Assembly: GCF_000012325.1 (NCBI RefSeq)
Contig: NC_003910.7
Span: forward strand, 62,001 to 126,000
DNA length: 64,000 nucleotides
Direction of reading: 5' to 3'
Source of the DNA: Colwellia psychrerythraea 34H
GTDB taxonomy: Bacteria; Pseudomonadota; Gammaproteobacteria; Enterobacterales; Alteromonadaceae
Shown: positions 1 through 64,000 of the stretch, in pieces
Layout of the letters: every line of letters starts with the position of its first letter
Position numbering within the stretch: the stretch's first letter is position 1
Program-made: the position numbers and the translations under genes
Notes under the pieces: model-generated
What the model was told of the DNA's origin: nothing
The model's input: the letters and a program-made list of their open reading frames with translations, nothing else
Databases searched by the model: none

Positions 1-947
<947 letters not shown>

Positions 948-954
948 TCATCTG

Positions 955-988
955 GTAATTCCCTGCAGCAAAAGCGGTAGGGAATTAC
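955..988 (+). promoter_or_regulatory. Intercistronic hairpin between atpD and atpC
   Basis: Ten bases (955-964, GTAATTCCCT) are exactly complementary to 979-988, with a 14-nt loop. No T-run follows, so it is not a normal intrinsic terminator. It lies just before the atpC ribosome-binding site (GAGGT near 995). A role in mRNA processing or in tuning epsilon synthesis is inference. Confidence 0.5.
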
Positions 989-1008
989 ATGAATAGAGGT
1001 CGAGTCAA

Positions 1009-1431
1009 ATGGCATTATTAACTGTTAATCTTAATGTAGTAAGTGCAGAAGAAAGCTTGTTTTCTGGTAGCATTAAATCATTACAGATCACAGGTAGTGA
1101 AGGTGAATTAGGCATTATGCCTGGTCACGCACCTTTACTGACCTCACTAAAACCTGGTATGGCACTTATCACTAAAGCAGATGGCACTGAAGAAGTTATC
1201 TATCTTTCAGGTGGTATGTTAGAAGTTCAACCAAATAACGTTACCGTGTTAGCTGATGTAGCTACGCGTGCTGCGGACTTGGATGAAGAAGCGGCTCTTG
1301 CTGCTAAACAACGTGCAGAAGACAACATGAACGCCCATGGCGGCGATGTTGACTATGCTGCTGTTGCTGCTGAATTAGCTCGTGCAGTAGCGCAATTACG
1401 CGTTATTCAAGCGACTAGCAAGCATAGCTAA
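1009..1431 (+). CDS. atpC: ATP synthase F1 subunit epsilon
   Basis: Epsilon subunit of F1, part of the central rotor stalk and an inhibitor of ATP hydrolysis. At 140 residues it has the usual length. The N-terminal beta-sandwich carries the family signature [19 protein letters not shown], followed by the alanine-rich C-terminal helical hairpin (residues about 85-140). The start ATG has GAGGT nine bases upstream. It is the last atp gene, followed by a strong terminator. The next locus is a thiamine-uptake operon on the opposite strand rather than glmU, which often follows atpC in enterobacteria. Confidence 0.98.
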
Positions 1432-1530
1432 TATTTGGTTACTTTTGTTAGTAACTAGATAAATACCCTCAGGTTTAGTGACTTCTACTCTTAAAAGTAA
1501 GCGTAGAAGTAAACACAGATACCGATTTTG

Positions 1531-1564
1531 AAAGCCACTTTACTTTTAGTAAAGTGGCTTTTTT
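1531..1564 (+). terminator. Rho-independent terminator of the atp operon
   Basis: A 13-14 bp stem (AAAGCCACTTTACT against AGTAAAGTGGCTT) with a 3-nt loop runs into six T. Two weaker hairpins precede it after the atpC stop: about 1436-1455, and 1481-1488 paired with 1503-1510. Confidence 0.9.
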
Positions 1565-1624
1565 GTGCCTGCAGTAAAGTTGAATGTTTTGCATGAAAGA
1601 AAGAAAAATTAGATTAGGAAAGTA

Positions 1625-2536
1625 TTAACTTATTAACGGCATTAATTTTGGTATATCTAAGTGATATTTTACCACAAAACTATCGAATGCTGACCATTGT
1701 TCAATAGCTAGTGATCTCAAATGATTATTAATTTTTGCATCATTTGTATTATCTAAATACCATAAGCCATTTATAAAGTAGCTATAAAGAAGATAGTAAG
1801 TTAATAATATTTTATTCGGCTTGTAACTTGGTACTAAGGACATATAGCGATTAACAATCTCATCTATGTGGAGAGGTGAAATGTTATTAATAGCAATGAA
1901 CATTGATAAGTCGAAATCTACCGGTGCTAAATGGCTACATTCGAAATCTATTAACCAAGATTGTCGCGTTTCATCAATAATAATATTGCTGTAATTTATA
2001 TCACCATGGCAAATAATATTAGTGACATCAGAGCGCTTCTGTTCGATACCAATCTTTAAAGTCAGTGTTTCAGTGATGTCTGCTAAGAAAAGTTTTTGTT
2101 GTGATGGTATTGAGTTGGGGTTAGTGAATAAGCGCCGTACTGACTCAGAAGTATCTAAACAGGGAATAGTTTTAGCATTCGGTTGTGGTACTAACTGATG
2201 TAATTTAGCCATGAGAGTTAGGCCAGTATCAATACACTGACTACTGCTAAGTTCATTTTTATCCAGTGTAATACCCACAATATAGTCAGTGACTAACCAA
2301 GCATTGTCATGGTAGATAATTCTTGGGCTTAGGCCATGTTTAGCTGCATATTTGCTAGATAAAACCTCTGTTTCAGCAGTTTCACTATTTAATTTTTTTA
2401 CAAAAAAAACCTGTAAGGCAGTCGTCACTTTAATGCAGGTGTGACTCATGCCATCAATCAACAATGAAATATCTACTACCTTTTCAAAACAAGGTAGGGA
2501 TCTGAGTGAGTTAAGTTGTGAAGAGGTAAGCGACAT
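1625..2536 (-). CDS. APH/choline-kinase-fold phosphotransferase, probable thiamine kinase
   Basis: A 303-residue cytoplasmic kinase of the aminoglycoside/choline phosphotransferase fold. The Brenner catalytic motif is visible as HGD at 177-179 with the metal-binding N184, and the DFE metal-binding motif at 197-199. E. coli ThiK (YcfN) belongs to the same superfamily. This gene is the last in an operon with a TonB receptor, a YkoF-like protein and a PnuC-type permease behind a TPP riboswitch, and it starts 4 nt after the permease stop. Phosphorylation of imported thiamine, which traps it in the cell, is therefore the best inference. The substrate is not proven by sequence; a choline- or sugar-type kinase remains possible. 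Confidence 0.75.
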   Translation of the reverse strand: MSLTSSQLNSLRSLPCFEKVVDISLLIDGMSHTCIKVTTALQVFFVKKLNSETAETEVLSSKYAAKHGLSPRIIYHDNAWLVTDYIVGITLDKNELSSSQCIDTGLTLMAKLHQLVPQPNAKTIPCLDTSESVRRLFTNPNSIPSQQKLFLADITETLTLKIGIEQKRSDVTNIICHGDINYSNIIIDETRQSWLIDFECSHLAPVDFDLSMFIAINNISPLHIDEIVNRYMSLVPSYKPNKILLTYYLLYSYFINGLWYLDNTNDAKINNHLRSLAIEQWSAFDSFVVKYHLDIPKLMPLIS

Positions 2537-2540
2537 TAAA

Positions 2541-3194
2541 CTATCTAGTGTTAGCTATAGCAGAAGGTTGTAAATTCGTTGAAGACTTTTGGTAAAGTTT
2601 CAACCATTTATGATAGCCGTAACCAGCAACAATAACGAAAACAATAAATAAAACGGTAGTCGGAATTAAGCCTTTTTCAAGATATAAATAGATAGAAGCT
2701 AAATCAATAACAATCCAATAAAGCCAGTTTTCTAACACTTTGTTAGCCACTAAATAAGTAGCAAATACCGCATAAACCGTGGTGAAGGTATCTAAGTAAG
2801 GAAAGTGTGCAGGAGAATAATTATCCATAAGATAACCTAACCCCATCGCCAGTAGTGCTAGGGCAGCACAAACCTTGATATGCCAACTTAATTGCCAGCT
2901 AACGATGGTTAGTTGGCTACTTTCATTTTGATTTTGATCAGGTTGTTTAGACCATTGCCAATAACCATAAACCGCCATTAACAGGTAATAGGCGTTCAAA
3001 GCGCTATCCATTAATAATAAAACGTCATAAAAGATAACAGTATATAGTGCTGTACTTATAAAGGCTGCTGGCCAACACCATCGTGAGCCTTTAGCGGCTA
3101 GAATCACGTATGCTATTGAAAGCACCATAGCAACTAGCTCAAGCCATGGCAGCTGTTGAAAATAGGCCGATACACTGTTTAATAATTCTGTCAT
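2541..3194 (-). CDS. pnuT: PnuC-family vitamin permease, probable thiamine transporter PnuT
   Basis: Inner-membrane permease of 217 residues with about seven hydrophobic segments. It has the PnuC-family core of a WP-A-FIST-LY-like helix followed by DSALNAYYLLMAVYGYWQW. PnuC proteins move nicotinamide riboside. Comparative genomics has assigned a subgroup, PnuT, to thiamine when the gene sits under a TPP riboswitch, as here. The start codon overlaps the stop of the upstream thiamine-binding-domain gene by one base (TAATG), so the two are translationally coupled. Family assignment is firm; thiamine specificity rests on context. Confidence 0.85.
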   Translation of the reverse strand: MTELLNSVSAYFQQLPWLELVAMVLSIAYVILAAKGSRWCWPAAFISTALYTVIFYDVLLLMDSALNAYYLLMAVYGYWQWSKQPDQNQNESSQLTIVSWQLSWHIKVCAALALLAMGLGYLMDNYSPAHFPYLDTFTTVYAVFATYLVANKVLENWLYWIVIDLASIYLYLEKGLIPTTVLFIVFVIVAGYGYHKWLKLYQKSSTNLQPSAIANTR

Positions 3195-3460
3195 TAACTT
3201 TCTGCTTCAACTTGTGAACGATCACCATTAATAAATTTACAGACAAAAACTGCAGCACCTGTGGTTTTATGAACGTGCTTAATTTCAGCCATTACATGGT
3301 TCACCGCAAGATCGTAATCACCAAATACTTGCGTACTCATACCGTTGGTTATCACTTGTAAACCTTCAACACCTCTCAGTCGTTTTATAAACGCCCAAAT
3401 TTCTGTTTTATACTGTTCTTCTGCTAGTGGGTATAAGCTCAGTTCGATAGATATTTTCAT
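3194..3460 (-). CDS. YkoF/MTH1187-family thiamine-binding protein
   Basis: An 88-residue single-domain protein of the ferredoxin-like YkoF/MTH1187 family. It starts with the typical strand MKISIELSLYPL, then the helix 'EEQYKTEIWAFIKRL', and ends near the 'HKTTGAAVFVCKF' strand. Bacillus YkoF binds thiamine or hydroxymethylpyrimidine between two such domains, so a single-domain version would be expected to assemble from two or more copies. It lies 62 nt behind the TonB receptor and overlaps pnuT by one base. It has no signal peptide, so it probably acts in the cytoplasm as a thiamine carrier or sensor. Confidence 0.8.
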   Translation of the reverse strand: MKISIELSLYPLAEEQYKTEIWAFIKRLRGVEGLQVITNGMSTQVFGDYDLAVNHVMAEIKHVHKTTGAAVFVCKFINGDRSQVEAES

Positions 3461-3522
3461 AAGTTACCTCTCAAGGTTTTTGGAAGTGAGGTTAGTCACT
3501 TCCAAGTTTATATCAGTAGTGA

Positions 3523-5703
3523 TTAGAATTGATAATCTAGCGTAGCGCCGAAGACTAATGGCTCTGAAAGCTGCGTGTATTGTTTTGCAGTATAGCCATC
3601 ACGAGGGTCATTACCAAAGTAAAAACCTCGATTTGCGTAGTCTTCATTTGCTAAGTTACGACCCCAAATCTTTATCTGCCAATTATCTTGTATATAAGCG
3701 ACTGAGGCATTTAATAGTGCAACGGATTCTGATTGCTCGTCATGGCTATCGGAAAAGTAAAAACTATCTTTACCATCAACTGACAAGTTAATTAACCAAT
3801 GGTCAGTAGGTTGAACATTTATGCCGACGTTAAATTGATAATTTGGCGCATGGGCCTGTTCACGCCCGCTTAATGAAACACCATCAGCATTAACAAAATC
3901 ATTGAACTCTGTATCAAGTAAACCGAGTGACCCGTACACGTTTATTAAGTCATTTATATACCAAGCACCTTCAATTTCAACACCATAGTTACTACCCGTA
4001 GCGGCGTTACCTAAATAGCTAATAAATTCAGAGCTACCATCTTCACGTATTATGGTTTTAGAACTCTTAACTTGCATGTCTTCGCGATCCATATAGAAAA
4101 CCGAAGTTCGAACATAAGCACTGTTCTCGAGTAAAGAAACTTTGTAGCCGATTTCATAATTCAATAAATACTCAGGGTCAAAAGTACGTAAATCTTCAGG
4201 TAAAGTACCATCGGTATTATGCCCACCCGCTTTATAGCCTCGGTTAATTGATCCGTACCACATACTGTCTTCATTTTGCTGGTAACTAAGTACTAACTTA
4301 CCACCCACCATTGTATCGTCGATCCTGTCATCAAATAAATCTGAATTGTTATAGTCAGCACTGCGATTTTCAATGCGTAAGCCTGACATTAACGACCATT
4401 TTTCAGCAATTTGAGTATCTAATTGACCATACAACGCTACACTCGTGCTTTCGTTAATTGAAGTAAAGTCACCGCTAGCATAAGTGTATTGGCGTAAAAG
4501 GTCTTCATCGTCTTGTTTAAAGTAAACGCCTGCAACCCAAGCAGTACTGCCATTAAAAATTTCTTGGCCTTGGTTAGAAACCGCACGTAACTCAGTCGTT
4601 AATACGGTTTTATCACGGTAATAATGGTCAGTAGATGAGTAGCCATCAAAATCAGCTAAACAGCCAGATGGGGTAATGCATGGGTCTGGAGTATAAACAG
4701 GGTCATCACTGCGCCACTCATATTCGCCAAAGGCCCAATCTTCATCGTAACCATAGCCTAAATCTGTATCTGAATGGCTGACAATGGCTAATAGGGTGGC
4801 GCTTTCAAAACCTGTATAGGTAAATTTTGCTGAAAAGGCAGCTGTTTCTTGTTGGTCAAAACCAGGTTGGTCTGAATAGGTTTCTCTGGTGTTATCTAAA
4901 GAAAATACATCATAGCCATTATCAAAATCGAAATAGAATCCAGCAAGGTCAATGGTTAGATCATTACTTGCTTCTATGGCTAACTTGCCACGTACGCTTA
5001 ATTCATCACGATTGTTGGTATCATCTCGTTGTAAATGGATATTTTCGGTAAAACCGTCACTGTTATGTTGGTTGACGGCTAGACGATAATTCACTGTATC
5101 ACTTGCAGGTCCAGATAAGGCAACACCCATATCGTAAGAATTATAATTACCAACACCCAGTTGAACAGCACCTTCAAAATCTTCTGTGGGTTCATTGGTG
5201 GTAATATTGATCATGCCTGCAATTGCGTTAGCACCAAAACGTGTGCCTTGAGGACCTCGAAAAATTTCAGCTTGCTTCACATCAAATAAATTAGCGATGC
5301 TGCCAATACCAGTAAAGTCGATATCGTCAATAATCATACCTACAGAGGGGTTGATCGGCTCTTGAAATTGACTACGTTCACCAATGCCACGAATTTGATA
5401 ATAACGTGCTCGCTGTGAGCCACTGGCAAAGTTAACATTAGGGCTAACAGCAACTAATTCTTCGAGATGACGTGCATTTCGTTGATTAATTTCAATATCG
5501 GTTAAAACCGATAAAGAAGCTGGAGTATTTTGTAAGTTTTGCTGGCGAAAATCACTGGTGACCGTGATAGTTTCAAGATTGCCGGTATTGCCGGTATTGC
5601 CGGTATTGCTGGTGTCATTATTCGCTTGCTGTTCAGCTGAAGCGGTAACGTTAAATAGACTTGCAGTGATAGCTAAACAGGTAGCAGATTTGGAGAACGT
5701 CAT
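3523..5703 (-). CDS. TonB-dependent outer-membrane receptor, probable thiamine receptor
   Basis: A 726-residue TonB-dependent receptor. It has an N-terminal signal peptide (cleavage expected after NVTASA near residue 23), a TonB-box-like ETITV near residue 45, a plug domain (about 50-165) and a 22-strand-type barrel ending in the aromatic LDYQF. Thiamine-regulated receptors of this type have been predicted under TPP riboswitches in marine gammaproteobacteria. It is the first gene of the operon and its long leader carries a TPP aptamer. A 9-bp tandem repeat codes for an NTG-rich linker just before the TonB box. Receptor class is certain; ligand is inferred from riboswitch and neighbours. Confidence 0.88.
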   Translation of the reverse strand: MTFSKSATCLAITASLFNVTASAEQQANNDTSNTGNTGNTGNLETITVTSDFRQQNLQNTPASLSVLTDIEINQRNARHLEELVAVSPNVNFASGSQRARYYQIRGIGERSQFQEPINPSVGMIIDDIDFTGIGSIANLFDVKQAEIFRGPQGTRFGANAIAGMINITTNEPTEDFEGAVQLGVGNYNSYDMGVALSGPASDTVNYRLAVNQHNSDGFTENIHLQRDDTNNRDELSVRGKLAIEASNDLTIDLAGFYFDFDNGYDVFSLDNTRETYSDQPGFDQQETAAFSAKFTYTGFESATLLAIVSHSDTDLGYGYDEDWAFGEYEWRSDDPVYTPDPCITPSGCLADFDGYSSTDHYYRDKTVLTTELRAVSNQGQEIFNGSTAWVAGVYFKQDDEDLLRQYTYASGDFTSINESTSVALYGQLDTQIAEKWSLMSGLRIENRSADYNNSDLFDDRIDDTMVGGKLVLSYQQNEDSMWYGSINRGYKAGGHNTDGTLPEDLRTFDPEYLLNYEIGYKVSLLENSAYVRTSVFYMDREDMQVKSSKTIIREDGSSEFISYLGNAATGSNYGVEIEGAWYINDLINVYGSLGLLDTEFNDFVNADGVSLSGREQAHAPNYQFNVGINVQPTDHWLINLSVDGKDSFYFSDSHDEQSESVALLNASVAYIQDNWQIKIWGRNLANEDYANRGFYFGNDPRDGYTAKQYTQLSEPLVFGATLDYQF
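5581..5616 (-). repeat. 9-bp tandem repeat inside the TonB-receptor gene
   Basis: Three exact copies of GCCGGTATT (plus strand) and a fourth degenerate one. They encode NTGNTGNTG between the signal peptide and the TonB box. The unit is a multiple of three, so slippage would change linker length and not the frame. Confidence 0.85.
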
Positions 5704-5777
5704 AAAATCTCATCAAAAAAAAGTAGGAGCGTGTGCAAGGAGGATAATTTTGATGAATTTTTTAGATTTATCTACAA

Positions 5778-6050
5778 TACCAATTCTATTAATATATTAA
5801 CTATTCAGCGAGAATTAAAAGGTTTATTAGGCAAGGCTTTGATTGCAGAGAATGGTTATTCCCTTGTCGCAATCAATAACGCTGCATATAAGCCTTTACC
5901 TTTTATTAGGTACTCGCCTTTGGGAGCTCGTTAGGAAAGTGATAACGGCACGAATTTATTTGATTTAGAATGACTAAACTTTCACAAATTCTATTTGTTC
6001 TAACTTCCCTAGCGTAGCTCTGACTAAGTCATATATAAATGGACTTGGTA
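5778..6050. repeat. Family A MITE-like element, copy A1
   Basis: A 273-bp element bounded by TACCAATTCTATTAA and, inverted, TACCAAGTCCATTTA. It shares its interior with the copies at 26711, 38572 and 58554, including AGCGAGAATTAAAAGG and GAGAATGGTTATTCCC. Its right end meets the first base of the TPP aptamer. It therefore sits in the leader of the thiamine operon, between aptamer and start codon. Open frames within it are short and not credible as genes. Confidence 0.85.
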
Positions 6051-6168
6051 TCCACCATCCCTATGCCAAAAAATTAAGTAAACTAATTTTCTGCCCAGGT
6101 TCAAAGAGTATATTTCTCAGCGACAAATCAGTTAAAAATAATTAAATGACAGCGCACCCCTTGGTTCA
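6051..6168 (-). promoter_or_regulatory. TPP (THI-box) riboswitch aptamer
   Basis: Read on the minus strand, the conserved blocks come in canonical order: ACCAAGGGGTGCGC (P1/P2), a P3 hairpin of about 8 bp with one mismatch, the invariant CTGAGAAAT, a partner strand ACTCTTT for P2, TTGAACCTG, then GGCATAGGGATGGT closing P4 and P1. The P5 arm is AT-rich and longer than usual (AAAATTA paired with TAATTTT). The usual GCGTAGGGA reads GCATAGGGA, so the pyrophosphate-sensing side is not canonical. The downstream genes fit thiamine uptake exactly. Confidence 0.8.
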
Positions 6169-6173
6169 ACGCT

Positions 6174-6182
6174 ATTCTAGCA
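6174..6182 (-). promoter_or_regulatory. Candidate extended -10 promoter of the thiamine operon
   Basis: On the minus strand TGCTAGAAT matches an extended -10 (TGnTAnAAT). It would start RNA near 6167, immediately at the first bases of the aptamer. No convincing -35 hexamer is seen, which is tolerated by extended -10 promoters. Confidence 0.4.
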
Positions 6183-6310
6183 AATAAATACACTATAATC
6201 TTTTTATTGTTTGGTACCTTAGGTATATTGGGGAATCCACATTGTGGTAATTTCTTATAATGCTAATTGGAGTCATTTATCGTCCTCTTGGTATAAATCA
6301 AAAGTAGTGA

Positions 6311-9300
6311 GTGTTTATGTTTCCTAATTGGCAATTAGTGCTGTTAAGTTTGGCTTATATTGGCCTATTATTTTTAATTGCTTTTTTAGGTGACCGATAC
6401 CGACACCAGTTGGCTAGAAAGGGACAGAGCATTATTTATGCACTGACCTTGGGGGTTTACTGTACCTCTTGGAGTTTTTTAGGAACAACAGGACAAGCAT
6501 CGACCAGTTTACTGTCTCACTTACCTATTTATTTAGGGCCCATTCTATTATTCGTTTTTGCTTGGCCATTTATCCAACGTATTATTCGCGTTAGTTTAAA
6601 ACTTCATTTAACCTCAATTGCTGATCTATTGGCAGCTCGATTTGGTAAGTCTCACAATCTCGCTATCATGGTCACAATTGTTGCGCTCGTTGGCACCATG
6701 CCTTATATCGCGCTGCAGCTTAAAGCTATGGTGTATTCATTTCAGCAACTTCAAATAGACCAAAGCTTAAATAGCTGGCACATCGGTCTAGTTGTTAGTT
6801 TAGTTCTAGCTATGTTTACCGTTTTATTTGGTATTAGACATATCGATGTCACTGAGCGACACCCAGGTGTGATGCTGGCCATTGCCTTTGAATCTTTAGT
6901 GAAGTTAGCGGCCTTTTTAGCGGTAGGTATCTTCGTTTGTTTTGTCTTGTATGACTCGCCAGCAGATATTTGGCAGCAGGCCAATGCTGATGAATTATTA
7001 GAACAGCAATTAACCATAGACAATGTAACGTCAATGTTTGCCATGTTGGTGATTGTTATGGCGGCTTTCTTGTCTTTGCCAAGGCAATTCCAAGTCATGG
7101 TTGTTGAGCTTAAGGATCAAAGAGATACTTGGTTAAGTCGTCGAGTTTTCCCTATATATATTTTAATTTTTGCCTTTTTTGCTGTGCCGTTGGGGTTAGC
7201 TGGTCAAATGCTTCTTGGTAATACGGTGCCTTCTGATACCTACGTACTCTTTCTTCCTGACGTTACCCAACAAACATGGTTGACCTTATTTGCCTTTTTA
7301 GGTGCAGTCTCGGCAGCAAGTTCTATGGTCATTATCTCTTCGATTGCTTTGAGTACCATGTTGAGTAATGAAATTGTTTTCCCTCTGCTTTATCGTCGTC
7401 AAAAAGTAGCACAGACTGACTATGATAACTTTCGCAAGCGATTGTTAAATATTAGAAAATTATTGGCTTTGTTTGTTATTTTATTAGGTTATGGTGTTTT
7501 CATCATGGCTTCACCAGATACACTCTCTTCATTAGGGGAAGTGGCCTTTGGCGCTTTCGCACAATTAACACCAGCCCTTATTGCTGCTTTTTATTGGCGT
7601 CGTGCTAGTTTAATGGGCGTTTATGCAGGGATTTTAGTGGGTTTTATTTTGTGGCTTACTCTTAACTTTTTACCTCAGTTTGGTCTATATGCTTCGCCTT
7701 TTGCCGAAGGCTTTTTGCCTGTTAAAACCACGGCGACCTTATTTAGTTTAGGCGCTAACATTATTGTAATGTGGGCTTTGTCTCAAATCAGCAGACAAAG
7801 TGTACAAGAGCGAGTTCAAGCATCATTGTTTTTAGAGTGGCAGTCACCTAAGTTATTAAAAGTAGAGAAAAAAAGACAGCTTGATGTACAAGAATTAGAA
7901 CTGTTAGCCTCGCGTTTCGTTGGTTTGGAAAAAGCACAAGCTAACTTTAATTCCTTTTTATCATCGCATGATAAAAAGGAGTTGGGCAATGTCATTTATA
8001 ATCAACAATTGATCCAACATACCGAAAATACCTTAGCTACGGTTATGGGCTCATCTTCGGCACGACTAGTGCTTTCTTCCGCATTAGATGGTCGTGATAT
8101 TGCCCTAGAAGAGCTGGCGGTACTTGTTGAAGATGCATCTAGTCAACAGCAAGAATTTTCTCAACATTTACTACAAAGTGCCATTGAGAATGCGAGTGAG
8201 GGCATTTCGATTGTTGATGATGAGTTACGCTTAGTGGCTTGGAATAAAAAATACTTAGACTTATTCGAATACCCCCCTGAATTAGTCTATATGGGCAGCC
8301 CAATATCCGCCCTTATTCGTCATAACGTGAAACGAGGTTTGTGCGGCTCTGGTGATATAGAGTCACAGGTAGAGCGTCGTTTAGATTTTTTACGTAAAGG
8401 TAGCCCGCATAGCTCGGAGCGGCAACAAGTGAGTGGCCAAACTATTCGCATTGAAGGTAATCCGCTTCCTGGTGGCGGTTTTGTCATGCTATTTTCTGAT
8501 ATCACGGCATATCGACAAGCAGAGCAAGTCCTCAAAGAAGCAAACCTTGATCTTGAAACCCGTGTTTATGAACGTACGCTAACGTTAGCTAAAACGAATG
8601 AAGCGCTAGCGAAGGCACATGAGAAAGCAGAACAAGCGCATTTGAAAAAGAGTCAATACCTAAACGCTTGTAGCCATGACTTAATGCAGCCGCTTGAAGC
8701 TGCGAGATTATTTACTTCAGCATTGTCAGAACAAAATAATTTAACGACTGATCAGCAAAGGCAAGTCGAAAATATCGATCGCTCTCTCAAAGCGGCGAAC
8801 GATTTATTAGCTGATTTAGCAGAAATTGCGCGATTAGAAAGTGGCAACATCAAAGCTAATATTCAAGCATTCGCACTGAATGAATTATTTGAAGATTTAG
8901 CGCAAGAATTTTCGGCCCTTGCGATCGAGAAGTCAGTAGAGTTTCGTTTGGCGGTGAGTAAAGTATGGGTGAAGTCAGATAGGCACTTATTAAGACGTAT
9001 CATTCAAAACCTTGTTGGTAATGCCTTTAGGTATGCAAGTCCAGGCAAAGTATTATTGGGTGCCCGAGTCTTTAATAATCAAGTAATCATACAAATTTTA
9101 GATAATGGGCCGGGTATTCCAGTTGAGAAGCAGGTCCTGGTGTTCGAGCAATTTACCCAACTTAATACCCCAAATAATCATGCGGGCAGAGGATTAGGTT
9201 TAGGGCTTAACATCACACAAAGTTTGGCGCAGTTATTGGGACACACGTTAAGCTTACAATCAAAAACTATGCAAGGCTGTAAATTTTCTGTGCAAGTAGA

Positions 9301-9787
9301 ACAAGCTGAGCCACTAGTACAAAGTCGTATTGTTAATAACCCAAGCTTTATCGTTGCTTTAAAAGACATTACTGTATTATGTATTGATAATGATCCAGAT
9401 GTACTCAGTGGCATGGTTGAGCTACTTTCAGCATGGCAATGTAATATCCTCGCAGCAGATTCTAGAGAAACAGCCTTAGAAGAGTTTGCTAATCACAGTA
9501 ATGAGATTGATATATTACTGGTAGATTATCAATTGGGTTATCAAACTGATGACCCACAAGGCAAACAAGTTGATGGCTTAACCTTAATTAGTGATTTACG
9601 TAGCCAATGTCATCATTCGTTACCCGCAATATTAATCACGGCGACAACGGAGCCTGGGATTGAAGATAAGGCTAGAAGTTTAGATGTGGGATATATGCGT
9701 AAATTAGTGAAACCAGCAGCGTTAAGGGCGATGATGAGTGCCATGCTTGCTAAGAAACTACAAGCAGATTACGTCGGTTATAGTTAG
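6311..9787 (+). CDS. Hybrid sensor histidine kinase/response regulator with SSS-type transporter N-terminus
   Basis: An 1158-residue inner-membrane signalling protein. Residues about 1-500 resemble sodium/solute symporters (12 or so hydrophobic helices). They are followed by a PAS domain (about 620-740; SAIENASEGISIVDD), a coiled linker, HisKA with the phospho-acceptor near H788 in ACSHDLMQPLEAAR, and a HATPase domain with N (NLVGNAFRYA), G1 (DNGPGIP) and G2 (GRGLGLGLN) boxes. It ends in a REC domain with its phospho-acceptor in LLVDYQLG (about D1071). CbrA- and NahK/ErcS-like kinases have related architectures. The coordinate given is a GTG; ATG at 6317, with GTGAG just upstream, is an equally good start. 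No dedicated DNA-binding partner is adjacent. Confidence 0.9.
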   Translation: MFMFPNWQLVLLSLAYIGLLFLIAFLGDRYRHQLARKGQSIIYALTLGVYCTSWSFLGTTGQASTSLLSHLPIYLGPILLFVFAWPFIQRIIRVSLKLHLTSIADLLAARFGKSHNLAIMVTIVALVGTMPYIALQLKAMVYSFQQLQIDQSLNSWHIGLVVSLVLAMFTVLFGIRHIDVTERHPGVMLAIAFESLVKLAAFLAVGIFVCFVLYDSPADIWQQANADELLEQQLTIDNVTSMFAMLVIVMAAFLSLPRQFQVMVVELKDQRDTWLSRRVFPIYILIFAFFAVPLGLAGQMLLGNTVPSDTYVLFLPDVTQQTWLTLFAFLGAVSAASSMVIISSIALSTMLSNEIVFPLLYRRQKVAQTDYDNFRKRLLNIRKLLALFVILLGYGVFIMASPDTLSSLGEVAFGAFAQLTPALIAAFYWRRASLMGVYAGILVGFILWLTLNFLPQFGLYASPFAEGFLPVKTTATLFSLGANIIVMWALSQISRQSVQERVQASLFLEWQSPKLLKVEKKRQLDVQELELLASRFVGLEKAQANFNSFLSSHDKKELGNVIYNQQLIQHTENTLATVMGSSSARLVLSSALDGRDIALEELAVLVEDASSQQQEFSQHLLQSAIENASEGISIVDDELRLVAWNKKYLDLFEYPPELVYMGSPISALIRHNVKRGLCGSGDIESQVERRLDFLRKGSPHSSERQQVSGQTIRIEGNPLPGGGFVMLFSDITAYRQAEQVLKEANLDLETRVYERTLTLAKTNEALAKAHEKAEQAHLKKSQYLNACSHDLMQPLEAARLFTSALSEQNNLTTDQQRQVENIDRSLKAANDLLADLAEIARLESGNIKANIQAFALNELFEDLAQEFSALAIEKSVEFRLAVSKVWVKSDRHLLRRIIQNLVGNAFRYASPGKVLLGARVFNNQVIIQILDNGPGIPVEKQVLVFEQFTQLNTPNNHAGRGLGLGLNITQSLAQLLGHTLSLQSKTMQGCKFSVQVEQAEPLVQSRIVNNPSFIVALKDITVLCIDNDPDVLSGMVELLSAWQCNILAADSRETALEEFANHSNEIDILLVDYQLGYQTDDPQGKQVDGLTLISDLRSQCHHSLPAILITATTEPGIEDKARSLDVGYMRKLVKPAALRAMMSAMLAKKLQADYVGYS

Positions 9788-9846
9788 GTTGGCACAGTCG
9801 GTAAGACAATCTTATTGTGTAGATTTTAGTTAACATAAGCATGACG

Positions 9847-9882
9847 AAAAAAGCTGCTACATATTATGTAACAGCTTTTTTT
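9847..9882 (+). terminator. Intrinsic terminator after the hybrid histidine kinase
   Basis: The stem AAAAAAGCTG...ACATA/TATGT...CAGCTTTTTTT with internal mismatches is followed directly by the T-run. Confidence 0.85.
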
Positions 9883-10136
9883 ATTACCATTGCACTCGGC
9901 TATGTTATACATAGCAGTCGCCATTTAGGATGCAAGATTAAACCGAAATTAGAAACACCTTTAGTTAAGGAACTCTATTTGTTTTTTATGTTCTAAACAC
10001 ATCACTACGTTGTTATACCTGGTATTGAAATAGCTCAAACACCAATGAAACATGCATCTTGAATGGTATTGAATATGTATTTCTTAGAAGATAGTCATGA
10101 CTTACGATATGGAACTCACAAAATGAAGCTTATACA
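9883..10136. other. Intergenic region with no gene
   Basis: No credible ORF. It holds a short hairpin (GCTATGT/ACATAGC near 9899-9915) and a family B repeat remnant, and should contain the promoter of the following VCBS gene, which I could not place. Confidence 0.6.
10014..10069. repeat. Short family B repeat remnant
   Basis: A 56-bp stretch beginning TATACCT and ending GGTAT. It contains GAAACATGCATCTTGAA, which matches the inverted end of the full family B copies at 53281 and 56726. It is similar in size to the mini-copy at 23416. Confidence 0.5.
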
Positions 10137-11672
10137 ATGAAAAAACCTTTACTGTTGAACAACAAAACCTTGTTTGCCCTACTTGTTACCCTCAGTTGCG
10201 TGATGTCTTCACCAGCGTTAGCAAAAAAATCAAAAGCCGTCGAATTTAATGAAGTTGTTATTAATTCACCGTTTAAACTTACTCAAGAAATTATTGCAGC
10301 AGATGTACTGCCAAGTAAGGGGAAAGAGCTCGTTACTTTTTCTATTGATGAACAGAGTAATCGTTGGTTAATCATTTATCAGTTAGACCATACGGCTAAT
10401 CAATATGTTGTTGCGGAAAAAATCATCGTGCCTAAAGCCTTTTATCGCTTTGATTTAAGTAAGCAAACGGACGAGAAACAACAAAGTATTTATTTCCTTT
10501 CTACTGATTCTTTATTCCAATATCAAACAAATAAATTTAAGCGGTTGGCAAAGATAGAGTCACTCTATATTCAAGAACAGGCGGACTTTATTAGCCGAGG
10601 CGACTTCATTCAAGACTTAAACAATGATGCTTTTGATGACGTCGTCATTGCTGATTTTAATAAAACTCATGTTTTTATAGGGCAAGGGTTGAACACGTTT
10701 GCTAAACAAACATTGCCAATAATGCCCAGTGTCCGTGTTTTATCTGCAGGAGCAAGTTACACCGAGACCAAGCTATATTTTAGTGATGTTAACTTTGATG
10801 ATAAAACGGATATCTTAGTGGTGGGTGATGGTGAAATGCTTGTTTATTCACAATATGGAGCGAGTTACTTTACTAAAGAAGCAACAAGTATAACGATCAA
10901 TAAAGCAATCAGTGGCACTGAATGGTGGAATAAACGTGATGAAAGCGGTGAACAATTAGACCAAAGTGATTTGGAATATAGGAAGATTGAAGAACTGCGA
11001 GATGTTAATGCTGATGGTATGACTGATATGGTCGTGCGCTATACCAAAACTTCAGGTGTGCTTGATCGCGTGAACGATTATGAAATTTTCCTTGGTAATA
11101 AAAATCAAGGAATGTTGGGCTATGCACAAGAGGCTGACAGCGTTATTCACGCAGAAGGCACATTAACAGGTCTAGAGTTTGTTGATATTAATAATGATGA
11201 CAAACTTGAGGTATTGCTCGCGGGCTTTGATATTGGCCTATCGCAAATTATTGGTGCTTTAGTTACCGGTGGTATTGACCAAGATGTTTACGTCTTTAAA
11301 ATGAATAAAGAAGATAAATTCCCAACCCGGCCGGCGATTAAAAAAGGGGTAGAACTCACCTTTAGCTTAACCTCTGGGCAAAGTGGTAGTGCTATTGTTA
11401 AGTTAGCAGACTTAAACGGGGATGGGTTGAAAGAGCTTGTTTTATCGGATGATGACGATGAGTTGAAAATATACCTAGGTATAAAAACCAATAAGAAGAA
11501 AAAATCATTTAAAAAACGTAGTGTTAGTTATGATACTCAGCTACCAAAAGATGGCAATCTGGTGATGGTTGAAGATTTAAATGGCGATGGTAAAGACGAT
11601 TTGTTGATGAAGTTCTCTCGTCTTGATGGTGAAGATAAAGCTAAGCAGTTTAAAGTGCTCTTTTCTCAGTAA
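10137..11672 (+). CDS. Secreted FG-GAP/VCBS repeat protein
   Basis: A 511-residue exported protein with a signal peptide ending about ALA at residue 29. Several FG-GAP/VCBS-type beta-propeller repeats carry calcium-binding-like DxNxDxxxD loops: DVNADGMTDMVV, DINNDDKLEVLL, DLNGDGLKELVL and DLNGDGKDDLLM. Such proteins form integrin-like propellers in the periplasm or on the cell surface. No catalytic domain is visible and the role is unknown. A lysine-rich patch (KTNKKKKSFKKR) lies near residue 460. It probably forms its own transcription unit, since a terminator precedes it. Confidence 0.8.
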   Translation: MKKPLLLNNKTLFALLVTLSCVMSSPALAKKSKAVEFNEVVINSPFKLTQEIIAADVLPSKGKELVTFSIDEQSNRWLIIYQLDHTANQYVVAEKIIVPKAFYRFDLSKQTDEKQQSIYFLSTDSLFQYQTNKFKRLAKIESLYIQEQADFISRGDFIQDLNNDAFDDVVIADFNKTHVFIGQGLNTFAKQTLPIMPSVRVLSAGASYTETKLYFSDVNFDDKTDILVVGDGEMLVYSQYGASYFTKEATSITINKAISGTEWWNKRDESGEQLDQSDLEYRKIEELRDVNADGMTDMVVRYTKTSGVLDRVNDYEIFLGNKNQGMLGYAQEADSVIHAEGTLTGLEFVDINNDDKLEVLLAGFDIGLSQIIGALVTGGIDQDVYVFKMNKEDKFPTRPAIKKGVELTFSLTSGQSGSAIVKLADLNGDGLKELVLSDDDDELKIYLGIKTNKKKKSFKKRSVSYDTQLPKDGNLVMVEDLNGDGKDDLLMKFSRLDGEDKAKQFKVLFSQ

Positions 11673-11720
11673 GTCCATGTGATAATACCAAACCAGTGGT
11701 ACTAATGTAGTGAACAAATA

Positions 11721-11927
11721 ATGAAACAAGCCATTTGTGGTTATCATCAAGATGAAGAACACCATTGGGTGGCGCAACTTGCCTGTGGGCACTTCCAACA
11801 TGTTAGACACAATCCTCCTTTTACGAATCGGCCTTGGGTCATTTCATTAAAGGGGCGTCAAGGTATGCTGGGCCATCTCTTAAAATGTAAGAAGTGTGAT
11901 GAAGCAGCGCCTAAGGATAAGCTGTAA
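11721..11927 (+). CDS. DUF3565 small protein
   Basis: A 68-residue cytoplasmic protein matching the DUF3565 family: CGYHQDEEHHWVAQLACGHFQHVRHNPPF, then a C-terminal CKKCD. The conserved Cys and His residues (CG, ACGH, CKKC) suggest a small zinc-binding fold, which is inference. Function is unknown. It lies 48 nt after the VCBS gene and ends at a strong terminator. Confidence 0.8.
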   Translation: MKQAICGYHQDEEHHWVAQLACGHFQHVRHNPPFTNRPWVISLKGRQGMLGHLLKCKKCDEAAPKDKL

Positions 11928-11935
11928 AGTACAGT

Positions 11936-11993
11936 CAGGTGCTTGTTGAGTATTTACTGGGGTAGCAATAGCTCAACAAGCACCTGAGTTTTT
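11936..11993 (+). terminator. Long-stem terminator between DUF3565 gene and hemY
   Basis: A perfect 15-bp stem (CAGGTGCTTGTTGAG at 11936-11950 and its complement at 11972-11986) has a 21-nt loop and is followed by AGTTTTT. Only the plus-strand side has a T-run, so it serves the DUF3565 transcript. It touches the 3' end of hemY. Confidence 0.8.
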
Positions 11994-13203
11994 ATAGAGA
12001 GTTTGCTTTTGACCACAGGGCATCAGCCGCTTGAAATTGCCCTTGTTTACTATGGACTTGTGCAAACGCTTGTAAATCCTGACGGTCATATTGCGTACCA
12101 TATTCGGTATCTTCTAGTTTTAATAGGCTACCAAAAGCTTTTTCTGCCATAGAATATTGTTCACTTTTCATGGCTAAATGACCTAAACAACTCAACCATT
12201 TACCACTATGGATATTCTTATGGAGTTGCTTCTGAACTATCGCAATTAACTCATCGGCGCGCTTAATAGGTAAATTACGAATTTGTTTTAAAAAGTCGCC
12301 ACTGGGTGATTTTTTAAAAAGCGGTACTAATAACTTATTTAACGGCTCGGTGATTTCGTTTTCGGTTAATACTTTACAGTAAGCAAATAACACCGCTTCT
12401 CGTTGTTTAACCTTACGGCTCAGACCATTCCAATTATCGTGCAGTACTTCGCTATCATGCTGTTTGATGCTTTCATTAAAGCTACCGTAATAGGCGAGTT
12501 GCTCCCACGTTTGAACCGTTTCATCCAGAATTGTCTTTTCTTTACGCGCCGCTGCTATGTATTGCACGGCTTGTGCAAAGCGTTGCTCTATGATGCATAA
12601 ATCAATTTCAAGTGCCAATAAGCGGGCGTCATGGCCAATTTGTTTGTGGTTTTCATCAATTAGCGCACGGGCTTTAGCGTAGGTTTCAGTTTTATCTTGG
12701 TTCATTAACAATTTAATATTAACAATGACACTTTCTAAACCAACGTCTTTGAGTTTAACGGTTTCTTTTTCAAGTAATGCTAAATAGTGATTGGTATTAC
12801 TATTTAAGTCTAACTTTGCAGATGCCGAGGCAGCAAGTAGGTAAGCGCTTTGTTTTCTTTTAGATGGAATAGCACTTTTAGCAAATAACGCTTCTGCTTG
12901 GCTATAATCCTCTAACATATACGCGGCAAGACCCTTATTGAAGTTGGCAATGCCACGACGTTGTCCGGCAAAAGCAAGCTTATTCCAGGTACCAAAGCTA
13001 ATATTTAAACCACCGCGTAATAGTTTTAAACTAATAACTAGCGCAATAAAGAGTAGCGTTAACATAATACCAGCTGATAATACGGTTAACTCAATGGTGG
13101 TGTTACCCATAGCAATAAGAATGTAACCTTTTTCATCGATTAAAAAAGGGCTTATTGCCATCACACTGAAAAAGATGATTAAGGCAATGATAATGCGGAT
13201 CAT
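11992..13203 (-). CDS. hemY: HemY, heme-operon TPR membrane protein
   Basis: A 403-residue protein with two N-terminal membrane helices (about 1-20 and 38-62), then a helical TPR-rich domain, matching gammaproteobacterial HemY. It is unrelated to Bacillus HemY protoporphyrinogen oxidase. Its first 4 nt overlap hemX, so it is coupled as the last gene of cyaY-hemCDXY. HemY is thought to act with HemX in organising late heme synthesis at the membrane; its biochemical role is still uncertain. Confidence 0.93.
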   Translation of the reverse strand: MIRIIIALIIFFSVMAISPFLIDEKGYILIAMGNTTIELTVLSAGIMLTLLFIALVISLKLLRGGLNISFGTWNKLAFAGQRRGIANFNKGLAAYMLEDYSQAEALFAKSAIPSKRKQSAYLLAASASAKLDLNSNTNHYLALLEKETVKLKDVGLESVIVNIKLLMNQDKTETYAKARALIDENHKQIGHDARLLALEIDLCIIEQRFAQAVQYIAAARKEKTILDETVQTWEQLAYYGSFNESIKQHDSEVLHDNWNGLSRKVKQREAVLFAYCKVLTENEITEPLNKLLVPLFKKSPSGDFLKQIRNLPIKRADELIAIVQKQLHKNIHSGKWLSCLGHLAMKSEQYSMAEKAFGSLLKLEDTEYGTQYDRQDLQAFAQVHSKQGQFQAADALWSKANSL

Positions 13204-14618
13204 AACTGACCTCCACTCGCTTTTTCACTTTCAGGTTTAGGGCTATCTTTTGGTGCTGATGAGGGTTCAGCAAGTTGTTCAACAACCTGTTTTTCCGTTT
13301 GTTCAACTTTTACACTTTTTGACTTAGACGTTTGCGGTTTCGTTACTTGCTTGGAATCTTGCAGCAAACGTTTTATTGCCGCTAATGAACGTAAATCACT
13401 TGGGTAGTCATAATGAATAGTCTGTTGCTTGAGCTGTTCTATCGATTGATAGAACCTTTTGTTTACAGGCGAGTTCATATCGAAGAATTCATTTAACCAT
13501 TGCTGAATATCAAGCAGAGTTTGTTGGTAAATTTCTTCTTTTTGCTCACTAGCCGCCCATTGCACCAGTTGTATTTTTAGACTTAAATTTTGCTTTAAGT
13601 GTTGTTGTTGATCCGGCGCCATTAGTGGCTCAACCATACCTGTTCTTCTGCGAACAGTGATGAAGTCGTTGAGGAATTTATGCCAGGTTTTGGCTAAGTT
13701 TTCTTGCCAATCACCGATATTATCAGATAAGGCAAGATCTTCTGTCGTTTGATCGAGTGCTTCAGTCAAGTTTACGCCAGCTAGCATTAAAGTTGGCACC
13801 TGTTTGTTAAGGGCCATCAAGGTCAAAATAGCTTCTTGATTTTGCAGTGTAGGCATCAAGGCTAAGCTTTCAATATCTTCATTAATTAATGCGCGTACGG
13901 GCAAAAATTTAGGTTGATCCAATTCTTTAAGGCGATTATCTGCATCACGCAGTAAGTTGATAGCCGCTTTAGTGTCTCGCTCTAACCACATGGTGCGCGC
14001 CGCTACACGAACTAGATATTCTGCTTCATGTATTAGCCAATCGTTAGGTTGACGCAGGCTCACTTGCTGCTCTAACTGCCTTATCTGAGTCGTTAGTTGT
14101 TGTAGTTGAGTATCACTATCAAGGTGTGCTTTTTTAGCACTCTCTTGTGATTGACTGGTCGTTCTATGTTGTTGCTGTAACTGTCGGCTAAATTCTGCCG
14201 TTAAGCTATTTTTCAACTGTGCTTGGCTTTGTTGTATTGCTTGCTGGTTTTGTTGATTCAGCGTTAATAGTTGCGCGCTACTTTGTTGCTGTTGCCAAAC
14301 ATAATGACCAATAGATGCGAAAATACTCACTGAGGCAATCACTAGTGCAATAATCGCCGTTTTATTAGAAGGCTTGTCAGCTGTCTCCTGTGTATTTGAT
14401 GGGGAAGGTTTCCTTGCTCCGGCACTGGCCGTTGATTTTTTTGGCTCAGGTTTTGAAAGCGTAGCTTTTTTAGTATCAGCGTTATCATTCTCTGTAGCTG
14501 AAGTTTTATTGGCAGTACTGCTAGGTGGGAGTGTAGCGTCCTGTTTTTTCTCGGTATCGCTATTATCCGATAGTGTGTTTTTAGGGACTTCATTATCCGA
14601 CATAATTCTATATTCCAT
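13200..14618 (-). CDS. hemX: HemX, uroporphyrinogen-III C-methyltransferase-like membrane protein
   Basis: A 472-residue protein with a low-complexity N-terminus rich in Ser, Thr, Lys and Pro (about 1-90), one transmembrane helix (TAIIALVIASVSIFASIGHYV), a Gln-rich coiled coil (about 115-180) and a C-terminal HemX domain containing WLIHEAEYLVRVAARTMWLERD. It is annotated by tradition as a methyltransferase, but HemX lacks the SAM-binding fold. A second ATG five codons in (MSDNE) is a possible start, with GGAA upstream. It lies 23 nt after hemD and overlaps hemY by 4 nt. Confidence 0.92.
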   Translation of the reverse strand: MEYRIMSDNEVPKNTLSDNSDTEKKQDATLPPSSTANKTSATENDNADTKKATLSKPEPKKSTASAGARKPSPSNTQETADKPSNKTAIIALVIASVSIFASIGHYVWQQQQSSAQLLTLNQQNQQAIQQSQAQLKNSLTAEFSRQLQQQHRTTSQSQESAKKAHLDSDTQLQQLTTQIRQLEQQVSLRQPNDWLIHEAEYLVRVAARTMWLERDTKAAINLLRDADNRLKELDQPKFLPVRALINEDIESLALMPTLQNQEAILTLMALNKQVPTLMLAGVNLTEALDQTTEDLALSDNIGDWQENLAKTWHKFLNDFITVRRRTGMVEPLMAPDQQQHLKQNLSLKIQLVQWAASEQKEEIYQQTLLDIQQWLNEFFDMNSPVNKRFYQSIEQLKQQTIHYDYPSDLRSLAAIKRLLQDSKQVTKPQTSKSKSVKVEQTEKQVVEQLAEPSSAPKDSPKPESEKASGGQL

Positions 14619-14641
14619 CGTTATTTACTTTATAAATAGGC

Positions 14642-15403
14642 TTACGAACAAGAGAGTGCTTGTAACGTATTACAGAGTATTTGAGAGCTGGCGCCATGGG
14701 TATTAATGACCCGTTTTAAGCCTAAGGCTTTGGCATTTTTTTCAATGCGATCACTGACCACAACCCACAAACATTGAGATTGCCAATAATTATCTGTGCT
14801 ATTTGTTGTACTGGCTAGGTACTTTAGTAATGCTAATAATATATCGTTACTGGTAACGACAATACAGTTAATTTTTTGTGCTCGCCATTGCTCAGCAATA
14901 ATTATTGGTAATGTTCGCCATACACGTTGGTAACTTTCGATATATCGAACCTCAGCACCACGTAGCGTTAAGCTGTTAGCAATGTGCTCTCGTCCACCAT
15001 TGCCACGAAAGATTATTATCCTTTTACCTATAACTTTAGACAATTGTGGCAGTTTAAGTAAACCCTCACTGTGCTCTTGCTGTGGAGGTGGTGATAAAAT
15101 GGTGGTCATGCCTATTGCTTGTAATGCTTTTTTGGTGGCATTACCGACAGCAAAAATGGTTTGAGATAAGTTGTTAGGTAGAGGATAGCTGGCGTGAGCA
15201 AATTCAACGGCAGCAACACTAACAAAGATCAATATATCTGCGTTTTCTAGCGCGGTAGCTATGTCGTTAGCGCTAGCATTCTTTTGATAATCAAATAAGG
15301 TTTGGCTGGTATTAAGTATGCCTTGTTGATTGAGTAACAAGGCGAGTTGCTGAGCTTTAGCTTTAGGTCGAGTAATTAGGACCTTAAGTGGTTTTACTGG
15401 CAT
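14642..15403 (-). CDS. hemD: Uroporphyrinogen-III synthase
   Basis: Cyclises hydroxymethylbilane to uroporphyrinogen III, the branch point to heme, siroheme and corrins. The family features are present but weakly conserved, as is usual for HemD: LKVLITRPKAKAQQLALLLNQQG at the N-terminus, IFVSVAAVEFA, IIFRGNGGREHIA, and CIVVTSNDILLALL. I chose the ATG at 15403 (253 residues, the normal HemD size). AGGT sits about eight bases upstream, whereas the longer frame up to 15523 overlaps hemC and lacks a ribosome-binding site. It follows hemC and precedes hemX. Confidence 0.9.
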   Translation of the reverse strand: MPVKPLKVLITRPKAKAQQLALLLNQQGILNTSQTLFDYQKNASANDIATALENADILIFVSVAAVEFAHASYPLPNNLSQTIFAVGNATKKALQAIGMTTILSPPPQQEHSEGLLKLPQLSKVIGKRIIIFRGNGGREHIANSLTLRGAEVRYIESYQRVWRTLPIIIAEQWRAQKINCIVVTSNDILLALLKYLASTTNSTDNYWQSQCLWVVVSDRIEKNAKALGLKRVINTHGASSQILCNTLQALSCS

Positions 15404-15467
15404 AAGTAAAACCTGCTCATTTATAGGTGTCTCAAGTGGGGTCACTTGAGACATTTTTTTGGCAGAT

Positions 15468-16421
15468 TTAGCTGTTTTTGATATCATTTTCTGAATAAAC
15501 TTGCTGTAAAATTTTATCTGCACCTCGGCTTAGTAACTCTTGCGCGAGTTTATTGCCGAGCGCTTCACCTTCTTCAACAGGGCCGGTGATTTCACTTTCT
15601 ATCATTTCACTACCATCGACAGAGCCAACTAAGCCACGTAAGTGGATATTTTTACCATCAGCAGAAATAACACCATAGCTACCGATAGGAACCTGGCAAC
15701 CGCCTTGTAATGCTCTATTCATTGCACGTTCTGCAAGAACACGAATACGGGTGGTAGCACATTCTAATGGTGCTAATAAGGCTTTAATTGTCGCATCATC
15801 ATTACGACATTCAATGCCAACAGCGCCTTGGCCATTTGCAGGAAGCATTTCTTCTGGTTCGATAAACTGTGCAATACGCTCGCTCATTTCTAAGCGAATT
15901 AGGCCTGCAGCGGCTAATATAATAGCGTCGTACTGACCTTCATCTAATTTTCTTAGGCGGGTATTTACATTGCCACGTAAATCACGAATATCTAAATCAG
16001 GGCGGCTTGCTTTTAATTGACACTGACGGCGTAAGCTTGAGGTGCCAACAATAGAGCCTTGTGGTAAATCACTTAATGATTTGATGGTATTAGAAACAAA
16101 AGCATCACGGGGATCTTCACGAGGACAAATGACTTCTAATCCTAAGCCTTCTGGAAAATCGACAGGAACATCTTTCATTGAATGAACAGCAATATCAGCA
16201 CGGTCTTCAAGCATTGCTACTTCAAGCTCTTTAACAAATAAACCTTTACCGCCGACTTTGGCTAAAGGCGTGTCTAAAATGATGTCGCCTTTCGTTGTCA
16301 TAGGCACTAATTCAACATTAATACCGTCATGAAAATGCTCAAGTTGCGCTTTAACATATTCTGCTTGCCATAAGGCGAGGGCGCTTTTACGCGTGGCAAT
16401 TCGTACTGTAGTGTTATTCAT
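15468..16421 (-). CDS. hemC: Porphobilinogen deaminase (hydroxymethylbilane synthase)
   Basis: Polymerises four porphobilinogens into hydroxymethylbilane in the cytoplasm. At 317 residues it has the family length. [17 protein letters not shown] opens the protein. The catalytic-site segments [22 protein letters not shown] and [14 protein letters not shown] are intact, and the dipyrromethane cofactor cysteine is in [12 protein letters not shown] (about residue 243). It starts 24 nt after cyaY on the same strand. Confidence 0.98.
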
Positions 16422-16445
16422 TCGATTTATCCAAATATATAATTA

Positions 16446-16766
16446 TTACTGTGCTGAAAGCGTTAATTCAGTTTCAGCTTGCGTGCTTACAGCATTTGAT
16501 AAAAACTGCCAAAACTCTTCACCGCTGCGTTTGTCTGTCCAACTATCATTATTCAGGACAAAATGGTGGCCATTGAATTTTGTTGCTACCCATATTTCAT
16601 GCAAGGGTGCTTGCTTGTTTATTATCACTTTGCTGTTATTTTTAAAAGTCAGCGTTAATAACCCGCCAACTCCTTCGTAATCTATGTCGACACCAGAGTC
16701 TTCAATCGCCTCTTCTATAGCGAGAAGAAGTGCTTCGGCGATCAAGTTGTATTGGCTATCGTTCAT
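16446..16766 (-). CDS. cyaY: Frataxin-like iron-binding protein CyaY
   Basis: A 106-residue bacterial frataxin. The acidic first helix (AIEEAIEDSGVDIDYE) carries the iron-binding carboxylates. The strands include GGLLTLTF, VIINKQ and IWVATKFNGHHF, with the conserved W in DKRSGEEFWQFL. CyaY modulates Fe-S cluster assembly by IscS/IscU and can bind iron. It is the first gene of an apparent cyaY-hemCDXY operon, with only 24 nt to hemC. The adenylate cyclase gene cyaA, often nearby in enterobacteria, is not here. Confidence 0.95.
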   Translation of the reverse strand: MNDSQYNLIAEALLLAIEEAIEDSGVDIDYEGVGGLLTLTFKNNSKVIINKQAPLHEIWVATKFNGHHFVLNNDSWTDKRSGEEFWQFLSNAVSTQAETELTLSAQ

Positions 16767-16920
16767 TGCTTATCCTTTAAATACATTATTTGTCTAAGTG
16801 AGTATAATTGTTGATAAGCATGTGAGTATAATAGCAATCAGACAAAATAAATATAGATACAGAGCGGTTAAGTTAAGCTAAAAAGCTTGATTTAAACGAC
16901 TTTCATGGCAAAAAACCATC
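16767..16920. promoter_or_regulatory. Divergent promoter region cyaY / lptM
   Basis: The gap separates two divergent transcription units. It contains an exact 11-bp direct repeat, GTGAGTATAAT, at 16798-16808 and 16822-16832, 24 bp apart. Each copy carries a TATAAT hexamer on the plus strand and TATAC on the minus strand. Convincing -35 boxes are not seen. Confidence 0.4.
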
Positions 16921-17259
16921 ATGCGTACCAATAGACTTCATTACTTACATCAAAAGCTACATCAAAAGTTAAAGCTTAAATCAATTTTACTGACCTTTGT
17001 TGCTGTCACTTTTTTATCTGCGTGTGGCATTAAAGGTGATTTGTACCAAACACCTGAGCAAGCGGTTACTTCAAAAACTGAAACGGTAGCGCAAAGTGAT
17101 GAAAGCCAAGAGAAAAGTATAAGTAAAAGTGTTGAGTCGCAAGATAAATCGGTGACTACGCTTGATGAATCACAAAAAAAACAAGCCGTTCAACAGCCTA
17201 TTGAGCAAATAGAACAAGCTACTAACCAGTCAACAGATCAAGTTAAAGAGCAACAATAA
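16921..17259 (+). CDS. lptM: LptM (YifL) small outer-membrane lipoprotein
   Basis: A 112-residue lipoprotein. It has a basic, unusually long n-region, a hydrophobic core and the lipobox LSAC (Cys35), directly followed by [11 protein letters not shown], which is the LptM signature GxKGxLY. In E. coli LptM assists LptD disulphide maturation in the LPS translocon. The rest is a low-complexity Gln/Ser/Lys/Glu tail. As in E. coli it is directly upstream of dapF, here with a TAATG overlap. No good ribosome-binding site precedes the ATG, so the start is somewhat uncertain. Confidence 0.88.
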
Positions 17260-18089
17260 TGTTAGTCAATTTTTCTAAAATGCATGGTTTAGGTAATGAC
17301 TTTTTAGTGCTTGATAATGTCACACAAAATGTTTTTTTATCGCCAGAACAAATCACTAAGTTTGCTAACAGAAACTTCGGTGTCGGCTTTGACCAACTAT
17401 TAGTGGTTGAGCCTCCTTATGATCCAGATTTAGATTTTCATTACCGTATTTATAATGCCGATGGTAGTGAAGTAGGACAGTGTGGAAATGGCGCTCGCTG
17501 TTTCGCAAAGTTTGTCCGTATGAAAGGTTTATGCAATAAACATAAGATAAAAGTTTCTACCAGCACAGGTAAAATGAACTTACATATAGAGCGTGATGGT
17601 AATATTTCAGTCACTATGCCGGTGCCACAATTTGAACCAAAAAAAATCCCTTTTACTGCACAAAAAACAGAAGGTACTTATATTCTGCGTAGTGAAAGTG
17701 AAACGGTATTATGTGGTGCTGTCTCAATGGGTAACCCCCATTGTGTAGTGACTGTCGATAGTGTTGCAGAAGCTGATGTTGAATCACTCGGGAAAGAATT
17801 ATCTGTACATGAGCGTTTCCCCGAAGATGCTAATGTCGGTTTTATGGAAATTGTTAGCCCTAATTATATTAAATTAAGAGTGTATGAACGTGGAGCAGCA
17901 GAAACGTTAGCATGTGGTAGCGGTGCTTGTGCAGCCGTTGTTATTGGTTATATGCAGAAAAAACTAGCGAAACAAGTCACCGTAGAACTGCCAGGTGGAA
18001 AATTACGAATATTTTGGCAAGGACCGGGTCATCCAGTGAAAATGTCTGGACCGGCAACACACGTATTTGATGGTCAAATATCGATATAA
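17259..18089 (+). CDS. dapF: Diaminopimelate epimerase
   Basis: Converts LL- to meso-diaminopimelate for lysine and peptidoglycan synthesis. At 276 residues it has the standard length. Both catalytic cysteines are in conserved settings: GQCGNGARC (about residue 73) and [12 protein letters not shown] (about 219). The N-terminal [15 protein letters not shown] is diagnostic. The ATG overlaps the lptM stop by one base. Confidence 0.98.
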
Positions 18090-18128
18090 TCCGCTACTTT
18101 CCCAATCCCTTATTAGTAATAGTATCCA

Positions 18129-18842
18129 ATGAAAGAAGAACCTAGCAAGATGAATGATGTACAACAAGCTATCAATAGCGATGATATCCCATTAACGGAT
18201 GAGTTAGTGGTAAGTTACTTACAAGATAACCCTGAGTTTTTTAATCGCAATAACAGCTTAATGACTGGCTTAAGGCTCAATGATGAGCAACGTGGGACTG
18301 TTTCTTTAGTGGAACGTCAACAACAGCAACTGCGTCAAAAAGTCTATGGATTAGAAGATGAGATTACTCAGTTAATGTCAGTAGCTAACCATAATGAGCA
18401 GTTATTTGTGCTTTATAGTGATCTATATTTACGCTTACTGGATTGTCAATCAGCGGAAGAATTACTCGATTGTTTACATCAAGCGACAACAGAATTGTTA
18501 TCTTTATCCTCGTTTAAATTGTGGTTAGTTTCAGGAAATAACACCGAGGTGGCTCACCATAGTTTGTCGACTAATGATTGTGCTGGCGTTATGCAAAACC
18601 GCTTAACTAACGACGAGTACTATTTTGGTCGTTTGCAAGAAAGTGAACAAACCCTGATTTTCTCTAAGCCATGCTTAGGCTCAGTAGTATTGATTAAACT
18701 AACTCATGATGAACAAGCAGTTGGATTTTTAGCGATTGGTAGTGAAGACGCTCATCACTTCGACCCGCGTATGGATACCTTATTACTTAATCAGTTCAAA
18801 CGCTTAGTTGCCAAGTTATTACACCAACAGTTATCAATGTAA
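18129..18842 (+). CDS. DUF484 family GAF-like protein (YigA)
   Basis: A 237-residue DUF484 protein. It has the N-terminal motif VVSYLQDNPEFFNRNNSLM, then LVERQQQQLRQKVYGLEDEI (coiled coil), then a GAF-like domain (about 95-230). The family always travels with dapF and xerC in gammaproteobacteria and has no known biochemical function. Here it lies 39 nt after dapF. The gene expected next, xerC, is absent, and yigB follows after 24 nt. A second in-frame ATG (MNDVQQ) is possible. Confidence 0.88.
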   Translation: MKEEPSKMNDVQQAINSDDIPLTDELVVSYLQDNPEFFNRNNSLMTGLRLNDEQRGTVSLVERQQQQLRQKVYGLEDEITQLMSVANHNEQLFVLYSDLYLRLLDCQSAEELLDCLHQATTELLSLSSFKLWLVSGNNTEVAHHSLSTNDCAGVMQNRLTNDEYYFGRLQESEQTLIFSKPCLGSVVLIKLTHDEQAVGFLAIGSEDAHHFDPRMDTLLLNQFKRLVAKLLHQQLSM

Positions 18843-18866
18843 GAATTCTAAGGATTATGTGAGACT

Positions 18867-19640
18867 ATGCAATTTTACCGACGTTTAACCGCGATTAAAG
18901 CCATTAGTTTTGATTTAGATGACACCTTGTATAATAACCGACCAATAATGCAGTCGGTTGAACAGCAAATGGCGCATTACTTTACTGAAAAGTTTGCCAT
19001 TTTATTACCTGAGCTACTCGTTGAACCAAAGCAGGTCTTTAATCGACGTTTTTGGGCACCGTATCGACAACAAGCGATAAAAGCACATCAGGATATTTCT
19101 CACGATGTGGTAAGACTGCGTTTTGAAAGTTATCGTTTAGGTTTGCTGGCGCATAATCTCTCTGCAGAAGCAGCGAGAAAAGAAGCACAAGCGGGCTTAG
19201 ATTATTTCATTAACTTACGAAGTGATTTTACCGTACCCAAAGAAAGCCATGAACTCTTAGCGAGTTTAAGTAAAGCGTTTCCGTTGGTCTCAATCAGTAA
19301 TGGTAATGTAGACACCAGAGCCCTGGGCATTGATCATTATTTTCAACATATTTATCATGCCGGTTTTCAAACAGGCAATTGTCATGATGAAAGTGAACAT
19401 TTGCTAAAACAAAAACCTGAAACCGATATGTTTTCCTTAGTTTGTCAGCAACTCGATATTTTACCTGAACAGTTATTACATGTCGGAGATTGTGGTTTTG
19501 CCGATATTCATGGTGCATTAAATGCCGGTTGCCAAACTGCTTGGTTACCGCAATACGGTGTGGGTAAAAGCCTACAGCAAATACCTCATATTGAATTAAG
19601 CCTAGTAAGCGACCTGTCACAACTAATTCGAAAAGCTTAA
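18867..19640 (+). CDS. yigB: HAD-superfamily phosphatase YigB
   Basis: A 257-residue HAD hydrolase of the YigB type; in E. coli YigB dephosphorylates FMN and other small phosphates. Motif I is present as ISFDLDDTLYNN (nucleophile in DLDDT), motif II as SISNGNVD, and motif IV as HVGDCGFADIHGALNAGC. Its position before uvrD matches the E. coli order xerC-yigB-uvrD, minus xerC. Confidence 0.9.
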   Translation: MQFYRRLTAIKAISFDLDDTLYNNRPIMQSVEQQMAHYFTEKFAILLPELLVEPKQVFNRRFWAPYRQQAIKAHQDISHDVVRLRFESYRLGLLAHNLSAEAARKEAQAGLDYFINLRSDFTVPKESHELLASLSKAFPLVSISNGNVDTRALGIDHYFQHIYHAGFQTGNCHDESEHLLKQKPETDMFSLVCQQLDILPEQLLHVGDCGFADIHGALNAGCQTAWLPQYGVGKSLQQIPHIELSLVSDLSQLIRKA

Positions 19641-19799
19641 GTATTTGATAGATTACCAAATTGAGCGGGTACTGTAATAATAAACAGTAAAATGCACTCC
19701 TGCTCTTAAATAGTGATATACTTTTGCTTTTTATGTACTGATATCTACTTCAATAAATTACGTCACCTCAACTTCGCCACCTAAATAAAGGTTATTCCT

Positions 19800-21974
19800 A
19801 TGGACGTTTCAGAATTACTCGACTCTCTCAATGATAAGCAACGTGATGTTGTTGCAGCCCCAAAGCAAAACATGCTTATTTTAGCTGGCGCTGGCAGTGG
19901 TAAAACTCGAGTATTAGTGCAACGTATCGCCTGGTTAATGCAAGTTGAGGGGATCTCATCGCACAGTATTTTAGCGGTAACCTTTACTAATAAAGCAGCG
20001 GCAGAAATGCGTGCTCGAGTAGAACAAGTGACCAATGGTAATACCCACGGCATGTGGATTGGTACTTTTCATGGCTTGGCACATCGTTTATTAAGAATGC
20101 ATTTCCAAGAAGCTAATTTACCGCAAAGCTTTCAAGTATTAGATAGTGATGATCAACTTCGTTTGATTAAACGTATTGTTCGTTCATTAGAGTTAGATGA
20201 GAAAAAATGGCCACCTAAACAATTTGTTTGGTATATCAATGGTAAGAAAGATGAAGGTTTGCGCCCTCAACATATTGATGCTCAGTTCGACCCGACGGAA
20301 GAATTGTTTGTTAAAGTTTATAAAGCCTATCAAGAAACCTGTGACAGAGCTGGTTTAGTTGATTTTGCCGAGCTGTTGCTTCGTGCCCATGAATTATGGT
20401 TGAAAAATCCAGCACTATTAGATCATTATCAGCAACGGTTTGGCCATATTCTAGTAGACGAATTTCAAGATACCAACGCCATTCAATATGCTTGGCTTAC
20501 TATGCTGGGCAAAGCTCGCAGTAAGGTGATGATTGTTGGTGATGACGATCAATCAATCTATGGCTGGCGTGGCGCTAAGATTGAGAATATCGAACGTTTT
20601 TTACAAGAATATGATGACGCGAAAACTATTCGTCTTGAGCAAAATTATCGTTCAACCGCTAACATTTTGAAATCAGCTAACCAATTAATCTGCAATAACA
20701 ACAATCGCATGGGTAAAGAGTTGTGGACTGATGGAGAAGCGGGCGAAAAAATCTCAATTTATACTGCTTTTAATGAAATAGATGAAGCGCGCTTTATCGC
20801 TGGCCGTATAAAACAATGGCGTGACGATGGAGGAAAACTTGATGAAATAGCCATATTGTATCGCTCAAATGCACAATCACGCTTACTTGAAGAAGCGTTA
20901 TTGCAAGGACAATTGCCTTATCGAATTTACGGTGGTCAACGATTCTTCGAACGACAAGAAATAAAAGATGCGCTTGCTTACATGCGTCTTATTAATAATC
21001 GTGATGATGATGCGGCCTTTGAGCGTGTTATCAATACGCCTACGCGTGGTATTGGTAATCAAACCTTGTCATTAGTGAGAGACGCAGCACGGGGTTTGGA
21101 AGTAACAATGTGGCAAGCTTGCCAGCAAATGTTAAAAGCAGAGCAATTAAAGGGTAGGGGCGCTAAAACGATCACTGCCTTTATTCAACTTATCGAACAA
21201 TTAGAAGATGATACGACTAACTTAGATTTAGATCAGCAGGCGAACTTTATTATCAACCACAGTGGTTTAAAGGCCATGTATCAGGCTGAAAAAGGTGAAC
21301 GTGCTGCACAGCGTATTGAAAACTTAAATGAGCTAGTCACCGCATGTCAAACCTTTGAAAGCGATCCTGAGTTAGCGGAAGAGCAAACCCCGTTAACGGC
21401 ATTTTTAACCCATGCGGCATTAGAATCTGGTGAATCTCAAGCAGACGAATTTGAAGCCGCAGTACAGTTGATGACAATGCACTCAGCTAAAGGCTTAGAG
21501 TTTCCTTTGGTCTTTATTGCGGGTCTTGAAGAAGGTATGTTCCCTTCGCAACAGTCGGTTGAAGAAATTGGCCGTTTAGAGGAAGAACGTCGCTTGTGTT
21601 ATGTCGGCATGACCAGAGCGATGAGCAAACTCTATTTATGCCACGCCGAAAGTCGCCGTTTATATGGACAAGAAAAATTCCATAAAGCGAGCCGATTTTT
21701 ACGAGAATTACCTGAAGATTGTATCGAAGAAATTCGCATGCAGTCTCAGGTAAAGCGTCCCAGTAAAGTAGGTAAATTTTCAAATACCTTTACACTTGAA
21801 ACCTTTGAAAATACTGGCTTTAAGTTGGGGCAGCAGGTTAAGCATGCTAAGTTTGGTGAAGGTGTGGTCCTTAACTATGAAGGCAGTGGTGCTCAATCAC
21901 GTATTCAGGTGAATTTCGCCGATGTTGGTAGCAAGTGGTTGGTGGTGGAATACGCTAATTTACAAGCGGTTTAA
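19800..21974 (+). CDS. uvrD: DNA helicase II UvrD
   Basis: A 724-residue SF1 3'-5' helicase for nucleotide-excision and mismatch repair. Walker A is AGAGSGKT (29-36), the Q-motif region is LNDKQRDVV, motif II is VDEFQDTN, motif III is VGDDDQSIYGWRGA, motif IV is LEQNYRSTANIL, and motif V/VI regions are TMHSAKGLEFPLVFIAG and CYVGMTRA. The C-terminal Tudor-like domain (FKLGQQVKHAKFGEGVVL) is present. The 159-nt gap before it should hold its own, probably SOS-type, promoter; I did not find a convincing LexA box. Confidence 0.97.
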   Translation: MDVSELLDSLNDKQRDVVAAPKQNMLILAGAGSGKTRVLVQRIAWLMQVEGISSHSILAVTFTNKAAAEMRARVEQVTNGNTHGMWIGTFHGLAHRLLRMHFQEANLPQSFQVLDSDDQLRLIKRIVRSLELDEKKWPPKQFVWYINGKKDEGLRPQHIDAQFDPTEELFVKVYKAYQETCDRAGLVDFAELLLRAHELWLKNPALLDHYQQRFGHILVDEFQDTNAIQYAWLTMLGKARSKVMIVGDDDQSIYGWRGAKIENIERFLQEYDDAKTIRLEQNYRSTANILKSANQLICNNNNRMGKELWTDGEAGEKISIYTAFNEIDEARFIAGRIKQWRDDGGKLDEIAILYRSNAQSRLLEEALLQGQLPYRIYGGQRFFERQEIKDALAYMRLINNRDDDAAFERVINTPTRGIGNQTLSLVRDAARGLEVTMWQACQQMLKAEQLKGRGAKTITAFIQLIEQLEDDTTNLDLDQQANFIINHSGLKAMYQAEKGERAAQRIENLNELVTACQTFESDPELAEEQTPLTAFLTHAALESGESQADEFEAAVQLMTMHSAKGLEFPLVFIAGLEEGMFPSQQSVEEIGRLEEERRLCYVGMTRAMSKLYLCHAESRRLYGQEKFHKASRFLRELPEDCIEEIRMQSQVKRPSKVGKFSNTFTLETFENTGFKLGQQVKHAKFGEGVVLNYEGSGAQSRIQVNFADVGSKWLVVEYANLQAV

Positions 21975-22066
21975 CTGTTGAGAGAGTACTCGTCTATTCG
22001 GGGACTTGTTGCATAGTGGACCTATCAGCCAAAAATTAGCTTATTTAAAAATCAGAAGGTAGCGTG

Positions 22067-23326
22067 ATGTCTCAAAGATTATTAATAGTAGAAGACAGTA
22101 AACCTATAGCGACTGTTATCAAACAGATAGCGCGTTCGTTAAAGTTTGAGGTGGTTATTGCTACTGATTTAGCGCAGGTAGAAAACATCTTATCAACAGA
22201 TACTGATTTTTTTGCAGCGACTATTGATTATGCCTTACCTGATACGCTAGATGGTGAGGCGATAGCTTGTGTCTTATCCCATGGTATTCCTAGCATCGTT
22301 ATGACAGGGAAAATGGATGATGAAACTCGCCAGAAAATATTATCACAGCCAGTTATTGATTATATTCCAAAAGAAAACAGTCAAGCCTTCCTCTATTTAA
22401 AGCGTGTTTTACACTGGCAACAAACCAATAATAAAAACACCATTTTGGTGGTCGATGACTCATCTTCTGCGCGAAACCATATTGTAGAGTTATTAAAACG
22501 CCGTAATTTTAATGTCATTACCGCTAATAATGGTGTGCAGGCTTTAGAAAAACTTGCTCAGCATAAAAATATTAAAATGGTCATCACTGATTTAGAGATG
22601 CCGGCAATGGACGGTATTGAGCTGACCAATGAAATACGCCGTGTCTATACCCGTGAGCAATTAGCGGTAATAGGTATTTCAGGCGCGAGTAATGGTATTC
22701 ATTCAGCGCGCTTTATAAAAAATGGCGCCGATGACTTTTTACGTAAACCTTTTTGCCCTGAAGAATTCTATTGTCGTATTACTCAAAATATCGAGAGTTT
22801 AAATAACATTGCTAAAATTCAGCATGCAGCTAACACCGATTATTTAACCGACCTTGCTAATCGCCGCGCTTTTTTCCGTAGTGCTGAGTCTCGCATCAAA
22901 GAATATATCAATAAAAAAGTACCTTATTGTTTAGCTATGATAGATGTCGACTTTTTTAAGAAGGTAAATGATACCTATGGCCATGATAGTGGTGATCAGG
23001 TATTAAAAGTCATTGCACTTTATATGCGTAAACATTTTGGCGCCGGACTTACCGCTCGTTTGGGCGGTGAAGAGTTTGCCGTACTGTTACATGGCTTAGA
23101 TGCTGATTATTTACATAATAAATTAGATGACTTTAGACGAGAAATTGCGGTGTCTTCTATTCCCGCGGGCGATACGTCAATATCTATTACGTTAAGTTTA
23201 GGGGTGGTTTTTGATAGCGAAGATGAGCTCTCTAAGCAAATGAATGAAGCCGATAATGCGTTATACGCAGCAAAAGAAAATGGTCGCAATCAGATCGTCG
23301 TCTTTGGTGCTGAACTAGACGATTAG
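22067..23326 (+). CDS. Response regulator REC-REC-GGDEF (diguanylate cyclase)
   Basis: A 419-residue cytoplasmic regulator with two receiver domains and a GGDEF domain. REC1 is about 4-115 (LLIVEDSK, ATIDYALPD). REC2 is about 125-245 (ILVVDDSSSAR, VITDLEMPAMDG, with the conserved K in FLRKPF). The GGDEF domain (about 260-419) has the active motif GGEEF in ARLGGEEFAVLL and the RxxF-type start LTDLANRRAFF. It is expected to make cyclic di-GMP under phosphorelay control. GAAGGT lies about eight bases before ATG 22067; a GTG three bases earlier is less likely. No partner kinase is adjacent. Confidence 0.93.
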   Translation: MSQRLLIVEDSKPIATVIKQIARSLKFEVVIATDLAQVENILSTDTDFFAATIDYALPDTLDGEAIACVLSHGIPSIVMTGKMDDETRQKILSQPVIDYIPKENSQAFLYLKRVLHWQQTNNKNTILVVDDSSSARNHIVELLKRRNFNVITANNGVQALEKLAQHKNIKMVITDLEMPAMDGIELTNEIRRVYTREQLAVIGISGASNGIHSARFIKNGADDFLRKPFCPEEFYCRITQNIESLNNIAKIQHAANTDYLTDLANRRAFFRSAESRIKEYINKKVPYCLAMIDVDFFKKVNDTYGHDSGDQVLKVIALYMRKHFGAGLTARLGGEEFAVLLHGLDADYLHNKLDDFRREIAVSSIPAGDTSISITLSLGVVFDSEDELSKQMNEADNALYAAKENGRNQIVVFGAELDD

Positions 23327-23372
23327 ATAGTCTTGGCCGATTAATACAAAGAATATTATAAAGTCAGTGAAT

Positions 23373-23407
23373 AAAAAATAGCGCTTTTTCAAGCGCTATT
23401 TTTTTTG
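23373..23407 (+). terminator. Intrinsic terminator after the GGDEF regulator
   Basis: The stem AAAAAATAGCGCTT/AAGCGCTATTTTTT has a four-base loop and runs into eight T. Confidence 0.92.
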
Positions 23408-23415
23408 CAATCTCA

Positions 23416-23474
23416 TATACCTATGAATCACTCAGGTATCCTCAAACTCGCATACTTGAAGTCTCATGGGTATA
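23416..23474. repeat. Family B mini-copy
   Basis: A 59-bp stretch starting TATACCT and ending GGGTATA. It contains CTCAAACTCGCATACTTGAAG, the inverted-end sequence seen in the full copies at 53281 and 56726. It lies between a terminator and the end of rarD. Confidence 0.6.
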
Positions 23475-23483
23475 AATTTCGGC

Positions 23484-24386
23484 TTAAGTACGCTTTTTAA
23501 ATGAGTCTAGGCTATAAAGCGCTAACGCTGCCCAAATAAATACAAAGGTGATTAACTCAGCACTTTTCATGGTTTCTTGATAATAAAACGTCGCCAACAA
23601 AAACATAATACTTGGCCCCAAGTATTGAAAAAAACCTAAGGTCGACAGTGCTAATCTTTTAGCCGCGATAGTAAAAAACAATAGAGGTGCCGTTGTCACT
23701 ATGCCCGCCATTATCAAGGTAAAGTTTAAACTGGCGGCATTTATTGCCATATTACTGGTGCTGCTTTCGACAAAGAAAAACCAATAAATAAGAGCTATAG
23801 GTAGCATCATCAATGATTCAATGAATAACCCGATGAAGGAATTAATCGGGAGTTTCTTTCTAATTAATCCATAAATTGCAAAGGTACTTGCTAAAGCAAG
23901 TGAGATAATTGGTAAAGTACCTAAAGCAATGAGTTGTACCAATACTCCAACAAGCGCTAAACCAACTGCTATTAATTGGTTTCGACGCAAACGTTCATGA
24001 AAAAATATCATGCCGAGAATGACATTAAACAGGGGGTTAATGTAATAACCTAAGCTAGCATCCAGCAAATGATTGTTGTTTACTGCCCAAATGAACAGAA
24101 ACCAATTCACTGCAAGAAAGCTAGCCGATAAAGATAATTGCAATAATATTTTAGGCTGCTGGAAAATAGCCACTAGCTGTGACCATTTTTTCATCACAAT
24201 AATCATCACTAACAAAAAGACTGTTGACCAAATCACTCTGTGCATCATTATCTCACCGGGCTCAATTGCGGTGAGTAATTTAAAATATATTGGTGCAAAA
24301 CCCCAGAGCAGATAGGCACTTAGCGCACTTAGTGCACCATTGCGGTTGCTGTTTTCTTCAAGTTGATTTATGGCTGATGCGCTCAT
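23484..24386 (-). CDS. rarD: RarD family DMT permease (EamA)
   Basis: A 300-residue inner-membrane protein with about ten hydrophobic helices. It has the RarD N-terminal signature GALSALSAYLLWGFAPIYFKLL, then ASFLAVNWFLFIWAVNNNHLLDASLGYYINPL. E. coli RarD is linked to chloramphenicol sensitivity, but its substrate is unknown. It is monocistronic on the minus strand and divergent from recQ. No clear ribosome-binding site precedes the chosen ATG. Confidence 0.88.
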   Translation of the reverse strand: MSASAINQLEENSNRNGALSALSAYLLWGFAPIYFKLLTAIEPGEIMMHRVIWSTVFLLVMIIVMKKWSQLVAIFQQPKILLQLSLSASFLAVNWFLFIWAVNNNHLLDASLGYYINPLFNVILGMIFFHERLRRNQLIAVGLALVGVLVQLIALGTLPIISLALASTFAIYGLIRKKLPINSFIGLFIESLMMLPIALIYWFFFVESSTSNMAINAASLNFTLIMAGIVTTAPLLFFTIAAKRLALSTLGFFQYLGPSIMFLLATFYYQETMKSAELITFVFIWAALALYSLDSFKKRT

Positions 24387-24631
24387 GAGTATTTGTTCAT
24401 AGTTATAAGGTATAAAAAGAGCGAGGATAATAACACGACATGAAGCGGTTCAAGTATTTAAAGCTAAGTGGTGATTTTTCACCGCGTAAACTTGTCAGTA
24501 CTCCCCCAGTTTTATTTGATTAACACGATGATTTTACTCGGGTTATAAAAAAAAATTTCTGTACTAGGTTTTCATGGCTACGCTGAGTTAAAATAGCGGC
24601 ATTACTCATAAGAAAATTAGTCGACACCTTC

Positions 24632-26479
24632 TTGAATTCCTCCGTTGCCAATGCCCAAACCAGTGCAGAAATCAGTACAGAACTGAGTGCAGAAAATAAT
24701 GCCTTATTACTCGATACCTTAAAGCATTATTTTGGCTATGAGAGCTTTCGTGAGGGACAAGCTAAAATTATCAATAGCTTGTTGCAAGGGCAGGACTCCT
24801 TAGTCTTAATGCCTACCGGTGGTGGTAAATCTTTATGCTATCAGCTACCCGCGGTACTGTTACCCGGTGTTACTGTTGTTGTATCGCCGCTGATTGCCTT
24901 AATGAAAGACCAAGTAGATGGCTTAACTAGGCAAGGGATCTCCGCTGCCTTTATTAATTCAAGTTTGGAACAAAGCGAAATCAGTGATATTTTCGCTCGA
25001 TTGGGACGAGGTGAAATTAAATTGCTGTATGTTGCCCCTGAGCGCCTCACTAATTATTACTTCTTACAAAGTTTGAACCAACTGCCATTGAGCTTATTTG
25101 CTATTGATGAAGCACACTGTATTTCTCAATGGGGTCATGATTTCAGACCCGCGTACACCAAGCTACAGTGCTTAAAACAAAATTTTCCCACAGTGCCCGT
25201 TATGGCGTTAACTGCAACGGCAGATGTGACTACTCGTAAAGATATTTTGAACCAACTTGCGCTGCCAAATCCTTATATTCATCTTGATAGTTTTGACCGG
25301 CCCAATATTCGTTTTACGCTAGCGCCTAAATATAATGGCGAAAAGCAATTGTTGGGTTATATCAAAAAGAAGGGTGAAGATAGCGGTATTATTTATTGTA
25401 ACAGCCGCTGGCAAGTAGAAAAACTAGCTAAGTATTTAGCTGCCAGTGGCATAAACTGCGCTGCTTACCATGCAGGACTAGAAAACGAAATTCGTTCTCT
25501 AGTACAAGAAGGGTTCACCAAAGATAATATTCAAATAGTGATCGCTACCGTTGCTTTTGGTTTAGGTATCAATAAACCTAATGTGCGTTATGTGATACAT
25601 TTTGAGCCACCTCGTACTTTAGAGTCTTATTATCAAGAGATTGGCCGTGCGGGTCGTGACGGTTTAAATGCAGAAGCGCTATTTTTGGTTGATGATAAAG
25701 ATGTCGCGCGTATTAAAAAACGTATTAGTGAAGGCGATAATCCGCAGCGAGTGAATGTTGAAATGCAACGTTTTGCTGCCATGGATGCCTTTATTGATGC
25801 GCAAACGTGTCGTCGGCAGGTGGTACTGAATTACTTTGCCGAATATACCGAAAAAGGCTGTGGAAATTGCGATATTTGCTTAGACCCACCAAGTCAGTTT
25901 GATGGCACCATAGAAGCACAAAAAGTACTGTCATGCGTGTACCGTGTGGAGCAACAAGGTGATATTAATCATGTTATTGCAGTCTTGCGCGGTGAACTCA
26001 CTGAAAAAGTTAAGCAGCTAGCGCATGATAAAGTCTCTACTTTTGGTATAGGTAAAGGAAAAACGGTGGGTTACTGGTTCTCAATTATTGGCCAACTAAT
26101 TCACTTAGGTTATTTACAGCAAGATATCGAACAACAATCTATTTTATGCTTAACACAAGCGTCGGGCGTGGTATTAAAAGCGCAAGAGCCTTTGATGTTA
26201 GCAAGCCCGCGTCTGCAAAAAGCCAGTTACTGGCAAGAAAAAAGCCCACAAAAAAGTTATGACCGTGTGTTATTTGCAAAATTACGCGAACTTCGTAAAG
26301 CCATTGCTGATGGCGAAGATATCGCACCTTTTATTGTCTTTAATGATGCTACCTTGTCTGAACTGGCACGTATAAAGCCAAAAACATCGCGTGAAATGCT
26401 CAGCATTAGTGGTATCGGAGACGTGAAGTTATCCCGTTACGGACAACCCTTTCTCGCGTTAATCAAAGAGCATAAGTAA
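24632..26479 (+). CDS. recQ: ATP-dependent DNA helicase RecQ
   Basis: A 615-residue RecQ. Walker A is MPTGGGKS (near residue 60), followed by the DEAH box [16 protein letters not shown] (near 158), motif [12 protein letters not shown], the zinc-binding cysteines C-RRQ ... GCGNCDIC (about 390-418) and an HRDC domain (about 545-612). No ATG lies in frame before the conserved helicase core, so the TTG at 24632 is the probable start. The N-terminal stretch of about 28 residues is poorly constrained. Confidence 0.95.
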
Positions 26480-26496
26480 TTAGTTCGTTATCTCAC

Positions 26497-26642
26497 TAAT
26501 TAATATAGATTTGCACAAATTTGTTAGATATAGATCACTATGTCAGCAAAACTTTTATTTGTTATAGCTTCTCTGACATAGCTCTGAGGTGGGAATAAAT
26601 TTAATGGAATTGGTATAAGTAATTAATATAGATTTGCACAAA
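26497..26642. repeat. 23-bp direct repeats flanking a truncated family A element
   Basis: The 23-mer starting TAATTAATATAGATTTGCAC occurs at 26497-26519 and again at 26620-26642. Between the two copies lies about 95 bp that matches the right part of family A, with GACATAGCTCTGAGGTGGG and a final TTGGTA at 26615. The left end is missing. Confidence 0.7.
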
Positions 26643-26683
26643 AAAAATGCCGATTAACTAACTAGGATAGTTGACCGGCATTT
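26638..26683 (-). terminator. Terminator on the minus strand (small Cys-rich protein transcript)
   Basis: An AAATGCCG/CGGCATTT stem is extended by a TTAACTA/TAGTTGA helix after one mismatch. On the minus strand it runs into eight T; on the plus strand only TTT follows. It would end a transcript from the small gene at 27085 after passing through repeat A2. It may also slow recQ read-through. Confidence 0.75.
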
Positions 26684-26710
26684 CTACAAACGACAGATGA
26701 TAGAGAGTAA

Positions 26711-26973
26711 TACCAATCGAACTAATTTATTGATTACTTAGCGAGAATTAAAAGGCTTAGAGGCAAGGCATTGATTGAAGAGAATGGTTATTCCCTTGTT
26801 AAAATCAATAACGCCGCTTGTATGCCTTTTAAACTCGCCCTTCGGGAGCTAATTAGCAAACTGATAACCTCACAAAATGAATGAAATATAGACTAACTAT
26901 GTTTAACTCATTTTGCTTGTTTTAAGCTTGCTAATATAGCTCTAAGCTGACCAATAAATTAATCCGTTTGGTA
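26711..26973. repeat. Family A MITE-like element, copy A2
   Basis: A 263-bp element bounded by TACCAATCGAACTAATTTATT and, inverted, TACCAAACGGATTAATTTATT. It has the family interior: GCGAGAATTAAAAGGCTTA pairing with TAAGC/GCCTTTTAAACTCGC-type sequence, and GAGAATGGTTATTCCC in the core. It ends four bases from the stop codon of the small gene at 26978. Confidence 0.88.
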
Positions 26974-26977
26974 TCAA

Positions 26978-27085
26978 TTACTCTTTTTCAGCAGCTTCAG
27001 TTTGTTCAGTTGATTTATCTTGAGCTTGTTCTTGCTCTTTTTTCTCATCGTGACCTTCGCCACCACAACCACCACAACAACCCAT
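26978..27085 (-). CDS. 35-residue Cys/Gly-rich small protein
   Basis: The peptide begins MGCCGGCGGEGHDEKKEQ and continues with a Glu/Gln/Lys-rich tail ending in AAEKE*. GGAG is placed seven bases before the ATG, an excellent ribosome-binding site. A terminator lies downstream on the same strand. Three cysteines (3, 4, 7) and a histidine (12) sit in a glycine cluster, which suggests metal binding; the tail is highly charged and probably disordered. I do not recognise a characterised family. It lies 156 nt from the prolyl oligopeptidase stop and probably has its own promoter. Confidence 0.7.
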   Translation of the reverse strand: MGCCGGCGGEGHDEKKEQEQAQDKSTEQTEAAEKE

Positions 27086-27241
27086 AAATTACTCCAGATA
27101 GTTAAAAAATGTAAATAGAATTCATTAGAACTTGTTGAAATAGTACCTGAGTAATTTACTCAAGTACTTGATCGAGATCAGCTTTATCCAATAACATCTA
27201 AAATAACTAGCGCGTTATTTCGTTATTTATATGGAATGGTA

Positions 27242-29413
27242 CTACTTAGGTAATGCAGTAAAACCCATGTTAAACAAGGTAAAGGCATAGATGTCAGCGT
27301 ACTGTTCAATAGTTTTAGAAACTGGCGTACCTGCGCCGTGACCTGCATTGGTTTCAATACGAATTAATGTAGGCGCGTTACCTGCTTGTTTAGCTTGTAA
27401 TTCAGCAGCAAACTTAAATGAATGTGCTGGCACAACACGGTCATCATGATCACCGGTAGTGACCATAGTCGCAGGATAACTTACACCGGCTTTAACATTA
27501 TGAACAGGTGAATAACCTTTTAAGTAAGTGAACATTTCTTCACTTTGCTCAGCCGTACCGTAGTCGTACGCCCAGCCTGCACCAGCAGTGAAGGTATGGT
27601 ATCTAAGCATATCTAATACACCAACAGCGGGTAAGGCAACTTGCATAAGATCAGGACGCTGAGTCATAACAGCACCTACTAATAAACCACCGTTAGAACC
27701 GCCATTAATCGCCAAGTAGTCGCTAGAAGTATAATCTTGCTTAATTAAGTATTCACCGGCAGCAATAAAGTCATCAAAAACATTTTGTTTATCTAATTGA
27801 GTGCCGGCTTTGTGCCATGTTTTACCGTATTCACCGCCACCACGTAAGTTAGCAACAGCATAAATACCGCCTTGTTCTAGCCATACTGCACGTGAAACAC
27901 TAAATCGTGGGGTTAAGCTAATATTGAAGCCGCCGTAACCATACAAAATAGTTGGATTTTTACCATTAAGCTCAATACCCTTTTTATAGGTAATGATCAT
28001 AGGTACTTTGGTGCCATCTTTTGAAGGATAGAATACTTGCTTTGATTCATAAGCATCGCTATCGAATTTAGCGCCAGATTTACGGTAAACGTCACTATTA
28101 CCTTTATCTATGTTGTAGCTATAGATAGTACCTGGCGTTTTGTAGTTGCTAAATGAGTAATATAAAGTACTTTCGTCTTTATCGCCTTCTAAGGCAGAAG
28201 CACTACCAACACCTGGCAAGTTGATTTCACGTACTTGCTTACCTTGATAATCATATTGATAAACTTTAGAAATGGCATCAACCATATACTCAGTAAAGAA
28301 GAAACCACCACCCGTTGAAGCGCTTAAAACATAATCTGTTTCAGCAATAAAATCAGTCCAGTTTTTACTGGCTGGTGCTTTAGCATTTACCGTGACTATT
28401 TTCTTATTTGGTGCACCTAAGTTAGTAACTAAAAATAATTTATCGCCTTCATTTTCAATGACGTAGGTATCAGCATCAAAGTTATCAGTAATGGTGAGTA
28501 ATGGGCTATTTGGTTTGGTTAAATCTTTCAGGTAAAGATCGTTACCTGACGTTGAAATTGCACCTGAAATAAGTAAGAAGCGATTATCATCGGTAACGGT
28601 ACCACCAACATAACGACGCTTTTGTTCAGCGGTATTACCAAAAATAACTTTATCTTCTTTTTGTGGCTGACCTAATACATGGTAATAAAGTTTATGTTGG
28701 TCAGTCTTAGCCGACAATTCACTACCTTCTGGTTTGTCATAACTTGAGTAATAAAACCCTTCATTTTTAAACCAAGAAATATCTGAGAATTTAACATCAA
28801 TCAGAGGAGTCTCTAGTACTTTTTTGGTTTCTACATCAATAATGATGATTTTACGCCAATCACTTCCACCTTCAGAAATAGCATAAGCGGCAATAGAGCC
28901 ATCTTTTGAGAAGCTTAACTGTCCCATTGAGGTGGTGCCATCTTCACTAAAGGTGTTTGGATCTAAAAACAATTCAGCAGTGCCGCCCTCTTTTTGACGA
29001 TAAACGACATATTGGTTTTGCAGACCATCATTTTTGTAAAAATAGGAATAATCACCCTTTTTAAAAGGTGCGCCTACTTTTTCGTAGTTCCATAATTCAG
29101 CTAAACGAGACTTAAGTTGTCCACGGTATGGAATTTGTGACAAGTAATCGAATGTCACTTTGTTTTCTGCCTTAACCCAAGCGCCTGTTTCTTCACTGCG
29201 ATCATCTTCTAACCATCGGTATGGGTCTGCAACATCAGTACCAAAAAAGGTATCAACCACGTCACCTTTTTTTGTCACAGGATAACTGATTTTTTGTGTC
29301 TGTTTTTGTGCAGCAGCAACTTTATCTGATGTTTGCTCAACACTGTTACCAGTACAACCGGCTAATACGCTAGTGACCAAGATACTGGTCAAGAAAAGGC
29401 TTTGTTTCTTCAT
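27242..29413 (-). CDS. Prolyl oligopeptidase family S9A, lipoprotein form
   Basis: A 723-residue serine peptidase cleaving after proline in short peptides. The N-terminal beta-propeller begins '[25 protein letters not shown]'. The hydrolase domain has the nucleophile elbow GGSNGGLL, the acid-bearing [13 protein letters not shown] and the histidine in NAGHGAG. ATG 29413 gives [20 protein letters not shown], a lipoprotein signal with Cys20, so the enzyme is probably anchored in the periplasm. The longer frame from 29476 would bury that signal. Confidence 0.93.
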
Positions 29414-29535
29414 TTGAGTCTCGCTTGTTGAAGTGACTATTATGTTAGTGAATTCATATGGAATGTTACTAAGCATTCACATTTATTTTACAAATCGTTC
29501 TGCAGTGTATCAGAAGAGGGTTTAGCAAGACTATG

Positions 29536-29563
29536 GCTTACCTCATTGAGTATTGAGGTAAGC
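29536..29563 (-). terminator. Hairpin after cti
   Basis: A perfect 10-bp stem GCTTACCTCA/TGAGGTAAGC with an eight-base loop lies 48 nt beyond the cti stop. No clean T-run follows on the minus strand, so it may be a weak terminator or a 3'-end stabiliser. Confidence 0.4.
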
Positions 29564-29610
29564 AGCAGTATTTTGTTACAGGGTATTACTAATGGGTTTT
29601 AGACCACAAG

Positions 29611-31998
29611 TTAACGATTTTCCAAGCGATTAAAATCAAGTAAACCCGCCGATTTAGGTTGATTGGTTTTATACCAAGCGTGTAATTCATCGGCAAAAAT
29701 CCAGAACTTAGGATTTGTGCGGCGAATGGCAAATTGGTCTTTAAGTTTACGGTAATCTTGTTCGGTTTTTATCGCGTTTAAGTTACTAACAAACTCACTG
29801 AGCTGCGCTTGTTCTACTTTAAAAAAGGCATTGGGATAAGTGCCTACGACACCACGTAGAATGGCTAAATTATCTTCTCTAGGTAGGCGACGATTCTCTT
29901 CAGAAAACAAATGGGCAACATTACTGTGTGCGGAATTATTGATTAAACTATAGACTTGGTTGTCATCGCCATTTGATACCATCACATAACTCACTTGTGG
30001 TAACAGAGCAACGCTCTCATTAGGTAACTGACTTAAGTTAGCTATGATTTTGTCGGCACTGCTTTGTGCTAATGAAGAAAGGTTAAACTGGCTAACATTG
30101 GTATTTTTGGTGTGCTGTCCAACCAATTGAAATAGCTCTTCTTGATGCTTATTGCTTTGATAGTTCATACCTGTTTCTGGTAACTGATAAAAACCGTCTG
30201 AGAAAATATAATCTTTAATGTCGTCACCGGTCTCACGGTACCAATACTCATGTATTGCCTTACGTTCATCTTTAGGTAAAAAACTAATGAAATTACTTTC
30301 TGCTTCCATTCGTAAAAAATCCATATATAGACGTGTTTTTAATTGATGACTAACACTGCCATAAACATCAAAACCAGCCACTAATAAATAATGAATCCGC
30401 TCTAATAAAGGGTAGCTAATTAGCCAAGCTGTTTTAGGCGTAGGACCGACAAAACCCTGTAATACAGAAGCACTGTCAAAGTGTCTGAAGACGGTTAGGC
30501 TGGCGTTTGGGTTTCCTTTGCCTGACCAAATCAAATCAAGGTTTAGCTGATTAGGCTGCAAGTTAAGCCCTTCCACATAAGCTAATTTATTTTTAACGTA
30601 TTCTTGCTGGCTTTTAGCATATTGTCGCCAGTAAAGTAATGATAGGGATTTATCACTGGTGCCAGCCGGTAATTGTAATAACTCTGTATTGGCTTTAATG
30701 AATTGTTCGCTAGGGTAATGATCAAAATTATTAGGGCTGAGGAAAAACACCCAAAAATTGTCTTCAATCACATTCAGCGCGATTTGACCACGACAAACAG
30801 GGCCTTTGATAAAGTTCATAATAGAGAATTGCGCTTGGTCTAATAAAAACTGATAGCGTGCTTTATCGGGGATCGCCTGAAAGGTCTTAAAGGGATTAGA
30901 GGCGTTTGCTAATTGGTAATCAGGCAAAGTAGTTACTGGGTAATCAGGTTGATAGAAAAGTTCTGAAATACGCGCCAATTTACTTTCACCAAACGGGTAG
31001 GGCATATGGCGCTTGGCAATAATGGTGTCGTTGTGCTTAATTAATCGATAGTACACTTGAGGTTTATCGACAATGGCATCAGTGCTGCCATCAGCATAAG
31101 GGGAATCAAAGGGACGACGAGTAGTAATCACCGCTACTTTTTCACCACTAGGGCTGCTTGAACGAACAAGTTTAAAGTAACTAGATTGTGCTTTATCGAA
31201 GTATAAATTGGCTAAATATAAGTGTTCAAATAAATAACGGGCAATCAACTGTTCTTTAGCAGAGCTGCCATTAAGTAACTTTTCCCAGCGATTGATCATT
31301 TGTTGTTCTTTAGCATTGGGAGGCACCGAATCTGGCATTATGGCACCACGGGCTATCCAATCAGTTAATTGATCATGCTCAGTTGTTGAGAGTGCCGGTA
31401 GCGCATAAGGCATACCACCAAGAGGGTACTTATCCTTATATTGCTCAAACTCTTCTATTGTTGGGCATTGTTGACTTCTATCGAGTGCGACATCAAAACT
31501 CTCATTAAGTATTGGCTCACTGGGTAAAGGATGTTGCTTTTTGAGTTGTAACATTTGATAGAACAAGCTGGATTGAGTATTGGCTTGCTCTGTTTGCTGG
31601 CGCTCATTAAGTACTGGGAAATAGCCTTGTTGGCGAAGTGGCTCTAAGTTATCTCGTTTCAGTTCAGTTAATTTTGTAAGGCTTGCACTAATATTTGCAG
31701 TAAGTAAGCGCTCACCATTATAAACCATTGCTTTATTAGCACCACGCTCAATACCTGCGCGACTTTCCATTTTCAACTGGCAAGGGGCATCGTAACAGCC
31801 GTGACAAACAACACAGCGGTTTTCAATAATTGGTTGTATCTGTCTATTAAAATGAATGGCTTCTGCTGTAGTCGCTTTAACTTGAACTAATCTATTTTCA
31901 ACATTGCTTGGACCATAAAGCTTGTCGAATTCCATAACCCCTAAAGTGGCACAGCCCGAGAGAAATAGAAAAATAAATAGCCATTGAAACTTAACCAT
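29611..31998 (-). CDS. cti: Fatty acid cis/trans isomerase
   Basis: A 795-residue periplasmic Cti, which converts cis-unsaturated membrane fatty acids to trans without turnover, a fast membrane-rigidifying response. A lipoprotein-type signal ends at LSGC (Cys16), and the heme c motif CVVCH lies at residues 62-66 in NRCVVCHGCYDAPC. The long C-terminal region has the family strings FIKGPVCRGQIALNVIEDNFW and YPNAFFKVE. Known Cti proteins have a similar heme motif and length. Membrane anchoring through the lipid-modified cysteine is inferred. Confidence 0.93.
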   Translation of the reverse strand: MVKFQWLFIFLFLSGCATLGVMEFDKLYGPSNVENRLVQVKATTAEAIHFNRQIQPIIENRCVVCHGCYDAPCQLKMESRAGIERGANKAMVYNGERLLTANISASLTKLTELKRDNLEPLRQQGYFPVLNERQQTEQANTQSSLFYQMLQLKKQHPLPSEPILNESFDVALDRSQQCPTIEEFEQYKDKYPLGGMPYALPALSTTEHDQLTDWIARGAIMPDSVPPNAKEQQMINRWEKLLNGSSAKEQLIARYLFEHLYLANLYFDKAQSSYFKLVRSSSPSGEKVAVITTRRPFDSPYADGSTDAIVDKPQVYYRLIKHNDTIIAKRHMPYPFGESKLARISELFYQPDYPVTTLPDYQLANASNPFKTFQAIPDKARYQFLLDQAQFSIMNFIKGPVCRGQIALNVIEDNFWVFFLSPNNFDHYPSEQFIKANTELLQLPAGTSDKSLSLLYWRQYAKSQQEYVKNKLAYVEGLNLQPNQLNLDLIWSGKGNPNASLTVFRHFDSASVLQGFVGPTPKTAWLISYPLLERIHYLLVAGFDVYGSVSHQLKTRLYMDFLRMEAESNFISFLPKDERKAIHEYWYRETGDDIKDYIFSDGFYQLPETGMNYQSNKHQEELFQLVGQHTKNTNVSQFNLSSLAQSSADKIIANLSQLPNESVALLPQVSYVMVSNGDDNQVYSLINNSAHSNVAHLFSEENRRLPREDNLAILRGVVGTYPNAFFKVEQAQLSEFVSNLNAIKTEQDYRKLKDQFAIRRTNPKFWIFADELHAWYKTNQPKSAGLLDFNRLENR

Positions 31999-32116
31999 GA
32001 GAGTCCTTAAATTGGGAGATAGCCCGCTAAGTTTAAGCTATGTTGATGAATACTGTAAAGTTACCATGGGTTCTTATTTTGTATTCGTCAACATCTAAGC
32101 GGTTTATCGTTGTTTC

Positions 32117-32533
32117 CTAATATCGATTTCTTAGCTCAGGCAAGTCGGTATGGTATTGAACAAACTCCACTTCGTAACCATCAGCATCAAGAAAATAGAT
32201 ATTCTCTCTATATTTGTCAGGCGTACCGTCTTTATGAATTGCAAAGCCTGCTTTTTCTATACGCGCTATAGTGCCTTTTAGATCGCTGGTAACATAAGCA
32301 AAATGCGCTAAACCTACTTGATGACCCGCTAAATCTCTATTGTCACCGACGCCATTATCAGCAAAGGCTATATATTGATAATCATCACCAAAATGTAACC
32401 AGTTTCTTGGTTTTCCAGACCATTCACCTTTATCGCCGCCGCGTACATGCCAGTGTGGAAAAGCCGCACGGTAAAATTGTAAGCTTTTTTCTATGTCTTT
32501 AACGACTAAATTAATGTGTTCTAAAGTAATCAT
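32117..32533 (-). CDS. VOC (glyoxalase/bleomycin resistance) family protein
   Basis: A 138-residue single VOC domain with paired beta-alpha-beta-beta-beta modules (ITLEHINLVVKDIEKSLQFYR; GLAHFAYVTSDLKGTIARIE). Potential metal ligands are H6, H75-H76-type residues and E in YEVEFVQYH. It could be a metal-dependent lyase or isomerase, but no substrate can be read from the sequence. It is the last of three minus-strand genes that run from 33696. Confidence 0.85.
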   Translation of the reverse strand: MITLEHINLVVKDIEKSLQFYRAAFPHWHVRGGDKGEWSGKPRNWLHFGDDYQYIAFADNGVGDNRDLAGHQVGLAHFAYVTSDLKGTIARIEKAGFAIHKDGTPDKYRENIYFLDADGYEVEFVQYHTDLPELRNRY

Positions 32534-32588
32534 AAGTGCTCTCCTGTACGTTTTAACAACGTATCTATCATTAGTAGTGTAGTCTTTT

Positions 32589-32999
32589 TTACTCTTGGTA
32601 TTTTTTCTCGACTCGCCAAGGGGGATTTAAGCGATTCTCTCCAGCCCAATAGAGTTTTATTTTGTTGCCGCTAGGGTCCGTTAATATCGCTTCACGCCAT
32701 AAGTAAGATTGCGAAATGGGCAATTGTTCAAATTCAATACCACGGCTTTGGACCGTTGCTACCCATTCATCCAATTTTTCATGCTCAAAATAGATGGTTG
32801 TGCCAGAGCTCAGTTTATTTTGTGTATTACTTAATGAGTCTGTCTCAGCTAAGCTTAATGAAAAAGTAGCGCCCTCATCTGGGCATGCGAACCGTGCATA
32901 ATGGGGTGTATCTACAATGTGTAAAAAACCTAAACGACGGTAAAATTCAGTACTTTCGTCCATATTAAGAACGGTAAGGGTGACTTGATTTAAATTCAT
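32589..32999 (-). CDS. VOC family protein
   Basis: A 136-residue VOC-fold protein beginning MNLNQVTLTVLNMDESTEFYR and ending in the second-module string AILTDPSGNKIKLYWAGENR. It is distinct from its 138-residue neighbour. The first metal-ligand position is a Gln rather than His, and E/H pairs are less clear, so catalysis is uncertain. It lies 64 nt after the flavoprotein gene and 55 nt before the next VOC gene, consistent with one transcript. Confidence 0.82.
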   Translation of the reverse strand: MNLNQVTLTVLNMDESTEFYRRLGFLHIVDTPHYARFACPDEGATFSLSLAETDSLSNTQNKLSSGTTIYFEHEKLDEWVATVQSRGIEFEQLPISQSYLWREAILTDPSGNKIKLYWAGENRLNPPWRVEKKYQE

Positions 33000-33063
33000 A
33001 ATATCTCCTCGTTAATTTGATCTTGTTCTGTGCAATCTAGTTCAATTCATTTTGTTGGTGAGC

Positions 33064-33696
33064 TTACATGCCGTATTGATATAAGTGTTCATTGTCATAC
33101 GTGCTGACTTGCAGGGTTTCACGTAAAGATTTCATCGCTTGGCTGTAATGCAATAAGGTATGCAAACTATAACCAATACGATGACGAATACGTTTATCAC
33201 GACGAGCTATAGCAATACTTTGCTGAAGGTTGGTCTCATTGACTGTATTTAGAATCTCTTCAACATTTCGAATAATAAGGTGGTCGGGTATAGCGACTAA
33301 TTTGTTATTTGAAAAAGCATTCATTCTTAATTCTGCAATGGGATAAGCACCGCTAATTCCATTAACGACAGAGACCAACAACACGGGTTTGTGACCAATA
33401 TCTGCAGCGTCAGACATCATTAATAAATTTTTCAATAATGGCGAAGCAGTCCCGCCCCATTCTGGAGTAATAAGAATTAGTGCATCCATTGTTTGTAATT
33501 GGCTATTGATGGCCAACCAGTCACTATTGTCATTTTGCTTGCTACTCTCTTCGCCGTCCCATAGGGGTAATCGCTGTTTACACAATTCAATATGGCTCGT
33601 TTTACGAAATTTATTACTGCTGTTAGTCAGGTATTTAGCGACCTTTGCACTTTGTGATTCGATTCGTTGACTGGCACTGATAATAAGTAAATTCAT
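33064..33696 (-). CDS. NADPH-dependent FMN reductase-like flavoprotein
   Basis: A 210-residue flavodoxin-fold protein of the NADPH-dependent FMN reductase/ArsH/chromate reductase type. It starts MNLLIISASQRIESQSAKVA, with the flavin-contact loop ALILITPEWGGTASPLLKNLLMM. The C-terminal part (RNVEEILNTV...) resembles azoreductase-like members. It heads a likely operon with two VOC proteins and is divergent from an HTH regulator, with a perfect palindrome in its upstream region. The electron acceptor is unknown. Confidence 0.8.
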   Translation of the reverse strand: MNLLIISASQRIESQSAKVAKYLTNSSNKFRKTSHIELCKQRLPLWDGEESSKQNDNSDWLAINSQLQTMDALILITPEWGGTASPLLKNLLMMSDAADIGHKPVLLVSVVNGISGAYPIAELRMNAFSNNKLVAIPDHLIIRNVEEILNTVNETNLQQSIAIARRDKRIRHRIGYSLHTLLHYSQAMKSLRETLQVSTYDNEHLYQYGM

Positions 33697-33733
33697 AATA
33701 ATTCTCGTCGTTTTCTTTAGTAAAGCGTTTTAT

Positions 33734-33765
33734 TTATTAAGTAAAGTAAACGCTTTACTTAATAA
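33734..33765. promoter_or_regulatory. Perfect 13-bp palindromic operator upstream of the FMN-reductase operon
   Basis: TTATTAAGTAAAG and its exact complement CTTTACTTAATAA are separated by six bases (TAAACG), 38 bp upstream of the minus-strand start at 33696. Related AGTAAAGCG and ACTTTACTAAA strings lie on either side. It is the natural candidate site for the divergently encoded regulator. Confidence 0.6.
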
Positions 33766-33850
33766 GGTCAAGTTAAATATAAACAAAAAACTTTACTAAA
33801 TATTGTGCTAAGCGATGAAACTATGGTAAAAATGCTTAATAATAATGATA

Positions 33851-34114
33851 TATACCCGTTATCGTTCAAGATGCAGGTTTCAGAGTTCTTGATCAATCTC
33901 AATTCAAGACGCTGTGGTGAAATAATGGTTGTTCCATTATAAGTCACAGCAACGATGTAGTGATGTTGCTCAAGCACTTCTTTGATGGGTTTAAAATCAC
34001 TTTATACGGCGTTAAATAATAAAATCATAGAATGACTATGCTTAAATTATTTGCCTTATCAAAAGTGGTTTTAATTCCCACTGAAATCCTGCACTTTGAT
34101 TGGTAATGGGTATA
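33851..34114. repeat. Family B MITE-like element, copy B1
   Basis: A 264-bp element with ends TATACCCGTTATCGTTCAAG and, inverted, TATACCCATTACCAATCAAA; similarity continues through TGCAGG and TTTCAG, giving an imperfect inverted repeat of about 32 bp. The interior differs from copies B2 and B3. It lies between the palindromic operator and the regulator gene, and its right end supplies spurious upstream start codons for that gene. Confidence 0.7.
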
Positions 34115-34138
34115 TCCCTTCTTCCTGCCGGAGATCTA

Positions 34139-34756
34139 ATGAAAACACATGAAAAAATAATTCAGTTATTAAAGACCCAAGGGCCTTTAACAGCAAAAAT
34201 ACTGGCAAGTGAATTGGGTCTCACTACTATGGGGATCCGTCAACATGTACAAGGACTGGAAGATTCGGGTGATGTGGTTTTTAAGGATGAAAAAGCTGCT
34301 CGAGGCAGACCTACCAGATATTGGTCATTAACTGATAAAGGCAACAGCCGCTTTGCTGATCGTCATGATGAATTAACTGTGCAGTTACTTGATTCAGTTA
34401 TTACACTCTTTGGTGATGACGGTATGGAAAAGTTAATCAGTCACCGAGAAGAAACGGCGATGACAAATTATACCTTAGCGTTAGCCGATCGTTATGGTGT
34501 GCAAGAAAAACTGCAAACCTTAGCAAAATTACGTAGCGATGAAGGTTATATGGCAAGCGTTGAAGAGCATGATGGCATTTTTTGGTTAATGGAAAATCAT
34601 TGCCCAATTTGTGCTGCAGCAAGTAAATGTTTGAGTTTTTGTCGTTCAGAATTGCAAATGTTTCAAACGCTAATGAATGATATTGCCGTAGTGAGTCGAG
34701 AAGAGCATATTATTGATGGAGCAAGGCGTTGTGCTTATAAAGTCATACCTGTTTAG
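34139..34756 (+). CDS. ArsR/SufR-like HTH regulator with C-terminal cysteine cluster
   Basis: A 205-residue regulator of the COG2345/SufR-like group. It has an N-terminal winged helix (about 1-70; LLKTQGPLTAKILASELGLT then MGIRQHVQGLEDSGDV, wing ARGRPTRYWSLT) and a C-terminal domain with C155, C158, C164, C168 and C198 (HCPICAAASKC, FC). SufR-type members bind an Fe-S cluster at such cysteines, so redox or iron sensing is plausible. The start at 34139 has GGAG at the right distance; an in-frame extension to 34100 would lie inside repeat B1. It is divergent from the flavoprotein/VOC operon. Confidence 0.85.
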   Translation: MKTHEKIIQLLKTQGPLTAKILASELGLTTMGIRQHVQGLEDSGDVVFKDEKAARGRPTRYWSLTDKGNSRFADRHDELTVQLLDSVITLFGDDGMEKLISHREETAMTNYTLALADRYGVQEKLQTLAKLRSDEGYMASVEEHDGIFWLMENHCPICAAASKCLSFCRSELQMFQTLMNDIAVVSREEHIIDGARRCAYKVIPV

Positions 34757-34796
34757 TAGCAATAAACCTTGTCGCCGTAAATTCAATGAATTTGTC

Positions 34797-34834
34797 AAAA
34801 GTACGAAATAATGGGAGTTATTTCGTACTTAAAA
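34797..34834. terminator. Bidirectional terminator between the regulator and nrdD
   Basis: A 13-bp perfect stem AAGTACGAAATAA/TTATTTCGTACTT with a six-base loop lies in the convergent gap. A-rich sequence flanks both sides (AAAA before, AAAAAA after). Confidence 0.65.
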
Positions 34835-34845
34835 AACTCTTCTTA

Positions 34846-36627
34846 TTAAGCACTTTCAGTATGATAGTGACGTAGGGCATGTTCTTTTTGGCGTCCCTGA
34901 CTAAAGGCAGTAACACGCTTTAAATAACCAATAACACGCGTTCCGTGATCGATGTTTTCACTGCCGCAACTTGAACAGAGATGTAAAGTGCGCTTATCTA
35001 TTTTGTCACACTCATTACAAATCGTAATCTTCACATTGATGCAGAAATAATTACACCCGGTAGCAGCCGCTACATTGAAGAGTTTCAGGTAAGCATCAGT
35101 AGAAAGCGACTCATCTAAATTTAGATGCAGTGCCGAACCTCCATCAAGGTATTGCGTCATTTCTTGACCATGCATTACAAACTTATCGATATGATTTGTT
35201 GCTTCATCTTCAACGACATAAAAATAAGAGTTATAACACTCGCGGCTTACTTGGTAGCCATCTTTCTTATCCCATTTAGCATTTTTAATACCGAGGTTTT
35301 CAGCAGGCACGAACTCGGTATTAAACATATAGCCAAATTCTTTCTTAGCGGCTTGGTTCGCTTGGTAAATTACTTTTAAGTGTGTACTAACAAATTGCTT
35401 ATATTCTTCATTATTGCCGACTTTAATTTGGGCAAACTCAGCCGCTTCAGCCATACCATTAATACCTATGGTAAGAAATTGCTTATCAAGTGAAATAAAC
35501 CCAGCGTCGTAAACGGATAATGCGCCTTGCGCTTGATACTCTTGCATCAATTTTCGATAAGCAACTTGGTATTTTTGTATTTTTTCTATTTCTGTTTTTA
35601 AATCTCGACCGTCTTGCACTAAACGATTCATATTAACAGTAATTACATTAATTGAGCCTGTGGCAACACCACCAGCACCTAAGGTATAAGAAAAAGTATT
35701 GTCAGAAATTTCATTACGTAATCGACAGCATGAGGCTAGTGAATCGGCACTGTCAGATAAGTAGATAAAAAAGGAATTACCTTCAGCTTTTTGTTGAGCG
35801 AGTTTACGGGCAAAATCTAGGTCTTTACACTGGCCATTTTCAGTTAGCATTGCCGCGGTAACTACAGGGAAGGTAAGTACTGCTTGTTCACGCTCCTTAT
35901 TGATCCAGCCGAGGAAGAATTGTTGTAGCTGGTCAACGGTCTGCCAATTAGGTTTACTAAAATCAGGGAAAACAAATTCGCCAAACATTGAAGCAAAGTA
36001 ATGTTGATCAAATAATGAAATGTTCCAAAATACACTCTGGTATCCACGAGCCGCCGCTGGTTGATTGATAGCATAAACCACATGTTGTAAGTGATTTTCT
36101 ATCTCAGATTTATGCGTACTTAGATAATCATTACCGTATTCAAGGCGAGCAAAGTAATCAAAATAGGTGAGAAACTCAACAGTCGCAACCGCACCAGCAA
36201 ATTGCGCTGAAATAGCAAAAATAAGGTTCACAAAAGAGCCACAGAAAGATTCTAAATGCTTAGGTGCTTTAGACTCACCGCCTAACTTAGTTAAGCCGTC
36301 TAATAAAAAGGGGTACATGCTAATTGAGGTACAATATGGCTTTAAACTGGTCTCATCGTGCACGTAAATTTCATGATCTTCAATTTGACGTAAATACTCT
36401 TTGGCCAAGTCAGCATCAAAAGTATCGCGTATTTTGTCATGCACTAACGCGCGATTAATTTGCACAAAACAATCTTTTAATAACTCAGCTTCTAACGTCG
36501 CAATGTTTTTATGGCTGACGTTGGCATTGGCATCCATTTTTGAGCCATCTGCTGCATTTTTTGCTGAAAAATATTGTTTGATAAAATCTTTTTTATTGGT
36601 GATCTGTTCTTCGTTAAGCCGCAACAT
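34846..36627 (-). CDS. nrdD: Anaerobic ribonucleoside-triphosphate reductase (class III), without ATP-cone
   Basis: Reduces ribonucleoside triphosphates to dNTPs in the absence of oxygen, using a glycyl radical. The radical glycine is in RVIGYL (about Gly567), and the C-terminal zinc site has four cysteines (ICNECD ... LCSSCGS). At 593 residues it is about 120 shorter than E. coli NrdD; the N-terminus goes directly into the catalytic domain, with no recognisable ATP-cone. ATG 36627 has AGGAG eight bases upstream and overlaps the nrdG end by 14 nt. Confidence 0.93.
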   Translation of the reverse strand: MLRLNEEQITNKKDFIKQYFSAKNAADGSKMDANANVSHKNIATLEAELLKDCFVQINRALVHDKIRDTFDADLAKEYLRQIEDHEIYVHDETSLKPYCTSISMYPFLLDGLTKLGGESKAPKHLESFCGSFVNLIFAISAQFAGAVATVEFLTYFDYFARLEYGNDYLSTHKSEIENHLQHVVYAINQPAAARGYQSVFWNISLFDQHYFASMFGEFVFPDFSKPNWQTVDQLQQFFLGWINKEREQAVLTFPVVTAAMLTENGQCKDLDFARKLAQQKAEGNSFFIYLSDSADSLASCCRLRNEISDNTFSYTLGAGGVATGSINVITVNMNRLVQDGRDLKTEIEKIQKYQVAYRKLMQEYQAQGALSVYDAGFISLDKQFLTIGINGMAEAAEFAQIKVGNNEEYKQFVSTHLKVIYQANQAAKKEFGYMFNTEFVPAENLGIKNAKWDKKDGYQVSRECYNSYFYVVEDEATNHIDKFVMHGQEMTQYLDGGSALHLNLDESLSTDAYLKLFNVAAATGCNYFCINVKITICNECDKIDKRTLHLCSSCGSENIDHGTRVIGYLKRVTAFSQGRQKEHALRHYHTESA

Positions 36628-37234
36628 TGTTAGCTCCTTGAGTAAATTGATAAGGTTCGAAAGTACTAATCTCAAAAGCACTAGTCTCGAGAGAATTAGT
36701 CTTAAAAGAGTTAGTTTCTAAAATAGTAGTTTGAGAATGACTAGCATCGACGGTATTAACCTTGAAGGTATTCACATCGATAGCTTTGTTAAATAAATGG
36801 TTTAACTTTTCACCTGAGATGACATTACGAAAAACTTGATTGGTTGTCGGGCTATCTAGGCCACCTAACGTTTCATGCCAAGCACCCGTTTTTAAAAAAT
36901 TAAGGTGTTGAGAAATATTTATATCAATATGTTTTTCGCCAGAGTAGAGGCAAGTTTTAAGGCCATGATTTTTAGCGATGATCAGCTTTTCAATTAAAGC
37001 GTTGGCTTGCCATTCACCACCAAAAAACACCACACAACTGATTAGGCCTTGATACTTTTTAAGCCACTGGGTGAAGTTTGTATTGGTGAGTAACACGCCA
37101 TTATCTTCTTGCCATAACTCAGTGCTGTGGCAACCTTTGCAGCCGACCTTACAGCCGGTAATACTAAAGCACAGGCTAATTTCATTAGGCACTTCTTGGA
37201 AGACAACACTCGGAGTAATACAGTTAAAAGTCAT
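36614..37234 (-). CDS. nrdG: NrdG, activase of anaerobic ribonucleotide reductase, with repeat-containing C-terminal tail
   Basis: Radical-SAM activating enzyme that generates the NrdD glycyl radical. The cluster-binding motif is CKVGCKGC (CxxxCxxC) near residue 30, in SITGCKVGCKGCHSTELW. The core ends near residue 150. About 50 further residues follow that most NrdG proteins lack; they come from a 15-bp tandem repeat and read as pentapeptide-like units (FKVNT, LETNS, FKTNS, LETSA, FEIST). It is first in the nrdGD operon, with the promoter described at 37240-37389. AGGTGA lies six bases before the ATG. Confidence 0.9.
   Translation of the reverse strand: MTFNCITPSVVFQEVPNEISLCFSITGCKVGCKGCHSTELWQEDNGVLLTNTNFTQWLKKYQGLISCVVFFGGEWQANALIEKLIIAKNHGLKTCLYSGEKHIDINISQHLNFLKTGAWHETLGGLDSPTTNQVFRNVISGEKLNHLFNKAIDVNTFKVNTVDASHSQTTILETNSFKTNSLETSAFEISTFEPYQFTQGANNVAA
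36658..36777. repeat. 15-bp imperfect tandem repeat in the 3' end of nrdG
   Basis: Eight units of 15 bp in register, for example CGAAAGTACTAATCT, CAAAAGCACTAGTCT, CGAGAGAATTAGTCT and TAAAAGAGTTAGTTT on the plus strand, decaying away from the stop codon. The unit length keeps the reading frame and adds five residues per copy to NrdG. Confidence 0.85.
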
Positions 37235-37239
37235 ACGTC

Positions 37240-37284
37240 ACCTATATATAGATGTTATTGTTTTAATAAGCACAATATATAGTA
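37240..37284 (-). promoter_or_regulatory. NrdR-like box pair 1 overlapping the nrdGD promoter
   Basis: CACAATATATAGTA at 37271-37284 matches the NrdR box pattern (ACACwATATAkwGT type). A weaker copy, ACCTATATATAGAT, lies at 37240-37253. Their cores are exactly 31 bp apart, three helical turns, the usual spacing of NrdR box pairs. Box 37271 contains TATATT on the minus strand, well placed as a -10 for an FNR-driven promoter with start near 37268. Confidence 0.75.
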
Positions 37285-37302
37285 TTTCGGGGTGGTGGCT
37301 TG

Positions 37303-37316
37303 TTGATTTAGATCAA
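37303..37316. promoter_or_regulatory. FNR box upstream of nrdGD
   Basis: TTGATTTAGATCAA is a perfect match to the FNR consensus TTGATnnnnATCAA. Its centre is 41.5 bp from a start site near 37268, the class II activation position. Confidence 0.82.
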
Positions 37317-37344
37317 GATAACTTGTGGTAATAAAATAATTAAG

Positions 37345-37389
37345 CACAATATATAGTGTATTTTTTTATTATTAGATCAATATATAGTG
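37345..37389. promoter_or_regulatory. NrdR-like box pair 2, distal
   Basis: CACAATATATAGTG (37345-37358) and ATCAATATATAGTG (37376-37389) are two close matches to the NrdR box, again with cores exactly 31 bp apart and 74 bp (seven turns) from the proximal box at 37271. Confidence 0.75.
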
Positions 37390-37470
37390 ATTGTTATTGG
37401 ATGTATAATGCAGATTCAGCTAATGATTAGTGAATTAATCTCAGCATTGATAGCAGAAAGAAGGGAAATT

Positions 37471-37505
37471 AATGGGTATGAAAAATAGTGTTTTCAGTAC
37501 CCATT
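37471..37505 (-). terminator. Hairpin terminator after the EamA gene
   Basis: AATGGGTA plus TGAAAA pairs with TTTTCA and TACCCATT across a one-base bulge. It lies 24 nt past the minus-strand stop; the T-tract is weak (TTAATTTC). Confidence 0.55.
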
Positions 37506-37528
37506 TATTAATTTTAACGTTGGCTATT

Positions 37529-38497
37529 TCATTTCAGTGCAGCTGTCTGATCAAGCGCTCTGAGTTCTGGCTGTTTTTTCCGATCTCCTAACTCTGAAAC
37601 AAGCATTCCAGCAAGAATTAATCCAGCACCGATCATGCCTTTTTCACCAAGCACTTCGTCCAAAAATACCCAAGCGGCAATGCAAGCGAAGACAGGCTCT
37701 GCAGCAAAGATAAGCGCTACTTTATGAGGTTTTAGTAATGTCTGACTTACTGATTGAGCCCAGAAAGCATAAGCGGTTCCCAAGATCCCTGATACTAAAA
37801 TGGCAAATATCATCAAAGGGGTAAACAGTTGTTGATACCAACTAACGGGCTCGGCATCCTGATAATAAAAAACAGGGTCAGGACCAATGAATATAGCTAT
37901 CGTACTGTAAATAGAGACTGCAAAAATTTGTACAATACTTAATGGGATGATGGGTAAGTTATCGACGAAGCGGTCAGTCATAATGATATGGCCAGCAAAA
38001 CCAAAGGCGCAGATCAACACCAGAATATCACCTTTATTAAATACTAACTTGTCTCCTATGGTTAACATATAGAGACCCGCTGTTGCGGTAACAACGCCTA
38101 TCCATACTGACTTAGGAACAACATTTCGAAAGATTAAAAAACCTAATACAGGAACAAGAGGCACACACAGACCGGTAATAAAACCAGCATTAGTCACTGT
38201 GGTAAAACGCATTCCTTCAGTCTGAGTATAAAAACCAATAAAGAGGAAAAAGCCCAGTAACATACCTGACCTTATTAAGAGGACATAATCGATAGGCTTA
38301 GAGTTACCTTTGTTTTTCTTTTGCACAAACCAAAGCAGAGGTAACATCGACAGTGTCGCCACAGCAAAGCGAATAGCATTGAAAGTATTCGTTGGCATCA
38401 CTTCAATCGCAAGATCAATTGGGACAAACTCTACCCCCCAAATAAAGCAGACGATAAGTAGCAAGATAGTTGCAATGCGAGGTGAGGTAACTGTCAT
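37529..38497 (-). CDS. EamA/DMT-family permease
   Basis: A 322-residue inner-membrane protein with ten predicted helices in two EamA repeats (FIWGVEFVPIDLAIEVMPTN in the first; SGILGTAYAFWAQS with AEPVFACIAAWVFLDEVLGE in the second). The family exports amino acids and other metabolites; no substrate can be assigned. It is monocistronic, with a hairpin after it and family A repeat A3 upstream. It is not rarD; the two permeases in the window are only distantly related. Confidence 0.85.
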   Translation of the reverse strand: MTVTSPRIATILLLIVCFIWGVEFVPIDLAIEVMPTNTFNAIRFAVATLSMLPLLWFVQKKNKGNSKPIDYVLLIRSGMLLGFFLFIGFYTQTEGMRFTTVTNAGFITGLCVPLVPVLGFLIFRNVVPKSVWIGVVTATAGLYMLTIGDKLVFNKGDILVLICAFGFAGHIIMTDRFVDNLPIIPLSIVQIFAVSIYSTIAIFIGPDPVFYYQDAEPVSWYQQLFTPLMIFAILVSGILGTAYAFWAQSVSQTLLKPHKVALIFAAEPVFACIAAWVFLDEVLGEKGMIGAGLILAGMLVSELGDRKKQPELRALDQTAALK

Positions 38498-38571
38498 AGA
38501 TAAGCTCTTTTTGCTCCTTATTTAGGAGCAGATAAATTGAGGACCGTATATTATACAAAAATAGCTACTTA

Positions 38572-38868
38572 TACCAAGTCCATTGAGTTATTTCCCACTC
38601 AGCGAGAATTAAAAGGCTTAAAGGCAAGGCATTGATTGAAGAGAATGGTTATTCAGGAAAATATACTCCTGCATTCTCTAATAAGCTGCATCTATGCAGC
38701 GTCCTTATCAAAATCAATAACACAGCATGTAAGCCTTTACTTTTTATTTGGTACTCGCCCTTGGGAGCTTGTCAGAAAAGCAATAAATGACTATACCAAC
38801 AAAAATTTTGCTTGTTATGACTCTTCTGACATAGCTCTGAGGTGGGAATAAATTTAATGGAATTGGTA
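38572..38868. repeat. Family A MITE-like element, copy A3 with internal insertion
   Basis: A 297-bp element bounded by TACCAAGTCCATTGAGTTATT and, inverted, TACCAATTCCATTAAATTTATT. After GAATGGTTATTC it carries about 48 extra bases that include CTGCATCTATGCAGCGTCC, resembling family B copy B3, before the family A sequence resumes. Its last base abuts the stop codon of the FAD oxidoreductase gene at 38869. Confidence 0.88.
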
Positions 38869-40281
38869 TTAACAAGTAAAGCCTAGGTTAAGCATATCTA
38901 AAAGTTTAAGCCATAACCCACGTTTCCCGCCATTAGCATCAGCTTTTTCTAGCGCCTTATGAGTCAGATATACGCCAATCCAACGAAGTGGCTCTGGTGC
39001 CCATGGTATTGGTTTTTTCTTTACAAATTGCATGTCGAGAATTTCACTTGGCTTATAGCCCAATAGTTCGATACCTATTCTGGCACCAAATCGAGAAGCG
39101 CCAACCCCCAAACCGGTGTAACCGATAGCCCATGCAACGCGTCCATCATAAGCAACGCCTGGCACCACACAAAAACGAGTAGAAGTTGCAATAATACCGC
39201 TCCAGCGATGGGTGAATTTAATCCCTTTAAGTTGAGGAAATGTTTCAAAGAATTCTTCAGACAATTGCGCAAAGCGTTCAGGAATGTCGGCATAACTCTG
39301 ATCTATGCCGTTGTTAAAGTAATAACGCACAGCGCCGCCGCCGCCCCAAGTAATACGATTATCTTTAGTGAAACGATAATAGTGGAACATGTTGGCATGA
39401 TTAGAGAGCGCATGACGTGACTTATGCCAGCCAATTGAATCTAACTGTTCTTGGCTTAATGGTTGAGTTGCTATTTGGTAATCCCATACCGGAATAATTG
39501 ACCGGCGTGCTTGACCTATGGGGTTACGGTAGGCATTGGTTGCCATCAATACTTTATCGCTGATAATCTTGACGTCAGAGCAGGTGACTTCCATTTTATC
39601 TTGGCCCAGTTTTTTAAGGCTTGTCAGTGGTGTTTCTTCATAAATACGTACGCCAAGCTCCAGAATTACGCGCTTTAATCCCCAACACAAACGGGCAGGG
39701 TCGACTACGCCATCTTGTCCTCCGCGATACCATAAACCCGCTAAATAGGTAGGTGAATTGACCTGCGCCTGCATTTCTTCTTGGTTAAACCAGACAACAT
39801 CTTCGCCTTGGGCTTTTTCAGACTCGTAGGTAGCACGCAGTGCATCTACTGATGCTTGGTCAGTTGCGACAGACGTTTCACCAACTTTTTCATAACGGGC
39901 ATCAATATTATAGTGTTCAAGTGTCTCAATAAATTCTTTTAGATTTTGTTGTCCCAATTGATGCAGTTTATCTGCCTCGCCAGGAAATTGATGATCGGTA
40001 TTGGTTTCTCCATGCGCTAAACTTGAACTTAAAAAACCACCGTTTCGCCCTGAAGCACCGTCAGATATTGTCGTTTTCTCGATCAAGATAATGTCGGCAT
40101 CGGGCTGGCGCTCTTTTGCTTGAAGGGCGCCCCATAAACCAGTAAAACCACCACCAACAATTAATAGCTCGCAGCTCGTATCTGCTGACAAGGCGGGTAA
40201 AGTTTCTGGTCGAATATCCTGATCATGCCAAAGGGGACAATATTTCGAATCTTTTAATGCATCAAGGTGCTGTTTCATCAT
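38869..40281 (-). CDS. FAD-dependent amine oxidoreductase (DAO/PuuB type)
   Basis: A 470-residue DAO-family flavoprotein. The FAD-binding motif is LLIVGGGFTGLWGALQAKE (about 38-56), with the second segment ISDGASGRNGGFLSSSLAHG and the C-terminal flavin-contact HRWSGIIATSTRF/AIGYTGLGVGAS. It is related to gamma-glutamylputrescine oxidase PuuB and to polyamine or amino-acid deaminases. It is the last gene of the cluster starting at 45631. Oxidising an amine to the aldehyde used by the neighbouring dehydrogenase is a reasonable inference; PuuA, the gamma-glutamylating enzyme, is not in the window. Confidence 0.85.
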   Translation of the reverse strand: MMKQHLDALKDSKYCPLWHDQDIRPETLPALSADTSCELLIVGGGFTGLWGALQAKERQPDADIILIEKTTISDGASGRNGGFLSSSLAHGETNTDHQFPGEADKLHQLGQQNLKEFIETLEHYNIDARYEKVGETSVATDQASVDALRATYESEKAQGEDVVWFNQEEMQAQVNSPTYLAGLWYRGGQDGVVDPARLCWGLKRVILELGVRIYEETPLTSLKKLGQDKMEVTCSDVKIISDKVLMATNAYRNPIGQARRSIIPVWDYQIATQPLSQEQLDSIGWHKSRHALSNHANMFHYYRFTKDNRITWGGGGAVRYYFNNGIDQSYADIPERFAQLSEEFFETFPQLKGIKFTHRWSGIIATSTRFCVVPGVAYDGRVAWAIGYTGLGVGASRFGARIGIELLGYKPSEILDMQFVKKKPIPWAPEPLRWIGVYLTHKALEKADANGGKRGLWLKLLDMLNLGFTC

Positions 40282-40337
40282 TCACTCTCATAAGAATTTT
40301 GTTATATTTTAGAGTCTGTACTTCACATTATTTGGTA

Positions 40338-41813
40338 TTATTTGAGATACCAGCCCCAAGGCTCACTACTGTTAAAGCGGGTAATTTGTTTGGTTTCAAG
40401 GTAGTTGTTTAATCCCCATTGACCTAGCTCTCTACCTATACCTGATTGTTTATAGCCACCCCATGGCGCTTCAACAAAGGTAGGTTGTGAACAGTTAACC
40501 CAAACAATTCCGGCACGAAAGGCTCTAGAAACGCGGTCACAACGATCTTCATCTTTAGACATTACTGCTGCTGCGAGTCCAAAACGTGAATCATTGGCTA
40601 AGCGGATAGCTTCGCTTTCAGACTGAAACGGCTTGATACAGACAACAGGTCCAAAGATTTCTTCATTCCAGACCCAGCTATTTTCATCAATATCGGTCAA
40701 TATTGTTGGTTCAAGATAATAGCCGACATCTAACCCTGGTGGTCGCTGACCGCCAGTCGCTATTGTGGCTCCATCGCTAACGCCACGCTCAATTGCAGCT
40801 AGTACCTTTTTGTATTGATCGCTATTAACAAGTGGTCCCAATAACACTCCATCTTGATCTCCTGGGCCGATAGTGATTTTTTTCGTTTCTTCAACCAAAC
40901 GCTCAAGTAAAGCAGGGTATATTTCTTTTGCGACTAAAACACGCGAGGTAGCTGAACAGACTTGGCCCTGGTTCCAGAATATGCCGAACATGATCCATTC
41001 TACGGCTTTTTCAATATCACTATCTTCAAAAATAACAAAAGGCGACTTTCCACCAAGCTCGAGGCTGATATTTTTGATATCTCTGGCGGCCGTAGCCATA
41101 ATTTTTGACCCTGTTGGTATCGAACCAGTAAAGGCTAACTTATCAACGTCAGGATGTTCTACTAAAGCCTGCCCGGCATCTTTACCTAAACCAGTCACTA
41201 TGTTTAACACACCAGCAGGTAGCTTTGCTTCATCAGCAATCTCTGCCAGCGCTAACGCTGTGAGCGGCGTTATTTCTGAGGGTTTTAGGATGATGGAACA
41301 ACCTGCCGCCAATGCTGGAGCAACTTTCCATGCAGCCATCAGCATGGGGAAATTCCAAGGAATGATAGCTCCCGCTACGCCAAGCGGCTCTTTTATTGCT
41401 TTTGAACTAAAGCCCGGCTCAGGTAATTCAATGACTTGCTCCGATGTATTATCAAGTTGTTCGGCTAAACCGGCATAAAATTCAAAGGTAGCGGCAGTAT
41501 CCTCAATATCCCATTTGGCTTCAGGATAGGGTTTGCCATTATCGAGTACTTCCAGCTTTGCTAACTCATCTAAACGTCTGATAATAATAGCCGCAATTTT
41601 TCTCAAATATACTGCGCGTTCAGCGCCACTTAAACGAGGCCATGGTCCTTGATCGAATGCTGTTCGAGCCGCTTTCACAGCGGCATCAATATCAACGCTG
41701 TTACCTGCTGGAATTTCAGCAATAACTGCTTCAGTAGCAGGGTTAATCACCGAAAATGTTTCACTCGTAGCCGGTGAAACCCATGTTCCATTGATATAAT
41801 GTTTATTATTCAT
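40338..41813 (-). CDS. NAD(P)-dependent aldehyde dehydrogenase
   Basis: A 491-residue class I aldehyde dehydrogenase, NNKHYINGTWVSP to the C-terminus. Cofactor-site PWNFPMLMAAWK, the catalytic Glu in SLELGGKSPFVIFED, and the catalytic Cys in FWNQGQVCSATSR are all intact. Closest in type to betaine/aminobutyraldehyde or PuuC-like enzymes. It sits between the bicupin and the FAD oxidoreductase, 56 nt from each neighbour, so it probably oxidises an aminoaldehyde made by the latter. Exact substrate unknown. Confidence 0.9.
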   Translation of the reverse strand: MNNKHYINGTWVSPATSETFSVINPATEAVIAEIPAGNSVDIDAAVKAARTAFDQGPWPRLSGAERAVYLRKIAAIIIRRLDELAKLEVLDNGKPYPEAKWDIEDTAATFEFYAGLAEQLDNTSEQVIELPEPGFSSKAIKEPLGVAGAIIPWNFPMLMAAWKVAPALAAGCSIILKPSEITPLTALALAEIADEAKLPAGVLNIVTGLGKDAGQALVEHPDVDKLAFTGSIPTGSKIMATAARDIKNISLELGGKSPFVIFEDSDIEKAVEWIMFGIFWNQGQVCSATSRVLVAKEIYPALLERLVEETKKITIGPGDQDGVLLGPLVNSDQYKKVLAAIERGVSDGATIATGGQRPPGLDVGYYLEPTILTDIDENSWVWNEEIFGPVVCIKPFQSESEAIRLANDSRFGLAAAVMSKDEDRCDRVSRAFRAGIVWVNCSQPTFVEAPWGGYKQSGIGRELGQWGLNNYLETKQITRFNSSEPWGWYLK

Positions 41814-41870
41814 TGTTGATATACACCTTGATGGCTAAATATTTTAAATATGTGATCAGTCCGGTTGGTA

Positions 41871-42653
41871 TTAGCTTGATTGCAAAATAGCATAAAATGT
41901 ATGCACGTCACCTATTGATCTCCAGCTGCATAAAGCTCCCTGCGGGACAAAAAAAGCATCGCCGGCGGTAAACACCTGCTCATCACCTTCTTGTTCAGTA
42001 ATGACGAGTGAACCAGATTGCAAATAAATGAACTCATTGCGAGGGAAGGGCTGCATTTCACTATTGAACGCTTCACTGTGCCAAGTACCGGCAATGAACT
42101 TGCCAGTATGATCTTTATAAGAAGGCAGATGTTTTTGCGCAGGCTCTTTTCCTTTGATGACAAAAGGTGTGTTCGTTGGTTCGATCTCCACCCCAGTACT
42201 ATCTTCAATGGCCATCTGGCTTGAGTTATTAACTTTAAGCTTAATGATGCCCTCAACAACCGGTGTTGTGGGAATGTCTTCTTTTGGGTGCTCTGAAATA
42301 ACGAAAAATTTGCGCAGATAACCTGTTTGATGCCACTGACAATCGTAACCTTTAGGAATAACAAAAGCTTCGCCTGCTTGCACTTTTTCCATCGTACCCG
42401 TTTTACTATTCTTTATCTCTACTTCACCCTCAAGTAAATACATAAATTCGTCGCAAGGCGAAGGAGCAGCGGCTTCAACCATTGTTGAGGTATCCCAGAC
42501 ACCAATATAAAGACCTAGATTGTCGTCTTCATAGTAAACATGAGTATGCTGAACTGGCAATTCGGATGCGAACATTTGGGGATCTAAGTCATCACAATCA
42601 TGACCAAAATCTTGAGGATTAGGACTTAATCTAATAATTTTTTGGTTCGACAT
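41871..42653 (-). CDS. Bicupin protein of unknown function
   Basis: A 260-residue protein made of two cupin domains (about 45-130 and 170-258). The motifs are degenerate: PSPCDEFMYLLEGEVEI with GEAFVIPKG in the first, FPRNEFIYLQSGSLVI with GDAFFVPQG in the second. Both domains lack the usual HxH metal-binding pair, having E-F in its place, as in the DUF861/Cupin_3 type. I chose ATG 42653 (MSNQKIIRL), since upstream ATGs lack a ribosome-binding site. It is co-transcribed with mmsA and may process an intermediate of the beta-alanine/polyamine route. Confidence 0.8.
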   Translation of the reverse strand: MSNQKIIRLSPNPQDFGHDCDDLDPQMFASELPVQHTHVYYEDDNLGLYIGVWDTSTMVEAAAPSPCDEFMYLLEGEVEIKNSKTGTMEKVQAGEAFVIPKGYDCQWHQTGYLRKFFVISEHPKEDIPTTPVVEGIIKLKVNNSSQMAIEDSTGVEIEPTNTPFVIKGKEPAQKHLPSYKDHTGKFIAGTWHSEAFNSEMQPFPRNEFIYLQSGSLVITEQEGDEQVFTAGDAFFVPQGALCSWRSIGDVHTFYAILQSS

Positions 42654-42754
42654 AGTTTGTGTTCTCATGTTTATGTATTTTGAAGGGCGGCGCTGAAATA
42701 TTGCGCCGCTCTTTGTTTTATAGTGCTTGAGCCAAGTTTCTTTTGCCAAATTAA

Positions 42755-44251
42755 CTAAGCAAATGCAAAACTTGCGCCTTCACGCACGCCACTTGAAGGC
42801 CAGCGTTGCGTGATGGTTTTACGTTTGGTATAAAAACGAACGCCATCTGGGCCATAAGCATGTAAGTCACCAAATAATGAGCGCTTCCAGCCCCCGAAAC
42901 TATGATAAGCAACAGGCACGGGTAGTGGCACATTAATGCCTACCATACCGACCTGAATGTTATCTGAGAAATAACGCGCTGCTTCTCCATCACGGGTAAA
43001 GATACAGGTACCATTGCCGTATTCATGGTCGTTAATTAACTGCATTGCTTCTTGCATGGTTTTAACGCGCATCACTTGTAATACCGGACCAAAGATTTCA
43101 GCAACGTAACTGTCCATGTCAGCAGTAACACCGTCAATTAAGGTGGCGCCAACGAAGAAGCCATTTTCATAACCTTCAACGTGTGGTTGGCGACCATCGA
43201 CAACAATGGTTGCTCCCTGATTTTGGGCGCTGGTGATATAGCCTTCGACTTTGTCTTTATGCGCTTGCGTAATGACCGGACCAAAATCATTACTGGCCTT
43301 GTCATGAGCGCCAACACTTAAGTTTTTCATCGCTTCTGTCATTTTCTCTACTAAGGCATCAGCCGCTTCATCACCGACAGCAACCGCAACAGATAACGCC
43401 ATGCAGCGCTCTCCTGATGAGCCAAAGGCAGCACCAAGTAGTTGATTGACCGCATTGTCCATGTCAGCGTCGGGCATAATGATGGCGTGATTTTTAGCGC
43501 CGCCCAGTGCCTGACAGCGTTTGCCATTGGCATTAGCGGTGGCGTAAATGTACTCAGCAATGGGTGTTGAGCCAACAAAACTCACTGCTTTAATGCGCTC
43601 GTCACTTAATAACACATCGACCGCTTCTTTATCACCGTTTACGACGTTCATTACGCCATCAGGTAAGCCTGCTTCTTTTAATAACTGGGCGATATACAAG
43701 GTTGAACTTGGGTCACGCTCTGATGGTTTTAAGATAAAACAATTACCGCACACGATTGCCAATGGGAACATCCACATAGGAACCATGGCAGGGAAGTTAA
43801 ACGGGGTAATACCGGCAACAACACCTAACGGTTGAAACTCACTCCAACAATCAATGTTTGGGCCAACGTTTTTGCTGTGCTCGCCTTTGAGTAACTCAGG
43901 TGCACCACAGGCGTACTCAACGTTTTCAATACCGCGTTGTAATTCACCGGCAGCATCGTGTGATATTTTTCCGTGCTCTTCACCAATGAGTCGACAGATA
44001 GTATCGGCATGTTGTTCTAATAATTCTTTGAAACGAAACATCACCCGTGCGCGCTTTATTGCCGGGGTATTACGCCATGCGGGGAAGGCTGTCTGAGCCG
44101 CTGAAATGGCCTGTTCAACCGTTTGCTTTGACGCTAAAGCGACTTTCTTTTCTGCAGCGCCGGTAGCAGGATTAAAGACTGCTTGTGTGCGCACATCATC
44201 ATTAACCATTTCACCATTGATTAAATGGCCTATTACATTTACTTCATTCAT
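42755..44251 (-). CDS. mmsA: CoA-acylating (methyl)malonate-semialdehyde dehydrogenase
   Basis: A 498-residue aldehyde dehydrogenase of the MmsA type, which makes acetyl-CoA or propionyl-CoA from malonate or methylmalonate semialdehyde. Diagnostic strings: GVVAGITPFNFPAMVPMWM, the catalytic Cys in SSGERCMALSVAV, and VPVPVAYHSFGGWKRS near the end. It follows an omega-amino acid aminotransferase by 42 nt. In this setting it should oxidise malonate semialdehyde from beta-alanine to acetyl-CoA and CO2, rather than serving valine degradation. Confidence 0.92.
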   Translation of the reverse strand: MNEVNVIGHLINGEMVNDDVRTQAVFNPATGAAEKKVALASKQTVEQAISAAQTAFPAWRNTPAIKRARVMFRFKELLEQHADTICRLIGEEHGKISHDAAGELQRGIENVEYACGAPELLKGEHSKNVGPNIDCWSEFQPLGVVAGITPFNFPAMVPMWMFPLAIVCGNCFILKPSERDPSSTLYIAQLLKEAGLPDGVMNVVNGDKEAVDVLLSDERIKAVSFVGSTPIAEYIYATANANGKRCQALGGAKNHAIIMPDADMDNAVNQLLGAAFGSSGERCMALSVAVAVGDEAADALVEKMTEAMKNLSVGAHDKASNDFGPVITQAHKDKVEGYITSAQNQGATIVVDGRQPHVEGYENGFFVGATLIDGVTADMDSYVAEIFGPVLQVMRVKTMQEAMQLINDHEYGNGTCIFTRDGEAARYFSDNIQVGMVGINVPLPVPVAYHSFGGWKRSLFGDLHAYGPDGVRFYTKRKTITQRWPSSGVREGASFAFA

Positions 44252-44293
44252 AAAATTCTCCGCATAGGGCTATAAAGCCCATTGTTAAATTGT

Positions 44294-45631
44294 TTACGCT
44301 ATTTCGTTAAAGGTTTCGCCCAGAGCACTGAGCAATGAATCTATTTCTTCGCGTTCACTGGTAAAGGGCAGACCAAGCTGGATAGTGGCGCCGCCGTAGC
44401 GAACATAAAATCCTTTCTGCCACATTTTCATCGCTATTTGATAAGGGCGTAATGCAGGCTCTCCTGGAACAGGGTCGATTGTAAAACCAGCGGCAAAACC
44501 ATAGCTGCGAATGTCAGTGACGTGTTTACAGCCTTTAAGGTTATGAACGGACTCTTCAAAATACGGACTATGGTCTTTAACACGTTCAATGAGTTTGTCT
44601 GTTTGCAAAATCTCTAAGGCGGCCAGTCCGGCTGCACAAGCAACAGGGTGAGCGGAGTAGGTATAACCGTGCGGGAATTCCACCATATACTCAGGGCCAC
44701 CTTGCTCCATAAAGGTCTCGTAGATTTCTTGCTTAGCAATCACTGCGCCCATCGGAATGGTGCCATTGGTCATCTGTTTAGCGATGTTAATAATATCTGG
44801 GGTGACGCCAAAGGCTTCTGCCCCGGTATTGGCACCCATGCGACCAAAAGCGCAAATCACTTCGTCAAAAATCAAAAGAATATTGTGCTGGTCACAAATC
44901 TCACGTAAACGGTTTAAGTAACCTACTGGCGGTGGTATCACACCAGCAGAGCCCGCCATAGGCTCAACAATCACAGCCGCAATATTTGAAGCGTCGTGCA
45001 GCGCCACTAAATCGAGTAATTCATTCGCTAGCTCAACGCCTGTTTGGGGTTGACCTTTAACAAATTTATTTTCATCTAACATGGTATGGCGTAAATGGTC
45101 AGCATCGACGGCAGGACCAAATAACGAACGGTTAGCGCCGATACCGCCAACTGAAATACCGCCAAAATTAACGCCGTGATAACCCAAACCGCGACCGATT
45201 AATTTAGTTTTGCTGGCCAAGCCTTTTTTTCGCCAATAGGCACGCGCCATTTTCAGTGAGGTTTCAGCGGCTTCTGAGCCAGAGCCAGTATAAAAAACGC
45301 GGTTTATCCCTTTGGGCATAAACTCAACAATTTTCTCGGCCAGTTGAAAGGCTTTCGGGTGACCAAATTGAAAAGCGGGTGCATAATCCAATTGTTTTAA
45401 TTGTTTACTCACCGCTTCGGTAATTTCCGGACGACTATGACCCGCGCCGCAGCACCAAAGGCCAGATAAACCATCAAAGATTTTTCGACCGTCGGCATCG
45501 GTGTAGTAATTGCCTTGGGCAGAAACGATGATGCGTGGGTCTTTTTTAAACTCACGGTTACCGGTAAACGCCATCCAGTGCGCATCAAGTTGTGCCTGAG
45601 TGATGCCATGTTTTGTTTGGTTATTGTTCAT
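44294..45631 (-). CDS. Omega-amino acid (beta-alanine):pyruvate aminotransferase
   Basis: A 445-residue class III PLP aminotransferase. The opening LDAHWMAFTGNREFKKDPR is typical of omega-amino acid:pyruvate aminotransferases. YTGSGSEAAETSLK binds the cofactor phosphate, the DE of LLIFDEVICAFGR holds the PLP ring, and the catalytic Lys is in NIAKQMTNG. Converts beta-alanine and pyruvate to malonate semialdehyde and alanine, the substrate of the adjacent MmsA. ATG 45631 has GAGGT upstream. It is the first gene of the operon and divergent from a LysR regulator, an arrangement like the Pseudomonas bauA-bauR pair. Confidence 0.9.
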   Translation of the reverse strand: MNNNQTKHGITQAQLDAHWMAFTGNREFKKDPRIIVSAQGNYYTDADGRKIFDGLSGLWCCGAGHSRPEITEAVSKQLKQLDYAPAFQFGHPKAFQLAEKIVEFMPKGINRVFYTGSGSEAAETSLKMARAYWRKKGLASKTKLIGRGLGYHGVNFGGISVGGIGANRSLFGPAVDADHLRHTMLDENKFVKGQPQTGVELANELLDLVALHDASNIAAVIVEPMAGSAGVIPPPVGYLNRLREICDQHNILLIFDEVICAFGRMGANTGAEAFGVTPDIINIAKQMTNGTIPMGAVIAKQEIYETFMEQGGPEYMVEFPHGYTYSAHPVACAAGLAALEILQTDKLIERVKDHSPYFEESVHNLKGCKHVTDIRSYGFAAGFTIDPVPGEPALRPYQIAMKMWQKGFYVRYGGATIQLGLPFTSEREEIDSLLSALGETFNEIA

Positions 45632-45751
45632 AGTTGACCTCAACATATCTAAGGTTAGAATTAAGTTGACTCTATTATCACCATCCTGTTAAATTCTTAA
45701 ATACATCTTTTTTTAACAATAGTTATGTGATTGGTTACTTATTGGGGCTTA

Positions 45752-46672
45752 ATGAATAATATAAAAAACATCTTACCTCACCGACTTGGTGATTCTCATA
45801 TTCGGATCTTGCGCATTTTTAAAGCCGTTATCGAATCTGGAGGGTTTGCTGCTGCAGAGGCCGAACTTAATATCAGTCGTCCTGCTATTAGTAACGCAAT
45901 GTCTGAATTAGAATCGCTATTGAACATGCGGCTGTGCCATCGCGGTAGAACGGGATTCTCTATTACCGAGCAAGGCGAACATGTTTATAACGCGACCTTG
46001 CAGCTATTAGGCAGCTTAGATACTTTCAAGTCGCAAATTAATGCCATCAATACCAAGCTGGTTGGAGATCTAAATATAGGTATTACCGATAATTTGGTTA
46101 CTAACCCACAAATGCGTATTACCAGATCGCTTAGTACTTTCAAACATCGTGCACCTGAAGTCATCTTTAATATTCAGATGATGCCACCTTACGACATTGA
46201 AAATGCAGTATTAGAAGGACAACTACATATTGGCGTGGTCCCCGATTTACGTGCGTTATCTGGGTTAAACTACCTTCCCTTATACAAAGAAAAGTCCTTA
46301 TTGTATTGCAGTGCTCAGCATCCACTATTCAACCAAGATCTCAATACGATTAGTGATTACGCCCTTGAAAAATATGACGCGGTATTACCCTGCTATCCTC
46401 AGCCAGCTGACATTAAACAACAACAAAAAAGATTTAAGGGCTCGGCAACCTCTACCGATAGAGAAGGCATTGCATTTCTCATTCTTACGGGGCGTTTTAT
46501 AGGTTTTTTACCCACTCATTTTGCCGAACGTTGGGTGGTACAAGATTTGTTGCGTGCCATTGAACCTCACAAACGTAACTTCTACACTAATTTTTCAGCT
46601 ATCACTCGAAAGGGCGCTCGCCCCAATTTAATAACTGAAGCTTATTTAGAAGAATTACAAAAAACAGCCTAG
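45752..46672 (+). CDS. LysR-family regulator of the adjacent aminotransferase operon
   Basis: A 306-residue LysR regulator with an N-terminal winged HTH (about 12-75; ILRIFKAVIESGGFAAAEAELNISRPAISNAMSELESLL) and a periplasmic-binding-protein-like effector domain. It is divergent from the beta-alanine aminotransferase gene with a 120-bp gap, the normal geometry for a LysR activator and its target. The ATG at 45752 is preceded by GGGG; the frame extends to a TTG at 45731, which is less likely. Confidence 0.88.
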   Translation: MNNIKNILPHRLGDSHIRILRIFKAVIESGGFAAAEAELNISRPAISNAMSELESLLNMRLCHRGRTGFSITEQGEHVYNATLQLLGSLDTFKSQINAINTKLVGDLNIGITDNLVTNPQMRITRSLSTFKHRAPEVIFNIQMMPPYDIENAVLEGQLHIGVVPDLRALSGLNYLPLYKEKSLLYCSAQHPLFNQDLNTISDYALEKYDAVLPCYPQPADIKQQQKRFKGSATSTDREGIAFLILTGRFIGFLPTHFAERWVVQDLLRAIEPHKRNFYTNFSAITRKGARPNLITEAYLEELQKTA

Positions 46673-47085
46673 TCAGCGCTAACCTTGATTTATCAATCAT
46701 GAATAATCATTGGTTTCAAATTTACACCGAGCTGTTAATGCCAGTAGTACCGAAATCGCGTTTAATGCAAAACTCTCTGGCTTTTATAAGTGCCAAGTTA
46801 CGAACTAGAGTGTTTTTTATTTTATTCAATAACGACTGATAAGTAACCAATGATATAACTAACGTTAAAAAAAATGGTATTTATTAAAACTTTAAGGGAG
46901 GCAATACTCTATCAAAGGGGGAAATATTGAGTCAACTGGAAATAGCCAAGTTAAATATGGCCTAAGCAAAGAACGACTCGATGCCCTCTTGATGCAGCCT
47001 ATAAAAAACAAACTTGGCATATCTGAACGTTTGATTTTTTATTTCGCTGGTTTAGTTAATCTGTGATGCAACGAAAGGATAAATA
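46673..47085. other. Intergenic region with no gene
   Basis: About 410 bp upstream of the PotF-like gene. I find no repeat copy, RNA motif or convincing ORF. A possible -35 (TTGATT near 47031) with a poor -10 lies before the ribosome-binding sequence AAAGGA of the next gene. Confidence 0.5.
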
Positions 47086-48195
47086 ATGAGACTTTTTAAA
47101 AAAGCAACAGTAACAGCAATGGCATTGATAAGTGCCGGAATATTTGTGGGTAGCGTTAGTGCTAGTGAAGAACAAGTAGTCAAAATGTATAACTGGTCCG
47201 ATTATGTTGCCGAAGATACATTGGAAAATTTTAGAAAAGAAACCGGAATTCGGGTTATTTACGACGTATTCGACAGTAATGAGGTACTAGAAGCTAAACT
47301 ACTTTCAGGTCGCTCTGGCTATGATATTGTGGTGCCGTCAAACAGCTTCTTGACCAAACAAATTAAAGCGGGTGTGTATAGTAAACTAAACCGTGATCAG
47401 TTAACTAACCATAGTAACCTAGATCCTGAATTAATGAGCAAGTTGCAAACAGCCGATCCAGGCAATCAACATGCGGTTCCTTACTTATGGGGCACCAATG
47501 GTATTGGTTATAATGTTGCTCAAGTTAAAGCTGCATTAGGCGATGACGCACCGACTGATTCTCTAGAGCTTATTTTTAACCCTAAATATGCTGAAAAATT
47601 GGGGAAGTGTGGTCTAGCCGTTCTTGATTCGCCAGATGAAATGATTCCACAGGCACTGCTCTATTTAGGACTCAATCCAAATAGCCACAAGGCAAGTGAC
47701 TATAAAGCGGCGGGTAAATTGTTAGCTGAAATACGTCCTCATATTACTTACTTCCATTCTTCACGTTACATTACAGATTTAGCCAATGGCGATATCTGTG
47801 TTGCTTATGGATTCTCTGGTGATGTATTCCAAGCTAAAGCACGTGCAGAAGAAGCTGGAAATGGTCACATCATTGAGTATAAAATTCCTAAAGAAGGAGC
47901 GAATCTTTGGTTTGATATGTTAGCCATCCCTAAAGATGCGCCGAACAAAGAAAATGCTCATAAGTTTGTTAATTACCTACTACGACCGGACGTCATTGCA
48001 GGCATAACTAACTATGTTGCCTATGCAAACGGTAACGTGGCATCGACGAAATTAATCGATAAAGAAGTTCGTGAAAACCCTGCCATTTATCCTTCTGACG
48101 ATGTAATTAATAATTTGTATATCCAAGAAGTTCGTCCATTGAAAGCGCAGCGTGCTATGACCCGCGTTTGGACAGGGGTGAAAACTGGTCGTTAA
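47086..48195 (+). CDS. PotD/PotF-family polyamine-binding periplasmic protein
   Basis: A 369-residue ABC-type substrate-binding protein with a signal peptide ending SVSA (about residue 26). Mature family strings are VVKMYNWSDYVAEDTLENFRKETGI, YDIVVPSNSFL, AVPYLWGTNGIGYN and LWFDMLAIPKDAPN. The WSDY, W and D residues line the polyamine site in PotF. No permease or ATPase gene adjoins it, and a terminator follows at once, so the rest of the transporter must lie elsewhere. Proximity to the amine-catabolic cluster suggests putrescine or spermidine supply. Confidence 0.9.
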   Translation: MRLFKKATVTAMALISAGIFVGSVSASEEQVVKMYNWSDYVAEDTLENFRKETGIRVIYDVFDSNEVLEAKLLSGRSGYDIVVPSNSFLTKQIKAGVYSKLNRDQLTNHSNLDPELMSKLQTADPGNQHAVPYLWGTNGIGYNVAQVKAALGDDAPTDSLELIFNPKYAEKLGKCGLAVLDSPDEMIPQALLYLGLNPNSHKASDYKAAGKLLAEIRPHITYFHSSRYITDLANGDICVAYGFSGDVFQAKARAEEAGNGHIIEYKIPKEGANLWFDMLAIPKDAPNKENAHKFVNYLLRPDVIAGITNYVAYANGNVASTKLIDKEVRENPAIYPSDDVINNLYIQEVRPLKAQRAMTRVWTGVKTGR

Positions 48196-48202
48196 TTAGT
48201 TT

Positions 48203-48232
48203 AAAGGGCAAGTAGTGGCTTGCCCTTTTTTA
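48203..48232 (+). terminator. Intrinsic terminator after the PotF-like gene
   Basis: A perfect 10-bp stem AAAGGGCAAG/CTTGCCCTTT with a six-base loop runs into TTTTT. Confidence 0.9.
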
Positions 48233-48264
48233 TTTAAACGAGACTTCTTAAACAAGCTTGAATA

Positions 48265-49194
48265 TTAAGCTTGCTTAAGGCTTTTTGGCTCAATAAGATG
48301 AATATCTTGTTGTGGGAATGGAATCGTAATTTTCTCTTCTTCAAACGCTAAGTAAATCGCTTTATAAGCGCTATATTTGGCAGCGTATAAGTTGGTAGTG
48401 GGTATCCAAAGTCTAATACCAATGTTAATAGCGCTGTCAGCAAAAGCATCAATACCTACCTGCATACGTACTTCATCTGTATATATATCAAGCTTCGCTA
48501 AAGTACGTTCAACAAGCGCTACAATCTCGATAGGGTTGTCTTGGTACGAAATACCAACAGAGAGTTTCAATAAGGTATCTTTTCTTGAGTTAAGTACCAC
48601 TTCACCGACAATATGTTTGTTGGGAATGGTGATCTCAGCGGAATCTTCATTTTGGATGATGGTATAAGCTAATTGTACTTCTTTAACTATACCCGTAACT
48701 CCTTGCACTTCAATGGTATCTCCAACCACGAAAGGGCGAATAATGATGATATTAAAGCCTGCCGCGTAATTGGCTAATAAGCCTTGCAATGCTAAACCTG
48801 CACCTAATGAAATTGCACCTAGCGCGGCAATAAATGGCGTAACACTGATCCCTATTTTACTCAGCGCCATGATACTTATCATTACCATCACGACCATTTT
48901 GGTGGTGCTGGCGATAAAGCGGCTTAAGGTAACATCGAGTTTATGTTTTTCACAAAGACGTAATACTGTTTTAGCTATTTTACCGGCAACATAGAACCCC
49001 AATAAAAATATCAGTAAGGCACCAATCAGTTGGAAGCTATAGTTGGTAAAGAAGTCGATAACTATTTTATAAATTGCTGACGCTTGTTCAATTTCATGAC
49101 GTAATAACTCAGCAGGCAGATCGACGGCTTGCTGCGCTGTATCGGTAATGGTGTTGGTTAGGGTTTCAGTCTTGTCGGTTTTTGGGTCTGTCAT
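48265..49194 (-). CDS. MscS-family mechanosensitive channel
   Basis: A 309-residue small-conductance mechanosensitive channel. Three helices occupy about 55-165, and the pore helix region reads LGAISLGAGLALQGLLANYAAG. It is followed by the beta domain (PFVVGDTIEVQGVTGIVKEVQ) and a C-terminal alpha/beta domain ending in PFPQQDIHL. Opens under membrane tension to release solutes on hypo-osmotic shock. ATG 49194 (MTDPK) is preceded by GGAA; the ATG four codons earlier has no such site. Confidence 0.92.
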   Translation of the reverse strand: MTDPKTDKTETLTNTITDTAQQAVDLPAELLRHEIEQASAIYKIVIDFFTNYSFQLIGALLIFLLGFYVAGKIAKTVLRLCEKHKLDVTLSRFIASTTKMVVMVMISIMALSKIGISVTPFIAALGAISLGAGLALQGLLANYAAGFNIIIIRPFVVGDTIEVQGVTGIVKEVQLAYTIIQNEDSAEITIPNKHIVGEVVLNSRKDTLLKLSVGISYQDNPIEIVALVERTLAKLDIYTDEVRMQVGIDAFADSAINIGIRLWIPTTNLYAAKYSAYKAIYLAFEEEKITIPFPQQDIHLIEPKSLKQA

Positions 49195-49244
49195 AATAAT
49201 TTCCATTGAAATATAACTAAGTGTTTAATTCAGTGCTGGAATCG

Positions 49245-50414
49245 TTAGAAACGATATCCTAGCTGCATCATAAACTGTTGTCTGTCACTAAAGGCTAAGT
49301 TGGTTTCGGCAATAATCGCCCATTCTTCGGTAATGTTCCATTGTGCACCAATAAGATAATTCCACGGTGAACTGGCATGCTGGTCAATCAGTACCGCGAC
49401 TTTATTACCTGGTGTAGAGACCGCCAATTGTTGTTTAATATCTTGCTTCATGGCACCAAGCCAAATTTGTCCTTGGAAGGCGCCAATACTACCATTCCAG
49501 CCTAAACGTGTGGAATACACCGTTTGTTTTGATTTTTCAATGGCGATATTAATGTCGGCTTCGGTGTAGTTTACATCAAACATACCAAAAAAATCACCGT
49601 AGCCACCTGCGATCGTTGTACCGTAGCCCAACACTGTGCCATGAAAGTTTAAGGTTGTTGGAATACCTTCAGCGCTCACTAAGCAATGACCTGGTGCAGG
49701 CCCTTGAAAAGGTAAGTTAATACTGGTGCAACGTTTATCATTAAGGCCACTACCAATACCTGCGGCCGCTAATAGTAATGTGGGGAGTTCAAGGTCTACA
49801 TCTAGTTCAAGCTCTGCTTTGCCCTTTGTTTTACCGACTAAGCCGTAAACATTCCAAAAGGGCAGGATCCAGGCGTCAAAACGTAAATTATAAGTCGTGT
49901 CAGATACTTTAAGGTTTTTAGCGCTAATTGAATTATCAATAAAGTCATTAATGAGCTCGCTTTGCTGCCCATCAATTTCTAAGCCAATTTCAGACACAGT
50001 GAAAGGTTGCTCTTGTGTTAAACCAACCAATGAAATGCCAAAAGGTAAGGGTAATAAATAGCCAGCTTCACGGGCTTCTTTACCTAAAAAGGGAAGGAAA
50101 TCAGACCAGCGATTTCTTGGAGGTAAGGCTTCAGGTATTACTAATTCATAACCAACACTTGAGATAGGGTTTTGTCTGTCACTTACTTGTTGTTTATAAC
50201 TCTCATTAGTTTTGGCTTCGCTGCAGTATTGCGCGCACTGATTTTGCTGTTGCTCTGAGAGTATGATGGCTGATTCGTTGTTTGACTCAGGCGCTGTGCT
50301 GATTTTTTTCAAAGACTCCGCTGGTTCAGTGGTGAGTTTTTGCTCAGCACCTTGTGCGGACAAGGTAAACAAAGAGCAAAATAAAAAACTGATTAACGAT
50401 AGATAGTTACCCAT
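49245..50414 (-). CDS. Predicted outer-membrane beta-barrel protein, family not recognised
   Basis: A 389-residue exported protein with a signal peptide ending AQGA near residue 22. A Gln/Glu/Ser-rich stretch (about 25-75) has a CAQYC pair. Alternating hydrophobic strands follow to a C-terminal QLGYRF with terminal Phe, the outer-membrane insertion signal. Conserved-looking turns include GYGTTIAGGYGDFFGMFDVNYT and GAQWNITEEWAIIAETNLAFS. No specific family can be named. It lies 51 nt upstream of the MscS gene on the same strand, so the two may be co-transcribed. Confidence 0.7.
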   Translation of the reverse strand: MGNYLSLISFLFCSLFTLSAQGAEQKLTTEPAESLKKISTAPESNNESAIILSEQQQNQCAQYCSEAKTNESYKQQVSDRQNPISSVGYELVIPEALPPRNRWSDFLPFLGKEAREAGYLLPLPFGISLVGLTQEQPFTVSEIGLEIDGQQSELINDFIDNSISAKNLKVSDTTYNLRFDAWILPFWNVYGLVGKTKGKAELELDVDLELPTLLLAAAGIGSGLNDKRCTSINLPFQGPAPGHCLVSAEGIPTTLNFHGTVLGYGTTIAGGYGDFFGMFDVNYTEADINIAIEKSKQTVYSTRLGWNGSIGAFQGQIWLGAMKQDIKQQLAVSTPGNKVAVLIDQHASSPWNYLIGAQWNITEEWAIIAETNLAFSDRQQFMMQLGYRF

Positions 50415-50532
50415 AAAGGATATTTTCCATAATATGTGTGGTTACTTGTTTATTTTATACTGTTCTGTCTCAATCCGCACAGATCTAGTACTTACACCAA
50501 ATTAGTGCGCTGAATAAGGCTTAAATTTATCT

Positions 50533-51198
50533 TTAATCATCATTCAACAATTCAGTTATGCAATTGATTTGCTCTGTTAATGAAGCAACTTGTTGCTCTA
50601 ACTCGGTTACTCTCTGCGTGAGTGATGTTTGTTCTTCTGAAAGCACTACTTCAGTTTGAGTCGTGACAGCTTGGGTGAAACTGCTTTCATCAACATCTGA
50701 AAGCAAATGTACGTAACGAGATTCTCTTTTACCGGGTTCACGTTCTAGTTTTCTGACCAAGGTCAGGCCATTTAAGTCCTGCAACTGAGTTAAGGTGTTA
50801 TCAACCTCACTCACGTCAGCAAAGTCAGCCAATCTATTAGTACGCGTTCTCAATTCACCAGGCGTTTGCGGGCCTCTTAAAAATAGAACACAAATAACGG
50901 CGCGTTGTTGAGGCGTAAATTTCAAATTACCAAATTCGGTATCACAAAAACGATGAAAATATTTATTAACGCGAGTCGATGCTTTTTGGTCAACCATTAA
51001 TTGATTCATTTGCACGAGTTCATCAACTAGGTTTTGCACGTCACTTTCTGATAGTGACATCACCGGATCACGATTACTCTTTTGATTACAGCCAGTTGTA
51101 ATACCATTTAAAGAAAGAGGATATTGCTCAGGCGTGGTGGTTTCTTTTTCAAGCATTACGCCAATAATGCGGCATTGTTCTGCGGAAAGTGTAATCAT
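50533..51198 (-). CDS. yceH: DUF480 family protein YceH
   Basis: A 221-residue YceH protein with two winged-helix-like domains. Family strings are CRIIGVMLEKETTTPEQYPLSLN and GCNQKSNRDPVMSLSE at the start, and VICVLFLRGPQTPGELRTRTNRLADF in the middle. The C-terminal 40 residues form a predicted coiled coil. Function is not established. The gene lies downstream of yicC on the same strand but a strong terminator separates them. Confidence 0.92.
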   Translation of the reverse strand: MITLSAEQCRIIGVMLEKETTTPEQYPLSLNGITTGCNQKSNRDPVMSLSESDVQNLVDELVQMNQLMVDQKASTRVNKYFHRFCDTEFGNLKFTPQQRAVICVLFLRGPQTPGELRTRTNRLADFADVSEVDNTLTQLQDLNGLTLVRKLEREPGKRESRYVHLLSDVDESSFTQAVTTQTEVVLSEEQTSLTQRVTELEQQVASLTEQINCITELLNDD

Positions 51199-51283
51199 CT
51201 TGAAGGTACCTTTATAAAATAGCTACTGATGTTATAGCAAGCTATATGCTTCATTACTATGTTGATGTGTTTGATTGCTCACA

Positions 51284-51323
51284 AAAAAGCCATAGTTAAG
51301 GCATTACTTAACTATGGCTTTTT
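51284..51323. terminator. Bidirectional terminator after yicC
   Basis: A perfect 17-bp stem AAAAAGCCATAGTTAAG and its complement has a six-base loop; T-runs exist on both strands. It lies between the yicC stop and yceH. Confidence 0.9.
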
Positions 51324-51346
51324 AATGATTCAAATTTTCTTGAAGG

Positions 51347-52210
51347 TTATTCGATATTCGCGATCTGCTCACGCATCTGTTCGATTAGTACTTTTAATTC
51401 AACAGCGCTTGCCGTGATATCGGTATTAATCGATTTTGAGCCTAGGGTATTTGCTTCGCGGTTAAACTCTTGCATCATGAAATCTAAACGACGACCTTGT
51501 GCGCCACCTTTTTTCAATATTTTCTTCGTTTCAGTGACATGGCTGTTTAAACGGTCAAGCTCTTCGGCAACATCCATTTTTTGCGCCAATAAAACTAACT
51601 CTTGCTCAACACGGCCCGAGTCTAAATCGATTTTAGCATCGGTGAATTTTTCGATAATGCGATTACGCTGCCAAGCAATGACGTCTGGCATATGCGCTGC
51701 TACTTTATCAGCTTCGCTAGCTATTGCATCAAGGCGTTGTTCAATCATAGCTTTTAGGTTTTCACCTTCGCTGGCACGAGCAGCAATAAAGTCTTTTAGC
51801 GCTTGATCAAAAGCAGCAAGTAATTCAGCTTGAATGGCAGACATATCGCTTTCAGGTGCTTCCATCACACCAGGCCAGCGCATTACTTCTAAAGGATTTA
51901 CTTTGCTGTTTAGTGTTTGCTCATTAATCCAATTAGCATGCTGAATGAGTTGCAGCGCCAAATTTTCATTAAGCGCTAATTCGCTTTTATTTGCAGGGTT
52001 GGCATTAAAACGTAAGTTACATTCTACTTTTCCGCGATTAAGTTGTTTACGGAAACGCTCACGTAAAACAGGCTCTATGCCACGAAATTGTTCTGGCAAA
52101 CGAAAATAGGTTTCAAGAAACCTTTGATTAACTGAGCGAATTTCCCAAACGGCGTTGCCCCAATCGCCTTTAATTTCAATGCGAGAGAATGCGGTCATGC
52201 TGTAGATCAT
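51347..52210 (-). CDS. yicC: YicC family endoribonuclease-like protein
   Basis: A 287-residue YicC, the same size as the E. coli protein. N-terminal MIYSMTAFSR is diagnostic, with RSVNQRFLETYFRLPEQFR after it. The C-terminal DUF1732 region has RVEQELVLLAQKMDVAEELDRL and GRRLDFMMQEFNREANTLGSKS. E. coli YicC has been linked to RNA turnover, including RyhB decay. ATG 52210 has AGGA six bases upstream; an earlier in-frame ATG at 52234 is weaker. Confidence 0.95.
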   Translation of the reverse strand: MIYSMTAFSRIEIKGDWGNAVWEIRSVNQRFLETYFRLPEQFRGIEPVLRERFRKQLNRGKVECNLRFNANPANKSELALNENLALQLIQHANWINEQTLNSKVNPLEVMRWPGVMEAPESDMSAIQAELLAAFDQALKDFIAARASEGENLKAMIEQRLDAIASEADKVAAHMPDVIAWQRNRIIEKFTDAKIDLDSGRVEQELVLLAQKMDVAEELDRLNSHVTETKKILKKGGAQGRRLDFMMQEFNREANTLGSKSINTDITASAVELKVLIEQMREQIANIE

Positions 52211-52322
52211 GTTAAATCCTAATAATAATGTCACTTAATTATTTGAATTATGCCTGAGCTTGATCCATCTATCCAGAAATTCAGTGTTAAATGGGCACCC
52301 TCATGAAGTTGTTAAGTTATCG

Positions 52323-53252
52323 TTATGGGGTAAATTCCACTTGGCCAAAGTTAGCCTCAAATTCTGTACACCAAACACTTAGCCCATTAAGATCATCCAA
52401 GCTTTTATTTTGTGGCAACTTAATAAATATCCTAGCGTTATTGTAGATTTTACCATTAAGTTTTTGCCCCATAGGAAAAGCATCTACACTGGTATATTCA
52501 TGGTCAATAGCGCCATAAAAATAGACATCTGGTCCGCCACCATCATAGCTGAATTGGCTAATCTCTATGGTGCAGTCATCAATAATTGTTGCCTTACCCG
52601 AGACATTATGGGCAAAAGTACTGAAGAAACCCGTGTGGCCAATTTTTTCGTGTTCTTTAGTGCAGCTAGAAAGGTTATTTTGACCTATTTCATTGAGGGT
52701 TAATTTAAAGTGGTCTATAGCCATTGTTGCAGAAATGAGTGCTTGGTTAACAGCGCCACTTTTACTTACCAAATCCGCGACTTGTTGTTCAAAATCACTG
52801 GCAGAAAAATCAATAGTCAGATTGGCGGCTAATTGGTGAACCGACTCTTCTATTTCGATGCCATTACTGGCATCGCCGTCAGCATCAAGGCTTTGCAAAA
52901 GTCGCAATAAGTTAACCACTTCTATTTGATTGGTATCTTGGGTTTGATATATATCTAACGGTGTTAAATAGAGGTTGGCAACAGTACTAGGAAGTTCAAT
53001 CCCCCCAATAGAGAAGATAATGCTTTCCTTACCTTGAAACTGAAACTTACCAAGTTGGTTGGTTTGTCCACTTTGACTGGTCGTTTTATAATTGAGTCCA
53101 GCAACTGCGGAATCAAAAAATTGACCGGTATAGGTTGATACTTCAGGAAGTGCAGGCTCTGGCGTTATGGGCGCTTCACTGGTGCTACTATCAGAGCCAC
53201 AAGCGGTTAAACACAGAACTAACGCGCTAGATATTAGTAATTTATAAGCCAT
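52323..53252 (-). CDS. DM13-domain lipoprotein
   Basis: A 309-residue lipoprotein: the signal ends LTAC (Cys18), followed by a Ser/Pro/Glu-rich linker. The central part (about 40-190) resembles the adhesin-like TGQFFDSAVAGLNYKT modules found before other domains in marine gammaproteobacteria. The C-terminal part (about 200-305) has the DM13 pattern, with SGKATIIDDCTIEISQF, YDGGGPDVYFYGA and two further cysteines. DM13 is a predicted cytochrome-like or electron-transfer domain; that role is not demonstrated. It appears monocistronic. Confidence 0.75.
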   Translation of the reverse strand: MAYKLLISSALVLCLTACGSDSSTSEAPITPEPALPEVSTYTGQFFDSAVAGLNYKTTSQSGQTNQLGKFQFQGKESIIFSIGGIELPSTVANLYLTPLDIYQTQDTNQIEVVNLLRLLQSLDADGDASNGIEIEESVHQLAANLTIDFSASDFEQQVADLVSKSGAVNQALISATMAIDHFKLTLNEIGQNNLSSCTKEHEKIGHTGFFSTFAHNVSGKATIIDDCTIEISQFSYDGGGPDVYFYGAIDHEYTSVDAFPMGQKLNGKIYNNARIFIKLPQNKSLDDLNGLSVWCTEFEANFGQVEFTP

Positions 53253-53280
53253 ATAAGGTCACCAGTAATAATAAGTTAGA

Positions 53281-53542
53281 TACCCAAACTACCTGAAGAT
53301 GTAGGTTTCAGCTGGAATTAGGAATGCTTTAGGCAAGGCATTTATTGAAGAGAATAGTTATTCTATTGTCGAAATCAATAACGCTGCATAAAGTGTTTCT
53401 AAACCAGCCCTGCGGGGACGTATGAGCAAACCATGCTCTTCGTTGCCTCCTTTTTTAAGGGAATAACCCTTAATAAAAAGAGGTGCCTTGATCATGAATC
53501 GCTCAAGCGTCCTGAAACACGCATCTTCAAGTGGTTTTGGTA
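53281..53542. repeat. Family B MITE-like element, copy B2
   Basis: A 262-bp element with ends TACCCAAACTACCTGAAGAT and, inverted, TACCAAAACCACTTGAAGAT, both followed by TGTTTCAG- or AGGTTTCAG-like sequence. Its left interior is shared with family A (AGGCAAGGCATTTATTGAAG, GAATAGTTATTC, AATCAATAACGCTGCAT). Its right interior is shared with B3 (TTAAGGG..AACCCTTAATAAAAAG, a small hairpin, then CTTGATCATGA). Confidence 0.85.
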
Positions 53543-53602
53543 TTTACGATGACCTTATAGTGACAACATATATTCACAAAAGTATCACAGCCATGTTTTT
53601 TA

Positions 53603-55324
53603 TTAGCTTTTCAGGGTTAACCAATGTGCTTTTATTTTATCAGCAACCCGAAAGGCGTTAGCATAAATAGTAAAAGTGTAGGGTACGCTGCCACCAGTTG
53701 GCATAAAGGAGCCATCAGTAACATATAAATTATCAACTTCATGGGCTTGGCAGGTTTTATTAAGCACTGAGGTTTTAGGATCATTGCCGAAGCGACAACC
53801 ACCAGCCATTAAGTTTGTTGAAGGATAGCCACTCACTGAAGAAGAGACATTTTTTGCACCTAAGGCTTCGAGTAGCTTTTCTGCTTTTTTAGATAAGTAT
53901 TCGCCCACCTCAAGGTCATGATCATGATAGCCAATGCGGACTTTGGCTACCGGATCGCCCCATTGATCTGTTACTTCGTTATCTAAGCTGACAAAACAAT
54001 CGTCAGTTGGCAGCCAATCATTAAACACTTCAAAGCGCAGCGTTTTATAACTGGTAAACTCTGTTTTCAAACTTTGTTTTAAATCTTCGCCCCACAGCAG
54101 TTTATCATCACCATTTTGATCTGAGCCCCACTGCGTTCCGCGTGCTCTAGCGATGGGATTTTGGTGGAACAAAAAGTCGATAGTGCCGCCTTTAGCTTGT
54201 CCTTTAGCATTGGCACCAGTAAAGCTTTTATCCGCTATTTGATACCAATCTTGCAAGGCGCGATTAATAAAAGGACCTACTTGTTTTAATTCACCGACTT
54301 GTTTGTCTGATAAATCTGCATAATTAAAGTCACCTTGTCCGGTGCCACCGCCACTAAAGAGCAAGTTTTTACCAACTTGGCCGTTATTGTTGGCGAGACC
54401 TTGTGGAAATTTCTCACCTGTTGAGGCCAGTAATAAACGAGAAGTCTCTACTGCTTGGCAAGCCACCACATATATTTTGGCGGTTACTGATTTTTTACGG
54501 CCTATTTTATCGTAATAGTGCACGCCGGTAATTTCACCTTGTTTATCAGTGGCAATTTTATAGACTTTTGCATTGGCTTGAATGGTGCAATTACCTGATG
54601 CCACTGCGTTATTTAATAATGCTGCTCGACCACTACCTTTAGCACCTGAAGCACAGCCATAACTGCTGCAGTAACCAGAATATTCACAACTGCGTCTGCC
54701 CATGGCGGGTTTTGACAAAATGGCTCTGGGTACAGGAATGGCATGATAGCCAATTTTTTGAGCTGCTTTATCTATCCAAGAAGACATCGGTAATTCGGCA
54801 ATAGGCGGGTAGGGGAAGTCTGTTGAGCGTGGCTCTTGATGTGGATGTTCCACCACACGACCCGAGACACCCACTTCACGCTCTACTTTGGCATAATAAG
54901 GTTCGAGTTCGTCGTAACTAATCGGCCAATCTTCGACGTTGGCACCACTAATAGCACCAAACTCAGATTTTAAGCGAAAATCAATGGGTTTTAAGCGATG
55001 AAAGTAACCACTCATGAAGTTTGAAGAACCACCGACAACGTTGCCATTCCACCAACTCCAGCCAGAATCACTGGTTTTTTCACCTTGCCAGAAAGGTTTA
55101 TCATTTTCATCGAAATATTCTTCTTCAATGACATGTTGCTCATCAGTTAGCTTTGGGTTGTAAGCGTCATGAATACTAATGGTCAGTTCATCTTTGAAGA
55201 ACTCTTTTTCAGTTAACCAAGGGCCTTTTTCAAGGACTAATACTTTAGCTCCCGCTTTTGATAACTGATGGGCAATAGGGGAGGCACCAGCGCCGCTACC
55301 AATGATGCAAATGTCATAACTCAT
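53603..55324 (-). CDS. GMC-family FAD oxidoreductase (gluconate/sugar dehydrogenase large subunit type)
   Basis: A 573-residue GMC oxidoreductase: FAD motif ICIIGSGAGASPIAHQLSKAG at the N-terminus, GNVVGGSSNFMSGYFHRLKP as the second flavin segment, and the C-terminal catalytic region VDNLYVTDGSFMPTGGSVPYTFTIYANAFRVA. It has no signal peptide and overlaps by 4 nt the gene for a Tat-exported small subunit. The pair is therefore probably exported together to the periplasm as a membrane-associated dehydrogenase. The sugar or alcohol oxidised is unknown. The cytochrome c subunit that usually completes such complexes is not adjacent. Confidence 0.9.
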   Translation of the reverse strand: MSYDICIIGSGAGASPIAHQLSKAGAKVLVLEKGPWLTEKEFFKDELTISIHDAYNPKLTDEQHVIEEEYFDENDKPFWQGEKTSDSGWSWWNGNVVGGSSNFMSGYFHRLKPIDFRLKSEFGAISGANVEDWPISYDELEPYYAKVEREVGVSGRVVEHPHQEPRSTDFPYPPIAELPMSSWIDKAAQKIGYHAIPVPRAILSKPAMGRRSCEYSGYCSSYGCASGAKGSGRAALLNNAVASGNCTIQANAKVYKIATDKQGEITGVHYYDKIGRKKSVTAKIYVVACQAVETSRLLLASTGEKFPQGLANNNGQVGKNLLFSGGGTGQGDFNYADLSDKQVGELKQVGPFINRALQDWYQIADKSFTGANAKGQAKGGTIDFLFHQNPIARARGTQWGSDQNGDDKLLWGEDLKQSLKTEFTSYKTLRFEVFNDWLPTDDCFVSLDNEVTDQWGDPVAKVRIGYHDHDLEVGEYLSKKAEKLLEALGAKNVSSSVSGYPSTNLMAGGCRFGNDPKTSVLNKTCQAHEVDNLYVTDGSFMPTGGSVPYTFTIYANAFRVADKIKAHWLTLKS

Positions 55325-56055
55325 GATTTTTTAGTTCCTTGGTGCGATTTATTACGGCTCGATGCTAAGCGTTTTGCGTCGTAGTTTACTCGGCTGATCA
55401 GATCAATACGGGCTCTGGTAGGCAATTCAAAATAACGTTGGCCTTTTTCAGGCATTGGGAAGCCCGCTTGATGTTCTAACCATGCCCAACCAATACCATC
55501 AGGATTACCGCCGTAACTTGCAGGCGAAAGCATGGCTTGAAAAATATAGCCGAGTAAGGTGTTTAACCAGTTTTGTCCCGCTGTAGAATTGCTTATCCCT
55601 CGAAGTAACTGCTCTTTGTCGGCAAAGCTTAACTGTGCAAAATTGGCTGACTTTTCACTGTTAGCATACCCATTTAACCAACCTACACCTTTTAGGATAA
55701 AGTCTTTTTCGTCTTGTTCTGTTGGTTGTACCGTCATTACTTGGTACAAATAAGCAGTTGCTCTGATTTCACTCGCGCTAGGACCTGTTGGTGAGCTTGG
55801 TAATAATTGATTCAAAGTTGCATCAAGTGTTAACCAAGGATCAGTTTTAACTAGGGTCTTAAGTAACTCATTCAGAGATGTTTGCGCTTTAGCACTAACA
55901 CTTAATGCTGGCAAGCTGGCTAATGCGCCCATACCTGCGGCCGACTTAAGGAAACGACGTCGACCTTGCTGCGCTTGTCGCTTTTTGTTTTCGATGAACT
56001 CAGGCGTTTGGTAATTTTTGTCAAAAAAAGATGTACATTTATCATCATTAGTCAC
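55321..56055 (-). CDS. Gluconate 2-dehydrogenase subunit 3-like, Tat-exported
   Basis: A 244-residue protein with a twin-arginine signal (GRRRFLKSAAGMGALASLPALS, residues about 31-52). It is followed by the gluconate 2-dehydrogenase subunit 3 domain with LNQLLPSSPTGPSASEIRA and the conserved MLSPASYGGNPDGIGWAWL. These small subunits carry their FAD-containing partner across the membrane. Its stop codon overlaps the start of that partner. Confidence 0.88.
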   Translation of the reverse strand: MTNDDKCTSFFDKNYQTPEFIENKKRQAQQGRRRFLKSAAGMGALASLPALSVSAKAQTSLNELLKTLVKTDPWLTLDATLNQLLPSSPTGPSASEIRATAYLYQVMTVQPTEQDEKDFILKGVGWLNGYANSEKSANFAQLSFADKEQLLRGISNSTAGQNWLNTLLGYIFQAMLSPASYGGNPDGIGWAWLEHQAGFPMPEKGQRYFELPTRARIDLISRVNYDAKRLASSRNKSHQGTKKS

Positions 56056-56107
56056 GAATATGCTCCTATAACCTGGGTAGGTTTAATCTTAGAATCTTAA
56101 TGATCAA

Positions 56108-56647
56108 TTATTCTACAGACGCTGTTGTTGCTAACTGTGCTTGCGCTTTGGTTGTACTAACAGACCAGTCACTTAAAAAACTTAACCATTGTGATTTTGA
56201 ATAGTTATTTCCAGTCAACAACTCTGCGGTATCTTTAGATAAAATCATTTTTCCTTGTGCCGTTGATACATACATATGTGGGTAACCCAGTACTGGCGGC
56301 AGTGATTTCATAAAATCATTATTTTCATTACTGTCACTGACACTTATTTTGAGTAAAACATATTGGCTATGTAATGCTTCATAGACATCAGGGTTTTTAG
56401 CAAGAAAGGCATCCATTTTATGGCACCAGCTACACCAGTTACCGCCTATTTCAATCAATACTTGGCGATTGGTTTCTTGCGCTAAAGTAAGTGCCGCGGC
56501 TGCATCCTTAAAGGGGTCACGTTGATCATCATATATTTTGCTGTAAGCGGGTAAGTTTGGCGTTATAACAGGAGCAGAAGTATTTGCCGTGGCAATACTA
56601 CTCAATAGTAGACTTAAACTGATAACAAATGTGGTGAAAATTCTCAT
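56108..56647 (-). CDS. Periplasmic thioredoxin-fold protein
   Basis: A 179-residue protein with a signal peptide (cleavage after about 22, ATANT) and a thioredoxin-like domain whose active site reads GGNWCSWCHKMD, a CxxC of the DUF255/thioredoxin_7 sort. It lies 52 nt upstream of the dehydrogenase small-subunit gene on the same strand, so it may assist disulphide or cofactor maturation of that complex. The pairing is inferred only from position. Confidence 0.82.
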   Translation of the reverse strand: MRIFTTFVISLSLLLSSIATANTSAPVITPNLPAYSKIYDDQRDPFKDAAAALTLAQETNRQVLIEIGGNWCSWCHKMDAFLAKNPDVYEALHSQYVLLKISVSDSNENNDFMKSLPPVLGYPHMYVSTAQGKMILSKDTAELLTGNNYSKSQWLSFLSDWSVSTTKAQAQLATTASVE

Positions 56648-56725
56648 GAAGCTCTCTGATAATATTTATTGCTCGGACAATTAACATGACCTTGCTTTGT
56701 TGAACTATATTTCAAAAATGTCTGA

Positions 56726-56970
56726 TATGCCCATATTACTTCAAAATATAGGATTTGAGTGTACTCTTAAACCTGCATCCATGCAGTGTCCTTGTCAAAA
56801 TCAATGGTGTGGCTAGAACGTTTATAAACTAGCCATTTGGGGGACGCCAGATCAAACCATGCCCATCGTTACATCTGTTTTTAAGGGACCAACCCTTAAT
56901 AAAAAGATGCGCCTTGATCATGATTCATTCAGGTGTCCTGAAACTCACATCTTGAAGTGCCTTGGGTATA
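56726..56970. repeat. Family B MITE-like element, copy B3
   Basis: A 245-bp element with ends TATGCCCATATTACTTCAAA and, inverted, TATACCCAAGGCACTTCAAG. It contains CTGCATCCATGCAGTGTCC and CCTTGTCAAAATCAATGG, and shares the hairpin block TTAAGGG..CCCTTAATAAAAAG with B2. It lies directly upstream of the rph-pyrE promoter. Confidence 0.82.
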
Positions 56971-56981
56971 AGCATTATAAT
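56952..56981 (+). promoter_or_regulatory. Candidate rph-pyrE promoter using the end of repeat B3
   Basis: TTGAAG (56952-56957) lies inside the inverted end of B3, and TATAAT (56976-56981) follows after 18 bp, just outside the element. The rph ATG is 55 bp downstream. Confidence 0.5.
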
Positions 56982-57036
56982 AGCCGGAATTAATTTATCA
57001 GTCTTAACTCTTATATTTACTATAAAGGAACACTCC

Positions 57037-57750
57037 ATGCGTCCAAGCGGCAGAACATTAGGGCAAATTCGCCCCGTAACTATTACTCGTCAATTTACTA
57101 CTCATGCAGAAGGCTCAGTACTTATTGAGTTTGGCGATACTAAAGTAATTTGTACTGCGACCGTTGAAGTTGGCGTACCACGTTTCTTAAAAGGCCAAGG
57201 TAAAGGTTGGGTTACTGCTGAATACGGTATGTTACCTCGCTCTACACATACACGTATGCGTCGCGAAGCTGCTTCCGGCAAGCAAAGTGGTCGTACGTTA
57301 GAGATTTCTCGCTTAATTGCTCGTGCATTACGTGCAGCAGTTGATTTAAAAGCCTTAGGCGAAAATACCATTTCAGTTGATTGTGATGTTATTCAAGCTG
57401 ATGGTGGTACACGTACCGCTGCTATTACCGGTGCTTGTGTTGCGCTAGTTGATGCACTTAACTATATGCGTGCTAAAGATATTATTAAAACTAATCCACT
57501 TAAGCATATGATTGCTGCAGTATCTGTTGGTATTTATAAAGGCGAACCCGTAGCAGATTTAGATTACCCAGAAGATTCAGCTGCTGATACCGATATGAAT
57601 GTTGTTATGACAGATACCGGTAAGCTTATTGAAGTACAAGGTACGGCTGAAGAAGAACCGTTTAGCTTTGAAGAAATGCAAGCGATGCTTGAGTTGGCTA
57701 AAAATGGTATCAACGAATTATTCGACCTACAAAAAGCAGCATTAAGCTAA
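57037..57750 (+). CDS. rph: Ribonuclease PH
   Basis: A 237-residue phosphorolytic 3'-5' exoribonuclease for tRNA 3' trimming. [16 protein letters not shown] opens the protein, followed by the family motifs [37 protein letters not shown] and [22 protein letters not shown] is in place before the ATG at 57037; the longer frame from 56962 would start inside repeat B3. pyrE follows after 28 nt, as in E. coli. The gene appears intact, unlike the frameshifted rph of E. coli K-12. Confidence 0.97.
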
Positions 57751-57778
57751 ACTACGCTCAGTAAACAGGAAAATAACT

Positions 57779-58444
57779 ATGAAAGATTATCAACGCGAGT
57801 TTATTGAATTTGCGATAGAAAAACAGGTATTACGCTTTGGTGAGTTCACCTTAAAGTCTGGCCGAGTGAGTCCTTACTTTTTTAATGCGGGTATGTTCAA
57901 AACCGGCGGTGATTTAGCGCGTTTAGGTCGTTTTTATGCGGCTACGTTAATGGATGCAAAAATTGATTTTGATTTAGTATTTGGTCCTGCTTATAAAGGC
58001 ATTCCAATTGCGACTACGACGACGGTTGCGCTGTACGATCACCACAATGTAGATGTGCCTTATTGCTTTAACCGTAAAGAAGCAAAAACTCATGGTGAAG
58101 GTGGTTCATTGGTGGGCGCAGAGCTTGAAGGTAAAATCATGTTAGTTGATGATGTTATTACCGCAGGCACAGCCATTCGTGAATCAATGGAAATTATTAA
58201 AGCACATGGTGCCCAGCTTTCGGGTGTATTAATTGCCCTAGATCGTCAAGAAAAAGGCCAAGGTCAACTTTCAGCAATTCAAGAAGTTGAACGCGATTTT
58301 GGTACACAAGTGGCGGCAATTGTTACCTTAGGTGATGTAGTGACCTATCTAGAAGAAAAGCTAGAAGGAAAAGTAGCAAACCAACCTGAATTAGCAGAAA
58401 ACTTAGCAAGCATTAAAAAATATCGTTTAAATTATGGTATCTAA
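57779..58444 (+). CDS. pyrE: Orotate phosphoribosyltransferase
   Basis: Adds phosphoribose to orotate in pyrimidine synthesis. The 221 residues include the PRPP-binding loop [17 protein letters not shown] and the conserved [14 protein letters not shown] and [12 protein letters not shown] segments. It is co-transcribed with rph and ended by a strong terminator. No attenuator-like leader was seen in the 28-nt gap. Confidence 0.97.
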
Positions 58445-58477
58445 TAGTTAGTGAGTAGTGTTTAGTTACTTACCTTT

Positions 58478-58525
58478 AAAAAATAACGCCTTTGAAGCAT
58501 AAAGTTTCAAAGGCGTTATTTTTTT
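58478..58525 (+). terminator. Terminator of rph-pyrE
   Basis: A 16-bp stem AAATAACGCCTTTGAA with its complement TTCAAAGGCGTTATTT and a loop of about ten bases runs into TTTTT. Confidence 0.92.
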
Positions 58526-58553
58526 GCGTAGTATATTATACCAATAAGACTAA

Positions 58554-58816
58554 TACCAAGTTGATTAAGTTCTTTCCCACTCAGCGAGAATTAAAAGGCT
58601 TAGAGGCAAGACATTGATTGAAGAGAATGGTTATTCCCTTGTCAAAATCAATAACGCTGCATGTAAGCCTTTTAAACTCGCCCTTGGGAGCTTGTTCTAT
58701 GTCCATTAACATCGTTAAATTCATTTGATTTAGAATGACTAGACCTAAACAAATTCGCCTTGTTATTGAACATCTAACATACCTCTGAGTTGGGAAGAAA
58801 TTTAATCAAATTGGTA
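58554..58816. repeat. Family A MITE-like element, copy A4
   Basis: A 263-bp element bounded by TACCAAGTTGATTAAGTTCT and, inverted, TACCAATTTGATTAAATTTC. It contains the clearest compound hairpin of the family: GCGAG (58584-58588) pairs CTCGC (58677-58681), TTAAAAGGCTTA pairs TAAGCCTTTTAA, and ATTGATT pairs AATCAAT around GAATGGTTATTC. It is flanked by ACTAA on the left and, two bases beyond its end, on the right. Confidence 0.88.
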
Positions 58817-59021
58817 TAACTAAGTTTTCATTTTCAAATGGCCTAAATATCCAATAACATCGTTGCTTTCAATCGAAATAGCCAGCTATTGCTCAATCAA
58901 GCGCCTTGTTTTTGAAAATTTATTCTCATTGAATTCTGTAGTCTTAATTAATCTCATTGGTATTATTTCAAAGTACTAATAATAAATAGATACGTAAAAC
59001 AGAAACCATAAACAGGAAATC

Positions 59022-60386
59022 ATGATGAAAATTGCCAATAAGTACACGATATTACTACTGTGGTTGGTAAGTACCTTGTCATTTGCCCAAGGACAGCAAG
59101 ATTGCCTGAGTATTCAAGGTGATTATGTTTCTCTCATTGAATCAGGCAAGTATCGCTTCGCAAATGAGGTGGAAGGTGAGCTTTTAGCACACATTGATTT
59201 TAAAAAGCTATCTAGTTATCAAGAGTATCTGACGAATGCTTACCAGGTTGTCGTTAATAAAAATCCTCGAGCAAATATGCCTTGTCCGATTGTTACTGAG
59301 ACCTACCAACAATTAGCGAAAAAAAATCTATGGTCAAAAACACCAAAGATAAGCCAGTTGGTTGCTCCATTTGAATTAACTCAAAATAATAACGATAAAG
59401 CCATTTTACTTATTCATGGCTTAACTGATTCACCCTTTTCTTTTCATGACCTTAGCCAGTTTTTCTATCAACAGGGTTTTACGGTACGTACCTTGTTATT
59501 GCCTGGCCATGGCGTCGCACCTTCAGAATTACTTAATACTGATTACCAAGCGTGGCAGCAAGCGGCAACATTCGCCATTGATCAAACGTTAAATGATTAT
59601 CAACAAGTGTACCTTGGCGGCTTGTCTACTGGCGGAGCACTTATTTTTAATTACTTGATGCAGCAAAAACAGGTTGATGAAAAAATTAAAGGCCTCTTTA
59701 TGTGGTCGCCTGCCACAAAGGCAAAAAGTGACTTAGCTTGGTTAGCTCAATATATTGATGGTATCCCTTTTGTTGATTGGATTGATTTAGATGCTGATAT
59801 TGATTTTGCCAAATATGAGTCATTCCCCTATAACGCGGGGGCACAGGTTCACGCCTTAATGAATCTTGTTGTGGGAGAGGGGGCAAACGCAAGTCGACAA
59901 ATGCATGATATCCCACTGTTTGTTGTGGCGAGTGAACATGACCAAACCATAGATACTGCACATACCTTACAGCTAGTTCAGCAGTGGCAGTTAGCATCAC
60001 CGCAAGAGCAGATGAAAAAAAGTGTGTTGATTTATTATGGTGATAACAACAAGCTGCCGAAAAAATTAGTTGATGTGATGGAAGTGATTGTGCCTGAATG
60101 TTCAGCTGAGAGCTTATGTAATGAAATTTTTGATGTTGCTCACATTGCAACAACGAATTCTCCAGATAACCCACATTATGGTGTTAATGGCCAATATAGA
60201 AACTGTGGTCACTATGTTACAGATGCTCCGCGTTATAAAGCATGTAAACATAATAAACAGGTTATTAAGGGAGAAGTTACCGCAATGAACCTTACGCGTG
60301 ATTTGCCAATGCAACGATTGACTTACAATCCGTATTATCAAGAAATGCTGGAAGCGATGACAACGTTTTTAAAAGCGACTAAATAG
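59022..60386 (+). CDS. Secreted alpha/beta hydrolase (lipase/esterase-like)
   Basis: A 454-residue exported hydrolase with a signal peptide ending SFAQ near residue 23. An N-terminal extension (about 25-120) is followed by an alpha/beta-hydrolase domain: oxyanion-loop ILLIHGLTDSPFSFHDL, GHGVAPSELL, and nucleophile elbow GLSTGGALI, then the acid in VVASEHDQTID and a histidine in the C-terminal part. It resembles carboxylesterases or monoglyceride lipases. AGGAAA precedes the ATG. It appears to be a single-gene unit. Confidence 0.85.
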   Translation: MMKIANKYTILLLWLVSTLSFAQGQQDCLSIQGDYVSLIESGKYRFANEVEGELLAHIDFKKLSSYQEYLTNAYQVVVNKNPRANMPCPIVTETYQQLAKKNLWSKTPKISQLVAPFELTQNNNDKAILLIHGLTDSPFSFHDLSQFFYQQGFTVRTLLLPGHGVAPSELLNTDYQAWQQAATFAIDQTLNDYQQVYLGGLSTGGALIFNYLMQQKQVDEKIKGLFMWSPATKAKSDLAWLAQYIDGIPFVDWIDLDADIDFAKYESFPYNAGAQVHALMNLVVGEGANASRQMHDIPLFVVASEHDQTIDTAHTLQLVQQWQLASPQEQMKKSVLIYYGDNNKLPKKLVDVMEVIVPECSAESLCNEIFDVAHIATTNSPDNPHYGVNGQYRNCGHYVTDAPRYKACKHNKQVIKGEVTAMNLTRDLPMQRLTYNPYYQEMLEAMTTFLKATK

Positions 60387-60393
60387 TTTATAA

Positions 60394-60485
60394 CGTCATG
60401 CCAGAGTTTACTTGTCGGGAATCCACGCTGTTTAAAGCTCAATGATTAGAAACTGGATCCTCGACCAGAGACTTCGAGGATGACG
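60394..60485. repeat. Palindromic intergenic repeat (CGTCAT...ATGACG type)
   Basis: A 92-bp unit with CGTCATGCC at one end and GGATGACG at the other. The inner stem ATCCTCG/CGAGGAT encloses ACCAGAGACTT. It has the look of a REP-like element seen in many bacterial genomes. It is in the gap between two convergent genes. Confidence 0.55.
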
Positions 60486-60542
60486 ATCTAATGGTTGATA
60501 ATGTCATTTACTGGATGGGCATCGATTTTATTTTAAGTAATA

Positions 60543-60863
60543 TTAACGCGCATACTTTAACCAAAGTTTATAAAAAACAGCATTGCAGGTTTTATTATCA
60601 TCCATAACACCATCTCTATCACAATCAGAGCCGGTCAATGATTTAGCAACTTGTTGACCATATTCATCGATATCTGCTTTTGATGGCAAGACGGTAATGG
60701 TTACTTTTGGGGATTGTTCAATAAAGTCCGCGACATCGTGATAGCTGGCAAATACTTCTTGAGAAATTAAATGGCTAATATCCCCCGAGGCTCTATTTTT
60801 TGCGTCCGAGCTAAATGAAACTAATGTGAGGGTAAGAGTTAATATCGCGATGATATAATTCAT
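60543..60863 (-). CDS. Small secreted protein of unknown function
   Basis: A 106-residue protein with a signal peptide (cleavage near DAKN, residue 20). Near the C-terminus is a calcium-loop-like DCDRDGVMDDNKTC with two flanking cysteines that could form a disulphide. No family recognised. It starts 2 nt after the kdkA stop, so it is the third gene of the waaA-kdkA operon and may belong to the cell envelope. Confidence 0.65.
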   Translation of the reverse strand: MNYIIAILTLTLTLVSFSSDAKNRASGDISHLISQEVFASYHDVADFIEQSPKVTITVLPSKADIDEYGQQVAKSLTGSDCDRDGVMDDNKTCNAVFYKLWLKYAR

Positions 60864-60865
60864 TA

Positions 60866-61642
60866 TTAGTTCTGCCTTTCAACATCGGCATCCTGATAGC
60901 CATCCTTCAACGCTTGCCAGTTTTGTTCGGTAAAATTGAACTGCTCCAGTTTATTTAATTCCTTTAAAAAAGAACGTTGTAAACGCGCCATGTTGGCTTG
61001 CTTCCAGTTAGTCTCAACAGGGTTAGTGCGTAATTCACCACGGTCAAAGTCGATCAAAAACACCTGTTTCTTGTCATTCAGCAAAATATTATGGCTATTC
61101 AAATCATGGTGATAAATACCGTGCTGGTGAAAGCGTTTAATTGTGGCACCTATGTTGTGCCAAATATCATCAGTTAACGCCTTTTCACTTAATATTGCCA
61201 CTAAGTCTTGAGCATGTTCAATTCGACTGGAAAGCAAGTCTGCTTGATAGTGAAAGCCATGTTGCATAACGCGATAAGCGATTGGCTCAGGAGTAGGAAG
61301 TTGTAGCGTATTCATATGACGTAATAAAGCAAACTCACATGCAGCGCGAGTTTTTTCTACGCCGCTAAACCAATAGGAATCTTTAATAATTTTACCGATC
61401 AACCCACCGCGGTAATAATGGCGTAATACCCAATCATGCGGAGTATTGCTGTTATCATTGTATTCGACAAACCAAGTGGTGCCACGCCCTTGTGCTGAGC
61501 CCGTTACGGCGTTACTTTGTTGCCAATAACTCGGACTAAGCATTGCTGCATTGAAATTAGTGATCAGTGTTTGGTTGTAAACACAAGTAACGTTACCTTG
61601 TTCGAACTTAGAAAATTGTGCGCTGGTTATTGTTTGACTCAC
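60866..61642 (-). CDS. kdkA: 3-deoxy-D-manno-octulosonic acid kinase
   Basis: A 258-residue Kdo kinase of the RIO/Bud32-like protein-kinase fold. The catalytic loop is YHHDLNSHNILLND and the metal motif is LIDFDRGELR. The family's VLRHYYRGGLIGKI is near residue 72. Phosphorylates the first Kdo of lipid A at position 4. This fits organisms with a single phosphorylated Kdo in the inner core. Its start overlaps the waaA stop by 4 nt. Confidence 0.93.
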   Translation of the reverse strand: MSQTITSAQFSKFEQGNVTCVYNQTLITNFNAAMLSPSYWQQSNAVTGSAQGRGTTWFVEYNDNSNTPHDWVLRHYYRGGLIGKIIKDSYWFSGVEKTRAACEFALLRHMNTLQLPTPEPIAYRVMQHGFHYQADLLSSRIEHAQDLVAILSEKALTDDIWHNIGATIKRFHQHGIYHHDLNSHNILLNDKKQVFLIDFDRGELRTNPVETNWKQANMARLQRSFLKELNKLEQFNFTEQNWQALKDGYQDADVERQN

Positions 61643-63009
61643 GAGTTATCTCCTAATGGTGTAGTGCTGGTAATATTAACCCTAGTGGGCAGAAGGTTTA
61701 CTACTTGAGCCAACGTTTTTTCACTGGCTCCTTGGTTTTTTAGTACCACTTTAAGCGCATTTTCGCCAAGCGTTTTCTGCCGAGTTGGTTGTTGCAATAA
61801 TGCGCTAACTTCATTGACAAGTTGTGCGCTAGATTCATTAGTCGGTGTATTGTTAGTAAGTTCAATAATGGCATTTTCTTGTCTTAGCTGCTGCATTATT
61901 TCGTTGAAGTTGCTCATGTTGTGACCAACAATAACAGGCTTATTAAATAATGCTGGTTCTAACGGGTTATGACCACCCACTTCACTGAAACTACCACCCA
62001 TAGTGACAATATCACTTAAAGCAAAGGCAGCCATTAACTCGCCAAGGCTATCCAGCAACCACACTTGCTCATTATTAATTATCGTATTTTCACTGCGTTT
62101 AGCCAGTGATAATTGTTTTGTAAGGCAAAGATTGGCGACTTGCTCAAAACGTTCTGGATGGCGCGGTACTAGCACTAATAACAATGATGGATATTGAGAT
62201 AACAATTCTTTAAAGGCGGTTAAGGTAATGGCTTCATCGCCCTCGTGTGTACTGGCAACTAACCAGACTGTTCTTTTGGCCTGACTATCATCAGCAAAAA
62301 GTAACTTGGCTAACTCGGCCTTTTTATTGATAACTTGTTCATTGACACTGATATCGAATTTTAAATTGCCACTATTCACACAACGGCTTTGATGCGCACC
62401 GAGCTGCAAAAAGTGAGTTAAATTTTCTTGGCTTTGCGTGAGGATCATATCAAAGCGATTTAAGCAGGGCGCCATAAGCGCACTAAGTTTTTGATAACTG
62501 GTTAAGGATTTTTTAGATAAGCGGCCGTTAATTAGCAATAATTTAATCTGGTGTTGGTCGCATTGAGCAATTAAGTTAGGCCATAACTCGGTTTCCATGA
62601 AAATTATCATTTTAGGTTTAAGCCGATGTAGAAATAATGTTGTGCAGGGAAATATATCTAACGGTAAATAACCATGCTGAACACGTCGACCAAAGAGTTT
62701 GGTTATTTGCGCAGAGCCAGTCGGGGTAAATGAAGTGATGGTGATGGGTAAATCTGGATAGTTTACTAATAATTTTTCGATAAAACTTTTTAGTGCGATG
62801 ACTTCACCGACACTGGCAGCATGCACAACAATACCACCTTGCTTATAGGGCTTAGGAAAAAAGCCTAAGCGTTCAAATAAACGTTGGCGGTATTCAGGGT
62901 GATTAAATGAGCGGATTAATAGCACAAGTAAAACTATTGGGGTGAGCAATAAAAGGAATACACGGTAAAAAAATAAAGCTAAAACATATCGCACTAAAAT
63001 TGACTCCAC
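61639..63009 (-). CDS. waaA: Kdo transferase WaaA
   Basis: A 456-residue GT30 glycosyltransferase that adds Kdo to lipid IVA at the cytoplasmic face of the inner membrane. It has an N-terminal membrane segment (about 5-28), then GGIVVHAASVGEVIALKSFIE with the catalytic Glu, MIIFMETELWPNLI, VPRHPERFEQV and GGSFSEVGGHNPLEPALF. With kdkA immediately behind it, the bacterium probably adds one Kdo and phosphorylates it, as in Haemophilus and Vibrio. The segment around 63033-63052 upstream looks like a lone family A end (TACCAAACGAATTAATTC). Confidence 0.96.
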   Translation of the reverse strand: MESILVRYVLALFFYRVFLLLLTPIVLLVLLIRSFNHPEYRQRLFERLGFFPKPYKQGGIVVHAASVGEVIALKSFIEKLLVNYPDLPITITSFTPTGSAQITKLFGRRVQHGYLPLDIFPCTTLFLHRLKPKMIIFMETELWPNLIAQCDQHQIKLLLINGRLSKKSLTSYQKLSALMAPCLNRFDMILTQSQENLTHFLQLGAHQSRCVNSGNLKFDISVNEQVINKKAELAKLLFADDSQAKRTVWLVASTHEGDEAITLTAFKELLSQYPSLLLVLVPRHPERFEQVANLCLTKQLSLAKRSENTIINNEQVWLLDSLGELMAAFALSDIVTMGGSFSEVGGHNPLEPALFNKPVIVGHNMSNFNEIMQQLRQENAIIELTNNTPTNESSAQLVNEVSALLQQPTRQKTLGENALKVVLKNQGASEKTLAQVVNLLPTRVNITSTTPLGDNS

Positions 63010-63094
63010 ATCAACTATCTATGCTGACTAGTATACCAAACGAATTAATTCTTGCGAATCAAGTTGCTATAAATTAATTAGGGGACGAGTATAA

Positions 63095-63523
63095 CTAACG
63101 CTCAAAGATGGTATCAAGAATAATGGCAGAGTTGGTTCTCTCCACGCCTTCAGTAGAACAGACCATATTGAGTACCTCACTGAGTTTTTCTAATGTGCTG
63201 GCTTGTATGGTAACCAATAAATCATATTCGCCACTTATCGAATGGATATGACTGATTTGGTGAACTTTTCTTAAGGCGATACAAATAGTTTGTCGTAAGT
63301 TGGGTTTTACTTTTAACGAGACATTAGAAGAGATTAAGCCACTGGTATAAGCGCTGTCGAGTACAACGCTGTATGCCTTAATGACATTATTATTTTCAAG
63401 TTTATTGAGTCGGTTTTGTATTGCTGTTCTAGAAACGCCAGTCGCTCTGGCGATATCTGAAACACTTGCTCTGGCATTTAGCCGTAATATTGACAGCAAT
63501 TCTTCATCTTTTTCAGTTAACAA
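63095..63523 (-). CDS. Lrp/AsnC-family regulator
   Basis: A 142-residue Lrp/AsnC protein. It has an N-terminal HTH (about 5-55; EKDEELLSILRLNARASVSDIARATGVSR, then AIQNRLNKLENNNVIKAY) and a C-terminal RAM effector domain (about 65-140; SISGEYDLLVTIQASTLEKLSEVLN). It is divergent from kbl with a 178-bp gap. Regulation of threonine/glycine metabolism by a dedicated Lrp-type regulator is plausible and matches what is known of kbl-tdh control by Lrp. Confidence 0.9.
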   Translation of the reverse strand: MLTEKDEELLSILRLNARASVSDIARATGVSRTAIQNRLNKLENNNVIKAYSVVLDSAYTSGLISSNVSLKVKPNLRQTICIALRKVHQISHIHSISGEYDLLVTIQASTLEKLSEVLNMVCSTEGVERTNSAIILDTIFER

Positions 63524-63574
63524 ACTACACTCCCTTTACTGCATGTATTCAAATTATAGCTACTAACTTTCATT

Positions 63575-63593
63575 TTGACAGCTTTATATGTCA
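63575..63593. promoter_or_regulatory. Candidate regulator site between the Lrp gene and kbl
   Basis: TGACA (63576-63580) and TGTCA (63589-63593) form an inverted repeat with an eight-base AT-rich spacer. It is followed by a further TTTGAC. TTGACA here could also serve as a -35 for kbl, with no well-spaced -10 seen. Confidence 0.3.
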
Positions 63594-63701
63594 ATTTGAC
63601 TATAAAAAAGGTCATATCACCAAGTAGTGTCACTTTTATTGCAGTGCGGTCTGAGTTGATAATATGACTATTGAAGAACACTAATTATTTAAGGAATTCA
63701 C

Positions 63702-64000
63702 ATGACTGGTTCTGTATCTACCAAAGGTTTTTACACGCATTTAACTGCACAAATAGAGCAAGTAAAAGAAGATGGCTTGTACAAAGCTGAGCGTATTATT
63801 ACGACTGCTCAACAGCCTCAAATAGCCGTTAATACTGGTGAAGAAGTGGTAAATTTTTGTGCCAACAATTACTTAGGTTTAGCAAATCATCCTGAACTAA
63901 TTGCTGCGGCAAAAACTGGCTTAGATGAGCATGGTTTTGGTATGGCATCGGTACGCTTCATTTGCGGTACGCAAGACATCCATAAGACGTTAGAGCAGGG
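63702..64000 (+). CDS. kbl: 2-amino-3-ketobutyrate CoA ligase (3' end outside the window)
   Basis: Start of glycine C-acetyltransferase, the PLP enzyme that cleaves 2-amino-3-ketobutyrate to glycine and acetyl-CoA after threonine dehydrogenase. The 99 visible residues include [38 protein letters not shown] and [19 protein letters not shown], highly specific for Kbl. AAGGA lies upstream of the ATG. tdh would be expected downstream, beyond the window. Confidence 0.96.

Follow-up and report, generated by a model that had tools for sequence, protein, structure and literature searches.

The leader of a likely thiamine-uptake operon in Colwellia psychrerythraea 34H contains a variant TPP-type aptamer and, beyond a 273-bp MITE-like element, the platform segment that directly follows the aptamer in relatives lacking the element (Table 1). 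We put the chance at somewhat better than even that these parts still form a translational riboswitch, one with a split linker and a lean to its OFF state. The window referred to throughout is the whole stretch of DNA that was analysed (64,000 nucleotides; contig NC_003910.7, positions 62,001 to 126,000), and positions are counted from its first letter.

Table 1 Features of the leader and operon in the window
Feature	Position	Strand	Basis
Extended -10 promoter element (putative), TG-C-TAGAAT, immediately 5′ of the aptamer	6174..6182	-	By eye
Variant TPP-type aptamer	6053..6166	-	RF00059 full-length match; 22-sequence alignment and pair counts
Aptamer P1	6166-6162/6057-6053	-	
Aptamer CTGAGA	6120-6115	-	
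Aptamer P4	6099-6096/6063-6060	-	
Aptamer J4/5	GG 6095-6094 and GCA 6066-6064	-	
Switching strand TGGCATAGGGATGGT, P4/P1 3′ side, proposed antisequestor partner	6054..6068	-	Duplex predictions
273-bp MITE-like element (TACCAA...TTGGTA) lying in the aptamer-platform linker	5778..6050	-	
Sequestor hairpin 5′ arm TTCATCAAAA	5748..5757	-	Predicted
Platform segment AATTATCCTCCTTGC, proposed to pair with the switching strand	5735..5749	-	Duplex predictions
Sequestor hairpin 3′ arm TTTTGATGAG, over the likely Shine-Dalgarno region (by eye)	5709..5718	-	Predicted
TonB-dependent receptor, first gene of the operon	3523..5703	-	Pfam plug and barrel
88-aa protein	3194..3460	-	Weak YkoF / Thiamine_BP (thiamine-binding protein) likeness, both below Pfam cut-off
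PnuC-family transporter, PnuT-like by context	2541..3194	-	Family match
Choline-kinase/APH-fold kinase, ThiK-like by context	1625..2536	-	Family match

A sub-threshold TPP-type aptamer conserved in Colwellia

The initial annotation placed a TPP riboswitch aptamer here, a claim that the Rfam model RF00059 bears out in part. No match anywhere in the window reached the gathering score of 54.3 bits. At a low threshold, the model matched positions 6171-6041 of the minus strand over its full length (model positions 1-105; 27.9 bits, E 0.0035 in 1 kb). By score the identification thus falls short, an outcome that the initial annotation had itself named as refuting, and what sustains it is the full-length fit, together with its recurrence in relatives and covariation. 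We read 40 Colwellia uptake leaders from 37 genomes, that of the window included, accepting matches with E up to 1 (up to 10 for the window's leader in its own 1 kb); this set omits G023, which gave no match, G001, where the contig ends, and a second G031 copy at a contig edge. RF00059 matched the same place in 36 of the 40 leaders, none of which reached the gathering score. These matches comprise group A, 22 leaders with the window's among them (24.4-37.7 bits), and group B, 14 leaders (39.7-48.4 bits); the four leaders without a match are L102 (G002), L106 (G016), L111 and L112.

Within group A, 52 aptamer positions are invariant (n = 22), and CTGAGA, at the pyrimidine end, is unchanged in all 22. 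We compared group A with a TPP-type structure based on the Rfam alignment and, in part, on these very aptamer sequences: 96.6% of cells paired and 11 pairs changed on both sides, and none of 500 shuffles reached either value. The two-sided changes sit in P3 and in the P4/P5 arm; P1, P2 and P4 are nearly invariant, so their pairing offers little proof. Because the match recurs in 36 of 40 leaders, with these invariant positions and covarying helices in group A, chance was rejected as its origin: on comparative grounds, it is no chance match.

The genome of the window holds one RF00059 match above the cut-off (71.2 bits), upstream of thiC, a position checked in this genome only. Across the genus, 33 of 39 Colwellia genomes have an above-cut-off match, none of them at the uptake leader. 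In G002 (leaders L102 and L031), no TPP match precedes the receptor gene, and by eye a promoter-like TTGTTAGAAT persists; the aptamer has apparently been lost from this lineage. In L111 and L112, which belong to the second receptor copies of G035 and G011, the 5′ half of the aptamer is altered, an unrelated-looking stretch replacing its start, and the 3′ half and the platform stay.

The P4/P5 arm is remodelled in one lineage

The aptamer scores low because its P4/P5 arm is remodelled, with J4/5 being GG/GCA instead of A-N/N-G and the 6-nt L5 gone. J4/5 and L5 form the pyrophosphate end of the TPP pocket. On the 5′ side of J4/5, group A has GG in 21 of 22 aptamers and AG in one, and on the 3′ side GCA in all 22, departing from the canonical AU/CG of the model consensus; P5 is a variable hairpin without the 6-nt L5. 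All 14 group B aptamers have GA/CG as their J4/5.

For other genera, we took the 25 best-scoring receptor loci in the family, in which 116 of 147 genomes matched, Colwellia included. Ordinary TPP aptamers, placed by pattern, precede the same gene in 24 of these 25 leaders. On its 5′ side, their J4/5 has AA in 18 cases, AT in 5 and AC in 1; its 3′ side has CG in 21 and TG in 3. The 6-nt L5 is present in all 24. By comparison the group B arm is longer, 37-49 nt separating its P4 strands against 18. The exact variant pattern was found in 19 stretches among 84,980 species genomes, a collection that may omit the window's own genome: 18 in Colwellia and one in Litorilituus lipolyticus. Among 369 genomes of the class, it occurred in the window's own only. 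Of 394 genomes sampled from the order, 17 gave a match to model R1: three are Colwellia variants and 14, judged by eye, are ordinary TPP aptamers. These counts come from one pattern and one model with strict filters, which looser variants could escape; G010, for example, does not fit the exact pattern, a base having been lost in GGCATAGGG.

In its P1-P5 architecture, its GGGGTGC, CTGAGA and AACCTG elements and its place before a thiamine-related operon, the aptamer is like the TPP riboswitch of RF00059; it differs in that all 36 Colwellia uptake matches lie below the gathering score and, in the window's group, in J4/5 and L5. Judged from these alignments, the group A arm is a conserved, lineage-specific remodelling.

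The operon and its setting

The TonB-dependent receptor and the PnuC-family transporter are each present in 38 of 39 Colwellia genomes. The 88-aa protein matched no Pfam or NCBIfam family at E 0.001, its PDB sequence search was empty at E 1, and the kinase scored 37 bits against TIGR02721 (thiK), far below the cut-off of 299. As the thiamine-related matches of the 88-aa protein and the kinase are all below cut-offs, it is by context only that the minus-strand operon is likely to serve thiamine uptake. The putative -10 element at 6182-6174, comparable to elements seen in relatives' leaders, is absent from the list of a consensus promoter scan, which demands a -35 hexamer.

Between the window and G011, the receptor gene diverges far more than its leader or its upstream neighbour: the leader is 96-99% identical and the receptor mostly 67-89% per 250-base bin, which suggests exchange or fast change of the receptor. 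A short tandem repeat, GGCAATACC, lies at positions 5558-5610 of the window on the minus strand, in the N-terminal region of the receptor, and translates as NTGNTGNTGN.

The platform is displaced, not missing

In most insert-free leaders, about 70-80 nt separate P1 from the ATG, and these leaders hold TTCATCAAAA...TTTTGATGAG together with a stretch like AATTATCCTCCTTGC that is complementary to GGCATAGGGATGGTT of the aptamer. In the window, the 74 nt between the element and the ATG hold the segment that directly follows the aptamer in empty-site relatives. The initial view that the usual expression platform is missing is therefore rejected: by alignment, the platform is displaced by the element, and we infer the switching scheme from predicted pairings. 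Because the native platform is intact beyond it, the element is neither known to have cut the platform nor needed as a new one, the two roles that had been proposed for it; what may survive of the proposed uncoupling is a partial effect, as the models lean to OFF.

In all 22 leaders the switching strand has its best duplex, judged by eye, within the homologous stretch of the platform. Ten or fewer of 200 shuffles gave as good a duplex in four of the 22, and up to 147 of 200 did so in the others. The platform/sequestor alone was better than about 95 of 100 shuffles in six of 22 leaders and was equalled by more than half of the shuffles in five. Sequestor and antisequestor can both be drawn in the same places, with shuffle controls that are weak in most leaders. 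The E. coli thiM type is a translational TPP riboswitch that sequesters the Shine-Dalgarno region. The present leader is like this type in its proposed sequestor hairpin and its segment able to pair with the aptamer 3′ strand, and differs in that a mobile element parts the aptamer from the platform.

Filled and empty insertion sites

The 3′ strand of P1 ends at 6053, two bases from the element, confirming that the repeat abuts the aptamer. The element stands at the same position in G003 and G035, the insert of G035 being 48 nt longer. Empty sites, which had been sought as a check on the insertion, are present in G011 and G012, where GGTTATAGATAAATC is uninterrupted, and the G011 aptamer is identical to that of the window across 113 aligned positions. 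At the filled site of the window, G takes the place of the outermost P1 base, U. Over the leader and the first 30 nt of the gene, 74 columns are invariant in the 19 leaders without this insertion, and one of them (the outer P1 base) differs in the three leaders with it. A different and shorter insert, of 23-58 nt, lies about 15-20 nt further on in seven other leaders of group A.

A tree built on the neighbouring kinase gene of 35 genomes places the window's genome (G000), G003, G035, G011 and G012 in one clade (support 0.929), in which filled and empty sites are interleaved. The patchy presence of the element is likely to reflect one gain followed by loss or recombination; excision and recombination look alike in such a tree. 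As a natural example of a mobile element within the linker of a riboswitch, this insertion is clear. In the G016 leader (L106, L065), a 159-nt TACCAA...CTGGTA element lies within the P5 arm of a group B aptamer, a further instance of such an element entering this switch.

The element family occupies at least 40 places in the genome including this copy (45 rows joined; 40 of 199 candidates scored). Thirty loci were fetched and the ends were read in 22 copies. The same TWA triplet flanks both sides in 16 of these and not in five, and one has an end uncovered. The present copy is among the five, with GGA and TTG on the operon strand against TTA in the empty site. The element is thus short and repeated, has inverted ends, TACCAA/TTGGTA, and shows target duplication at the family level, degenerate in this copy. 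Duplications of TWA presumably point to IS5/Tourist-like MITEs; the element is like TWA-duplicating MITEs in its short length, copy number and inverted ends, and differs in the degenerate duplications of this copy. Further full or part copies of the family lie in the window at 26530-26845, 38565-38879, 53274-53543 and 58547-58827.

Folding and energy models

The element RNA folds at -78.5 kcal/mol with its ends paired (z -6.06; none of 200 shuffles as good), and in the predicted fold of the window's full leader it forms a self-closed structure, with the aptamer helices P2-P5 and the sequestor folded alongside. In unconstrained folding, P1 has a probability of 0.00-0.02 in all five leaders tested. 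For the window's leader the sequestor has a probability of 1.0 whether the element is present or the flanks are joined; the values are 0.95-0.99 for G011, 0.67-0.68 for G012 and 0.18 for G018, the only one of the five leaders to favour the open state in free folding. With P1 almost absent and the sequestor at 1.0, ligand-free folding predicts the OFF state in the window, with no switch visible.

Among leaders that carry the element, the antisequestor costs 6.0 kcal/mol relative to the sequestor for the window, 4.4 for G003 and 4.5 for G035; among empty ones it costs 1.9 for G011, 2.1 for G012 and -1.2 for G018, differences about the size of the energy model's error. Joining the window's flanks without the element gave 3.8 kcal/mol. 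With 60 dinucleotide-shuffled inserts, the cost averaged 10.7 kcal/mol (minimum 6.4), none being at or below 6.0, and the reverse-complement insert cost 7.0 kcal/mol. Of five single-base-shuffled inserts, four cost 10.4-14.6 kcal/mol and one 2.5, below the real element. By the energy model, the self-closing element would be a mild insert with a modest lean to OFF.

Discussion

We propose that a TPP-family riboswitch governs this operon at the level of translation. With ligand present, P1 would close and the hairpin TTCATCAAAA/TTTTGATGAG would hide the Shine-Dalgarno region, shutting off uptake. With ligand absent, the aptamer 3′ strand GGCATAGGGATGGT would pair with the platform AATTATCC..TTGC, a pairing that should exclude the sequestor except as a pseudoknot. 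The element has inserted in the linker between these two halves, with the conserved positions staying except for the outermost P1 base. Because the transcribed element is predicted to fold into a closed structure of its own, the aptamer and platform could still meet across it and the switch could still be assembled, although its balance would move by a few kcal/mol to the OFF side.

A less likely but serious alternative is that the insertion uncoupled the switch: a sequestor about 300 nt from the aptamer would fold locally, expression of the operon would be held down for good, and in the three genomes with a filled site the aptamer would be turning into a relic. The sequestor probability of 1.0 in the window, the dearer ON state of the filled leaders and the loss of the outer P1 base would all fit. 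However, the three filled leaders keep the conserved aptamer and platform positions, though their divergence so far is small; the joined flanks of the window are already costly without the element, and the cost differences lie within the error of the energy model.

Recruitment of the element as a new platform or regulator, for example through its own promoter, terminator or protein-binding hairpin, appears distinctly improbable. The element is strongly structured and is kept in G000, G003 and G035, but its minus strand contains neither a sigma-70-like promoter nor a terminator-like site, the native platform is intact, and G011 and G012, which are close relatives, lack it. We rejected the idea that the repeat provides the operon strand with a promoter or terminator: the only minus-strand promoter-like site (6135-6107) falls in the aptamer, and the only terminator-like site lies on the plus strand at 5600. 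We give hardly any credence to the view that there is no aptamer, the Rfam match being due to chance or a dead remnant across the genus, since the failure of the window and of all 36 genus matches to reach the gathering score has to be set against a match at the same place across the genus, its invariant positions, the covariation in P3 and P5 and the ordinary TPP aptamers before the same gene in other genera.

The window's leader and that of G011, whose aptamers are identical across 113 nt, make a natural pair with and without the insertion, and let one ask how a riboswitch tolerates 273 nt between its sensor and its platform. In the aptamer itself, which is of the TPP type, the phosphate-sensing end carries a strongly conserved alteration, across one lineage, that is missed at the Rfam cut-off. 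A bolder combined proposal, which we regard as speculative and rather doubtful, is that the uptake aptamer branched off from the TPP riboswitch and that its rebuilt pyrophosphate pocket senses another ligand at the point of uptake (such as unphosphorylated thiamine, TMP or a precursor), with the thiC switch of the same cell keeping the canonical pocket, and that a self-folding MITE in the linker sets the threshold in three lineages. The change in the pocket may or may not mean a changed ligand. Whether the rebuilt pocket prefers TPP is, to us, a more interesting question than the insertion, and the remodelled aptamer is the part of this system that could surprise.
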